The notes beneath the pieces were generated by a model that saw nothing but the letters and a program-made list of their open reading frames with translations, was not told the origin of the DNA and did not search any database. This document shows positions 1-44,043 of a stretch of DNA of 44,043 bases, piece after piece (within the stretch, counting starts at the first letter, position 1; every line of letters starts with the position of its first letter). The position numbers and the translations under genes were made by a program. This DNA is from Treponema sp. (GTDB taxonomy: Bacteria > Spirochaetota > Spirochaetia > Treponematales > Breznakiellaceae), in contig JAITUR010000049.1 in assembly GCA_031286205.1 (NCBI GenBank), forward strand, positions 1 through 44,043, in the 5' to 3' direction.

Positions 1-252
1 GGGCTTCCATATACGCTTAGCTTTACTACATAGCGTCTGGCCATTTGCAACAAATGACCAAACCTCTTCTTATAAGGTAAAACCTAATAAGGCTTTACCC
101 ATTCTCCCCTTCCCTAATACCTGTAATCTTTCAATCACAGATTTGTTGCCAAATATCTCTAAAACCCGAAGGTTTTATTTGGAGCCACTAAGACCCCTAA
201 CCCTAGAAAAGGGTATCAAATTTTAAGGAATAATGTCAATAGGTAAATTCAA
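1..252. other. Hairpin-rich intergenic region, no gene seen
   Basis: No convincing ORF lies here. At least four short imperfect inverted repeats follow each other. At 38-60 TGG-CATTTG pairs with CAAATG-CCA around a CAA loop. At 76-99 GGTAAA-CCT pairs with AGG-TTTACC around an AATA loop. At 149-182 CCAAAT and AAAACC pair with GGTTTT and ATTTGG around a CGAA loop. At 200-214 ACCCT pairs with AGGGT. The region lies just downstream of the minus-strand lipoprotein operon, so one hairpin could end that transcript, but none has a long T tract on the right strand. The spacing could also fit a structured RNA or decayed palindromic elements. Confidence 0.5.
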
Positions 253-906
253 CTATTCGCCGTCATATTTTGGATGATACGGTCCATAAAGAATGCCATT
301 ATATGAATTTGCAGACAAAAGGGTATTATTTGCTTTTTTGCCTACATCAAACGCTCTGTCTGTAACGACATTAATTACTTGATTAACAGCTACAGTTGCT
401 ACAAAACCAAGCAACCCAAAACCGGAGGTGTTTACCCTTTGCCCAGAGTCTTCTTCATAAATTTTATGTGTCCATATTTCTACGCCCGTTCTAAGATCGA
501 CAAGCTTTGCTTCTGCTGTAACCAATACCCTTGCTCTACCATGTAAAAGATTAACATTGGAGCCGTAATTGGTAATGGTAATATATAATGCCGCATCCGC
601 GCCAAAAATCTGACGAAGCCTTGCATGAGGTATCTGGTGGGCTTCTTCCGCTATTGTTACACCATTCTGTATAAAAGTCTGTGAAGATAGGGTTACAGGT
701 ATGACATAATAGCCGGACTCCGCCAAAGGGTATGTTGCTGTAGAAATAAAAGTTAACGGCGCGGTTATATCGACAGTTTGATTCACCGGCGGCATTACCA
801 GAATAGATCTTGGGCGGCTGTCCTTAAAAGCCGAATAATCTTGCGTGACACAAGACACCATCGCTAAAGTAGCAATAATTAATATCAATATTGTTAATTT
901 ACGCAT
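253..906 (-). CDS. DUF799-family (GNA1162-like) lipoprotein
   Basis: This 217-residue predicted lipoprotein has an N-terminal hydrophobic segment ending in a relaxed lipobox (AMVSC, Cys at residue 19). The following domain (SRPRSILVMPPVNQT, later GADAALYITI and AKLVDLRTGVEIW) matches my recollection of the DUF799/GNA1162 family, whose fold resembles TolB and CsgG N-terminal domains. It is the last gene of a three-gene unit. Its start is fixed by a GGAGG site embedded in the last codons of the upstream DUF4810-like gene, 2 bases away. In Neisseria the same three families (CsgG, DUF4810, DUF799) are adjacent, so I infer a joint outer-membrane or periplasmic assembly. The function is not established. 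The family call is from memory of motifs, not a search. Confidence 0.8.
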   Translation of the reverse strand: MRKLTILILIIATLAMVSCVTQDYSAFKDSRPRSILVMPPVNQTVDITAPLTFISTATYPLAESGYYVIPVTLSSQTFIQNGVTIAEEAHQIPHARLRQIFGADAALYITITNYGSNVNLLHGRARVLVTAEAKLVDLRTGVEIWTHKIYEEDSGQRVNTSGFGLLGFVATVAVNQVINVVTDRAFDVGKKANNTLLSANSYNGILYGPYHPKYDGE

Positions 907-908
907 TT

Positions 909-1256
909 TTACCTCCTAATCCTGCTTATGGTAAAATCCATATAATGGGCAGATTCCGGAAAAAGCGCCTTTTCCGCTTCGAAATATCTTATAGCTGTCT
1001 GCCTGTTGCCAACTTCTGCATATAACATTCCAAGATGGGCATTAAATCCCGGCGGGAATGATTTACCGCTAGCTTCAATTTCCTGCTTAATGCTTTCCAA
1101 CTGCTGAATCTGGACATTGATATCTTCCCCGCCTTTTAGGTACATGCGTGTTATTGATTCAGAATCGCCCCAGTGATAAATCCCGGATGTAACACATCCT
1201 GAAAAACCCAGAATTAATAAAAAAGTTAACGTGAAAATTGTAATGTTTTTTTTCAT
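909..1256 (-). CDS. DUF4810-like small lipoprotein
   Basis: This 115-residue lipoprotein has a signal segment ending GFSGC (Cys at residue 21). The rest contains a TPR-like helical pair: FNAHLGMLYAEVGNRQTAIR followed by a FEAEKALFPES stretch. The SGIYHWGDSE segment just after the Cys is typical of what I recall for DUF4810 proteins. It lies 3 bases downstream of the CsgG-like gene and 2 bases upstream of the DUF799-like gene, so it is almost certainly co-translated. The SD (GGAAGA) is weak and overlaps the end of the upstream gene. A role as an accessory subunit of a CsgG-like lipoprotein complex is inferred from gene order only. Confidence 0.75.
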   Translation of the reverse strand: MKKNITIFTLTFLLILGFSGCVTSGIYHWGDSESITRMYLKGGEDINVQIQQLESIKQEIEASGKSFPPGFNAHLGMLYAEVGNRQTAIRYFEAEKALFPESAHYMDFTISRIRR

Positions 1257-1259
1257 TTA

Positions 1260-1946
1260 TTATCTTCCAGCCAAATTTACCGCACCGGCATCGATTGCTT
1301 CCGACAACCTGTCAACAGCTTCACGAATTGCTAAATCCAATACCTTGCCGTTTAGTGTTGAGTCATATCCTGCAGAGGTGCCAAATCCGGCAATTTCCCT
1401 GCTGTCAAGAACATATTCGCCTGCACCCTGTACTGTATAGACGATTGCACTGGTCCTGATATCGACAATGTTTATCATAACCTTGGTGTAGGCTACCTGC
1501 CGTTTGCCGCGGCCTAAAATTCCATACAACTGCGTGTCGCTTACTTCTCTGCGGCCAAACTCTGTAACATCTCCTGTTACAATATGAGTAGCGCCCTGCA
1601 ACTGCTGGGTAGTCCCGCGAATTTGAGCTTCTCTTAATGCCTGCTCCATATTATCCCTGTCTAAAACTGTAAAACGATTAGTCAGGTTTAGATGAGAAAC
1701 AAGAATTGTCTTTGCCTGTCCGCCCAGACGATCTTCGCCGTCCGAAAAAATTCCGCGCATAAAGTCGGAACGATTTTCGAACCTGCCGACTACGATAGGT
1801 GAACGAGGTCCGGTATACACACGCCTGGATGCCTGAGTCTCTGTACCTGCTACAGTTCTTGAACTTTCTGTGGCACAGCCTGTTAAAAACAACATTAAAA
1901 CTGCTGATACAACAATGATAGTTGTAACGAATTTGTAGTTTTTCAT
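1260..1946 (-). CDS. CsgG/HfaB-family outer-membrane lipoprotein
   Basis: This 228-residue lipoprotein has a lipobox FLTGC with Cys at residue 24. The mature part carries the CsgG-type pattern: GPRSPIVVGRFENRSDF, then a long helix region with LTNRFTVLDRDNMEQALRE, GATHIVTGDVTEF, and VMINIVDIRTSAIVYTVQGAGEY. CsgG forms a secretion nonamer in curli systems, but many homologues outside curli loci have unknown roles. No curlin genes are visible here. It is the first gene of the operon. AGGAG sits 7 bases before ATG, and a strong promoter lies upstream. CsgG-family membership is solid; the pore or export role is inference. Confidence 0.87.
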   Translation of the reverse strand: MKNYKFVTTIIVVSAVLMLFLTGCATESSRTVAGTETQASRRVYTGPRSPIVVGRFENRSDFMRGIFSDGEDRLGGQAKTILVSHLNLTNRFTVLDRDNMEQALREAQIRGTTQQLQGATHIVTGDVTEFGRREVSDTQLYGILGRGKRQVAYTKVMINIVDIRTSAIVYTVQGAGEYVLDSREIAGFGTSAGYDSTLNGKVLDLAIREAVDRLSEAIDAGAVNLAGR

Positions 1947-1978
1947 TTTATATCTCCTATAAATGATTTAATGATTTT

Positions 1979-2007
1979 AATATATCAACATAAGTAAAGA
2001 ATGTCAA
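1979..2007 (-). promoter_or_regulatory. Sigma70-type promoter of the CsgG-like operon
   Basis: On the minus strand a perfect -35 TTGACA (2007-2002), a 17-base spacer and a -10 TATATT (1984-1979) precede the CsgG-like ATG at 1946 by about 32 bases. Confidence 0.7.
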
Positions 2008-2237
2008 TATTTTATCTTAAACTATGGTAGATAATGTATAATTACACCTAATAATCATAATATTCACTTGTAAATCTTCGATTTATGGTATCAAATTGCA
2101 TAATAATCTCCCGGCTGCCGAGTCATTGTTTAGGTAAAAACATATATCTTATGGAAAAGAACTGGTTTTACCGGGTTTTGCTGTATTTTTGCCAAAATTT
2201 TGCAATATTTCATGTATAAATCGAATCTTAAGGGAGC

Positions 2238-2266
2238 TTGCTTTATTATAATAATTTGTGTATAAT
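2238..2266 (+). promoter_or_regulatory. Promoter of the membrane-protein/PH-like operon
   Basis: A -35-like TTGCTT (2238-2243), a 17-base spacer and a consensus -10 TATAAT (2261-2266) lie 43 bases before the ATG at 2310. The -35 box is weak (TTG only); the -10 box is perfect. Confidence 0.55.
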
Positions 2267-2309
2267 CTATTAAAATTAGACGGTGGGAAAGACCACTAAG
2301 GAGAAAATT

Positions 2310-3110
2310 ATGTATTCAGAGAATGAAAAATCTCAAAAGAAATTTTTAGGAGGTTACCTAAATTTCGTTGACAGCACAAAATTCTTTACAACTCCATTTT
2401 CGTGGTTGTATGTGATTGTTGCTCTGGCGTTCCTTGCACTGCCAGTAATTGTTTTGGCGCAGGGAATAGATGTCAAAATTTTTGAAGGTGACGGTAAGAT
2501 TGTATTTGGTTTTATTTTATTGTTAATTGCTTCTATCTTTGGTGCAATTATCGGATTCGTTATTGCGTGGAATGGCAGAAAAAACGAAAATGTCGGTAAA
2601 ATAACCATTGATTTAATAATCGATTCAGTTGCCGACTTACTGGGTCTTATTATAAAATCATTGGCGCATTTCCTGGGAGTCTTTGGCTTCTTTGCAGGTC
2701 TTTTTGCCCTCCTCTTCGGCGATCGCTTGCTTGGTTCGCTTGGCATTGGGTTAGATGCAATACATATAATGATCGGTGTGCCGCTTTTCGGTTATGGTCT
2801 TGTATGGTTTTCCAGACTTTTTAAATTTCTCTTTGCAAAAATTTCACGAATCATAGTAATGGTGATTGTCCAAGTATTTAAATTTGTCATCTACGCTATT
2901 GCCACCATTTATAACTTTATCGCACATATTGTTAAGCAGTTGTTCAGCTACTTCTTCATCCTTATCCAGGCACAAGTTGATCTCCTTGTCAACGGCTTAA
3001 AAGTGGTTATCGCTCTTGTCGCGCGGCTTGGCAGATTCCTGCTTGCTTATGCGGCATCACCCTTCAAGAACAAAGATTATAACGACGCGAAAGTCACTTA
3101 TAACGAATAA
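2310..3110 (+). CDS. Polytopic membrane protein of unknown function
   Basis: This is a 266-residue protein I do not recognise. It has several hydrophobic stretches: near residues 24-43 (WLYVIVALAFLALP), 57-80, 100-127 (including FFAGLFALLF), 140-160 and a long aromatic-rich set around 170-215. The C-terminus is polar. I start it at ATG 2310 because AAGGAG lies 6 bases upstream; a GTG at 2283 is in frame but has no ribosome site and would overlap that SD. It is followed after 11 bases by the PH-like gene, and a terminator closes the pair. Co-expression with a PH-like protein suggests a membrane-associated task, but nothing in the sequence gives a reaction. Confidence 0.75.
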   Translation: MYSENEKSQKKFLGGYLNFVDSTKFFTTPFSWLYVIVALAFLALPVIVLAQGIDVKIFEGDGKIVFGFILLLIASIFGAIIGFVIAWNGRKNENVGKITIDLIIDSVADLLGLIIKSLAHFLGVFGFFAGLFALLFGDRLLGSLGIGLDAIHIMIGVPLFGYGLVWFSRLFKFLFAKISRIIVMVIVQVFKFVIYAIATIYNFIAHIVKQLFSYFFILIQAQVDLLVNGLKVVIALVARLGRFLLAYAASPFKNKDYNDAKVTYNE

Positions 3111-3121
3111 CGGAGGACATC

Positions 3122-3574
3122 ATGATGTTAAAATCAGGCTTCCAATTATTGGAAGACGAGCGTTTGGTTCTGGAAATAGAATCAAAGCTTTACATGACCA
3201 GCTCATGGCTGCCTCTGCGTTTTTTATGGGGAATAATACGGCCTTTATTTCAGATACTTGGCTTTAAAAGATCGGGGTATTTAATTGCTACAAACAAACG
3301 ATTTGTGGAATATTATACCCAGACGATTTTTTGGTTAATTAAATTCAGAAAATACGCTGAAAGTATCTCCCTGAAAAAAATAGATGAGCAAGTTCATTGG
3401 GTTAAAAAAGGAAGATTTCTGTTCTTCTGCCGTGCGTATCAGGTAAGTTATGACAGATTTTGCTGCTGCAAAATGCCTTGGACACGGGTATATTTCATCC
3501 TTAAGGGTAAAGAAGAAGATGAAGCAATTAAGATTGTAAATCTTCTAAACCGGGCGGTAACTTCTGCTCAATAA
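3122..3574 (+). CDS. Small PH-like (bPH-type) protein, hypothetical
   Basis: This 150-residue protein begins MMLKSGFQLLEDERLVLE. It contains SGYLIATNKRFVEYY and a beta-rich middle with an ISLKKIDEQVHW segment. That order (an EE or DE-rich start, GYLIATNKR, then SISLKKI) is the pattern of bacterial PH-domain (YdbT/bPH) proteins, in which 'lTnkRl' is a hallmark. A hydrophobic segment around residues 29-46 could sit on the membrane. GGAGG lies 5 bases before ATG. It forms an operon with the upstream membrane protein. The family call is moderate; no function is known to me. Confidence 0.65.
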   Translation: MMLKSGFQLLEDERLVLEIESKLYMTSSWLPLRFLWGIIRPLFQILGFKRSGYLIATNKRFVEYYTQTIFWLIKFRKYAESISLKKIDEQVHWVKKGRFLFFCRAYQVSYDRFCCCKMPWTRVYFILKGKEEDEAIKIVNLLNRAVTSAQ

Positions 3575-3583
3575 CTAAGAATA

Positions 3584-3618
3584 ACGGGGACATTGCTTTG
3601 CTTTGTCCCTGTTTTTTT
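3584..3618 (+). terminator. Rho-independent terminator
   Basis: ACGGGGACA (3584-3592) pairs with TGTCCCTGT (3604-3612), nine pairs with one G-U, and runs into seven T bases. It lies 10 bases after the stop of the PH-like gene. Confidence 0.88.
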
Positions 3619-3641
3619 ATCTTTATTATTATTTAGTAATA

Positions 3642-4937
3642 TTAAATCTCTAACGCAATTGCATCATATTCATTTTTACAATCAATTTTTTGGTCAGCGG
3701 GCAGGCGGCAGCGTAAAACAGCGCCGGACGGCGGGGGCGTTTTTCCTTTGTATTTAACCAATACCTTTAGATAATTTGCCGACACTCCACGGCAGGATTT
3801 TACAGAGTTTTCTATTAATACTTCAACCTCTTTGCCCAGTTGCTTTTTTACATATTCCGCCCTGCCATGCCATGCCAATTCTGTAAGTAATTGAACGCGG
3901 CGGGTTACTTCGCTTTCTTGTACGGTATCGGAAAAATCAAAAGCGGGTGTGCCGGGACGTTTTGAATACGGAAAAACATGTATCCATGCAAATTGCAGTT
4001 TCTTACATAACTCATAGGTTTTATTAAACTCCGCTTCTGTTTCGCCGGGGAAACCGGTAATTATATCGCAGGCAATAAAAGGATCATCTTTTACACCGCG
4101 TAAAAAAGATACTGCATTTTCTATTATATTCGCATTATACGAACGACCCATTCTTTGCAATACAATTTGGCTGCATGACTGTATCGATAAATGAAAATGA
4201 GGACGAATACGATTGCCGGAAACACTTTTTGCAAAATCTTTGGTAATAAACAGAGGATCTAGCGAGGATAATCTTAAAGCTATTTTCTGTGTGCCGGCAA
4301 TAAGGTAACTTAATAGCTTTGTCAAATTTTCGCATGAAGGATGCAAAGACATAGAGGAATATTGACTAATATTTACACCAGTTAAAACTGCTTCGGCATA
4401 GGTTTGTTCAAGGAGTAGAAGCCGTTCCAATACCTGTTCCGCAGGCAGGCTTTCGCTTGGTCCGCGGGCTAAACGAATACGGCAATAGGTGCATTTATTG
4501 TTACAGCCATCCTGGATTTTTAGGATACTTCTTGTATGTACCGAAAATTGTTCGGGCACAAATTGAAATTTACTGCTTTGATTATTATCATTAAAAAAAT
4601 TTAATACTTCTTCTCTTTTTAAAACCAAAAGCCCCGAATTTGAATTTTCCGCGGTTAATAATTTTTCTATACCTTCTTTTTCCAGCTCTGCATAACAGCC
4701 TGTTACAATAATTTTAGCCTTAGGATAATCCCGCAATGCCTTTCGTATAACTCTCCGCGCTTTTTGATCCGCTTTGGAAGTTACTGTGCAGGTATTGATT
4801 ATTACGACAGCCGGTTTTGAATTAATCTTTTGCTTTATGAATAATTCATAACCTGCCCGCCTGAACGAATCGGCATAAGATTCGCTTTCCAGAGAATTGA
4901 GTTTACAACCAAGTGTGTGAATTAATACTTCTGGCAC
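3642..4937 (-). CDS. mtaB: tRNA methylthiotransferase (MtaB family, radical SAM)
   Basis: This 431-residue MiaB-like methylthiotransferase probably converts t6A37 to ms2t6A37 in tRNA decoding ANN codons. The N-terminal UPF0004 domain has the three cluster cysteines C11 (TLGCKLN), C50 (NTCTVT) and C81 (VTGCYAE). The radical SAM domain has C145, C149 and C152 in CNNKCTYC. A TRAM-like end (LGKEVEVLIE to the C-terminus) completes the family layout and length. The start is GTG at 4937, 7 bases after the stop of the TPR gene, without a clear SD. It was chosen because the family begins a few residues before TLGCK. Third gene of the bactofilin operon. MtaB is preferred over MiaB or RimO from overall motif style. 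Confidence 0.9.
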   Translation of the reverse strand: MPEVLIHTLGCKLNSLESESYADSFRRAGYELFIKQKINSKPAVVIINTCTVTSKADQKARRVIRKALRDYPKAKIIVTGCYAELEKEGIEKLLTAENSNSGLLVLKREEVLNFFNDNNQSSKFQFVPEQFSVHTRSILKIQDGCNNKCTYCRIRLARGPSESLPAEQVLERLLLLEQTYAEAVLTGVNISQYSSMSLHPSCENLTKLLSYLIAGTQKIALRLSSLDPLFITKDFAKSVSGNRIRPHFHLSIQSCSQIVLQRMGRSYNANIIENAVSFLRGVKDDPFIACDIITGFPGETEAEFNKTYELCKKLQFAWIHVFPYSKRPGTPAFDFSDTVQESEVTRRVQLLTELAWHGRAEYVKKQLGKEVEVLIENSVKSCRGVSANYLKVLVKYKGKTPPPSGAVLRCRLPADQKIDCKNEYDAIALEI

Positions 4938-4944
4938 TTAGAAA

Positions 4945-5688
4945 TTACTGACCGCCCATGCTTCGCCTGATTCTGTCAATTCCGCGCTGGGCATCTGTTA
5001 ATTGAGAATTTAACGAGAGCGCCCTTTCGTATGCTTCGAGCGCGCTGGAAAGGTCTGTGGCATTTTCCCGCGCGTATGCAAGTCTTGCCCACCATGCCGC
5101 GTTTCCGGGAACCCAATGCACAGAAGTGGAAAGGGCTATATCCGCATGGCGGAAGCGCCCCTGCCTGATAAATATTTCTCCCATAAGATAGTAGACTTCC
5201 GCTATTCTGGAGCCTTCCGGGGCAAGAGCCGCATATTCCTGAAAAAATTGCAGGGCTTCGTTATTGTTGCCCATGTAATAATGTATTTCCCCAAGTATCT
5301 GAATAATTCTAATATCGCGATTATGAATAGCTCTTCCGGCACGGGCATAGCGCAGGGCTTCTTCATATCGATTTAACCGAATAAGACTCCAGCAAATTAC
5401 AACATGCGATTCCAGATTAACCGGATTTGCGGCTATTTCGTCGCGGCAAATTTGGACGGCTCTTTCAAGATTACCTGAACGATATTCCACCAATGCGTCA
5501 GGAGGTCTATTTTGCGAGTGGACGGGTATCGATATAAATAAAAAATAAAAAATGACGAACCCCACCCTAAAGGGCTGGGGTATCGTCATTCTCCCGAGGA
5601 ATTGCATTCGAGGTTTAATACGGGTATTAAACCCCTCAGCACGAATGAAAAACGCAAATAATTTGTTATTGTTAATTGATAGTTTCAT
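4945..5688 (-). CDS. TPR-repeat secreted protein with an element inserted in its signal peptide
   Basis: This 247-residue protein has at least three TPR units: from residue 67 (ALVEYRSGNLERAVQICRDE), near 106 (NRYEEALRYARAGRAI), near 140 (IHYYMGNNNEALQFFQEY), and a last pair with SALEAYERALSLN. The start is firm because its ATG overlaps the bactofilin stop as ATGA. The N-terminus is odd. MKLSINNNKLFAFF is followed by about 33 residues encoded by two DNA hairpins, and then by YFLFISIPVHSQ. Joining the two outer parts gives an ordinary signal peptide with cleavage before Gln. Internal Met residues inside the element could rescue translation. The role is unknown; context suggests an envelope or cytoskeleton partner of bactofilin. 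Confidence 0.85.
   Translation of the reverse strand: MKLSINNNKLFAFFIRAEGFNTRIKPRMQFLGRMTIPQPFRVGFVIFYFLFISIPVHSQNRPPDALVEYRSGNLERAVQICRDEIAANPVNLESHVVICWSLIRLNRYEEALRYARAGRAIHNRDIRIIQILGEIHYYMGNNNEALQFFQEYAALAPEGSRIAEVYYLMGEIFIRQGRFRHADIALSTSVHWVPGNAAWWARLAYARENATDLSSALEAYERALSLNSQLTDAQRGIDRIRRSMGGQ
5549..5647 (-). repeat. In-frame palindromic element (two adjacent hairpins)
   Basis: Hairpin A (5551-5590) has AATGACGA pairing with TCGTCATT, CCCCA with TGGGG and CCCT with AGGG, with a 2-base loop. Hairpin B (5605-5647) has outer arms CATTCG and CGAATG and inner arms GGTTTAATAC (5612-5621) and GTATTAAACC (5624-5633). Together they span about 99 bases, a multiple of three, without a stop in the TPR reading frame. 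The exact edges are uncertain because both flanks are T-rich on the coding strand. I see no second full copy in this window. Confidence 0.7.
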
Positions 5689-6047
5689 ACAGGATTTTTT
5701 CCTACCATTGTGCAGCGGCCGTTAAATACACAGCCTGTTTCCATATAAATTTCAGGAGCCGTAACATTTCCGACAAGTTTACCGGTAATTGTTACTTCTA
5801 CTTTTTCTACAGCAGTAATATCGCCTTTAACCTGTCCGCGAATTAATACGCGTAAAGCACGAATATTGGCATTTACTACCGCATTTTCGTCGATAACCAA
5901 AAGCCCTGTAGCATTAATTTCTCCCGAAACCTTGCCCCTTATTAGAAAGGGTTTTTCGAAGTGAAGAGTGCCTGTAAAGTCAATATCAGGAGACAGGATA
6001 GTATCAAAATCCGCATCTTCCATGAAGTCATTGTAAACATCTGTCAT
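5685..6047 (-). CDS. Bactofilin (polymer-forming cytoskeletal protein)
   Basis: This 120-residue bactofilin has the DUF583/PF04519 beta-helix pattern with hydrophobic and glycine spacing every few residues: DFTGTLHFEKPFLIRGKVSGEI, VVNANIRALRVLIRGQVKGDI, VEVTITGKLVGNVTAPEI. Flanking tails are short, as usual. Bactofilins self-assemble into filaments without nucleotide and organise cell-wall or envelope machinery in several bacteria, including spirochetes. It is the first gene of the bactofilin-TPR-mtaB operon, with an ATGA overlap to the TPR gene. No SD precedes ATG 6047. Instead an extended -10 box ends exactly 6 bases before it, predicting a leaderless message. Confidence 0.92.
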   Translation of the reverse strand: MTDVYNDFMEDADFDTILSPDIDFTGTLHFEKPFLIRGKVSGEINATGLLVIDENAVVNANIRALRVLIRGQVKGDITAVEKVEVTITGKLVGNVTAPEIYMETGCVFNGRCTMVGKNPV

Positions 6048-6053
6048 ATTAAT

Positions 6054-6082
6054 ATTATAACAGGTTGTGAAAAATATGAAAA
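6054..6082 (-). promoter_or_regulatory. Extended -10 promoter giving a leaderless bactofilin mRNA
   Basis: On the minus strand TGTTATAAT (TG at -14, TATAAT 6059-6054) stands 6 bases before the ATG at 6047. A partial -35 TTTTCA lies at 6082-6077 (17-base spacer). It is interleaved with the pta promoter. Confidence 0.6.
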
Positions 6083-6093
6083 GGGTGTATTAT
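6065..6093 (+). promoter_or_regulatory. Candidate pta promoter
   Basis: TTGTGA (6065-6070), a 17-base spacer and TATTAT (6088-6093) precede the pta SD and ATG. It overlaps the bactofilin promoter on the other strand, so simultaneous occupancy is unlikely. Confidence 0.4.
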
Positions 6094-6112
6094 ATGTAAT
6101 TAGGAGATATAA

Positions 6113-7120
6113 ATGAATTTTATTATTGATATGAAAGCAAAGGCTTCCGCCGCCTTAAAAAGGCTGGTTTTACCGGAAGGGACGGATAAAAGGATAGTCA
6201 GAGCCGCCAGAATTATTTTGGACGAAAGACTGGCATCCAGCGTTGCCTTGCTGGGTAAGGCAGCGGATATCCAGGAAGCTGCAAGAACCGAAGGAGTGGA
6301 TCTTGGCGGAATTGACATAATATCTCCTGCATCGGATCCTCGCTTAAGTAAATATGCCGATATTTACTACGAATTGCGAAAAAACAAAGGTATAACCCAT
6401 GAACAGGCAAGAATCGATATTGCCGACAATCTTCGCTGGGGCGCAATGATGATTCGTCAAAATGATGCCGATGCCATTGTCGCAGGCTGTGAACGAACAA
6501 CCAGCGATGTACTTAGGGCGGGACTTTCCATTATTGGCACTACCCCCGGCTTAAAAACCGCTTCTTCCTGTTTTGTTATGACAGGTTTAGACCCTCAATA
6601 TGGGGTAGATGGAGCGATGATCTTCAGCGATTGCGCGGTTGTTCCAAATCCGACTGCCGACCAGTTAGCGGATATTGCCCAAAGCGCCTCCATGAGCTGC
6701 AGGGAATTTTTAAACGCAGAGCCGATTACCGCGCTTTTATCTTTTTCTACCAAGGGTTCCGCCGCTCATGATGATGTTGTGAAAGTTCAAACTGCGGTAG
6801 ATATTTTAAAAGAAAAAAAAGTTGATTTTATATTTGACGGCGAATTACAGGCAGATTCTGCTCTTGTTCCTGCCGTATTGGAGGCAAAAGCGGCAGGGAG
6901 TCCCTTGCTTTCCGGAAAAAGAACTGTAAATACCCTTATTTTCCCCGATTTAGACGCGGGAAATATTGGCTATAAATTGGTTCAACGGCTGGGAAAAGCT
7001 CAGGCATTTGGACCCTTTTTACAGGGATTTTCCAAACCAATAAGCGATCTTTCCAGAGGCGCGTCTGTTGATGATATCGTAACAACTTGCGCGGTAACAT
7101 TGGCAAGAGTAAAAAATTAA
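6113..7120 (+). CDS. pta: Phosphate acetyltransferase
   Basis: This 335-residue single-domain phosphotransacetylase interconverts acetyl-CoA and acetyl phosphate, feeding acetate kinase for substrate-level ATP in fermentation. Motifs include LVLPEGTDKRIVRAA at the N-terminus and DADAIVAGCERTTSDVLRAG. SSCFVM and FSDCAVVPNPTADQLADIA lie mid-protein, with LLSFSTKGSA further on. FDGELQADSALVP and NTLIFPDLDAGNIGYKLVQR are the acyl-CoA binding face near the C-terminus. The length fits the short class without the N-terminal regulatory domains of E. coli Pta. TAGGAG lies 7 bases before ATG. It has its own promoter, divergent from bactofilin, and no terminator was obvious before the next gene. No ackA is in the window. 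Confidence 0.95.
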   Translation: MNFIIDMKAKASAALKRLVLPEGTDKRIVRAARIILDERLASSVALLGKAADIQEAARTEGVDLGGIDIISPASDPRLSKYADIYYELRKNKGITHEQARIDIADNLRWGAMMIRQNDADAIVAGCERTTSDVLRAGLSIIGTTPGLKTASSCFVMTGLDPQYGVDGAMIFSDCAVVPNPTADQLADIAQSASMSCREFLNAEPITALLSFSTKGSAAHDDVVKVQTAVDILKEKKVDFIFDGELQADSALVPAVLEAKAAGSPLLSGKRTVNTLIFPDLDAGNIGYKLVQRLGKAQAFGPFLQGFSKPISDLSRGASVDDIVTTCAVTLARVKN

Positions 7121-7129
7121 AAAAAACAG

Positions 7130-7159
7130 TTGATAAATTTAGTATAATAGGTTTATAAT
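7130..7159 (+). promoter_or_regulatory. Promoter of the KPAA-repeat protein gene
   Basis: TTGATA (7130-7135) and TATAAT (7154-7159) with an 18-base spacer lie 53 bases before the ATG, in a very AT-rich gap after pta. Confidence 0.5.
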
Positions 7160-7212
7160 ATTATATTAATTTTGATTTTATAAAAAAGAAATAGTTCCTT
7201 AAGGAGGGAAAA

Positions 7213-8064
7213 ATGGCAACTGAAAAAAAGCCGGCAGTTAAGAAACCTGCGGCGAAGAAACCGGCGGCTAAAAAGCCTGTAGCAAAAAAACCCGCAGTTA
7301 AGAAACCTGCGGCTAAAAAACCGGCAGCGAAAAAGCCGGCAGCGAAAAAACCTGCGGTAAAAAAGCCGGCAGCGAAAAAACCGGCAGCGAAAAAACCAAA
7401 TATCGGGGGCACAACAGCAAAAACCGCGGCAAAAAAACCGTTAATTAAAACATCCGACAAACCGGCAAAAACAACTATGCCTAAAGAAGTTCTTGATCCA
7501 AACATTAAATTCCGCAATTTGTTTGATGCTTATGCCAAGAATAAACTTCCGTTTGCTCAAGGTTATATTATTTCATCGTTCTTTAGTGAATTAAATGCCT
7601 ATTCAGTTTACGAAGTTGTATCCTATGCAGGCGTAAAAGAAATTTACCCGTCCAGCGAGGGGCTTCAGTTTGTTTGCGGCGGCAAAAAATTGTACATTTT
7701 AGTGGAACATGATACATACGAGAAAAAGTTTATAGAACCTGTCAGCAGAAGCAGGTCGGACGGCGAACAAATACCAAAGCGTTTTAGCGAACTGGAAACC
7801 TTTATTGCAAGAAACCAGTACAGAATCATGGTAGCAAAAGAACCCAATGAACTTACAGGTTCGTTTACCGTTCTTAAACCGACAAGCATTAACTTTTCTG
7901 TAGTATTTTATCAATTAGACGATGTTTATAAGTCTATTGGTGCTTTCTTTGTAGAATCACTTAACAGACAGCGAAAAGTACCGGAAGCCGATGCAAAAAA
8001 AGCTTCTCAGTTAATCGTCCAAACCATAGAAAAAACAATGAGCTTTAAGGGTGAGTACGCATAA
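7213..8064 (+). CDS. Basic KPAA-repeat protein with a unique C-terminal domain
   Basis: Residues 5-62 of 283 consist of about twelve pentapeptides of the type KKPAA or KKPAV, giving an H1-histone-like, strongly basic and disordered tail. A second Lys-rich linker follows (TAAKKPLIKTSDK). From about residue 93 a globular, mixed alpha/beta domain begins (NIKFRNLFDAYAKNKLPF, GLQFVCGGKKLYILVEHD, SINFSVVFYQLDDVYKSI). I do not recognise it. AAGGAGGG is 6 bases before ATG; a clean terminator follows. Similar tails in other bacteria bind DNA or polyphosphate, so nucleic-acid binding is a reasonable inference, while the C-terminal domain stays unassigned. The DNA coding the tail is an imperfect 15-bp tandem repeat and may vary in length. 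Confidence 0.85.
   Translation: MATEKKPAVKKPAAKKPAAKKPVAKKPAVKKPAAKKPAAKKPAAKKPAVKKPAAKKPAAKKPNIGGTTAKTAAKKPLIKTSDKPAKTTMPKEVLDPNIKFRNLFDAYAKNKLPFAQGYIISSFFSELNAYSVYEVVSYAGVKEIYPSSEGLQFVCGGKKLYILVEHDTYEKKFIEPVSRSRSDGEQIPKRFSELETFIARNQYRIMVAKEPNELTGSFTVLKPTSINFSVVFYQLDDVYKSIGAFFVESLNRQRKVPEADAKKASQLIVQTIEKTMSFKGEYA
7222..7404 (+). repeat. 15-bp imperfect tandem repeats encoding KKPAA units
   Basis: About twelve 15-base units close to AAAAAGCCGGCAGCG are arranged head to tail inside the coding sequence. Synonymous drift (GCG/GCA/GCC, CCG/CCT/CCC) makes the copies imperfect, but several adjacent ones are nearly identical, which favours slippage. Confidence 0.85.
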
Positions 8065-8095
8065 CTCTAATTTCTGCGGTTATTAGTTTTTATTT

Positions 8096-8126
8096 AAAAG
8101 CCTGATCTTGTGGTCAGGCTTTTTTT
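8096..8126 (+). terminator. Rho-independent terminator of the KPAA gene
   Basis: AAAAGCCTGA (8096-8105) pairs with TCAGGCTTTT (8114-8123) around the loop TCTTGTGG, followed by a T tract to 8126. The loop contains the -35 box of the next promoter. Confidence 0.9.
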
Positions 8127-8136
8127 ATTGTATAAT
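8108..8136 (+). promoter_or_regulatory. Promoter nested in the terminator, giving a leaderless mRNA
   Basis: TTGTGG (8108-8113, in the terminator loop), a 17-base spacer and a consensus TATAAT (8131-8136) are followed by 6 bases and ATG 8143. No SD fits between, so transcription should begin at or next to the start codon. Confidence 0.6.
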
Positions 8137-8142
8137 ATCTTT

Positions 8143-8694
8143 ATGACAAAGAAACCTCGTACTTTAAGTACCGCTAAAAAAGCACCCGCTAAAAAAACGG
8201 GTATAAAGAAAAAAGATGCTGTATGGGAAAAACTTGCAAAAGAATTAAAGCTGATAATTCCCAAGCTTGATTCGGAAGGGCTTGCTTTTCTTGTAGAGCA
8301 ATCCAGGATTCACCTTTACAATATGCAGGTGGATGATCTTAACAGAATGAAGCAGGAAGCGTATGCCAATGCCAAAAAAAAATCGGGCGGAAAAACTAAA
8401 ACGGTAAAAACGCAATCCTCTAAAACCGAATTTTTTGGGGTAGATGCAACAAGCGCCGGATATTATTTGCGCTGCACCGGAGGCGGAACGATGTTCTCTA
8501 AAAGCGAAATGGTGCAAATGGTTAAAATTGCTCATGGTCCGGGAAGCGCACAGGAAACAGGTACTCGCCTTTATAGCTGGTTTACCCGCGAAAGAAGCGA
8601 TGTCTTATCCACTCTTCAGATAACGGACAGGCTGGATAAAAAACTTTTATCGCTGGCTGCTTTTATAAAGAAAAATTTTAAAGTGAAAAGTTAA
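8143..8694 (+). CDS. Basic hypothetical protein
   Basis: This 183-residue protein is not recognised. The first 25 residues are Lys/Ala/Pro-rich (KKAPAKKTGIKKKD), echoing the tail of the upstream KPAA protein. Another basic linker lies near residues 76-92 (KKKSGGKTKTVKT). The C-terminal half is compact: SKTEFFGVDATSAGYYLRC, GTMFSKSEMVQMVKI, RLYSWFTRERSDVL. ATG 8143 is preferred over the in-frame GTG 8110, because that GTG lies inside the terminator hairpin and before the -10 box. The gene ends 6 bases before nifS, so nifS and nifU may be read from the same promoter. A nucleic-acid related role is only a guess from charge. Confidence 0.75.
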   Translation: MTKKPRTLSTAKKAPAKKTGIKKKDAVWEKLAKELKLIIPKLDSEGLAFLVEQSRIHLYNMQVDDLNRMKQEAYANAKKKSGGKTKTVKTQSSKTEFFGVDATSAGYYLRCTGGGTMFSKSEMVQMVKIAHGPGSAQETGTRLYSWFTRERSDVLSTLQITDRLDKKLLSLAAFIKKNFKVKS

Positions 8695-8700
8695 CAGAAA

Positions 8701-9927
8701 ATGACTAAGAATCTACGAAAAGTTTATATTGACTACAATGCTACTACACCATTAAGGGCGGAAGTAAAAACTCTAATAATCGAAGATCTGGAAAATTTTG
8801 GCAATGCTTCCAGTATGCATGCCTTGGGAAGATTTGCCCGTGCCAAAGTAGAACAGGCAAGGGCGCAGGTGGGCGCATTAATAAACGCAGACCCTTCCGA
8901 AATATCCGGCTCCATTGTTTTTACTTCTGGCGGCTCTGAGGCAAATAATATGGTGTTTCAGACCATGTACCGCCTTGTTGCCTGTTCCAATTGCCGGCAG
9001 GGTAAAAGTTTTGGCGCGCATAAAACGGATGTCCAAAATAGAAACGAAATTCTTACCACTTCTATCGAACACCCCTGTGTATTAAATTCCGCATTAAACA
9101 TAGAAGAGACGGGCTTAAAAGTTAAAATTCTTCCGGTGGACGAAAATGGCAAGTTAAAAATCGATGCTCTTAAAAATGCATTAAGCGATAAAACCCTTTT
9201 TGTTTCTGTAATGGCGGCGAATAACGAAATTGGCGTAATACAAAATATAAAAGAAATAACCGCGCTTGTAAAAAATGCGGGTGCTTTTATGCATACCGAT
9301 GCTGTGCAAGCTGCGGGAAAAATCCCTATCAATGTTAAAGATTGGGGAGTAGATTATTTAACTTTATCCGCGCATAAAATATATGGCCCCAAGGGAGTGG
9401 GCGCATTATATGTAAAAAAAGGCGTACCGCTCTTTCCGCTTATTCATGGAGGACATCAGGAAAATAGTCTTAGGGCGGGAACTTACAATAACACGGGTAT
9501 TTTTGGTTTTGGGAAAGCGGCAGAACTTGCCGCCGCCGAGATAGACAAATACAACAGCGCAATTACGCCCCTGCGCGACAAGCTTCGTGCCGGACTGGAA
9601 GCAAATATTCCAAATATAACAATAAACGGCGGAAATACAGACACTCTTCCAAATACTCTTAATATATCTTTTCCCGGCGCAGAAGGTGAAGCAATTTTAT
9701 TATCGATGGATATGCAGGGTATACAGGCATCTACAGGTTCTGCCTGCGCTTCTGGAAGTCTGGAGCCGTCTCATGTATTATCGGCGATTGGTCTTGGTCC
9801 CGAACTTTCTCATGGGTCTATTCGTTTTAGCCTGGGATGGGGTATAACAGAAGATGATATAAATTATATAATAGAGACATTGCCGCCAATTATTGCGCGG
9901 TTAAGATCTATGTCAACGATAACATAA
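8701..9927 (+). CDS. nifS: Cysteine desulfurase (NifS/IscS type)
   Basis: This 408-residue PLP enzyme abstracts sulfur from cysteine as a persulfide for Fe-S cluster assembly. The N-terminus VYIDYNATTPLR and FTSGGSEANNM are family hallmarks. SAHKIYGPKGVGALYV gives the Schiff-base Lys226, GGHQENSLRAGT is the cofactor phosphate region, and STGSACASGSLEPSHVL contains the persulfide Cys349. A short Cys-containing insertion near residues 95-110 (SNCRQGKSFGAHK) is unusual for the family. The gene follows the basic hypothetical gene by 6 bases with no clear SD, and nifU follows after 33 bases. Use of nifS rather than iscS reflects the NifU-type partner; nitrogenase genes are not present here. Confidence 0.94.
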   Translation: MTKNLRKVYIDYNATTPLRAEVKTLIIEDLENFGNASSMHALGRFARAKVEQARAQVGALINADPSEISGSIVFTSGGSEANNMVFQTMYRLVACSNCRQGKSFGAHKTDVQNRNEILTTSIEHPCVLNSALNIEETGLKVKILPVDENGKLKIDALKNALSDKTLFVSVMAANNEIGVIQNIKEITALVKNAGAFMHTDAVQAAGKIPINVKDWGVDYLTLSAHKIYGPKGVGALYVKKGVPLFPLIHGGHQENSLRAGTYNNTGIFGFGKAAELAAAEIDKYNSAITPLRDKLRAGLEANIPNITINGGNTDTLPNTLNISFPGAEGEAILLSMDMQGIQASTGSACASGSLEPSHVLSAIGLGPELSHGSIRFSLGWGITEDDINYIIETLPPIIARLRSMSTIT

Positions 9928-9960
9928 ATGGTATCGATTTAAATAATTAAGGAGGGGTTT

Positions 9961-10548
9961 ATGAACGGATTATATTCAGATACAGTAATGGAACATTTTA
10001 CAAATCCGCGCAATGCGCTTTTGGAAGACGAAGCTTCGTTTGGAGCAGATGCCAGAGGGCTTACAGGCAATATAAAATGCGGCGATCAAATGCTTATGCT
10101 GTTAAAAATAAAAGACGATGTTATTACCGATGTCCGCTGGAAAACTTACGGATGCGCAAGCGCTATTGCCTCTACAAGTATGCTGTCAGAAACAATTAAA
10201 GGCATGAAAATCGAAGATGCCTACAAAGTAAAACCGGAAGACCTTGTAGCAAAACTTGGCGGACTTCCAAGTTTTAAGATACACTGCTCTGTTTTAGGCG
10301 ATAAAGCCCTGAGATCGGCAATTGACGAATATCTGGAAAAAACAGGCAGAAAGGGAATGTTAAAAGAAGAAAGCAGTGTTATCTGTCATTGTTTGGGCAT
10401 TACCGATAAAGATATAGAAGAAGCTTTTCATAACGGAGCCCGCGATTGGGAAGCCTTGCAGCAAGCCACCAAAATTGGAACTGTCTGCGGCTCTTGTAAA
10501 GAAAAAGCGGATGAGTATCTGCATGGTCTGGAACATATTTACAGTTAA
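9961..10548 (+). CDS. nifU: NifU-type Fe-S scaffold with BFD-like [2Fe-2S] domain
   Basis: This 195-residue scaffold protein assembles Fe-S clusters with sulfur from the adjacent NifS. Residues 1-125 form the IscU-like domain with ligands C40 (GNIKCGDQ), C65 (TYGCASA) and C109 (IHCSVLG). Residues 138-190 are a BFD-like [2Fe-2S] domain with C142, C144 (CHC) and C176, C179 (CGSC). The C-terminal NFU domain of full NifU is absent, so this is a shortened two-domain form. IscU has Asp at the position after GN(I/P)xCGD, and that GD is kept. GGAGGGG precedes ATG. The gene converges on the FGGY kinase gene; a small hairpin spans the two stop codons. Confidence 0.92.
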   Translation: MNGLYSDTVMEHFTNPRNALLEDEASFGADARGLTGNIKCGDQMLMLLKIKDDVITDVRWKTYGCASAIASTSMLSETIKGMKIEDAYKVKPEDLVAKLGGLPSFKIHCSVLGDKALRSAIDEYLEKTGRKGMLKEESSVICHCLGITDKDIEEAFHNGARDWEALQQATKIGTVCGSCKEKADEYLHGLEHIYS

Positions 10549-10559
10549 ACAATTTAACT
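10543..10559. other. Small hairpin spanning two convergent stop codons
   Basis: AGTTAA (10543-10548) and TTAACT (10554-10559) form a 6-bp stem containing the stop codons of nifU and of the FGGY kinase. It may act as a weak bidirectional terminator, but it is AT-rich and lacks a clear T tract. Confidence 0.35.
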
Positions 10560-11756
10560 ATTAGGCAAATATTTTTTTTCTATCTTTACCAATTTTGCAC
10601 AGGCTTCGTTAAACGAAGAATACTTCCCAAGGAAACAGGAGCCGATTATTGCGCAGCCTAAAAGCTCGGCTTCTTTGTAATGCAGAGTTTGGATTTCTTT
10701 GCCTGTTATATCTGCTTTTAGCTGGTTCATGTAATCGTTTGCCGATATTCCGCCTGTTACTCTTAGCAAATTTATTTTTACTCCTGTTTCTTCCATTTTG
10801 TCTATTATTTCTTTTACTTTATAGCACAATTCTTGCAAAACAGCATTTGCTGTTTCTCTTTGCGTTGAATTTTCGCTTTCTCTTGCTACAGCAAAAAAAT
10901 CTTTAATATTAGATAACCCCAAAATCTCGCTTGTTTGCTCTATCATAAAACCGGACATATCTATTTTTCCCGATAAATTCCAATACGGTTTTATTGGATG
11001 CCCATAAGACATTAGTCTGTCTGCATTTACACAATTTTCCGTACAAAGATTTATTCCTTCCGATGAACCTGTACGATCCAAAGCCTCGCCCGGTTTGGTT
11101 ATTCCTGCCCCTATAATTGCGGCATAAAAATCCGGTCCGCCCGAAATTACGGGGATATTTTTATTAAACCCGAATTTATCCGCAACTTTTTCCGATAACA
11201 CGCCAAATTTATTGCCGGGTCGAATAAAAGGAGGAAACTTTGATTTATCCAGCCCCAGTTTTTTTAAAACTTCGTCATTCCAAAACCAACGGTCGAATCC
11301 ATCGGAAGGAAAAACGGAACAGGCGCAATTTGTTAGTTTATATGCCAAATATTCGGGGCATCCAAGAAAATATTTTGTATGCCGGTACAGGTCTTCTTCT
11401 TCGTTTTTTATCATTAATACTTTTGGAAGAAAAAAAGCTGCGTCTACAAAGCCGCCCATTATTTTAGAAACTTCATCCTGATACTCTTCCGCGCCGCGAT
11501 CGAACCATAATCGCGCATCAGAAGTATTGCCGTTTAAAAGTACGGGAACAAGCGTGGGACCGTTTCCGCTTATTACGATAGTTTTTATTTTATCCTGATT
11601 TCCCAACTGCAAACAGCAAAATCTAAACCCTCTTAACCATTGACTGCTATCTCCATCCTGAGACATGGGAGCCGATGCAAAACCAAGTCGATTGCCGTTA
11701 TAGTCCCAGAGAGCGGATTTAAAATTACTGGTTCCAATATCTATAGTTAATAACAT
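10554..11756 (-). CDS. FGGY-family carbohydrate kinase
   Basis: This 400-residue ATP-dependent sugar kinase resembles xylulokinase. The first actin-like domain starts LLTIDIGTSNFKSALWD, the phosphate loop. ISGNGPTLVPVL contains the usual region preceding substrate contacts, GGPDFYAAIIGAG starts the second domain and LLRVTGGISANDYMNQLKAD is the FGGY C-terminal signature. It is about 80-100 residues shorter than typical FGGY kinases, mainly in the second domain. The substrate cannot be read from sequence. It overlaps the end of trmB by 10 bases, and AAGGAA lies upstream inside trmB, so the two genes share a transcript despite unrelated roles. Confidence 0.85.
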   Translation of the reverse strand: MLLTIDIGTSNFKSALWDYNGNRLGFASAPMSQDGDSSQWLRGFRFCCLQLGNQDKIKTIVISGNGPTLVPVLLNGNTSDARLWFDRGAEEYQDEVSKIMGGFVDAAFFLPKVLMIKNEEEDLYRHTKYFLGCPEYLAYKLTNCACSVFPSDGFDRWFWNDEVLKKLGLDKSKFPPFIRPGNKFGVLSEKVADKFGFNKNIPVISGGPDFYAAIIGAGITKPGEALDRTGSSEGINLCTENCVNADRLMSYGHPIKPYWNLSGKIDMSGFMIEQTSEILGLSNIKDFFAVARESENSTQRETANAVLQELCYKVKEIIDKMEETGVKINLLRVTGGISANDYMNQLKADITGKEIQTLHYKEAELLGCAIIGSCFLGKYSSFNEACAKLVKIEKKYLPNS

Positions 11757-12448
11757 TCAAATAACAATTCCTTTATTGCATGACCCTTAGCCAAACCTTT
11801 TTCTTCGAACTTTGTTTTTGGTCTCCATTCTTGCGGCGGGGCAAAATTACTATACTTGTTCTTTAAGCCGCTTGTCGCGTTTAACTCTTCCAGCGCGTGC
11901 ATGGCGTAATCTTCCCAATCTGTTGCCATATACAATAATCCGCCGGGTTTAAGGCATAAGGCCAGTTTATTTGTAAATGGCCGTTGTATTAAGCGGCGTT
12001 TGCGATGTTTTTTCTTTGGCCAAGGATCCGGAAAAAAAAGATGTACACCGTCTAATGATGCTTGCGGGATCATTTTTTCGATTACCTGGACGGCATCGAA
12101 TTCTATTATTCTGATATTAGCAAGATTTCTATTTTCTATTTCCCATAACAGTCTTCCAATGCCCGGTTTGTGGACTTCGATTCCAAGATAATTTTTATCC
12201 GGGCTTGCCTCCGCTATTACAGCAGTTGATATGCCCATTCCAAACCCAATTTCCATTATATTATTATTAGAATTGCCAAATAAATTATTAAAACAGATTT
12301 TTTCTTCGCTAAATGGAATTATAAATCTTTTAGAAAGTTTATCGTAGGCGTTTTTCTGCGCATCTGTAAAACGCCCCGCCCGTATTACATAACTTTTGTT
12401 CGTTCCTATGGATTTTGTTATTTTATCTACTTCAAAGTCCAGTTCCAT
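11747..12448 (-). CDS. trmB: tRNA (guanine-N7-)-methyltransferase
   Basis: This 233-residue SAM-dependent enzyme makes m7G46 in tRNA. MEIGFGMGISTAVIAEA is the SAM-binding motif I, NYLGIEVHKPGIGRLL follows, IRIIEFDAVQVI is motif III-like, and VHLFFPDPWPKKKHRKRRL is the TrmB hallmark. TDWEDYAMHALEE completes the C-terminal part. Length is normal. No SD precedes ATG 12448. The sequence TGATACAAT ends 6 bases before it, so the gene is probably read as a leaderless mRNA. The FGGY kinase gene follows with an overlap. Confidence 0.94.
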   Translation of the reverse strand: MELDFEVDKITKSIGTNKSYVIRAGRFTDAQKNAYDKLSKRFIIPFSEEKICFNNLFGNSNNNIMEIGFGMGISTAVIAEASPDKNYLGIEVHKPGIGRLLWEIENRNLANIRIIEFDAVQVIEKMIPQASLDGVHLFFPDPWPKKKHRKRRLIQRPFTNKLALCLKPGGLLYMATDWEDYAMHALEELNATSGLKNKYSNFAPPQEWRPKTKFEEKGLAKGHAIKELLFECY

Positions 12449-12454
12449 GTTTAT

Positions 12455-12463
12455 ATTGTATCA
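12455..12463 (-). promoter_or_regulatory. Extended -10 box of trmB, predicted leaderless
   Basis: Minus-strand TGATACAAT (12463-12455) is followed by 6 bases and the trmB ATG. No good -35 box is visible at 16-18 bases, which fits an extended -10 promoter. Confidence 0.5.
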
Positions 12464-12680
12464 TATTTTGAATTTTTCAAATAGGCGTAAAACGTGTTGG
12501 CAAAACCCTGTTGTCGATATTCTGTTCCTTAGTCCTTAGCTAAGGGTAAAACGAAAACGAATATACGGCAATCTAGCATAAAATTATGATCTTAAAATGT
12601 CTTGCTCAATAAAAAAACTCTTTAATTCAGCGGATTTTACCACTTTTTAGGATATATAATGATTTATATACTTTTTCTAC

Positions 12681-12709
12681 TTGAAAATAATAGAAAAAAA
12701 GAATAGAAT
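12681..12709 (+). promoter_or_regulatory. Promoter of the leader ORF and GNAT gene
   Basis: TTGAAA (12681-12686), a 17-base spacer and TAGAAT (12704-12709) precede the leader ORF's SD (AGGAGA at 12725-12730). Confidence 0.55.
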
Positions 12710-12735
12710 TCTATAAATTATTACAGGAGACTTAA

Positions 12736-12804
12736 ATGTCTTATGTAAGAGGTGATAGTGCATCTTGCTTTTTGACACTCGTACCAGATGTATTATTGAA
12801 CTGA
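12736..12804 (+). CDS. 22-residue leader peptide ORF
   Basis: ATG at 12736 has a good SD (AGGAGA, 5-base spacing) and sits about 20 bases after the predicted transcription start. The peptide begins MSYVRGDSASCFL and ends at TGA 12802-12804, 35 bases before the GNAT gene's ATG. It could be a regulatory upstream ORF or a genuine small protein. It has no obvious run of one amino acid as in attenuator leaders. It is too short to classify. Confidence 0.45.
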   Translation: MSYVRGDSASCFLTLVPDVLLN

Positions 12805-12839
12805 TATAAGAGTATTTAACGATACTAAGGAGAATTATA

Positions 12840-14945
12840 ATGTCTGATAACTTAGAATTGTTTCAGAAGTATTTATCATTTTTTCTGAACTTATTTAATG
12901 CTACACTAATTTTAGTACCTGTTATAATGTTTTTTTTCATTATGATTAATAAATTCTCAAAAGCATTAAAACATATATTAGCTCCTACAGGTTTTGGTTT
13001 ATTACTGCAACTCAGGGCTCTCTGGATATGCAGAAAATCTCCCGTAAAGAAAAGAGCTTTTATTGAATTTGCGATATTAGAATCGCAAGGCTCCAGCAAA
13101 ACATCTTCCGATTGGCATTCTATTATAAATAAGTTTAAGACATTTTATGCAATTAATGAACAAAATATGACGTATAACATTTCTAATTGCACTTTATTAA
13201 TAGGGGAAGAGTTTTCAAATATTACAAGAAAATATTTTAAGTATTTTGACACTCCTAATGTTAGAAAAGTTTTTGGTATACAAAAAAAACAAATTTCTTG
13301 GGTATTAAAAATACATATTGATGAAGCCTATGTAACGCCTACATGCTTATTAGCCGGATTATTATCAAGGTTTGAAGAAAAATGGAATGATTTAATTAAG
13401 AGATATATTTCTACAGCTTATATTGCAGATACCGATGAAAATATTAAAAAGAATAAATCAAATGTGATTCTTGCAAATGAATTATATTTTACTTTTGCCT
13501 GGCTGTCGTGGGGTCCCAGTTGTGAAATAAAATTTAAAAATTACTGGGCTGGACTTTGTCAAATATCATACGGAGACGAAAGCAATTCGATACCTGCAAT
13601 GGCAAACATGAATACAGATGCAATTACCAAGCTTAAAGAAAAATTTAATGATAATGCAGCGAATCGCTATGGAATTCTTGTTTCTGCTACGATATCGATA
13701 TTCGAAAATAAAACTTATTATAAAAATATCAGGGATATTATTAATCAAGAAAATGCATATTTCTATAATAAAATAAAGAATGGAGTTTTTTCGTTTGCTG
13801 CACAAATAGATGATTTATCTATTTGTGATAATTATAAAGCTAATAAATATTATTGTACTGCCTATGTTTGGCTTTTATTTGAAATTGAAGATGAAGAACA
13901 ATTCACATTCAGACCTGAAAAAAGCGTAGCATTTTTTGAGCATACGAACCTCTCAGATAAGAAAGCTTACCTGTTCTTAATTGAAACCTTAATTGATAAA
14001 AGCATAAGACATTTTACAGATGTATTCAATAATCCGAAATACGAAGGCCGTAAATATCGTTTTGTGTGTGCCATGAATGATGAAATAACTACAGCCTTTT
14101 ATAATAGATACAATGAAATTATTAATTCTGGGGGTAAGATTGGCAAGGTATTCAAAAACCGTATTATTCAAGAACCAAAACATACTCCTGCGGTTGTATT
14201 TTCAGCATACGATGAGTATTTTTTTGCAACCAATACGCTGTCTTATGTCGAAGTATCTCTTAAGGATAAGAAATCTGTTTCTGATTTAGGCAGATTTTAT
14301 ACAGATATATACATGGAAAATTTCCCAAATCCTGATGAGCGCGAATCACTTAATAATTTATTATATTACTTAAAAAAAGCTGAAACTACTGATAAATACA
14401 AATACCACATTACTCTTGCCAAGGATAATAACGGAAATGTTGTTGGAGGTGCAATATTCAATTATTTTTATAAATCAAACTCGGCGGTAATTGAATTTAT
14501 TGTTGTAAAAACAGATATGCAGTCAAGCGGCATAGGAACACAAATTTATGAACACATTTTGAAAACAATGGAATATGATGCTCGAAAAGCGAATAAGAAA
14601 AAATTAGATTATATATTTTGCGAGATTGATTCCCCTGAGAATGGAAAGTTAAGTAATGATAAATATTTATATTTCTGGAATAAATATAAATACAGGCATA
14701 TTAATTTTTCTTATATACAACCATCATTATCACCTTCACAAGCTCCGGTATCAGGGTTATGGTTTATAGTATCATCGCAAAGTGCTACAGATTTATCGAA
14801 GGTTACAGGAGAACTTATTATTAGTGTAATTCACGATTATATGAAATATGCTATGCAAATTGATAACCCTAATAAAAACTCCTCCTTTATAAAAATGAAG
14901 GGAGAGTTGTTGTCAAAACCTGTTAATGTTATTCGGATAATATAG
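12840..14945 (+). CDS. Membrane-anchored protein with C-terminal GNAT acetyltransferase domain
   Basis: This 701-residue protein has one clear N-terminal membrane segment (about residues 13-37, LFNATLILVPVIMFFFIMI). Residues 60-460 form a large region I do not recognise. The C-terminus is a GNAT fold: YHITLAKDNNGNVVGGAIFNY gives the strand with the beta-bulge, and VIEFIVVKTDMQSSGIGT is motif A, with the acetyl-CoA loop S-S-G-I-G-T at about 562-567. KKLDYIFCEID and YLYFWNKYKYRHI follow. The acceptor is unknown. AAGGAG precedes ATG. The gene is visibly more AT-rich than its neighbours (ATA, AAA and TTA codons dominate), has its own promoter and leader ORF, and is flanked by unrelated core genes. 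Horizontal acquisition is plausible. Confidence 0.8.
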   Translation: MSDNLELFQKYLSFFLNLFNATLILVPVIMFFFIMINKFSKALKHILAPTGFGLLLQLRALWICRKSPVKKRAFIEFAILESQGSSKTSSDWHSIINKFKTFYAINEQNMTYNISNCTLLIGEEFSNITRKYFKYFDTPNVRKVFGIQKKQISWVLKIHIDEAYVTPTCLLAGLLSRFEEKWNDLIKRYISTAYIADTDENIKKNKSNVILANELYFTFAWLSWGPSCEIKFKNYWAGLCQISYGDESNSIPAMANMNTDAITKLKEKFNDNAANRYGILVSATISIFENKTYYKNIRDIINQENAYFYNKIKNGVFSFAAQIDDLSICDNYKANKYYCTAYVWLLFEIEDEEQFTFRPEKSVAFFEHTNLSDKKAYLFLIETLIDKSIRHFTDVFNNPKYEGRKYRFVCAMNDEITTAFYNRYNEIINSGGKIGKVFKNRIIQEPKHTPAVVFSAYDEYFFATNTLSYVEVSLKDKKSVSDLGRFYTDIYMENFPNPDERESLNNLLYYLKKAETTDKYKYHITLAKDNNGNVVGGAIFNYFYKSNSAVIEFIVVKTDMQSSGIGTQIYEHILKTMEYDARKANKKKLDYIFCEIDSPENGKLSNDKYLYFWNKYKYRHINFSYIQPSLSPSQAPVSGLWFIVSSQSATDLSKVTGELIISVIHDYMKYAMQIDNPNKNSSFIKMKGELLSKPVNVIRII

Positions 14946-14977
14946 AACAGTATGTACCGTTTAGCAATTTTATAGAA

Positions 14978-14997
14978 GGAGTAATCCAATTTACTCC
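14978..14997. terminator. Possible bidirectional terminator hairpin
   Basis: GGAGTAA (14978-14984) pairs perfectly with TTACTCC (14991-14997) around a 6-base loop between the convergent GNAT and M16 genes. It includes the M16 stop codon. T tracts are short, so efficiency is doubtful. Confidence 0.4.
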
Positions 14998-17846
14998 GGA
15001 TACAAAACAACCCTTACAGGACCCGCAGAAAGCATTTGACGGCAAAGGTCTTGCACTTCTCTGGGAGTTACCAATCTAATAATATCCGGACGCTGATTAA
15101 GACGCGCAAGAGGAGTATTGTATAACACGGAAGAATTGGCGTAACTTTGAGCAATATGCAGATTTCTTTGCATCGATCTTTGGTGCTGCATTAGCAATGC
15201 TTCTTTTGCCTGATTATAAATATCATTAACAAGAGGTTTATTTATTAGATCGTTAAGACACGCAATTACCGCATTAACAAGCTCGTCTACCCTTTCCGGA
15301 TTACATACAAAATAAACATTTAAGCTATATTCTCCTTTTGGAATTACAGAAACACTGCAATTAGAAGAAATACCATAAACACCGCCAAGTTTTTCGCGGA
15401 TTTCATCTGTAAGAAGAATGCCAAGATATTCAAATAAAACACCGGAAGCCTGATTCCTTCTTTCGTTAAATTGATTCTCTCCCGGTACATACCATGCAAG
15501 ATATACCATGCTTCTTTCATCCTGCCCCTTATTAATGGTTCTGGATATATTCTGCGGGCGTGTTATACCGGGGTCTATTATCGAATTAAATCTATTGGAA
15601 ATAATATCGGGAATAGAACCTAAATATTTTTCTGCATATTCACGCATTGTATCTAAATTAATATTCCCGGTAAATACAAATGTATAATCTGCAGGATTTA
15701 AACAGGTTTGCAGGAAAGTTTCCGCTTCCGCAATATTAACCCTGTCTATGTCGGCAAGTTCCAAAGGCTTAAATTGCGGATGATTATTAGTTAATATTTT
15801 AGAAACTTCATTAAAAAATGCTCTTTCCGGATCTTCCATTTGATGTATTAATTGTGTTCTATACTGATCCAGCATGGATTGTATAGCTCTTTCTTCCAAT
15901 CTTGGCTGTGTAAAGAAAAGATGAAGCATTTCAAAAAGCGTCTGCAAATCCTGAGTCGTAGAAGAACCCTGAAAACCCCTGTAAAAATTAGATGTCCAGA
16001 ATGACATTGATACCTGTTTGCCTGCCAATTTATTAACAAGCTCTGTTCTGGAATATGGTCCAAGACCGGATACCTGTATCATTTCCGAAAGAAGATTTAT
16101 GGAAACAACCGCTTCTGCCGGTGCATTTACATTGCCGCCTTTTGCCATTGCGTATAATATTATTTCGTTATTTCTATTTGTTGTCTCTTTTAAAATTAAT
16201 TTGGCGCCATTTGATAAAACAATTGTAACAGCCTCTGTTTGCTCGTCTTTAATTTCATTTATTATTGGCCCCCTCTGCGGCAGAGTGTCCAATAGTTCGC
16301 CCGAAACGGATTCTTCCTGTCTTGGAGTTAACTGCGCTCTGGAGGTTTCGTTAAATATTTGCTTAATTTTTTCTTTAGAAGGCAGTTCTTGTTCTTCCGC
16401 CTGCGGAGCAATTAAAAAAACCATAGCATCATTAGCGGAAAAATAATTTCTTGCGGCTTGTTTAATTTCGTTTATACCTATTACCGGAAGCAGGGCATTT
16501 ACAGCTTCTACTTCCCATTCAATATCTGCAAAATCTTCTCCGTGTAAAAAGTGCGATGCAAAATGCCTTAAAAAAATACGGGATTCTCTTCTGTCTTTTT
16601 CCGACAACTGTCTTTGCATATACGAAACAAGATTAAGTTTAGCGCGCTCTAATTCGCTTTCTGTAAAACCAAAACGGCGCATGGATTCTTTTTCCAAAAG
16701 CAATTCTCTTAATGCTTCTTCCGCTTTTCCGGTTTTTGCAGATGTCCCCATTATGTAAAATTTGGAATTGCTTGCCCAATACCACGGTCCTCCCCAACTG
16801 CCTGCAGCAGAAGAATCCGGATCTACCTCGGCTTCGTTAAACCGCAGATTAAGCATGGCAGAAATTAAATAATCTATTATTGTTTCCCTGTAATAAGCCA
16901 AAGTTCCTTTTTTTGCGCTATATCTTTGTTTATAATAAATAGAATAACTTACAGAAGTAACTTCCGGGTCTGTAATTATTTCTGCATGAAAATTTCCGTT
17001 TTTTGGCGGAGGCAGGTTATAAACAGGGCGGTTAACAGGTTTTGCAGCAGCCGGCATATTAAAAATATTAATAAGTTCGGCTTCCAATGCTTTACCGTTA
17101 AAATCCCCAATAAAAACAATAGCCATGTTATCGCCGGTATACCAGCGGTCATAAAATTCTTTTAATTGATCCTGCGTGGCATTTTCTATTACATTCTCCA
17201 GTCCAATAACTTCCCTGTCTTCATAAGCCGAACCTGCAAATATTAACGGAAAAATAATTTTTCTTATTCTTTCCGACGAACCCGATCTTGCGCGCATTTC
17301 CTCCAGGACTACCCTTCCTTCGCTTTCTACAAAATCAGGCTTAAATGTAACATTGTGCGTCCAATCGTTAAGAATTGCCAATGCCCTGTCCGGTATTCGT
17401 TTAACACCATCCGTAACTTCCAGCGGAACATCAAAATGATACAAAGTTCTTTCGTAAGAAGTTGATGCATTAAAATCAGGACCAAAACGCATACCCAATG
17501 AACGCAGGTATTCCTGTATCTGGAGATCGGGAAAATTAATAGTATCGCTAAATGCAAGATGTTCTACAAAGTGCGCGAATCCGCGCTGATCATCCCTTTC
17601 CAGAACAGAGCCGGCATTTACAATAAGCCCAAGATGCGCGCGGTTTTCCGGCATTGAATTTTCTAATATATAATATTTAAGCCCATTGGACAGATTTCCC
17701 GTTATTACACTGCTGCTAAAAGGAACAATGTCTGCGGGCTTGCCCAACCCTGCATAATCTGCTCCGGGAATACTTATACAGGTTAAAACCAGTGTATTAA
17801 CAAAAACAAATAAAAATATCCGTGTTATTCGATTTACTTTCTTCAA
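14991..17846 (-). CDS. M16-family zinc metallopeptidase, predicted lipoprotein
   Basis: This 951-residue two-lobed insulinase-type peptidase has a signal segment ending LVLTC (Cys23), consistent with a relaxed spirochete lipobox. The zinc motif HFVEH at residues 92-96 is the inverted HxxEH. The third ligand Glu lies near 174-176 in FVESEGRVVLEEM. TGDNMAIVFIGDF marks the end of the first lobe. The second lobe has DYTFVFTGNINLDTM and LGGVYGISSNCSVS, the R/Y-type substrate site. The closest style is PqqL/YhjJ-like periplasmic proteases. The TTG start overlaps the fliJ stop as TTGA, making it the last member of the flagellar run. A role in trimming periplasmic flagellar or envelope proteins is speculative. 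Confidence 0.9.
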   Translation of the reverse strand: MKKVNRITRIFLFVFVNTLVLTCISIPGADYAGLGKPADIVPFSSSVITGNLSNGLKYYILENSMPENRAHLGLIVNAGSVLERDDQRGFAHFVEHLAFSDTINFPDLQIQEYLRSLGMRFGPDFNASTSYERTLYHFDVPLEVTDGVKRIPDRALAILNDWTHNVTFKPDFVESEGRVVLEEMRARSGSSERIRKIIFPLIFAGSAYEDREVIGLENVIENATQDQLKEFYDRWYTGDNMAIVFIGDFNGKALEAELINIFNMPAAAKPVNRPVYNLPPPKNGNFHAEIITDPEVTSVSYSIYYKQRYSAKKGTLAYYRETIIDYLISAMLNLRFNEAEVDPDSSAAGSWGGPWYWASNSKFYIMGTSAKTGKAEEALRELLLEKESMRRFGFTESELERAKLNLVSYMQRQLSEKDRRESRIFLRHFASHFLHGEDFADIEWEVEAVNALLPVIGINEIKQAARNYFSANDAMVFLIAPQAEEQELPSKEKIKQIFNETSRAQLTPRQEESVSGELLDTLPQRGPIINEIKDEQTEAVTIVLSNGAKLILKETTNRNNEIILYAMAKGGNVNAPAEAVVSINLLSEMIQVSGLGPYSRTELVNKLAGKQVSMSFWTSNFYRGFQGSSTTQDLQTLFEMLHLFFTQPRLEERAIQSMLDQYRTQLIHQMEDPERAFFNEVSKILTNNHPQFKPLELADIDRVNIAEAETFLQTCLNPADYTFVFTGNINLDTMREYAEKYLGSIPDIISNRFNSIIDPGITRPQNISRTINKGQDERSMVYLAWYVPGENQFNERRNQASGVLFEYLGILLTDEIREKLGGVYGISSNCSVSVIPKGEYSLNVYFVCNPERVDELVNAVIACLNDLINKPLVNDIYNQAKEALLMQHQRSMQRNLHIAQSYANSSVLYNTPLARLNQRPDIIRLVTPREVQDLCRQMLSAGPVRVVLYPE

Positions 17847-18277
17847 ATTAATTTCCCTGCCAAGTTAAATCTGGACGCATTTAGTTCGTCAACTTCGCTG
17901 AATTCTTTATTTTGCATATCTTTACGATATTCTTTTTTCTGTATATCTTTAAGTTCTTCCATTACTTTTACTTCTTTTTCTGCTTCCAGATATACAGTGC
18001 GTTTTTCTTCTACAACCATCTGCGCTTTTGCCGCTTTTTCCGTAAGCGTTTCCATCTCCTTATCCAGCCTGGCAATGTAATTTTCCCATGATATAATTTC
18101 TTCTACATTATTAAAACGCTGGGACGACGCATTATGTTTTTTAACCGCTGTTTGCAATATGTCATTTTCTATTTTATTTAAATAACTAATAGCCTGCCCC
18201 AGTGCCAGCATACACTCTTCTTCTCTAAACTTTCTTAACTCTAAAACATCTTCCAGATCAAATTTAAACTTTTTCAT
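17843..18277 (-). CDS. fliJ: Flagellar export chaperone FliJ
   Basis: This 144-residue, almost fully helical coiled-coil protein begins KFDLEDVLELRKFREEECML, the typical FliJ opening. Long heptads follow, including NYIARLDKEMETLTEKAAKAQ and VVEEKRTVYLEAEKEVKVME. FliJ is the stalk-like partner of the export ATPase FliI and links it to FlhA. The gene lies 4 bases after fliI and overlaps the M16 gene by 4 bases. FliJ is poorly conserved in sequence, so assignment rests on position after fliI, length and coiled coil. Confidence 0.87.
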   Translation of the reverse strand: MKKFKFDLEDVLELRKFREEECMLALGQAISYLNKIENDILQTAVKKHNASSQRFNNVEEIISWENYIARLDKEMETLTEKAAKAQMVVEEKRTVYLEAEKEVKVMEELKDIQKKEYRKDMQNKEFSEVDELNASRFNLAGKLI

Positions 18278-18281
18278 TTTT

Positions 18282-19769
18282 TTACCCTAAATTAGAAAAT
18301 AAAGACGCAACGCTGTTAAGCGCCATTGCAGAATTTTCTGCAAAGACCTCGCTTTCCTTTTCTTTGCTTTTAAATTTTATTTCTTTTTTACGAAACTGGC
18401 TTGCGGCAACGGCAAGTTTTTCGTTATTGTCAGTCATTTCTTCTTCCGGTATTTCTATACCGGTTATATCGGACATTATATTCAGTGTTTCTTCCAGTGT
18501 AGAAGGTTCATCGATATTCTGAATAAGAAATTGTTCTATCTCCTGGTGTTTTTCTATGGCTTTATCAATTTCTGCATTAGAACCATGATGATAAGCGCCG
18601 ACATTTATTAATTTTTCGTTTTTGGCATAAACAGCCATATTTCTTCTTATAATACCTGCCGCTTCTTTTGTTACATATCCCGAAACATCATTCGAAAGAC
18701 GGGAAATACTTTGCAATACATCAATTGCCGGATAATGATATTTTTCCGCAAGATCGCGGGATAAAATAATATGTCCATCCAATATACCCCGTACCGTATC
18801 TGCGACAGGTTCGTCCATATCATCGCCGTCTACAAGTATTGTATAAAAACCCGTAATACTTCCTTTATCCGATGTACCGGATCTTTCCAAAAGTTTTTGC
18901 ATGGAATCGAATGTTCTTGGCGGAAGCCCTCTTTTTGCAGGCGGTTCTCCTGCGGCAATGCCAATTTCTCCCATAGCCCGCGCAAATCTTGTTACAGAAT
19001 CGAAAAGCAGCATTACATCTTTTCCTTGATCCCTAAAATATTCCGCAATGGCAGTTGCTACATACGCACCCCTAAGACGGGAAAGAGGCGGAGCATTACC
19101 GGGTGTTACTACAATAACGCTGCGTGCCAGTCCTTCTTTGCCAAGGTCTTTTTCTATAAAATCGTTTACTTCTCTTCCGCGTTCTCCAATAAGAGCTACA
19201 ACATTTACATCGGCAGTTGTGTTTCGCGCAATCATTCCAAGAAGGGTGGATTTTCCAACGCCAGAGCCGGAAAAAATACCAAGTCTTTGTCCTTTTCCTG
19301 CCGCAAGAAGCCCGTCGATAGCGCGAACGCCTGTTGTTATCCGCTCTGTTATTCGCTTTCTCTTTAATGGATCCGGCGCATTTGCAAGAGCAGGATACAT
19401 ACAAGCAGAAGAAACATCTCCCTTTTCGTCAATTGGATTTCCAAAAGCATCAAGGACTCGTCCCAATAATTTATCTGATACAGCTACTTCAAGGCGGGAG
19501 CCAAGAGCAATTACCTTGTCTCCAATTTCGATTCCGTCAGTTTCATCGTATGCCATAAGCTGGACAGTTTCGTTTCTTAGCCCAACAACTTCTGCCCTTA
19601 TTATACCCGCGCCTTTAGGCGCAATAATTCTGCAAATTTCTCCAATTATAGCCTGAGGACCATGACTTTCTATCAGCAAACCCTGAACTTTTGTTATTTT
19701 GCCGACACATTTTATTGGATCTGTTCTTTCCGTGTTTTTAATATATTTTTCAAAAAGTGTAGTTTCCAT
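18282..19769 (-). CDS. fliI: Flagellar export ATPase FliI
   Basis: This 495-residue F1-beta-like ATPase energises flagellar protein export. An N-terminal barrel (VGKITKVQGLLIESHGP) precedes TTGVRAIDGLLAAGKGQRLG and the Walker A GSGVGKSTL. VVALIGERGREVNDFIE holds the catalytic Glu, LLFDSVTRFARAMGEI is Walker B and GSITGFYTILVDGDDMDEP follows. It is some 40-50 residues longer than many FliI proteins because of a C-terminal tail (KEKESEVFAENSAMAL) that looks flexible. A 38-base gap to fliH holds a hairpin whose loop contains the ribosome site. Confidence 0.96.
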   Translation of the reverse strand: METTLFEKYIKNTERTDPIKCVGKITKVQGLLIESHGPQAIIGEICRIIAPKGAGIIRAEVVGLRNETVQLMAYDETDGIEIGDKVIALGSRLEVAVSDKLLGRVLDAFGNPIDEKGDVSSACMYPALANAPDPLKRKRITERITTGVRAIDGLLAAGKGQRLGIFSGSGVGKSTLLGMIARNTTADVNVVALIGERGREVNDFIEKDLGKEGLARSVIVVTPGNAPPLSRLRGAYVATAIAEYFRDQGKDVMLLFDSVTRFARAMGEIGIAAGEPPAKRGLPPRTFDSMQKLLERSGTSDKGSITGFYTILVDGDDMDEPVADTVRGILDGHIILSRDLAEKYHYPAIDVLQSISRLSNDVSGYVTKEAAGIIRRNMAVYAKNEKLINVGAYHHGSNAEIDKAIEKHQEIEQFLIQNIDEPSTLEETLNIMSDITGIEIPEEEMTDNNEKLAVAASQFRKKEIKFKSKEKESEVFAENSAMALNSVASLFSNLG

Positions 19770-19773
19770 ATCA

Positions 19774-19792
19774 AGAAGCCCTCCCCGCTTCT
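19774..19792 (-). promoter_or_regulatory. Hairpin presenting the fliI ribosome binding site in its loop
   Basis: Minus-strand AGAAGC (19792-19787) and GCTTCT (19779-19774) form a perfect 6-bp stem. The 7-base loop GGGGAGG is the SD of fliI, whose ATG at 19769 follows after 10 bases. It could tune fliI translation relative to fliH. Confidence 0.45.
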
Positions 19793-19807
19793 GTTTATCT
19801 TAACTTA

Positions 19808-21013
19808 TTATAATCCATGTCTGCGATCTAAGTTTCCCACTGCTTTTTCGGCTCCCTTTGCTATTATTTGATCCGATTTTCTTTTACCTTTAACAGCCAT
19901 TGTGGTAAGCGCCGCCAAAGCTGCGGAAGCTGTAAGAGCGGCATTTGCTGCAGGTGTCATTTCATGATCTTCTTCGTCTGCTTCTTCTTCCTGCTCCATT
20001 TCCTCCTGCGATTTTAACATAGAAGACGCAGCATGTAAATCTGCCGCTAAATTTGCGGTACGAACTACAGGTTTTGGAACATTATCTTTTACAGAGCTTA
20101 TGGGTGATATTTCCAGTATTTTACTTTCCAACTCCGCAAGCTGACTTGCGATTCGCGCATCAATTTCGCCAAAGTCGGTTTCTATAATACAGCCGCCGGG
20201 GTCCACAGTACTGTCTTCTGCAATCTGAACAGAACTTGCGCCTTCCATAACTTTTATAAATTCCTGTTTATGTTCGGTTGCAAGTTTAAGATCCGCCAAA
20301 TTAACCCTGATTATAATATTGCCTTTTGCCCTGACTTTACGCAAAGCCTCTATAACATTAGAAACAATAATATCCCGCTGGTTTTCCGAAATAACCTTTA
20401 CTACTTTTCGTGTAATTAAAAGTACAAGATCGACTATTTCTTTTTCTGATTCATTTAGAATATCTTTTCGTTTATCCTGAGCTCTTTCTAAAACAATCTG
20501 GGTTCTTTCTATAAGCCTGTCAACTTCCGCCTTACCGTCCTTAAAACCTTCGCTTCGCCCTTCTTCCCTTCCTTGATCCCTGGCTCCTTTTCGTTCGGCT
20601 TCCAGATTTTGTCTAATCTCATGCTCAAGTTCGGCGCCTTTGTTTCTTGCTTCCATAACAATTCTTTCCGCATCTTCTTCCGCCTGCTGTCTTATAACCT
20701 GAGCCTCATCTGTCTGCCGTTTTACTTCCGCAAAAGCTGCTTTCTGCGCTTCCTGAATAATCATATCTGCTTCCTCTCTGGAATTAGAGATCATTCTTTC
20801 TTTTTCTTCTTCCCATTGTAGTTTAAACATTTCGGCTTCCCTGCGAAGATCATCCGCAGTTGGACCTGTATATTCATCTTCTATTTCTTCTACTTCTTCC
20901 ACCTCTTCTACCGCCCTAAAATGCGATAGTTCGGGATAATTAGTAGGAGAGTCTATAATTATCTTGTCAGGAAGCGCAACCAATTCATTTGGTCTGAAAA
21001 CAGCTTTCAACAT
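19808..21013 (-). CDS. fliH: Flagellar export apparatus protein FliH
   Basis: This 401-residue regulator of FliI opens KAVFRPNELVALPDKIIID. It then has an acidic stretch (VEEVEEIEDEYTG, residues 37-49), a long coiled coil rich in Glu, Arg and Gln through residue 190, and a GREEGRSEGFKDGKAEVDRL segment of the GxxxG type known in FliH. The V-ATPase-E-like domain follows (VDLVLLITRKVVKVISENQRD, VDPGGCIIETDFGEIDARI). A C-terminal extension of about 90 residues is acidic, then Ala-rich, then basic (KGKRKSDQII), and is longer than in most FliH proteins. It lies between fliG (10 bases) and fliI (38 bases). Confidence 0.9.
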   Translation of the reverse strand: MLKAVFRPNELVALPDKIIIDSPTNYPELSHFRAVEEVEEVEEIEDEYTGPTADDLRREAEMFKLQWEEEKERMISNSREEADMIIQEAQKAAFAEVKRQTDEAQVIRQQAEEDAERIVMEARNKGAELEHEIRQNLEAERKGARDQGREEGRSEGFKDGKAEVDRLIERTQIVLERAQDKRKDILNESEKEIVDLVLLITRKVVKVISENQRDIIVSNVIEALRKVRAKGNIIIRVNLADLKLATEHKQEFIKVMEGASSVQIAEDSTVDPGGCIIETDFGEIDARIASQLAELESKILEISPISSVKDNVPKPVVRTANLAADLHAASSMLKSQEEMEQEEEADEEDHEMTPAANAALTASAALAALTTMAVKGKRKSDQIIAKGAEKAVGNLDRRHGL

Positions 21014-21023
21014 ACTAACCTCT

Positions 21024-22082
21024 TTATACGACTAATTCATCTTCGCCGGCACGAGCGACAACTATTTCGCCGGTATCTTCCAGATGTCTAATAATGGAAA
21101 CAATCTTCTGCTGCGATTCTTCGACATCTTTTAAGCGTACAGGACCCATGTATTCCATATCTTCTTTAAGCATACTTGCCGCGCGTTTGGACATATTCTT
21201 AAATATCTTGTCCTGAACTTCCGAGTCAACAGATTTAAGCGCTTTTGCAAGTTCCTGTGAATCAACTTCGCGCATAACTTTCTGAATGGCACGGTCATCG
21301 AGCATAACAATATCTTCGAATACGAACATTCTTTTCTTGATTTCTTCCGCAAGTTCCGGATCTTCGTCTTCCAAAGCTTCGATAATTTGTTTTTCAGAAG
21401 CACGGTCTACAAGGTTAAGAATTTCTACAATGCTTTCTACGCCGCCCGCTGCAGTATAATCTTCGCTCGAAAGCGACGACAATTTCTTTTCCAGAACGCG
21501 TTCTACTTCGCGCAATACTTCAGGAGATGTCCTGTCCATTGTTGCAATACGGCGCGCTACATCGCTCTGTACTTCATGAGGCAGATTTTGCAGAATAACA
21601 GAAGCCTTGTTGGGCTCCAGGTATGCCAGAATAAGCGCAATTGTCTGCGGATGTTCCTGCTGGATAAAGTTAAGAAGATGCGCCGGGTCTGTACGGCGGA
21701 TAAAGTCAAAGGGACGAACCTGAAGGCTGGAAGTAAGTCTGTTAATAATGTCGATAGCCTTTTGGCTTCCCAATGATTTTTCCAGAAGCTCCCTTGCGTA
21801 GTCGATACCGCCTGTAGAGATAAACTGGTTTGCCATCATCAGTTCCTGGAATTCCTGCAAGATGGCATCCTTTTGCTCGGCGTCTATTGTTTCCAGACGC
21901 GCAATTTCAAAGGTTAAGGTTTCAATTTCATCTTCGCGCAGGAATTTAAAAATTTCTGCGGAAATTTCCGAGCCTATTGTTACCAGAAAGATAGCCGCTT
22001 TTTGCCGGCCTGTATATTCTTTTACCCCTTTCTTCTTGGAACCGCCTACGACGGCTCCGGGTGTTAATGATGTTTTTGCCAT
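21024..22082 (-). CDS. fliG: Flagellar motor switch protein FliG
   Basis: This 352-residue C-ring protein couples stator force to rotation and contacts FliF and FliM. The N-terminal domain has TGRQKAAIFLVTIGSEISAEIFK. The middle domain contains FIQQEHPQTIALILAYLEPNKA, the EHPQ FliM-binding motif. The C-terminal torque domain contains FVFEDIVMLDDRAIQKVMREVDSQELAKALK with the charged helix residues and ends LEDTGEIVVARAGED. Length and order are normal. It starts 3 bases after fliF. Some spirochetes have a second FliG elsewhere; this is the canonical motor copy by context. Confidence 0.97.
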   Translation of the reverse strand: MAKTSLTPGAVVGGSKKKGVKEYTGRQKAAIFLVTIGSEISAEIFKFLREDEIETLTFEIARLETIDAEQKDAILQEFQELMMANQFISTGGIDYARELLEKSLGSQKAIDIINRLTSSLQVRPFDFIRRTDPAHLLNFIQQEHPQTIALILAYLEPNKASVILQNLPHEVQSDVARRIATMDRTSPEVLREVERVLEKKLSSLSSEDYTAAGGVESIVEILNLVDRASEKQIIEALEDEDPELAEEIKKRMFVFEDIVMLDDRAIQKVMREVDSQELAKALKSVDSEVQDKIFKNMSKRAASMLKEDMEYMGPVRLKDVEESQQKIVSIIRHLEDTGEIVVARAGEDELVV

Positions 22083-22085
22083 ATA

Positions 22086-23792
22086 CTATTCCTCCAAAAG
22101 CCAGGTTCTTATAAGCTGGGCTGCATCTTCGGGATGTTCTTTTGCCATATTGATAGCTGCTTCCATAAGCTCCATCCTTGTGCGTTCTTCCAGCGAAATG
22201 GATACATCCATTCCATCCTGTTCCGCTTCCGCCATCGCGCTTTCTCTAAGCATCTGCTCTCTGCGCGCCCTTTCTTCTTCCGCAAGCCTTCTTCTGCGTT
22301 CAAGCTCTCGCTGAACCATCCTGAATAATATAAATCCAAACAGAAGTAAAATCAAGCCGGAAATAAAAATAATTATAGTTGTTTGTATCTGTTTTTTCCT
22401 AAAATATTCGGCATCTTGCAGCCTAAACTCTTCTGTACGGTCAAACGGGATATTTGTCGCAATTACAGTGTCGCCTCTTGCGGCATTAAAGCCTATTGCT
22501 CCGCGAATAAGGCTTTCTACATACCTTAGGTTCTCATCAGGTATAGGTGTATACTCTCGTTCTATTCTGCCGTCCGGAGTAACAACCGGGTTGCCCTTCG
22601 CGTCATATTTCATACTCCATACACCGTCAATATTGACAGAAACAGTAACACGATCTATAGAAGGGCTTCTTTCTTCCTGAATTAACTTTTGGTTAATTTC
22701 GCGATTAACCACTTCTGTTTCTGATGTCATTCTGCCGTAAAGATTGCTCATATCCCTGAATGCGGGAGGCATTTGACCTTCCGCACCGGAAGGACCTTCC
22801 GGATTATATCCTGTTCCTTCCCATGTTGTCGAAGATGTAGATGAAGAAAGCACAAGAGATTCAACAATGACTGAATCGTCATACGCAAGATCCGGGGTTC
22901 TTTCTTTAATTGTTACAGGAAAACTTTCTTTTGTATCTATTGTTTTCTTGGACATATCCAGATCAAATTTAATATTAAGATCTCTTACACGATTAGGGGT
23001 GTAAATACTTTGTATAGCTCCCAATATCTTGGCGCTGTATATTGTCTCCTGCTGAAGAATAAATTTATTTTCCCGCTCAATACGCGTTAATCTGTCAAAT
23101 TCCGCCATACCTTCAAAATCGTTAAGCTGAATACCTTTATGATCCGTTATTACGATATTGTCCGGCTGAAGTCCTTCTACAGCTGTCCGCATAAGTTTTT
23201 GTATACCTTCCACTATTTTGCGGTTGTCATAGATCTGACTGCCGGGTTTTGGAGTAAGAATAACGCTTGCGGTAACAGGATTTTGCATAGAGCTAAACAG
23301 TTGTCGTTCCGGCCAAACAATTGTTACATTGGCATTATCAACTTCATCAATTGCCCTGATATGCTCTGTAATCATTCTTGTTAATGAACGCTGTAAGTTT
23401 ACATTGCGTTCTATATCGGTAAGACTCCAGCGTTCTCTGTCAAACACTTCCCAGGGATTAATTCCCGAAGGAACAAGATCTTCTCTTATTAATAAAGCCC
23501 TCATTCTTCGTGCGGTTGATTCATCAGATACCTGCACTATACCGTTAGGACTAACAGAGGACTTTACATTTTCTTGATCCAGCCTGTGAATAATCCTGTC
23601 CAGAGCAGCTTCGTCCCTGACAGGCGCATTAAATACAGGAACCATTACAGGCGTTGCAGAAACTCTAAAGAGTGCAATTACTCCTACAATAACCGCAAGG
23701 ACAACAATGGAAAATATTACCCTTTGCTGCGAAGACCACCCTGCCCACAAAGCAGTAGCCTTGGTGGCTAACTTTTTAAAAAACTCATTCAT
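22086..23792 (-). CDS. fliF: Flagellar MS-ring protein FliF
   Basis: This 568-residue inner-membrane ring protein is the base of flagellar assembly. Transmembrane segments lie near residues 26-45 (VIFSIVVLAVIVGVIALF) and 455-475 (TIIIFISGLILLLFGFILF). Between them, the ring-building motifs appear (LVPSGINPWEVFDRERWSLTD, then RSLTRMITEHIRAIDEVDNA, then VTASVILTPKPGSQI). The cytoplasmic tail (MELMEAAINMAKEHPEDAAQLIRTWL) is the FliG-binding helix. Length is normal. It begins 20 bases after fliE and is followed by fliG after 3 bases. Confidence 0.97.
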   Translation of the reverse strand: MNEFFKKLATKATALWAGWSSQQRVIFSIVVLAVIVGVIALFRVSATPVMVPVFNAPVRDEAALDRIIHRLDQENVKSSVSPNGIVQVSDESTARRMRALLIREDLVPSGINPWEVFDRERWSLTDIERNVNLQRSLTRMITEHIRAIDEVDNANVTIVWPERQLFSSMQNPVTASVILTPKPGSQIYDNRKIVEGIQKLMRTAVEGLQPDNIVITDHKGIQLNDFEGMAEFDRLTRIERENKFILQQETIYSAKILGAIQSIYTPNRVRDLNIKFDLDMSKKTIDTKESFPVTIKERTPDLAYDDSVIVESLVLSSSTSSTTWEGTGYNPEGPSGAEGQMPPAFRDMSNLYGRMTSETEVVNREINQKLIQEERSPSIDRVTVSVNIDGVWSMKYDAKGNPVVTPDGRIEREYTPIPDENLRYVESLIRGAIGFNAARGDTVIATNIPFDRTEEFRLQDAEYFRKKQIQTTIIIFISGLILLLFGFILFRMVQRELERRRRLAEEERARREQMLRESAMAEAEQDGMDVSISLEERTRMELMEAAINMAKEHPEDAAQLIRTWLLEE

Positions 23793-23812
23793 ATTCCCTC
23801 CCGAAATATATA

Positions 23813-24208
23813 TTATCTTGTATTAATTAAATCTCTCCAACTCTGAACCAATCTGGATAAAATGTTTCGTGTAATTCCCAGCGCCATATCAGCCTGAGCC
23901 TGAGCCATTGACACATCATGCGGATCAATAGAATCCGGATTAATAATTGCCTGCTGTTCTTTTTCGCTTGCATTTTTATGCGCGCCGGAAACCTTATCCA
24001 GTGCCTGCAGCATAGATTGTTCGAATGTTCCCGCCCCTGTAATGCCTTCGGCTCCTACTGTTTTTTGCAGATGAAGCGCCTTGGCTCCGCTGCCAAAATA
24101 CGGACTATCCGGCATTGTCATATGCTTTGGATTAGTAAGCTTCATCTGTGTAGAATAATTTTTTGCTGCAGATGCATGTATATACGCATCATTATTAAAA
24201 ATTTTCAT
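23813..24208 (-). CDS. fliE: Flagellar hook-basal body complex protein FliE
   Basis: This 131-residue junction protein lies between the MS ring and the rod. The N-terminal half is variable. The C-terminal half has the family core: GTFEQSMLQALDKVSGAHKNASEKEQ, DPHDVSMAQAQADMALGI and TRNILSRLVQSWRDLINTR. The DPHDV stretch is a hallmark. It sits in the usual place between flgC (23 bases upstream) and fliF (20 bases downstream). Confidence 0.94.
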   Translation of the reverse strand: MKIFNNDAYIHASAAKNYSTQMKLTNPKHMTMPDSPYFGSGAKALHLQKTVGAEGITGAGTFEQSMLQALDKVSGAHKNASEKEQQAIINPDSIDPHDVSMAQAQADMALGITRNILSRLVQSWRDLINTR

Positions 24209-24231
24209 AATTCCCTCCCCTTAATATTTCT

Positions 24232-24693
24232 TTAACTTCTTCCGCTTATGGCTAATGCCCGCTGAAACATCGATTTAGAACCTTCGATAATTGCCGCATT
24301 TGCTTCATAAGACCTGGATGCTGAAATCATATCTGTCATTTCTGTAACAATATCAACATTTGGCATTTCTACATAACCTTGACGCGGTCCCGACTGAATT
24401 GCATCGGGGTGGGTAGGGTTATATACAAAATGACCCTGCCTGTTATCTTTTTGTATTTCTGTAACGCGGACTCCGCGCCCAATCCCGTTATCCATGGAAT
24501 CCGGCAGAAAAGGCGATCTCCAATACGGAGCATCGACTCTTGGACGCATAATAACACGGCTTCGTTTATATGGACCGCCTTCGTTTGTACGAGTTGTGTT
24601 TACATTTGCCATGTTATCTGCAATAACATCCAGCCTCATTCTATTTGCAGATAATCCCGTAGTAGCAATATTGATCGAACTAAAAATTCCCAT
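24232..24693 (-). CDS. flgC: Proximal rod protein FlgC
   Basis: This 153-residue rod protein has an N-terminal helix motif (FSSINIATTGLSANRMRLDV, IADNMANVNTTRTNEGGPYK). Its C-terminal helix includes YVEMPNVDIVTEMTDMISA and SRSYEANAAIIEGSKSMFQR, both typical of FlgC. It starts 2 bases after flgB, consistent with tightly coupled translation. Confidence 0.96.
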   Translation of the reverse strand: MGIFSSINIATTGLSANRMRLDVIADNMANVNTTRTNEGGPYKRSRVIMRPRVDAPYWRSPFLPDSMDNGIGRGVRVTEIQKDNRQGHFVYNPTHPDAIQSGPRQGYVEMPNVDIVTEMTDMISASRSYEANAAIIEGSKSMFQRALAISGRS

Positions 24694-24695
24694 AA

Positions 24696-25109
24696 TTATC
24701 CTCTTAATACCTGATTAATTTGGCTAAACTCAAACTGTGCTGCCTGGGCAAACAATGTATAAGACATTTGATTCTGTGTAGCCAGCATGAATTCCTGTTC
24801 AGGATCAACATTATTTTCGTTGTTGTTATAAGTTGTCGTATAATCCAGAACACGCCGTATTTGTACATCCCTGTAATCCCTTGCCTTCCAGTTTGGAATA
24901 TGTTTTTCGTGTGCCAGATTCATTTCCAATGCAGGCTTTTTCCTTTCAGATTCTAATGCCTTCTTTAATTCGCTTTCAAAATTTACAACCGTACGCTTAA
25001 AATGCGGAACAGTGGCATTGGCAAGGTTATTGGATATTACCTGCCTTCGCACAGAGCTTGCATCCATAGCACGGTGGAGTAAATCAAGTGTTTTTGCAAA
25101 TGTATTCAT
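24696..25109 (-). CDS. flgB: Proximal rod protein FlgB
   Basis: This 137-residue rod protein opens FAKTLDLLHRAMDASSVRRQ, with VISNNLANATVPHFKRTVVN as the ANxxTP-type motif. It ends VDPEQEFMLATQNQMSYTLF and FEFSQINQVLRG. It heads the flagellar segment of the run, 47 bases after hslU, with an AAGGAAGG-type ribosome site in that gap. No convincing separate promoter is visible in the gap. Confidence 0.95.
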   Translation of the reverse strand: MNTFAKTLDLLHRAMDASSVRRQVISNNLANATVPHFKRTVVNFESELKKALESERKKPALEMNLAHEKHIPNWKARDYRDVQIRRVLDYTTTYNNNENNVDPEQEFMLATQNQMSYTLFAQAAQFEFSQINQVLRG

Positions 25110-25156
25110 AAAAATCCTTCCTTATATATTAAAATCGGCAAATTTTTAGCCCCTCT

Positions 25157-26686
25157 TTACAGGATATAACGGCCTAAATCCTGATCTTTTGCAATATCCG
25201 CAACCTTTTGATTGACATAATCGACGGTAATGTCAACATTTGCGGGGGCTATATCGGAGGCTTCGAAGGATAGTTCTTCCAGTAAAGTCTCCATAATGGT
25301 ATGAAGCCGCCTTGCCCCTATATTTTCCAATTTTGAGTTAACCTCGGCTGCAAGGGCTGCAAGGTGCTCAATTGCCTCCGAAGCAAAGTTCAATTTGACA
25401 TTTTCTGTCCCCATAAGCTCCGTATACTGCTTAATAAGGGCGTTTTTTGGCTCTGTTAAGATACGCAGGAAATCATCTTTATCGAGCGAGTCCAATTCTA
25501 CCCTTAGGGGAAAGCGCCCCTGTAATTCGGGAATTAAATCCGAAGGTTTACTGATATTAAAAGCACCTGCCGCGATAAACAAAATATGGTCGGTATTTAC
25601 CGGCCCCCACTTTGTGTTTACAGTCGCCCCTTCTACAATGGGAAGAATGTCGCGCTGCACACCTTCGCGACTTACATCGGGACCTCCTCCCCTGTCGCCC
25701 TTTACCGCAATTTTGTCTATTTCGTCTATAAAGATGATACCCGTCTCTTCCACTCTTTGGCGCGCTTCATCGCTTACTCGGTCGCGATCTACAAGTTTAT
25801 CGGCTTCTTCCGCTTTGATAATTTCCCTTGCACGCGCTACCGTAACAACTTTTTTCTTTCTGCTTCCGCCAAAGAACCCGGCAATTCCGGAAAGGCTGGA
25901 TTCCAAATCTTCCATGCTTGTACCCATCATTTCTATCGATGGAAACTGCGGATTTTGATTAACATACAATTCTACGGTTCTTTCTTCCAATTTTCCTTCT
26001 TTTAGCATTATTCGCAATTTTTCTTTTGTAGCCTTAAATTTTTCGTCTTCTTCAATGTCCGGCAGTTCCAATACCTCTTCTTCCTGTTTGTTAATTGGAA
26101 TTCCAACTTGCAAAGTTGTTCCAATTATACTTCCGTTTATACTTCCGCCCGAATTTTCCGGGTTAATGGAAAAAGCGCCCATAGGACGAACAATAGGCCC
26201 CGGTTTTGATTTTTTTTCTTTTTGTTTTTTATTTTTATCGGGAAGCAGTAAATCTAAAAGTACTTCTTCGGTGCGTTTTTCCGCTTCCTGAGTAACAGAT
26301 TCCTGCATTTCCTGTTTTACCATCTGGAAACCGGCTGCCATAAGATCGCGTACCATAGATTCTACATCTCTGCCTACATAACCTACCTCTGTATATTTGG
26401 TGGCTTCCACTTTTATAAATGGAGAACCTGCCAGCTTAGCCAAACGACGGGCTATTTCCGTTTTACCAACGCCTGTAGGTCCAATCATTAGGATATTTTT
26501 TGGGGTAATGTCGTCGCGGATTTCCGGCTCCAGTTTTAACCGTCTTATTCGATTGCGTAAAGCTACAGCAACAGCTCTTTTTGCTTTCTTCTGCCCGATT
26601 ATATATTTATCAAGCTCTGATACTATCTCTCTTGGAGTCATCTGGCAAGTTTCGCCTGTTTTAACGATATCTTTTTTTTCACTCAT
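25157..26686 (-). CDS. hslU: HslU (ClpY), ATPase of the HslUV protease
   Basis: This 509-residue AAA+ unfoldase feeds substrates to HslV. Near the N-terminus are MTPREIVSELDKYIIGQKKA and Walker A GPTGVGKTEIARRL, with the pore loop TEVGYVGRD. Walker B is GIIFIDEIDKIA with the sensor region downstream. IGARRLHTIMETLLEELSF is the sensor-2 arginine helix, and the protein ends DLGRYIL as required for docking into HslV. It is longer than E. coli (443) or Bacillus (467) forms. The excess lies in the I-domain, about residues 140-290, which has a Lys-rich stretch and a Gly-rich loop (NSGGSINGSIIGT). It lies 7 bases after hslV. Confidence 0.96.
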   Translation of the reverse strand: MSEKKDIVKTGETCQMTPREIVSELDKYIIGQKKAKRAVAVALRNRIRRLKLEPEIRDDITPKNILMIGPTGVGKTEIARRLAKLAGSPFIKVEATKYTEVGYVGRDVESMVRDLMAAGFQMVKQEMQESVTQEAEKRTEEVLLDLLLPDKNKKQKEKKSKPGPIVRPMGAFSINPENSGGSINGSIIGTTLQVGIPINKQEEEVLELPDIEEDEKFKATKEKLRIMLKEGKLEERTVELYVNQNPQFPSIEMMGTSMEDLESSLSGIAGFFGGSRKKKVVTVARAREIIKAEEADKLVDRDRVSDEARQRVEETGIIFIDEIDKIAVKGDRGGGPDVSREGVQRDILPIVEGATVNTKWGPVNTDHILFIAAGAFNISKPSDLIPELQGRFPLRVELDSLDKDDFLRILTEPKNALIKQYTELMGTENVKLNFASEAIEHLAALAAEVNSKLENIGARRLHTIMETLLEELSFEASDIAPANVDITVDYVNQKVADIAKDQDLGRYIL

Positions 26687-26693
26687 TTTGATC

Positions 26694-27233
26694 CTACAAC
26701 TCCTCTACTGTTATTTTCATATTTGTATAAATACAAATATTACCTGCAATCTGCAGGCTCTTTTCCGCTATTTCCGCCGCCGAAAAATTGCTTCCATCAA
26801 GAAAGGCCAATGCCGCCGCAAACGCGTAATTACCGCCGGAACCAATCGCAAGCGCATTTTCCGCAGGTTCGATTACATCTCCGGTTCCGGAAATGAGCAA
26901 TGTTTTAGAATTATCCGCCACCAGTAAAAGCGCTTCCAGTCTTCTTAAATTACGGTCTAAACGCCAATCCTTTGCAAGCTCTACAGCCGATCTTAATAAA
27001 TCGCCTGAATATTCTTTTAGTTTCGTTTCGAATCGATCAAACAATGTAAATGCATCGGCAGTAGCTCCGGCAAAACCGCAAAGAACTTTTCCATCCATAA
27101 GGCGGCGTACTTTTTTCGCGTTATTTTTCATAACAGTATTACCCATAGTAACCTGTCCATCACCTGCCATTGCCACTTTGCCGTCTTTTCTTACAGCAAT
27201 AACTGTTGTCGAATGAATTTTTTCTTTATCCAT
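26694..27233 (-). CDS. hslV: HslV (ClpQ), peptidase of the HslUV protease
   Basis: This 179-residue proteasome-beta-like peptidase begins [20 protein letters not shown]. The catalytic Thr would be Thr9 or Thr10, exposed after removal of a short N-terminal segment, as in Bacillus CodW, which has [48 protein letters not shown] and [15 protein letters not shown] are family motifs. AGGAG precedes ATG. It overlaps xerC by 8 bases and is followed by hslU. Confidence 0.95.
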
Positions 27234-28146
27234 TTTTTACTCCTATTTTTGCATGAGGATGCGCTCTTCTGTAAACCTTCTTTAAATTCTCCAAATTAAC
27301 ATGAGTATATCTTTGTGTTGTAGAAATACTGGAATGACCCAGCATTTCCTGAACAACTCTTACATCACAGCCCGAATTAACCATATGCGTAGCAAAACTA
27401 TGGCGCAATGAATGCGGATGAATGTTTTTTCCCAATCCTGAATGCTGCGCATAACGAGAAATTATCCATCTTACTCCCGGAACAGAAATAGGATTCCCTT
27501 TTCTGCTTATAAATAAAGAATCTTTTATATTTTCTTTACCGGATATGGATAATCGAGCCTCTCTCTGCGGTAAATATTCTTTAATAGCTTCCACCGCCTG
27601 ATCAGAGAAAAATACATAACGCATTTTTCCGCCTTTTCCAATAATTCTTGCTTCTTCGAAATTACTTGATATATCTTCCATACCAAGAGAAACAATTTCT
27701 GAAACTCTCAATCCGCCGGAATACATGGATAAAATAAGCGCTTTATCTCTTTCGGGCCAAAGAATGCCGGCTGTTTCAGGAAGAATCGCAAAATCTGCCA
27801 TTTCATTTTCCCATAAAACAGACGGTAATTTTTTGGGAGTTTTTACATTTTTCAGCTCCGTACAGGGATTGTCTTCTCTTTTTTTAAACCTGACCATCCA
27901 TCTATAAAAACCTCGTATGGAAGAAAGTCTGCGGTTTACGCTTGTTCCCGCCATATTTTCAGCGGATAAGTCTGCAATAAACTTCTGTACTTCATAGGCA
28001 GCAGCCTTTTCAGGCTCAATATCATGGTTAGCGCAGTAATTTTCATACCGAAACAGATCATTCTCGTATGCTTCAAGCGTCCGTTCCGAACACCCTTTTA
28101 CCGCTTCTAAATAGGTTAAATATTCTTTTATTAATTCAGAGTTCAT
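27226..28146 (-). CDS. xerC: Tyrosine recombinase XerC (CodV-like)
   Basis: This 306-residue site-specific recombinase resolves chromosome dimers at dif with XerD. The N-terminal SAM-like domain spans residues 1-90. The catalytic domain has Arg in [14 protein letters not shown], Lys in the [11 protein letters not shown] beta-hairpin, the [19 protein letters not shown] box, the second His in [11 protein letters not shown] and nucleophile Tyr in QRYTHVN. The R-K-H-R-H-Y set is complete. It overlaps topA by 4 bases and hslV by 8. Placing it as XerC rather than XerD follows the topA-codV-codW-codX order known in Bacillus. Confidence 0.93.
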
Positions 28147-30317
28147 TCTTCTCCCTCTACGGCATGTAAATAATCACATTCCGTATTTATACATACTTTA
28201 TGCGAACCGTTTTTCTTGTCGTATTTTTCCACCATAAAGAAGCCGCATTTTGGACAATTCATATTTGTCGGTTTATAATGGCTTATAAAATCACATTCGG
28301 GGAAATTTGTACATCCATAAAACTCTTTACCCCTGCCTTTTGTCTTTCTTGCAACAATATCGCCGGTACATTTTGGACATTTTGCCAAGGGTATAGATTT
28401 TGCATTGCGGCATTCCGGAAAACCGGAGCACGCAAGGAAGAATCCGAAACGGCCAAGTTTTTTATGAAGCAGCTTGCCGCATTTTTCGCAGGGTATATCT
28501 GTTACTTCGTCCAATGTTCCTTTGTAAGATTCAATTTTTTTACTGACATCGTCCACAGTGGTTTTAAACGGTTCCCAGAAATCTTTTATCATATCCGGCC
28601 AGCTTACTTTATTTTCTTCTACTTCATCTAATTTTGTTTCCATAGAAGCTGTAAAATCAGCATCGACATACAGGGGGAAATGCTCTACTAAAACATCGTA
28701 AATTAATTTACCAAGAACTGTTGGAACAAGCTGTTTGTTGGATCGAGTTACATAATATCTATCCAGTAAAACAGAAATAATCGAAGCATATGTAGAAGGC
28801 CGTCCTATGCCTTTTTCTTCCAGTGTGCGAACAATACTTGCGTCTGAATATCGCGCAGGCCCTTGAGTAAAGTGCTGTTCCGGCTGGAACTTTTCGACTT
28901 TTACATTGTCGCCTGTTTTTAATGTCGGGCATGTACTTATTCCCTCTTCTTTGGAGGAAAGAACCTTAATTACTTTGTAAAAACCCTTTTCCAAAAGTTT
29001 TGTTCCGCTGACACGGAAGATACCTTCTTCGTCTCCTGTTGCCACTTTTATATCCGCACTAATAGTTCTGCTCTTTGCATTAATCATTTGACTGGAAACA
29101 AATCGTTCCCAGATAATCGAATAAAGACGGAACTGATCTTTAGAAAGACTTTCTTTAACGGATTCCGGGGTATACTCCGAATATGTCGGGCGGATTGCTT
29201 CGTGCGCATCCTGAGAATTTTTATTAACAATATATTCATTGGGCTTTTCTGGAAGCTCGCTTGGATGATTTTTTCCTAACCATGCGCGAACATCTTCCAA
29301 AGCTGTCTGCGAAATACGAACACTGTCTGTACGCATATATGTTATAAGACCAACGCGGGACGATCCAATGCTTACCCCTTCATACAACTGCTGGGCAACC
29401 TGCATTGTTTTTCTTGATGTAAAACCCAGCCTATTTGCCGCTGTTTGCTGCAGTTGGCTTGTTGTAAACGGAGCTTTTGGGCGGATTGTTTTATCTGTTT
29501 CTCGTACATCGGAAACCACGAATTCTTTATCTTTAATTTTTTCGATAATTGCTTTTACTTCTGCTTCATTTTTAAGTTCCGGTTTACTGCCATTCCAGGA
29601 AACAAGCTGAGCCGTATATGAAGATTTACCGGATTTAATGTCGGCTTCGAGCGACCAATACTCGTCCGGAATAAAACTTTCCACTTCTTTTTCTCTTTCG
29701 CAGATAAGCCTTAGAGCTACAGACTGAACGCGGCCTGCGGAAAGCCCGTTTTTTACTTTTTTCCAAAGTAATGGAGACAAATTATATCCAACAAGCCTGT
29801 CCAAAACACGGCGGGCTTTCTGTGCAGAAACCTTGGCTTCGTCTATATTGCGCGGATTTACAACGGCTTCTTTAATTGCCTGCGGTGTTATTTCGTTAAA
29901 ACTTATTCGTTCTACCGGAAGGTCTGCTTTTTTTGAAATAAAAGCTTTCCTTAAATGCCAGGCAATCGCTTCTCCTTCGCGGTCATTATCGCATGCAAGC
30001 AATACCTTGCCGGATTTTTTTGCATCTGCCTGCAATTCCTTTAGGATTTTTGCCCTGCCGCGAACCGTAATGTATTCCGGTTCGAAATTATTTTCCACAT
30101 CAACCGCTGTTCTTGATTTTGGAAGATCAATTAAATGCCCCATGGAAGCCTTTACATTGTAAGATGATCCCAGGTATTTCTCTATGGTCTTTACCTTTCC
30201 CGGAGATTCTACTATTACCAGAATCTGCTTATCCTCGGCAGAACCTTTTGCTTTTTTCTTGACTTCTTTTTTGACTTCCTTCTTGCTTTCTTTCTTTACC
30301 TTTGCTTCTGTTGCCAT
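28143..30317 (-). CDS. topA: DNA topoisomerase I
   Basis: This 724-residue type IA topoisomerase relaxes negative supercoils. A basic N-terminal tail (KKESKKEVKKEVKKKAKG) precedes the TOPRIM domain with ILVIVESPGKVKTIEKYL and LACDNDREGEAIAWHL. SRVGLITYMRTDSVRIS contains the catalytic Tyr. EAIRPTYSEYTPE and DASIVRTLEEKGIGRPSTYA mark the gate domains. Three C-terminal zinc ribbons follow, with CEKC...C...C, CPKC...CTNFPEC and CPKC...CINTEC spacing. It lies 9 bases after dprA and overlaps xerC. The basic tail resembles the window's other Lys-rich proteins and may add DNA affinity. Confidence 0.97.
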   Translation of the reverse strand: MATEAKVKKESKKEVKKEVKKKAKGSAEDKQILVIVESPGKVKTIEKYLGSSYNVKASMGHLIDLPKSRTAVDVENNFEPEYITVRGRAKILKELQADAKKSGKVLLACDNDREGEAIAWHLRKAFISKKADLPVERISFNEITPQAIKEAVVNPRNIDEAKVSAQKARRVLDRLVGYNLSPLLWKKVKNGLSAGRVQSVALRLICEREKEVESFIPDEYWSLEADIKSGKSSYTAQLVSWNGSKPELKNEAEVKAIIEKIKDKEFVVSDVRETDKTIRPKAPFTTSQLQQTAANRLGFTSRKTMQVAQQLYEGVSIGSSRVGLITYMRTDSVRISQTALEDVRAWLGKNHPSELPEKPNEYIVNKNSQDAHEAIRPTYSEYTPESVKESLSKDQFRLYSIIWERFVSSQMINAKSRTISADIKVATGDEEGIFRVSGTKLLEKGFYKVIKVLSSKEEGISTCPTLKTGDNVKVEKFQPEQHFTQGPARYSDASIVRTLEEKGIGRPSTYASIISVLLDRYYVTRSNKQLVPTVLGKLIYDVLVEHFPLYVDADFTASMETKLDEVEENKVSWPDMIKDFWEPFKTTVDDVSKKIESYKGTLDEVTDIPCEKCGKLLHKKLGRFGFFLACSGFPECRNAKSIPLAKCPKCTGDIVARKTKGRGKEFYGCTNFPECDFISHYKPTNMNCPKCGFFMVEKYDKKNGSHKVCINTECDYLHAVEGEE

Positions 30318-30326
30318 ACTATATCC

Positions 30327-31301
30327 TTAAACCTCAATTTTAAGAAAATCTGCCATAGAAGAAACAATATCTTTTCTGGCATCTTTTTCTGCAGATACTT
30401 CGTAACCGGTATCTTCGATACTTAAATTCCATTTATTAAAAACATCCTTTTCGGAAAAAATAATTTCTGCTCCATCTTCCGCTAGCTTCATAGTACCCCT
30501 TCTGTCATATAACATATTGCGGCCGTTTATTCCTGTCGATGCTGTCCAAAGATCTTTCCCCTGATCGAGCGCAAAATTAGCGGTAATAAGGGCTCCCGAT
30601 TTTTCCGGCGCTTCTACAATAATTACGCTTCTTGATAAACCGGAAATTATTCTGTTCCTTGCCGGAAAACTCCATTTACTTGGCGGTACACCGGGAGGAT
30701 ACTCGGACAATATTGCGCCTCCAAAATCCAATATTTGTTTTGCAAGCTGCCTGTTCGAAGCGGGATACACTTCATCAATTCCGGAGCCAAGCACCGCATA
30801 ACCGGGAACTCCGCTTGCAAGATTTCCTCTATGAGACATAGAGTCTATTCCAAGAGCAAGCCCGGAAACAACCGATATTCCTTTACAGCCGACTCCGTAC
30901 GCAATATTATACGCCTGCGTTCCGGCTTCGGGGCTTGGTTTTCTTGTACCTACCATGCCAAGCATAGATTTTTCCGGATCCGGAAGTTCACCCCTGTAAT
31001 ATATTACAGCAGGCGGATCATATATCTCCCTTAATAAAGGCGGATATTTTTTACTTGACCATGATACCCACTTCATCGAACGCATACGGCAAATTGTATC
31101 AATTTTATCCGCTTTGTTTCTATACTCTAGCATATCCCAGCATCTATCCAGCTTGCGATTTAAAATTTCCTCAATATACGCGGTTGTTTCCAAATAAAGT
31201 TCCTCTTCGTGAACAAACGAATTGATCATTACTATCTTTTCTTTGGGCAATAACCCCGGTAAAAGGGAAATAATTAAATCTAAAAATCCTCTATTATCCA
31301 T
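30327..31301 (-). CDS. dprA: DNA-processing protein DprA/Smf
   Basis: This 324-residue Rossmann-like protein loads RecA on incoming single-stranded DNA in competent bacteria and is widespread elsewhere. GMVGTRKPSPEAGTQAYNIA, GISVVSGLALGIDSMSHRG, AVLGSGIDEVYPASN, GGAILSEYPPG, FPARNRIISGLSRSVIIVEA and SGALITANFALDQG cover the whole conserved core. The C-terminal winged helix of some DprA proteins is not evident. It overlaps the TPR gene by 8 bases and precedes topA. Confidence 0.95.
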   Translation of the reverse strand: MDNRGFLDLIISLLPGLLPKEKIVMINSFVHEEELYLETTAYIEEILNRKLDRCWDMLEYRNKADKIDTICRMRSMKWVSWSSKKYPPLLREIYDPPAVIYYRGELPDPEKSMLGMVGTRKPSPEAGTQAYNIAYGVGCKGISVVSGLALGIDSMSHRGNLASGVPGYAVLGSGIDEVYPASNRQLAKQILDFGGAILSEYPPGVPPSKWSFPARNRIISGLSRSVIIVEAPEKSGALITANFALDQGKDLWTASTGINGRNMLYDRRGTMKLAEDGAEIIFSEKDVFNKWNLSIEDTGYEVSAEKDARKDIVSSMADFLKIEV

Positions 31302-32049
31302 AAATTAACCCCATAATAATATCTCTGTTTAATTCCGCTTCTTCTCTTTCTTTTTTATTCCTTGTTCGTGTAATTATTCTGTCGTAAACTTCTATAGCTT
31401 GATTAAAATTTTCCGTTAAATAATGAGCAGTAGCAAGCACAAACATTGCCTGAATATTGGACGGCTCTATCTGTAATATGCGTTCGAGATAAACAATTGC
31501 GTCTCCCGGACGCTCAAGTTCGTAAACATAAAGTATCGCAAGCCCATACATTGCTTTCGTATATGTTATATCCAATTCCAATGCCCTTAAATATCCATTC
31601 TCGGAAAGTTTATAATATTGTTCTGCCTCTCTTTGCGCATTTCCAGAGAACCCTACTTTTGATTTTGCAACATTTGCGGCGGATACTCCTGTTAAATAAA
31701 ACAAAACGGGATCATCATTATTATAATAAATTGCCCTTTCTAATGCATCAAGAGCCGCATTATATTGAGGCCTTGAACCGTCCGTCAGCCTTGTTGCAAG
31801 AATCTTCCAGTAAACTCCCGTTTGCGCTCCTTCCCTGACATTCCGCTCGACCTGATCTTCGTATAATGCAATAACCTGCCTTAAACCGTCAATAGTTTCC
31901 GGTGGACCTCTGCGGGGACTAAGTTCCGCCACTCGTCTTGCTAATTCTTTATTCGATTTTGCACTCTCCTGCTTATAAATAAAAGTTATAATCCAGCCAA
32001 ATGCAAGGATAATTACAATACCCAAAAATATTTCTTTAAATTGTTTCAT
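31294..32049 (-). CDS. Membrane-anchored TPR protein
   Basis: This 251-residue protein has one N-terminal transmembrane segment (residues 7-24, FLGIVIILAFGWIITFIY). The rest is a soluble helical part with TPR units, clearest at EQYYKLSENGYLRALELD, GLAILYVYELERPGDAIVYL and VLATAHYLTENFNQAIEVYD. The orientation is probably N-in with the repeats in the periplasm. It lies between xerD (4-base ATGA-type overlap) and dprA. Its role is unknown; location inside a division and recombination cluster suggests a scaffold, but that is only context. Confidence 0.85.
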   Translation of the reverse strand: MKQFKEIFLGIVIILAFGWIITFIYKQESAKSNKELARRVAELSPRRGPPETIDGLRQVIALYEDQVERNVREGAQTGVYWKILATRLTDGSRPQYNAALDALERAIYYNNDDPVLFYLTGVSAANVAKSKVGFSGNAQREAEQYYKLSENGYLRALELDITYTKAMYGLAILYVYELERPGDAIVYLERILQIEPSNIQAMFVLATAHYLTENFNQAIEVYDRIITRTRNKKEREEAELNRDIIMGLIYG

Positions 32050-32957
32050 ACAACATCCCTTTTAACATTAAGCTTTGGAAGAAACCGGCGGTGATTTTCT
32101 CTAAGAACGCCAATATCAACATGGGTATAAATTTGAGTAGTAGAAAGATCTGAATGTCCCAAAAGCTCCTGAACTGTCCGTAAATCCGCTCCTCCTTCCA
32201 AAAGGGAAGTTGCAAAACTATGCCGCAGATTGTGCATACGCGTAGAATTACCCGTAAGAGCCGCCCACTTTGCATAATTTTTCCAAATACCTTTTCTGGA
32301 AAGACGCTTTCCATTTTTTGATATAAACAATGCAGAACTTTTATTTACTTTACCTGTTAATTTTGGGCGGACTTCCTGTAAATAATTTATTACACTTATT
32401 TTAGCCTGGTGTCCAAAAAGAACAATTCGTTCTTTACCTCCCTTCCCTTTTACTTTTGCAATTCCTCCTTCAAGATCAATATCTCTGATATTTAACCCTG
32501 ATACCTCGGAAATACGCAAGCCTGTCGAATAAACAAGTTCGTAAATACATTTGTCGCGTTCATTCATAGGATTATCCGTTGTTATTTTATCCAACATCCC
32601 TTCTATTGTTTTTTTGTCCATTACTTGCGGAAGCTGTTTCCTTAACATGGGAGTTTCTATAAGGGCTGCAGGATTATCTTTAACAAGTTTTTCATCCATG
32701 GCAAATCTAAAAAAAGATCTTAAAGCCGATATTGCTTTAGCTGCCGAACGAGAATCGATTTTATCTGTATCTTTTCTCATTTTCAGGTACGATGTCAGTT
32801 CTTTAACGCTTACGTTTTCCAACAAGATATTTTCCTTTTCTAAAAAATCCAGGAATCGTTTTATTTCGAAACGATAACACTCTCTTGTTAGAACAGCACG
32901 GCGTTCTATCGCAACAAGCCGGGAACAAAATCTTTTAAGAAGTTCTGCTTTATCCAA
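32046..32957 (-). CDS. xerD: Tyrosine recombinase XerD
   Basis: This 303-residue partner of XerC has an N-terminal core-binding domain and a catalytic domain with Arg in YSTGLRISEVSGLN, Lys in VKGKGGKERIVLF, and the box MHNLRHSFATSLLEGGADLR. The second His is in LLGHSDLSTTQ and the Tyr is in QIYTHVD. All six catalytic positions are present. It lies 1 base after ftsZ, so the two Xer proteins are encoded in one run with topA and dprA between them. Assignment as XerD versus a second XerC-like protein is by elimination. Confidence 0.88.
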   Translation of the reverse strand: MDKAELLKRFCSRLVAIERRAVLTRECYRFEIKRFLDFLEKENILLENVSVKELTSYLKMRKDTDKIDSRSAAKAISALRSFFRFAMDEKLVKDNPAALIETPMLRKQLPQVMDKKTIEGMLDKITTDNPMNERDKCIYELVYSTGLRISEVSGLNIRDIDLEGGIAKVKGKGGKERIVLFGHQAKISVINYLQEVRPKLTGKVNKSSALFISKNGKRLSRKGIWKNYAKWAALTGNSTRMHNLRHSFATSLLEGGADLRTVQELLGHSDLSTTQIYTHVDIGVLRENHRRFLPKLNVKRDVV

Positions 32958-32958
32958 A

Positions 32959-34233
32959 TTAATAACTCTCCACCATAACCGGTTTTTCTTCCGTCTGAAA
33001 ATTATAATTTCTAATTACAGATGGAACATCTAAATCATCTTCATATTCGCCGCGATGAGGTAAATAATGCAGATAATCCGGTCTTTTTATTCTTCGTGTC
33101 ATTTTTTCGTATTCGGAGTAGTCAATAAATTCGCAGTTACTGTTTTTAGAAACTACCACAGGTTTACTTTCTTCCTTTTTTTCCGAAGGGAAACCTGTAG
33201 CAATAACCGTAATCTGAATAGAATCTTCCAGCCTGACATCCGGACGGAAGCCAAAGATTAGATGAACATCGGGGTCGCATTTTTCCTTTATTGAATTTAT
33301 AATTTTGTTTATCTCCACCATTGTAGTATCATTGGGGGCTGCAATGTCAATTAAAACTCCGGTAGCTCCGTCTATGCAGGTATCTTCCAAAAGAGGATTA
33401 TCTATCGCGTTTTTAACTGAATCCTGCGCACGATTCTCTCCTGTTCCATATCCTATACCCATTAACGCATCGCCCTTGCCCCTCATTACAGTTTCAACAT
33501 CGGCAAAGTCAACATTATGAAAACCTGTCTCCGTAATAATGGCGGAAATTCCCTGCACAGCCTGGCACAATACTTTGTCCGCCATAAGATATGCATTGTT
33601 CCATGATGTTGTATTGTCAATAATTTTAAATAGATATTGATTCGGAATAACGATAAGCGTATCAACTTCCTGGCGAAGTTTAGCAATACCTTCTTCGGCA
33701 AGCCTCATTTTGTAACGGCCTTCGAATTCAAACGGAGTTGTAACAACCGCTACAGTAAGCGCTCCCTGTTCCTTGGCAATACGCGCAATAATGGGAGCAG
33801 CTCCTGTTCCTGTTCCGCCGCCCATACCTGCTGTAACAAAAACCATGTCAGCGCCCAATAATGCTTCCGCAATGGTATCGACATCTTCCAGAGCCGCTTT
33901 TTCACCTTTGCCGGGTACTCCGCCGGCACCGCGCCCGCCCGTTACCTTTTGTCCAATTTGCAGTTTAACATCGGCTCTGCTTTTGTTGTGCAAATCCTGG
34001 ATATCCGTATTAACGGCAATGAATTCAATTCCGCCCAGGCTGTCTTCTATCATGCGGTTTAACGCATTTGCGCCGCCGCCGCCTACAGAGACAACTTTAA
34101 TTACTGCCGGAACATGCTGCTCCCGTCTCCTGATTGCCGGATTTTCTACAGCTTCTTCCTGCGGTTTAAATTGTAAAACCTGTGCAGTTTTTGTCTCCAT
34201 TGCTTGTTTTTCGCATACTGCTAAAACTTTCAT
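32959..34233 (-). CDS. ftsZ: Cell division GTPase FtsZ
   Basis: This 424-residue tubulin homologue forms the Z ring. After a variable 45-residue N-terminal extension come VIKVVSVGGGGANALNRM, the tubulin signature GGGTGTGAAPIIA, VVTTPFEFEGRYK and the T7 loop region NVDFADVETVM. The C-terminal tail ends near DDLDVPSVIRNYNFQ, with DVPSVIR as the partner-binding peptide. GGGAGGGG lies 4 bases before ATG, supporting the long N-terminus over the internal Met12. A 73-base gap, the largest in the run, separates it from ftsA and holds a hairpin. Confidence 0.97.
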   Translation of the reverse strand: MKVLAVCEKQAMETKTAQVLQFKPQEEAVENPAIRRREQHVPAVIKVVSVGGGGANALNRMIEDSLGGIEFIAVNTDIQDLHNKSRADVKLQIGQKVTGGRGAGGVPGKGEKAALEDVDTIAEALLGADMVFVTAGMGGGTGTGAAPIIARIAKEQGALTVAVVTTPFEFEGRYKMRLAEEGIAKLRQEVDTLIVIPNQYLFKIIDNTTSWNNAYLMADKVLCQAVQGISAIITETGFHNVDFADVETVMRGKGDALMGIGYGTGENRAQDSVKNAIDNPLLEDTCIDGATGVLIDIAAPNDTTMVEINKIINSIKEKCDPDVHLIFGFRPDVRLEDSIQITVIATGFPSEKKEESKPVVVSKNSNCEFIDYSEYEKMTRRIKRPDYLHYLPHRGEYEDDLDVPSVIRNYNFQTEEKPVMVESY

Positions 34234-34263
34234 TTTGCCCCTCCCAATTTTATATCTTTATTA

Positions 34264-34290
34264 TCCGGTTACTGTTATATTGATACCGGA
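34264..34290 (-). other. Hairpin in the ftsA-ftsZ gap
   Basis: TCCGGT (34264-34269) and ACCGGA (34285-34290) form a 6-bp stem with a 15-base loop, upstream of the ftsZ SD. There is no T tract, so it is more likely an RNA-stability or processing element than a terminator. Confidence 0.35.
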
Positions 34291-34306
34291 CAAAAAAATC
34301 ACTTAA

Positions 34307-35578
34307 TTAAAAAAATTCCTCTCTTAGCCATGTTTTTAATCTTCCAAAAATCGGCGTACTCTTTTTTTCTCCCTGCCTTAAATCAAACCCGCGCTCCTTC
34401 GCGTCCGCCCCTGATCTTATCTCTCCTTCCATTGCCAAACCAACAGCAGTAGCGTATGAAGGAGTACGATACTCTTCTACAAGCCCCCCAAGATTTTGAG
34501 TTGGAATGGGGCATCCCAATCTAGCGGATAACTTTATAACATGACTTGCAAGATCTACAACGCCGGCTAACTGCGCGCCGCCGCCGCACAACACAATACC
34601 GCCGCCCAAAGGACGCGGAAGATTAAGAGTATCCAGATGCTGTTTTACCATGCTAAAAATTTCTTCCATTCTGGGTTTAATAATTGAAATTATTTGTGAT
34701 CTTGGAATAGACATGGGCGCTCTGCCTCCTACTCCCGGCACTACTACACTTTCATCGTCGTCCAAAAGATCTTCCCAGCAGCAGCCTGCATCAATTTTAA
34801 TCTTTTCCGCATTTTCGATAGAAATATTTTTTATTATAGATAAATCACTTGTAACCTGGGTTCCGCCTGCGGGAATTGTATATGTCGAGTACGGAGTGCC
34901 TTCTGAATAAACAAGCACATCTGTAGTGCCTCCGCCAATATCAACCAATACAACGCCAAGATCCATTTCGTCCTGAGTTAAAACTACTTTCCCCGCAGCA
35001 AGTGTCTGCAATATTATTTCGTTTACCCTAAAACCCTCGCGGTTTACGCATTTGCTAAGGTTCTGAGCACCCGTTACTGTACAGGTAATTATATGCACAT
35101 CACATTCCAGGCGTACGCCAATCATGTCTAAAGGATTTTTAATTCCTTTTTGATCATCTACTATGTAATTTTGCGGAATTACTTCCAGTATCTGTCTGTC
35201 TGTAGGCAATACAACCGCTTTGGCGGATTCAATTACCTTTTCTATATCTTCCTGGCTTATTTCTCTTTCTCCCGTATCGCGTTTTTTTCTGGTTACGGCT
35301 CCTACACCGCGGGAGTTTAATCCGTTTATATGATTTCCGCCAATGCCTATCCAGCAATCGGTTACTTCAAGCCCGCTCATCATTTCCGCATCTTCTATGG
35401 CGCCTTCGATTGCGCGAACAGTAGCTTCGATATTAACCACAACACCCTTTCTTAAACCTGTAGACGAGCGGACACCTGTTCCAACAATCTGCAGAACTCC
35501 GTCTTCATCTCTTTCGCAGACAATTGCGCGGACAAAATTAGAACCAATGTCTAAAGACGCTATAATTCTATTATTCAT
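34307..35578 (-). CDS. ftsA: Cell division protein FtsA
   Basis: This 423-residue actin-like ATPase tethers FtsZ to the membrane. RIIASLDIGSNFVRAIVCE is the phosphate-1 loop. The 1C domain follows, with LILxVxP-type text as QILEVIPQNYIVDDQKGIKNP. VVLVDIGGGTTDVLVY is phosphate-2 and GGGIVLCGGGAQLAGV is the adenosine motif. The C-terminus FGRLKTWLREEFF is the amphipathic membrane helix. It overlaps ftsQ by 4 bases (ATGA) with AAGGGAG upstream. Confidence 0.96.
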   Translation of the reverse strand: MNNRIIASLDIGSNFVRAIVCERDEDGVLQIVGTGVRSSTGLRKGVVVNIEATVRAIEGAIEDAEMMSGLEVTDCWIGIGGNHINGLNSRGVGAVTRKKRDTGEREISQEDIEKVIESAKAVVLPTDRQILEVIPQNYIVDDQKGIKNPLDMIGVRLECDVHIITCTVTGAQNLSKCVNREGFRVNEIILQTLAAGKVVLTQDEMDLGVVLVDIGGGTTDVLVYSEGTPYSTYTIPAGGTQVTSDLSIIKNISIENAEKIKIDAGCCWEDLLDDDESVVVPGVGGRAPMSIPRSQIISIIKPRMEEIFSMVKQHLDTLNLPRPLGGGIVLCGGGAQLAGVVDLASHVIKLSARLGCPIPTQNLGGLVEEYRTPSYATAVGLAMEGEIRSGADAKERGFDLRQGEKKSTPIFGRLKTWLREEFF

Positions 35579-36396
35579 GAAGATTGCTCCCTTATTCTAT
35601 ATGATCCCATACCGGATCTAAAATCAATTTCTTCCGGTTTTTGCGAATTCGAATCGAATACATTAAGCATTAATAACATAAATCTTAAAGTATCTTCCGT
35701 TAAATTATTTTCTACACGAACTTTTATGGAACTGTGTACCGGATAAAGAACAAGCTCAAACCCTTCCCATGCTTTTCGTTCGATGCGTACTTCAGAAATA
35801 GCTGCCAATAATTCCGGCGAAGAAGCCGCTATAGAAGAAAGGCTTTCCGTTAGCGAAACAAGAGCATCTGGAAGCCTCATATAAATTTGCGGGTTTTCTA
35901 TTCCAGAAATAACCGGTATTTTTATTTCCGCAGAATTACCGTCTATCTCCTTAAAGAAAACACCCTGCCTGTCAACATAAACCAAAGATTGCTTTGGCTG
36001 ATTACCCAGCCCATTAATTGTAGTTAATGCAACTGCCGCCGGCTGTCTTGGAGTAAGGAAGATGGATAATTTATCCGGAAATCTTTTTATAATCATTACA
36101 GATTCTACAAGAATATGCGACGACAATTTTTCTTTTATAACATTTACATTTGCAGATGCAAAAGATGTTGTATCATCAATACCCGCAAGACTTAAAACAT
36201 CTTTCTTTTCCAGACCTGAAAAAGTATGAATGTCTATAGTAGAAAAAGGAATAAAAGGACTAATTCCAAAAAGCCATATTAATTCTGCCGCTATAATAAT
36301 TCCGGAAATTATCAGCAATCTTTTTAAACCCTTTGATATTTTACCGCGAGGGGCTGTATCAGGCTTTTCTGCGGTATATGTATAATCAGTTGACAT
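35575..36396 (-). CDS. ftsQ: Cell division protein FtsQ/DivIB
   Basis: This 273-residue bitopic divisome protein has a short cytoplasmic tail, one transmembrane helix (RLLIISGIIIAAELIWLFGI), then a POTRA domain beginning PFIPFSTIDIHTFSGLEKKDVL. The beta domain follows with VESVMIIKRFPDKLSIFLTPR, AAVALTTINGLG and LVYVDRQGVFFKE. ATG 36396 is chosen because GAGGG lies just upstream; an in-frame TTG at 36414 lacks a site. It overlaps ftsW by 11 bases and ftsA by 4. Sequence conservation in this family is low, but fold order and location agree. Confidence 0.9.
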   Translation of the reverse strand: MSTDYTYTAEKPDTAPRGKISKGLKRLLIISGIIIAAELIWLFGISPFIPFSTIDIHTFSGLEKKDVLSLAGIDDTTSFASANVNVIKEKLSSHILVESVMIIKRFPDKLSIFLTPRQPAAVALTTINGLGNQPKQSLVYVDRQGVFFKEIDGNSAEIKIPVISGIENPQIYMRLPDALVSLTESLSSIAASSPELLAAISEVRIERKAWEGFELVLYPVHSSIKVRVENNLTEDTLRFMLLMLNVFDSNSQKPEEIDFRSGMGSYRIREQSS

Positions 36397-37552
36397 AATC
36401 ACCCTCGTTTTCAAAATTATTAACTTTTACAGGTTTTGCGCCTGTCCTTCTGGCTGTATTTGCTATTAACCCCGCGCAAACAAGAGTTGTTAAAAGCGAC
36501 GAACCTCCGGCGGAAAAAAACGGCAAAGGAATTCCGGTTGCGGGCAAAGCGCCGGAAACAACAGCCATATTTAACATAGCCTGCGCTGATATCATTGTTG
36601 TCAGTCCCGCAGTAAGAAGTCTTTCAAAGACGGTTTCGCATTTCATTGCGGCTTTAAATCCAAGAAAGGCAAATGCCGCAAACAATGCAAAGACAAAAAT
36701 AATTCCAAGAAAACCGGTTTCTTCTACATAAGCCGAAAAAATAAAATCTGAATGTATTTCCGGCACACTTGCTATCTTGCGTGTTCCTTCTCCAATACCT
36801 TTTCCCAAGAATCCGCCGGAAACAATTGCGTCGCGGCTTGCGCTAACCTGAAAACCCGCTCCTAAAGGATCCCATTCCGGTTTTATAAAACTTACAAGCC
36901 GTCTTACCCTGTGTTCTTTTGTAAATACCAAAAGCACGGAAATAGGAACAATCATTGCTATAGCCGCCATAAAATACCGCAAACGAACACCGGCAAGATA
37001 AAAAATAACCAATACATTAAAAATAATAAAAACTGCTGTAGAAAAATTGTTTTGCATATGAATAAGTCCAAAAAAAAGTCCTGTTACCAGTACCGGCGGC
37101 AGAATTCCGGAATAAAAATTATCCAGGTTCCCCTGTTTTTTATCTAAAATGTGCGCAATATACAGCGGAAGAACAAACTTAACCATTTCCGAAGGTTGAT
37201 AAGAAAAAGAACCAACTTCTATCCAGCGGGAAGCGCCATATTTTTCTACTCCAATGCCCGGAACCATTGTAAGAATACAAAGCAAAGCAGAAATAATAAC
37301 AAGAGGTACAATAAATTTTCGTATAAATTCCAAATTTATAAAAGAGCAAATAACAAAAAGAATAATGCCTAAACCGCAATAAACTAATTGCCTGTTAATA
37401 AAATAATTTCCATCATGGAAGAACCGCTGCGCAAATGCGTAGGATGCCGAATAAAGAGTAATAAGACCTGTCCCAATTAAAAGGATTACGGTTAAACAAA
37501 ATAAGTGCAGAGTTTTTTGACTATTAATCCTTTCGGCATCGAAATGATACAT
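36386..37552 (-). CDS. ftsW: Septal peptidoglycan polymerase FtsW
   Basis: This 388-residue SEDS-family glycosyltransferase has about ten transmembrane helices. Family marks include ASRWIEVGSFSYQPSEMVKF, the HMQNNFSTAVFI segment, and SFIKPEWDPLGAGFQVSASRDAIVSGGFLGKGIGEG. SDFIFSAYVEETGFLG and the end GIPLPFFSAGGSSLLTTLV complete the set. FtsW works with a class B PBP; no such gene lies in this cluster. It lies 8 bases after mraY. FtsW is preferred over RodA by cluster position. Confidence 0.95.
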   Translation of the reverse strand: MYHFDAERINSQKTLHLFCLTVILLIGTGLITLYSASYAFAQRFFHDGNYFINRQLVYCGLGIILFVICSFINLEFIRKFIVPLVIISALLCILTMVPGIGVEKYGASRWIEVGSFSYQPSEMVKFVLPLYIAHILDKKQGNLDNFYSGILPPVLVTGLFFGLIHMQNNFSTAVFIIFNVLVIFYLAGVRLRYFMAAIAMIVPISVLLVFTKEHRVRRLVSFIKPEWDPLGAGFQVSASRDAIVSGGFLGKGIGEGTRKIASVPEIHSDFIFSAYVEETGFLGIIFVFALFAAFAFLGFKAAMKCETVFERLLTAGLTTMISAQAMLNMAVVSGALPATGIPLPFFSAGGSSLLTTLVCAGLIANTARRTGAKPVKVNNFENEGDYVN

Positions 37553-37560
37553 TTTTTCTC

Positions 37561-38646
37561 CTACTGTATCTTTAAGGTAGAAAGGGCAATAATGGCAAAA
37601 AGCCCTCCTAAAATCCAGAACCGTATAACAGTTTTTGTTTCCGGCCAGCCAATTAATTCATAATGATGATGAAGCGGAGCCATTTTAAATACCCTCTTCT
37701 TTCTTAATTTATATGATGCAACCTGAATAATGACAGATGCAATCTCCAAAATAAAAACTCCGCCAATAATAAAAATTAAAATTTCTTTTTTTATTATCAG
37801 CGATATTACGCCAATGACACCGCCCAAAGAAAGGCTTCCAACATCGCCCATAAAAACTTCTGCAGGATGCGCGTTAAACCATAAAAATCCTACACATGCG
37901 CCTGCCGCCGCAAGACAAAATACCGTAAGTTCGCCTGCCTGCGGAATATACGGAATACCAAGATATTCGGAAAAATCCGCCCTGCCCGTAATATAGGTAA
38001 GAGCCGCCAGAGTAAGAAAAACAATTATTAATAATCCGGATAAAAGCCCGTCTAATCCGTCAGAAATATTTACAGCATTAGATTCACCTACAACCAAAAG
38101 TACCGCAAAAGGAATCCAAACCCAGCCCATATCAATAACAGGATTTTTAAAGAAAGGAATATACAAAGCTGTTGTATTTTCATCGCCTGTAAAATAAAGA
38201 ATAAGCACAACAGTTAAAGCAACCGCCATTTGACAGGCAAGTTTTACCCATGCCCTTAGCCCTGCGGAATTACTTTTTGTAACTTTAAGATAATCGTCTA
38301 CAAAACCGATTGTTCCAAATGCCAGAAAAGCGCCTACTGTTATCCAGATCATTTTACTTTGCAGATCTCCCCAAAGAAGCATGGCTGAAACAACAGAAAG
38401 AATAATAAGTATTCCGCCCATCGTAGGTGTGCCTGTTTTTACAAGATGGGTTGCAGGACCGTCTTCCCTTATCGATTGCCCTATTTTTAATTTTTTTAAA
38501 AAAACAATAATTGATCCGCCAAATATAAAACAGATAAGCAGTGTGGTTAAAGCTGCAAATGCGCTTCGGAATGTAATATCTGTAAACATATTCAGATTAA
38601 ACGGCGTAAAGGATCTAATTAAGGGAAGAAGAAACTCACGAATCAT
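37561..38646 (-). CDS. mraY: Phospho-MurNAc-pentapeptide transferase MraY
   Basis: This 361-residue integral membrane enzyme makes lipid I from UDP-MurNAc-pentapeptide and undecaprenyl phosphate. Ten helices are evident. SIREDGPATHLVKTGTPTMG is the first signature, GTIGFVDDYLKVTKSN the Asp-rich active site, and AVNISDGLDGLLSG and FMGDVGSLSLGGVIG further catalytic loops. FKMAPLHHHYELIGWPE is the MraY His triad. It overlaps murF by 4 bases. Confidence 0.97.
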   Translation of the reverse strand: MIREFLLPLIRSFTPFNLNMFTDITFRSAFAALTTLLICFIFGGSIIVFLKKLKIGQSIREDGPATHLVKTGTPTMGGILIILSVVSAMLLWGDLQSKMIWITVGAFLAFGTIGFVDDYLKVTKSNSAGLRAWVKLACQMAVALTVVLILYFTGDENTTALYIPFFKNPVIDMGWVWIPFAVLLVVGESNAVNISDGLDGLLSGLLIIVFLTLAALTYITGRADFSEYLGIPYIPQAGELTVFCLAAAGACVGFLWFNAHPAEVFMGDVGSLSLGGVIGVISLIIKKEILIFIIGGVFILEIASVIIQVASYKLRKKRVFKMAPLHHHYELIGWPETKTVIRFWILGGLFAIIALSTLKIQ

Positions 38647-40031
38647 TTATTGCCTCCTGTCAGCATATCTGTTAATCTTTCCAGCGCGCAGCCGCGGGAT
38701 GCTTTTAACAAAACAAGGTCATTTTCCTGCAAACAACTTTCTACGGCATTGGAAAGCTGTTCTATGTTATCTGTATGAAAAAAACTTTTTCCGGAATTGG
38801 CAAGTTTTTCTGCCGTAAACGCAGTTTCATTTCCAAAAAGGAATATTTTATCCGCGCAGGATTTTACCAAAATTTCTCCAACTTCCGCATGAGCGGCTTT
38901 GGATGAATCTCCCAATTCAAGCATATCGCCGATTACATAAATTTTATTTTTTTCCCATTCAACAGAATCGCAAAATTCTATGCTTTTTGCCATAGATTCC
39001 GGGCTTGCATTGTAGCAGTCGCGGATAACAGTTATTTTTCCTTTTAATATTTCCAGTCTGCCAAAAAGCGGCTTAACAGTTTCCAGACCCTTTTTTATAG
39101 AGCTGTTGCTTACACGAATTTCTTTTGCTATAGCGATAGCCGCCATAGCGTCATGCAAATTATGTTTTCCGGGCAGGGCAAAATGGATTTTTTCTCCCGC
39201 CCAGGTAATCTCTGTCCCTTGCAAACCAAGACTTCGCGTACCTTCCAGTTCGTTAAAACATTTTTCTCCGTAATAACAAATCTTGGCTTTTACCCCTTCC
39301 GCAAGCCGGGAAGCATATTCATCGTCTGCGGGAATAATCGCAATATCATCATTTTTTAAATAATTAAAAATACATTTTTTTTCGTTAAGTATTTTATCTT
39401 TACTGCCGAAATATTCGATATGGGCAGACCCTATGTTTGTGACAGCCGCGATGTTTGGTTTAAGAACAAAAGCAATTTCTGAAATCTCGCCAGTTCTATT
39501 CATTCCAAGTTCAAAAATTCCCGCTTTATGATCTTTACGAACTTCAAAAACAGAAAGAGGAAGCCCGGTTTCCGAATTTAAATTTCCTTTATTAATTACA
39601 GTATTTTTTTCGCAGGAAATAATGGCGGCGGTAATTTCTTTGGTGGTTGTTTTGCCGGAAGAACCTGTAATGCCTATTTTTACAAGCTCCGGAAACTTTT
39701 CCAGATAAACCATTGCGGAATCCTGAAAACCTTTTAATGTATCCTGAACTACAATAAGATCCTTTCCGGCTTTTTTCGCAATATCTTCCAGATTAAAACT
39801 TTTTAACTTGGAAGAATCTACAACCGCGGCGCACGCGCCTTTTTCGAAAGCATCTTTTACAAAGCTATGGCCGTCGCAATTTTGACCTTTAAGGGCAAAA
39901 AAAAGGCAGCCGTCTTTTACATTACGAGAATCTATAGAAACAGAGCGAAAATTACAGTCAGTTGAATGTGCAATACGGCGCGCCCCAATGGAATGGGATA
40001 ATTCGCCGACACCCATAAGGTTACAATCCAT
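38643..40031 (-). CDS. murF: UDP-MurNAc-tripeptide--D-Ala-D-Ala ligase MurF
   Basis: This 462-residue Mur ligase completes the pentapeptide. The N-terminal domain has FRSVSIDSRNVKDGCLFFAL. The ATP site is GITGSSGKTTTKEITAAI. AVTNIGSAHIEYFGSKDKI and FALPGKHNLHDAMAAIAIAK follow. VIRDCYNASPESMAKSIEF and VIGDMLELGDSSKAAHAEVG lie in the C-terminal domain. I use ATG 40031, which has GGAAGGGG 1-8 bases upstream and overlaps ftsL by 11 bases. A longer in-frame GTG start at 40073 would place 14 residues with no family likeness. Confidence 0.95.
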   Translation of the reverse strand: MDCNLMGVGELSHSIGARRIAHSTDCNFRSVSIDSRNVKDGCLFFALKGQNCDGHSFVKDAFEKGACAAVVDSSKLKSFNLEDIAKKAGKDLIVVQDTLKGFQDSAMVYLEKFPELVKIGITGSSGKTTTKEITAAIISCEKNTVINKGNLNSETGLPLSVFEVRKDHKAGIFELGMNRTGEISEIAFVLKPNIAAVTNIGSAHIEYFGSKDKILNEKKCIFNYLKNDDIAIIPADDEYASRLAEGVKAKICYYGEKCFNELEGTRSLGLQGTEITWAGEKIHFALPGKHNLHDAMAAIAIAKEIRVSNSSIKKGLETVKPLFGRLEILKGKITVIRDCYNASPESMAKSIEFCDSVEWEKNKIYVIGDMLELGDSSKAAHAEVGEILVKSCADKIFLFGNETAFTAEKLANSGKSFFHTDNIEQLSNAVESCLQENDLVLLKASRGCALERLTDMLTGGNK

Positions 40032-40335
40032 TCCCCTTCCCTCCCGCAGGGAACCTCGCTGGAAGTTCCACAATTTTTACTTGAAGCAAATGTTCAGGCC
40101 TAATTTTTTGCAATTCCAACTGACCTTTAGCAATTTGCTCGATCCTTTCCGGCGACGAATATTCGGCAATGCCGGCAACAAGCCTTTTATTACTTTCTAC
40201 CCATTCTTCCTGTGTCTGTTCCAGGCGTACTAATTCCCTTTCCAGATTTTGATACCGATGAGATTGCCATACCAAAAGTCCAAGAGATAAAGGTATGGTA
40301 AACACCATCAAATAAATAAATACAAACCGTCTCAT
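40021..40335 (-). CDS. ftsL: FtsL-like divisome protein
   Basis: This 104-residue protein has an N-terminal transmembrane segment (FVFIYLMVFTIPLSLGLLVW). A leucine-zipper-like coiled coil follows (YQNLERELVRLEQTQEEW) and then an IEQIAKGQLELQKI stretch, which fits FtsL. FtsL has almost no sequence conservation. The call rests on this architecture and on location between rsmH (3-base gap) and murF. The usual neighbour ftsI is missing. It bridges FtsQ/FtsB to FtsW in other bacteria. Confidence 0.82.
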   Translation of the reverse strand: MRRFVFIYLMVFTIPLSLGLLVWQSHRYQNLERELVRLEQTQEEWVESNKRLVAGIAEYSSPERIEQIAKGQLELQKIRPEHLLQVKIVELPARFPAGGKGNGL

Positions 40336-40338
40336 AAT

Positions 40339-41286
40339 TTAAGCCTCTTCCAACACTTTTTCCACAACACGCAGTCTGGCGCTTCTGGATGGAGGATTTC
40401 GCTCAATCTCGTCTTTTGCGGACTGAATACCCTTTTTTGTCAGGATATTGACTGAGCGGCGTCCCTCACATTTACAAATCGGCACATTTTCCGGGCAAAT
40501 ACAGTCTTTATTCATTGTTCTAAAGAAGTTTTTTACAATTCTGTCTTCCAATGAATGAAAACTGATAACCCCAAGCCGTCCCCCCGGCTCAAGAACCCTG
40601 AGTGCCGCCTCAAGGAGATCATGGAGCCTGGAAAGCTCCCCATTTACCGCGATACGCAAAGCCTGAAAAGTCTTTGTCGCCGAGTGTGTATGCCCATGCC
40701 TGTAAGAAGCAGGCACTGCTCTTTCTACCAAATTCGCAAGAGCCTGCGTGGTAGTAATTGTACTTTTTTGCCTTTCGTTTACAATTCTGGAAGCAATTCT
40801 GCGCGAATATCGCTCGCCCGCATTGTTAAAAATAAGATCTGCCAATTCCTTTTCTGGAAGCCTTGCAATTAACTCCGCCGCGGTAATACCCGCGCTAGTA
40901 TCGATTCTCATATCCAAATATTCGTCTTTTTCAAAACTAAAACCCCGTCCGCTTGTCTTGTAATGGAAAAGGCTTACACCTAAATCGAACAGAATAGTAT
41001 CCGGCCTTTTTGTCTCTGTCTGCGGGTATTCGGTAAAGAAATCATACGACCAGCCTGCATAAAACCTTACACGGTTTGCAAACTCTTCCATGCGTTTTTG
41101 AGCAACAGCAAGAATAGATTTATCCGCATCGATACAAATCATTTTTAATTCGGGGTATTTAGAAAGAAAATTATAGCTGTGTCCTCCCTCTCCTGTATTT
41201 GCATCGATCATAAGCTCGTTTTTTTCCCTTGGACCAAGAAGAGTAAAGGTTTCATTAAGCAAAACAGGGGTGTGCGCGTAATTCAT
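40339..41286 (-). CDS. rsmH: 16S rRNA (cytosine1402-N4)-methyltransferase RsmH (MraW)
   Basis: This 315-residue SAM-dependent methyltransferase modifies C1402 in the ribosomal P site. YAHTPVLLNETFTLL opens the protein. MIDANTGEGGHSYNFL is the SAM loop and MICIDADKSILAVAQKRM follows. TILFDLGVSLFHYKTSGRGF is the family hallmark with the DLG motif. GERYSRRIASRIV, TFQALRIAVNGELSRL and LGVISFHSLEDRIVKNFF follow. Complete in length. It starts 1 base after mraZ and is 3 bases from ftsL. Confidence 0.96.
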   Translation of the reverse strand: MNYAHTPVLLNETFTLLGPREKNELMIDANTGEGGHSYNFLSKYPELKMICIDADKSILAVAQKRMEEFANRVRFYAGWSYDFFTEYPQTETKRPDTILFDLGVSLFHYKTSGRGFSFEKDEYLDMRIDTSAGITAAELIARLPEKELADLIFNNAGERYSRRIASRIVNERQKSTITTTQALANLVERAVPASYRHGHTHSATKTFQALRIAVNGELSRLHDLLEAALRVLEPGGRLGVISFHSLEDRIVKNFFRTMNKDCICPENVPICKCEGRRSVNILTKKGIQSAKDEIERNPPSRSARLRVVEKVLEEA

Positions 41287-41287
41287 A

Positions 41288-41752
41288 TTATGCCTTTCTC
41301 CTGTTATCTTTTAATGTATTACCCAGCTTTTCGGAAGCGGCAATATATTCTTCGTCATTATCCAAAAGGAACTGACGATACCTTTCTTCTGCCCAAATTT
41401 CTATATATTCGCCCTGACCCAATACCACACATTCTTTGGCAAGACCTGCAAATTCACGATAACTTTGAATTACTGGGATTCTTCCGGCTTTATCAATTTC
41501 TACGGGAATAGAATTAAAAAGCTGGCGGCGCACAAGGCGGTCGTCTTTATTCAGGGGGTTAGTGCTGCTTTGAACATCTTTTAATAATTCTATATATTCG
41601 CTGGAGGGAAAAATCCAAAGACAATTATCTTTGCACTGAGTAAGAGTCAATTTTGAATCGTTCAAAATTCTTCTAAGATGTGCAGGCAGGCTGATACGCC
41701 CCTTTTCATCAAGAGTAACTTTGAACTCGCCGGTCAATAATTCTAATTCCAC
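41288..41752 (-). CDS. mraZ: Transcriptional regulator MraZ
   Basis: This 154-residue protein has two AbrB/MazE-like repeats marked by DEKGRISLPAHLRRIL (near residue 15) and DKAGRIPVIQSYREFAGL (near 87), the DxxxR pattern of MraZ. MraZ forms rings and controls the dcw operon by binding direct repeats in its own leader. Such repeats are present immediately upstream, and the GTG start lies in the last one. It is the first gene of the 25-gene run and has a good promoter. Confidence 0.96.
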   Translation of the reverse strand: MELELLTGEFKVTLDEKGRISLPAHLRRILNDSKLTLTQCKDNCLWIFPSSEYIELLKDVQSSTNPLNKDDRLVRRQLFNSIPVEIDKAGRIPVIQSYREFAGLAKECVVLGQGEYIEIWAEERYRQFLLDNDEEYIAASEKLGNTLKDNRRKA

Positions 41753-41781
41753 TTTATCCTACTTTCTCCCACTTAATCCCA
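41747..41781 (-). promoter_or_regulatory. mraZ box: MraZ operator: four direct repeats at 10-bp period
   Basis: On the minus strand TGGGA (41781-41777), TGGGA (41771-41767), TAGGA (41761-41757) and TGGAA (41751-41747) recur every 10 bases, each followed by a spacer of type nnAAG. The MraZ site in other bacteria is a set of TGGGN boxes with 5-base spacers in the mraZ leader, so this fits closely. The last box starts one base after the mraZ GTG's first base. Confidence 0.8.
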
Positions 41782-41790
41782 TTTGATAAC

Positions 41791-41818
41791 ATTTTATACT
41801 GAAATTTGAATAGGTCAA
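41791..41818 (-). promoter_or_regulatory. mraZ operon promoter
   Basis: Minus-strand TTGACC (41818-41813), a 16-base spacer and TAAAAT (41796-41791) lie just upstream of the MraZ boxes, so bound MraZ would sit at or after the transcription start. Confidence 0.65.
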
Positions 41819-41870
41819 GTACTAATCATAACTTTTTTTCTTAAATTCGTAAAAAAATGATGAATTCAGC

Positions 41871-41899
41871 TTTACATCTGTATAGTAAAACGGTATAAT
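41871..41899 (+). promoter_or_regulatory. Strong promoter divergent from mraZ
   Basis: TTTACA (41871-41876), a 17-base spacer and a perfect TATAAT (41894-41899) predict a start near 41906. It drives the small ORF at 41933 and the nuclease-like gene. Confidence 0.7.
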
Positions 41900-41932
41900 T
41901 GCCTAAATTTTGGTATTTTGGCATAATTTCTT

Positions 41933-42172
41933 ATGTTTATTTCCGAATTTTTCATGGTCTTCCCTGAGGGTGACATTCAACAGATACAGGGGCGGCTGCC
42001 TTTTAATGCCTTGGTGGACATGAATGGTAATGTCCTTAACTCTCCGCTTTCCACCAATAAAATGATTGCTTATAAAGTTACCGCAATAAAAACCGAAGAA
42101 AGAACAGGCGTAAGCGAAACTTATCATTTATTGGAACTGCTTGGCGCAGAGGAGCTTCTTGAATACTGTTAA
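41933..42172 (+). CDS. Small hypothetical protein
   Basis: This 79-residue ORF is not recognised. It contains FPEGDIQQIQGRLPFNALVD, KMIAYKVTAIKT and ETYHLLELLGAEELLEYC, which read like a real small alpha/beta protein rather than a shadow. No SD is visible before ATG 41933 or the internal ATG 41954, though a very good promoter lies upstream. Its stop overlaps the start of the nuclease-like gene, suggesting a coupled pair. Confidence 0.6.
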   Translation: MFISEFFMVFPEGDIQQIQGRLPFNALVDMNGNVLNSPLSTNKMIAYKVTAIKTEERTGVSETYHLLELLGAEELLEYC

Positions 42173-42908
42173 AAAAGAAAAAACGGACTTACCTACAATA
42201 GGAACAAGAAACGAAAGCAGTCTGCACCGTACCTTAAAATTCCAATATGCAGGACCGGGCGGTAAAACCGAAGAAATGGTGGGAAATTTTGTCGCTGACG
42301 GCGTACGAAAAGACGGGGAATATATCGAGGTTCAGACAAGCAATTTTGGCTCTCTCTGCAAAAAAATAAAAGCTATAATCCAAAAAAACAAAAAAGCTAA
42401 AATTCGTATAATCCACCCCATAGCTGTAAATAAATATATCGAAGTTTATGCCCCTGTTTCTTCAAAACGCGGCTCTGCTAAAAAAACTGCAGCAGCAGTT
42501 CCTCTTTGGCGGCGAAAAAGCCCCAAAAAAGGCAGTCTTTGGTCTTTATTTGATGCTCTTGTACAGGCTCCAGAGCTTGCCATGATCCCCGGCGTTACAA
42601 TAGAGGCAGTTCTTGCAGATATTACGGAAATACGCGTTAAAGACGGCAAAGGTTCCTGGCGGCGCAAGGGTATAAGCATTAAAGATCGGATTCTTTCCGC
42701 CTGGCATGAAAATATTATTTTCGCAAAACCCAAGGATTATTTAAGATTTATTCCTTATAAAAAAGGGGAAGAGTTTACAACAACCACCTTTGCCGCTCGT
42801 ACCGCCATAAACACAGATACCGCCCGCATGGCGCTGTATGTGCTTACAAAGATAGGAGTTGTAGAAAGGATTGGTAAACAAGGACGATCTTGGGTGTATG
42901 CCAGATAG
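42159..42908 (+). CDS. Putative PD-(D/E)XK-like nuclease with C-terminal winged helix
   Basis: This 249-residue protein has an N-terminal region with GTRNESSLHRTLKFQY (a possible alpha-helix Glu). VADGVRKDGEYIEVQTSNF follows, giving Asp followed by Glu-x-Gln as in CoiA-type PD-(D/E)XK nucleases, and then a basic helix (LCKKIKAIIQKNKKAK). The middle has KRGSAKKTAAAVPLWRRKSP. The C-terminus (FAARTAINTDTARMALYVL and VVERIGKQGRSWVYAR) looks like a winged helix. I infer a DNA-acting enzyme; catalytic function is not shown. TTG 42159 is chosen because AGGAG lies 4 bases upstream. It overlaps the small ORF. Confidence 0.75.
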   Translation: MNTVKKEKTDLPTIGTRNESSLHRTLKFQYAGPGGKTEEMVGNFVADGVRKDGEYIEVQTSNFGSLCKKIKAIIQKNKKAKIRIIHPIAVNKYIEVYAPVSSKRGSAKKTAAAVPLWRRKSPKKGSLWSLFDALVQAPELAMIPGVTIEAVLADITEIRVKDGKGSWRRKGISIKDRILSAWHENIIFAKPKDYLRFIPYKKGEEFTTTTFAARTAINTDTARMALYVLTKIGVVERIGKQGRSWVYAR

Positions 42909-43093
42909 TTTTGATGTCTATGATAAAAGTCAAGCAGTATTCAATATAATTTCATATCTTTTTCCTAATATTGTCAAACACAGCACAGTTAGCTTTATAT
43001 TGCCGGAATAACAAAGGCTGGCGAAATCTATAAAAAAAATTGCCCCAATTTCATTTATTTAACTAATACAATCGCCATATAGACAGACTGAAC
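42909..43093. other. Intergenic, nothing recognised
   Basis: This AT-rich gap between the nuclease-like gene and the gad pseudogene shows no gene, strong promoter or clear terminator. Confidence 0.5.
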
Positions 43094-43761
43094 TTAATGA
43101 GTAAACCCAAAAGCCTCATTCTCTCTTTTTACATTGGTAGTAAAAAATCTATGTTCAAGATATTTTACAGCATTTTTCATATCTTGAACAAGAATTTTGA
43201 CTAACTCTACACTCATATCGGCTCTGCATACTATACGCTGCACAAACACATTCTGTAAATCTGCGGACAGCGGGTACACCGGAATTTGCCATCCCCTTAT
43301 CATTAAACGGTCAGCAAAGTCGTTAACATTCCAGTTAATTATTTTTTCAACTTCATCAGAAAGTTTCCAGCAAATAAGAGGAAGCCTCGGCTGCCTTTTT
43401 ATATCCGTATCACAAGAAGCTTGATTAATAAAAGGCTCTAACAACCCGCCAGCGGCTGCATCCACATGGATATAAACCTCATTTTTTCCTTTTTTATTAT
43501 ATTCACCTACAATTCTATTCACAGTATTAACATCATCATACAGACCTGTATACATAATCCCTAACACAGCAACAACCCCAATTGTATATTCGTCGATATA
43601 ATCTTTGAGTTTCCCCGCCAATCCGCCTACATACACCCTTCTGATGAACCTATGGTTGAGGTGCCTTTCGGTTTTGCTTTTAAGCTATCTTCCATTGGAT
43701 TTGAATGTGGTCTATGCCACAAATCTGCTATCATTTCCAAACACCTATTCCTTTTAATTTT
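43094..43761 (-). pseudogene. gad: Glutamate decarboxylase pseudogene
   Basis: Fragments of a PLP-dependent glutamate decarboxylase are readable in order. The first fragment begins NRCLEMIADLWHRP and continues GTSTIGSSEGCM; it ends at TAG 43629-43627 because one base is missing at the MLGGLA motif. The second frame (43636 to 43094) reads GGLAGK, then TIGVVAVLGIMYTG, HVDAAAGGLLEPF, FADRLMIRGWQIPVYPL and ends AFGFTH. Compared with E. coli GadB, the N-terminal part is gone. About 60 residues are deleted between GGLAGK and TIGVV, and well over 100 after LLEPF, including the PLP-binding lysine (HKFG). The gene cannot make an active enzyme. Confidence 0.85.
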
Positions 43762-44043
43762 TTATCCCCTGTCATTTGGGAGTTTTATACCTTGCTGTGC
43801 AAGTTTAATATACCTGTCAACAGCGGCTAATTCATCAAATTTGCCTGCTGCAATATCTCTGACAGTTTCAATCAACTTGTCCACTTCTTTTTCGTTGGTA
43901 TAAATCCCGAAACTTACACGTACCATTCCATTTTGCAAACAGGAATTATCAACTTCCAACGAACTCGAAAAACCGGTTTTTCCGAGTAATCGAGCCACAT
44001 AAGGGTGAGAACAGAACTTCGCATGACGGACTGCAATAGCGCT
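43762..44043 (-). CDS. Class-V aminotransferase / cysteine desulfurase-like protein, C-terminal part
   Basis: The frame is open from the window edge (44043) to TAA 43764-43762, giving 93 residues of the C-terminus. SAIAVRHAKFCSHPYVARLL matches the region of SufS-like enzymes with a Cys in the persulfide loop position. MVRVSFGIYTNEKEVDKLIE is the typical C-terminal helix and strand. The last residues, GIKLPNDRG, abut the gad remnant directly. The start lies outside the window. Substrate is unknown; class-V folds include desulfurases, isopenicillin-epimerase-like and selenocysteine lyase enzymes. Confidence 0.75.
   Translation of the reverse strand, partial: SAIAVRHAKFCSHPYVARLLGKTGFSSSLEVDNSCLQNGMVRVSFGIYTNEKEVDKLIETVRDIAAGKFDELAAVDRYIKLAQQGIKLPNDRG

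Follow-up and report, generated by a model that had tools for sequence, protein, structure and literature searches.

The DNA analysed here, referred to as the window, is a stretch of 44,043 nucleotides from Treponema sp. (contig JAITUR010000049.1). On its reverse strand it carries a gene for a TPR-repeat protein next to a bactofilin gene, and the signal peptide of the TPR protein contains an insert that separates the native n-region from the hydrophobic core (Table 1). Two hairpins lie within the insert, with arms that are 85% complementary at the right end (5551-5563 and 5578-5590) and 100% complementary at the left end (5612-5621 and 5624-5633). The predicted RNA fold of the hairpin region reaches -44.2 kcal/mol on the gene strand (z = -5.2), the opposite strand gives z = -4.4, and none of 200 shuffled sequences was equally stable in either case. 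A preliminary description of this DNA had proposed the two hairpins and a TPR start codon overlapping the bactofilin stop codon through ATGA, and both are present. It had also given the element a length of 99 bp or 33 codons; the boundary rule of the repeat family gives 93 bp and 31 codons, but the statement that the frame is kept with no stop codon stands. A search of Rfam with positions 5000-6500 gave no match. Elsewhere in the window, 7213-8064 has an N-terminus of KKPAA repeats and a match to histone H1-like HC2 that is below its cut-off.

Table 1. Position and properties of the genes and repeat features at the TPR locus.
Feature	Position	Strand	Remarks
TPR-repeat protein with N-terminal signal peptide	4945..5688	-	247 aa; insert = residues 16-46; strongest hydrophobic 12-mer = residues 45-56
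Bactofilin	5685..6047	-	Stop codon overlapped by the TPR start codon (ATGA)
Putative PATE-like element, IS200/IS605 type	5551..5643	-	Net length 93 bp (31 in-frame codons); boundaries taken from a sister copy whose empty site is base-exact
Element ends, gene strand			5' (left) CGTGCTGAGGGGTTTAATACC; 3' (right) GGGGTTCGTCATT
Target site TTCATT (gene strand; family consensus TTTATT)	5644..5649	-	Directly 5' of the element; 225 left flanks
Left-end palindrome GGTTTAATAC / GTATTAAACC	5612..5633	-	
Right-end hairpin, + strand arms AATGACGAACCCC and GGGTATCGTCATT	5551..5590	-	Compensatory changes in the family

Comparison with related genomes confirms the earlier claim of a palindromic element inserted in frame in this signal peptide. 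Strong orthologues of the TPR protein were found in 20 of 23 other same-genus genomes (G001, G004 and G016 gave weaker matches only). The insert is absent from all 20, their N-termini are by eye ordinary signal peptides, and the bactofilin gene adjoins the TPR gene in each of them. A blastn search with the hairpin region (E <= 0.01) found matches in 12 of 39 genomes, the window's own included, with further copies in that genome. The preliminary description had made its claim depend on these two comparisons, and neither went against it: the insert is not universal in orthologues, and other genomic copies exist.

The insert belongs to a dispersed Treponema family. A 26-base terminal pattern, allowing up to three mismatches, was found in 19 of the 39 same-genus genomes, the window's own among them, with 43 matches in genome G050; the reversed control pattern was found in none of the 39. 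An exact pattern scan of 84,980 species, each represented by one genome, returned at least 112 stretches. Among the matches listed, 79 of 80 contigs have spirochete titles, which include T. vincentii, T. putidum, T. socranskii, Brucepastera, and Treponema and Spirochaetes assemblies. The one other listed match, on an Anaerolineales contig (L171), lacks the hairpin and looks like a chance match. No viral contig with the repeat was found. The repeat comes mainly in lengths of 53-54 bp and of about 120 bp, and forms near 72 and 141 bp also occur; the long form has an inner GC hairpin that the window copy lacks. When 40 long copies were aligned, changes on both sides that preserve pairing were seen at least once in 11 of the 20 predicted stem pairs. 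The family consensus ends, read by eye, are AATCAAC and CACGAAT, so there are no terminal inverted repeats. Palindromes lie near the termini, and the repeat is too short to encode a transposase. The motif CGTC occurs only in one subfamily, which includes the window copy, where it lies inside a stem; it is absent from the main consensus. No convincing gene was found between repeat ends at loci L040-L257, and at L172 the ends are 334 bp apart, spanning Ns. Four copies (L216, L233, L236 and L239) stand in head-to-tail order directly behind what seems to be the terminus of a further copy (CACG-AATCA). At L099 in genome G011, a Y1_Tnp-type gene lies near the palindromes TTTCACGTGAAAC and GTGCCTGGCACC, which are a different repeat.

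The boundaries follow from genome G050, where a CBM48 protein carries in its signal peptide a copy that is absent from the orthologues in G023 (92% amino acid identity) and G052 (90%). The site is base-exact: ATGAAAACAATTATT/GCCGCC when empty becomes ATGAAAACAATTATT, a 63-bp sequence ending in ATT, and GCCGCC when filled. A single ATT in the empty site corresponds to one at either end of the filled site, and the insertion is placed after ATT. Because of the ATT at both ends, boundaries of 5554-5646 in the window are as valid as 5551-5643, and they were taken from the family rule since the nearest TPR orthologues are too diverged for a base-by-base empty site. The flanks of other copies are asymmetric. 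Positions -6, -5 and -4 are T in 211, 223 and 211 of 225 left flanks, numbers that are inflated since the search patterns required AATRAA or allowed three mismatches, with ATT within the matching rule. To the right, the 144 flanks that follow ATT are close to random. AAT is present at both ends in 95 of 127 copies, which is likewise not independent, as ATT/AAT was part of the matching rules. With this reservation about ATT, the asymmetry would favour a fixed target, as opposed to a target duplication.

A likely source of the repeat is found among IS200-type TnpA transposons. Y1_Tnp matches (E <= 1e-20) occur in 47 of 291 genomes of the order, and the class of the intact TnpA protein L413 in 23 of 390 genomes (E <= 1e-25). 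In the window's own genome, which is 94% complete, neither the PF01797 (Y1_Tnp) profile nor a search for an L413-like TnpA gave a match. The sequence GGTTTAATACC, with at most one mismatch, lies upstream of a TnpA gene in 19 of 32 rows, two of which repeat the same locus, and many of the 19 continue with ATACC, a hairpin and a terminal ATT, the layout of the repeat on the gene strand of the window. Among 55 distinct TnpA genes, the repeat profile matches just upstream on the expected strand for 10 at E <= 1e-3 and for 20 at E <= 0.1; the other 35 gave no upstream match even at that threshold. The best match (1e-8) lies 31 nt from the intact TnpA gene of L454, and all 10 genes with a match at E <= 1e-3 are in the class at least 45% identical to L413. 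Of 18 TnpA left ends listed and read by eye, 8 have TTTATT, 4 TTTAAT and 3 other variants, and 3 are unreadable. The right-end part of the profile matches downstream of four TnpA genes at E <= 1e-3 (best 6e-5), a likeness that is modest and partly that of a generic GC hairpin. Both ends are matched at L451 and L453, whereas the upstream match at L442 and a fifth right-end match, downstream of L413, may be neighbouring copies of the repeat. None of the 55 genes has ends identical to those of the repeat, which counts against this origin, as do the 35 genes lacking an upstream match and the missing TnpA in the window's own genome. Together these matches indicate that the repeat ends are probably related to those of IS200-type TnpA (Y1 HUH) transposons, more strongly at the left end than at the right. 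Two other sources were considered. The RAYT-like elements of G050 were rejected as mobiliser since they have termini of their own (CTAAACTTGACCC / GGGTCAAGTTTAG at L119, L121, L124, L137, L138 and L140), distinct from those of the repeat. Several of them are inserted in or beside its hairpins, as SMR-A elements are on Haloquadratum PATE palindromes (PMC3119063). An integron attC site was dismissed on inspection because the core boxes did not fit.

On this basis we read the repeat as a probable internally deleted, trans-mobilised IS200-type element, that is, a PATE as in Haloquadratum. As far as they are described in the available text of PMC3119063, the PATEs of Haloquadratum walsbyi share with it near-terminal palindromes, a lack of terminal inverted repeats and a length too short for a transposase. 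They have ends related to IS605-type transposons, where those found here resemble IS200-type TnpA transposons, their very short terminal-only forms are 52 bp as compared to 53-54 bp, and their palindromes are struck by other mobile elements, as are the repeats in G050. The Treponema family differs from that account in its host, its IS200-type TnpA, and its in-frame copies in proteins, notably in signal peptides. IS200/IS605 insertion sequences (PMC7290912) also carry hairpins near their termini, which are not inverted repeats, and insert 3' of a short target, but the Treponema repeat is without a transposase gene. PATEs are known from a haloarchaeon and from Halanaerobium (PMC3119063, PMC7290912). 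Among the papers listed by searches of the open-licence PMC literature, we recognised no report of a concentration in signal peptides, of this repeat or of PATEs or Rickettsia palindromic elements (RPEs) in signal peptides.

How often the repeat resides in genes was examined by a profile scan of the collected loci, which gave 251 distinct copies, 207 of them with enough length and flank. This census replaced a looser one by regular expression (343 matches, 301 with flanks, 80 spanned by an ORF) that included chance matches. A spanning ORF was found for 41 of the 207 copies and, by the rule used, for none of the other 166. The 41 comprise 19 accepted as real genes by Pfam, orthologues or ORF length, a choice made post hoc, in which L061, L198, L265 and L356 are weaker, and 22 set aside as antisense, spurious, or in a gene starting after the element. 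Eight of the 19 hosts have the copy in a signal or lipoprotein peptide: the window TPR protein, ZnuA (L351), LPP20 (L223), CBM48 (L277), SBP_bac_3 (L294), SBP_bac_5 (L304), a protein with a weak Wzi match below its cut-off (L077), and a lipoprotein without Pfam match that has two orthologues lacking the insert (L284). The other eleven are L058, L061, L072 (PrmC), L074, L158 (DegT aminotransferase), L198, L224 (histidine kinase), L265, L324, L343 and L356. L343 gives the window's own genome a second in-frame copy; the protein concerned is matched in 34 other genomes, and all 11 aligned orthologues are without the insert. The ZnuA insert was not seen in 19 listed orthologues, among which variation of the n-regions prevents a base-exact placing of the site. 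Several of these orthologues (L378-L396) have long, variable n-regions that look derived from repeats (HAEARRR, APLRLC, VPLCLR), which suggests that other repeats may also land in signal peptides. A further copy in the window's own genome (L003:909-979, contig C35) apparently forms, by eye, the C-terminal end of an open frame.

The frequency of signal peptides among these hosts is higher than expected. By a heuristic rule applied to 822 ORFs, which gave 133 signal-peptide regions, signal peptides cover 1.4% of the coding bases and contain 2.8% of all target sites, and 8 of 19 copies exceeds both (post hoc binomial p about 2e-8 against target sites; 8 of 30 would give 1e-6). TTTATT has a density of 2.16/kb on the signal-peptide coding strand (22 sites in 10,203 nt), about three times the 0.69/kb found both on the template strand of these regions and elsewhere; before removal of loci fetched for TPR, CBM48 and ZnuA orthologues the comparison was 2.72/kb against 0.73 and 0.67/kb. 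A few-fold excess in signal peptides, part of the bias, is thus accounted for by the higher density of TTTATT. The rest plausibly comes from tolerance, as the insert would be removed with the signal peptide. Orientation is also biased: 7 of 8 signal-peptide copies share the orientation and frame of the transposon (RAEGFNT...FRAGLLI), an arrangement in which the hydrophobic core stays intact and is preceded by an Arg, versus 2 of 11 other genic copies (post hoc Fisher p = 0.005).

In view of the above, the window copy is very probably a transposase-free PATE derived from an IS200/IS605 element, presumably pasted by TnpA in trans and tolerated in a signal peptide. TnpA acting on single-stranded DNA would have pasted the element 3' of a T-rich target in signal-peptide codons. 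At 93 bp without a stop codon, the element would allow the TPR gene to be translated through it. The product of the gene strand (RAEGFNT...PFRVGFVI) would provide a basic n-region with Arg at its end, then a few hydrophobic residues continuing into the native h-region, and signal peptidase should then remove the whole insert and leave the mature TPR protein unchanged. Together with such tolerance, the density in signal peptides of TTTATT, which reads Phe-Ile in frame, would account for the repeated presence of exported proteins among the in-frame hosts.

Several alternatives can be considered. Translation could by-pass the insert by starting at an ATG inside it (residue 28 or 34), giving a signal peptide of normal length; from residue 34 the protein would begin with MTIPQPFRVGFVIFYFLFISIPVHSQ, 26 residues with Arg and core. 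We regard this as unlikely, since a Met is present in the insert of only 2 of 7 other signal-peptide copies (L351 and L304), the native ATGA start is kept, and a GGGAG is separated from the second ATG by just 1 nt, but it does not conflict with a transposon origin. A somewhat less probable option is that insertion inactivated export and made the TPR gene a young pseudogene. The long basic n-region with Pro and the strong hairpin close to where the message begins would fit this, and the preliminary description had likewise predicted impaired export. However, the frame is intact, and in all eight exported hosts, which keep frame and core, the strongest hydrophobic 12-mer lies beyond the insert's end or overlaps that end, and the net charge ahead of the 12-mer is +2 to +9, so that the prediction of impaired export is not supported. 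The CBM48 gene of G050 shows 60 synonymous and 14 non-synonymous codon differences from G023 (233 codons) and 52 and 19 from G052, compared to 20 and 12 between G023 and G052; this synonymous excess would fit a maintained gene, although it includes time before insertion. It is equally improbable that the element is a mobile signal-peptide module that repeatedly rewrites Treponema signal peptides and possibly tunes export, an idea that derives from its coding content in the favoured orientation and frame (basic stretch, Arg, Gly-Leu-Leu-Ile), which is appropriate to an n-region followed by the first part of an h-region and would allow repeated rewriting through TTTATT-targeted transposition of the IS200 type.

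The least probable option, which we consider very doubtful, is a selfish coding repeat like the Rickettsia palindromic elements, or a REP, that spread independently of IS200-type transposons: in-frame residence of palindromes in many unrelated ORFs is indeed described for Rickettsia (PMC10969869, in part) and, as REPs, for several other bacteria (PMC3733652, in part), and the latter excerpt reports CGTC-type REPs in Spirochaetes among other phyla, but the ends and target found here resemble those of TnpA transposons, most copies have no spanning ORF, and CGTC lies in a stem where those REPs have an unpaired tag and stems of 8-9 bp. The comparison with Rickettsia made in the preliminary description thus stands for in-frame behaviour and is not supported for kinship, the Treponema family being set apart, by the descriptions through which RPEs are known here, by another bacterial group and IS200-like ends. 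GTAG/CGTC REPs with RAYT transposases, as the same part of PMC3733652 presents them, are also hairpin repeats that sometimes lie inside ORFs, but the Treponema repeat has a longer two-hairpin unit and no unpaired GTAG/CGTC tag. The suggestion that no spirochete case had been described has to be narrowed accordingly, since CGTC REPs are reported there; nothing on spirochete ORFs was met in that portion of the paper.

Under the preferred reading as a transposase-free PATE, a Treponema family is added to the in-frame palindromic elements, and a candidate class of mobilising transposase is indicated. The combination of a target sequence and removal with the signal peptide would offer a testable reason why remnants of transposons persist in genes for exported proteins.
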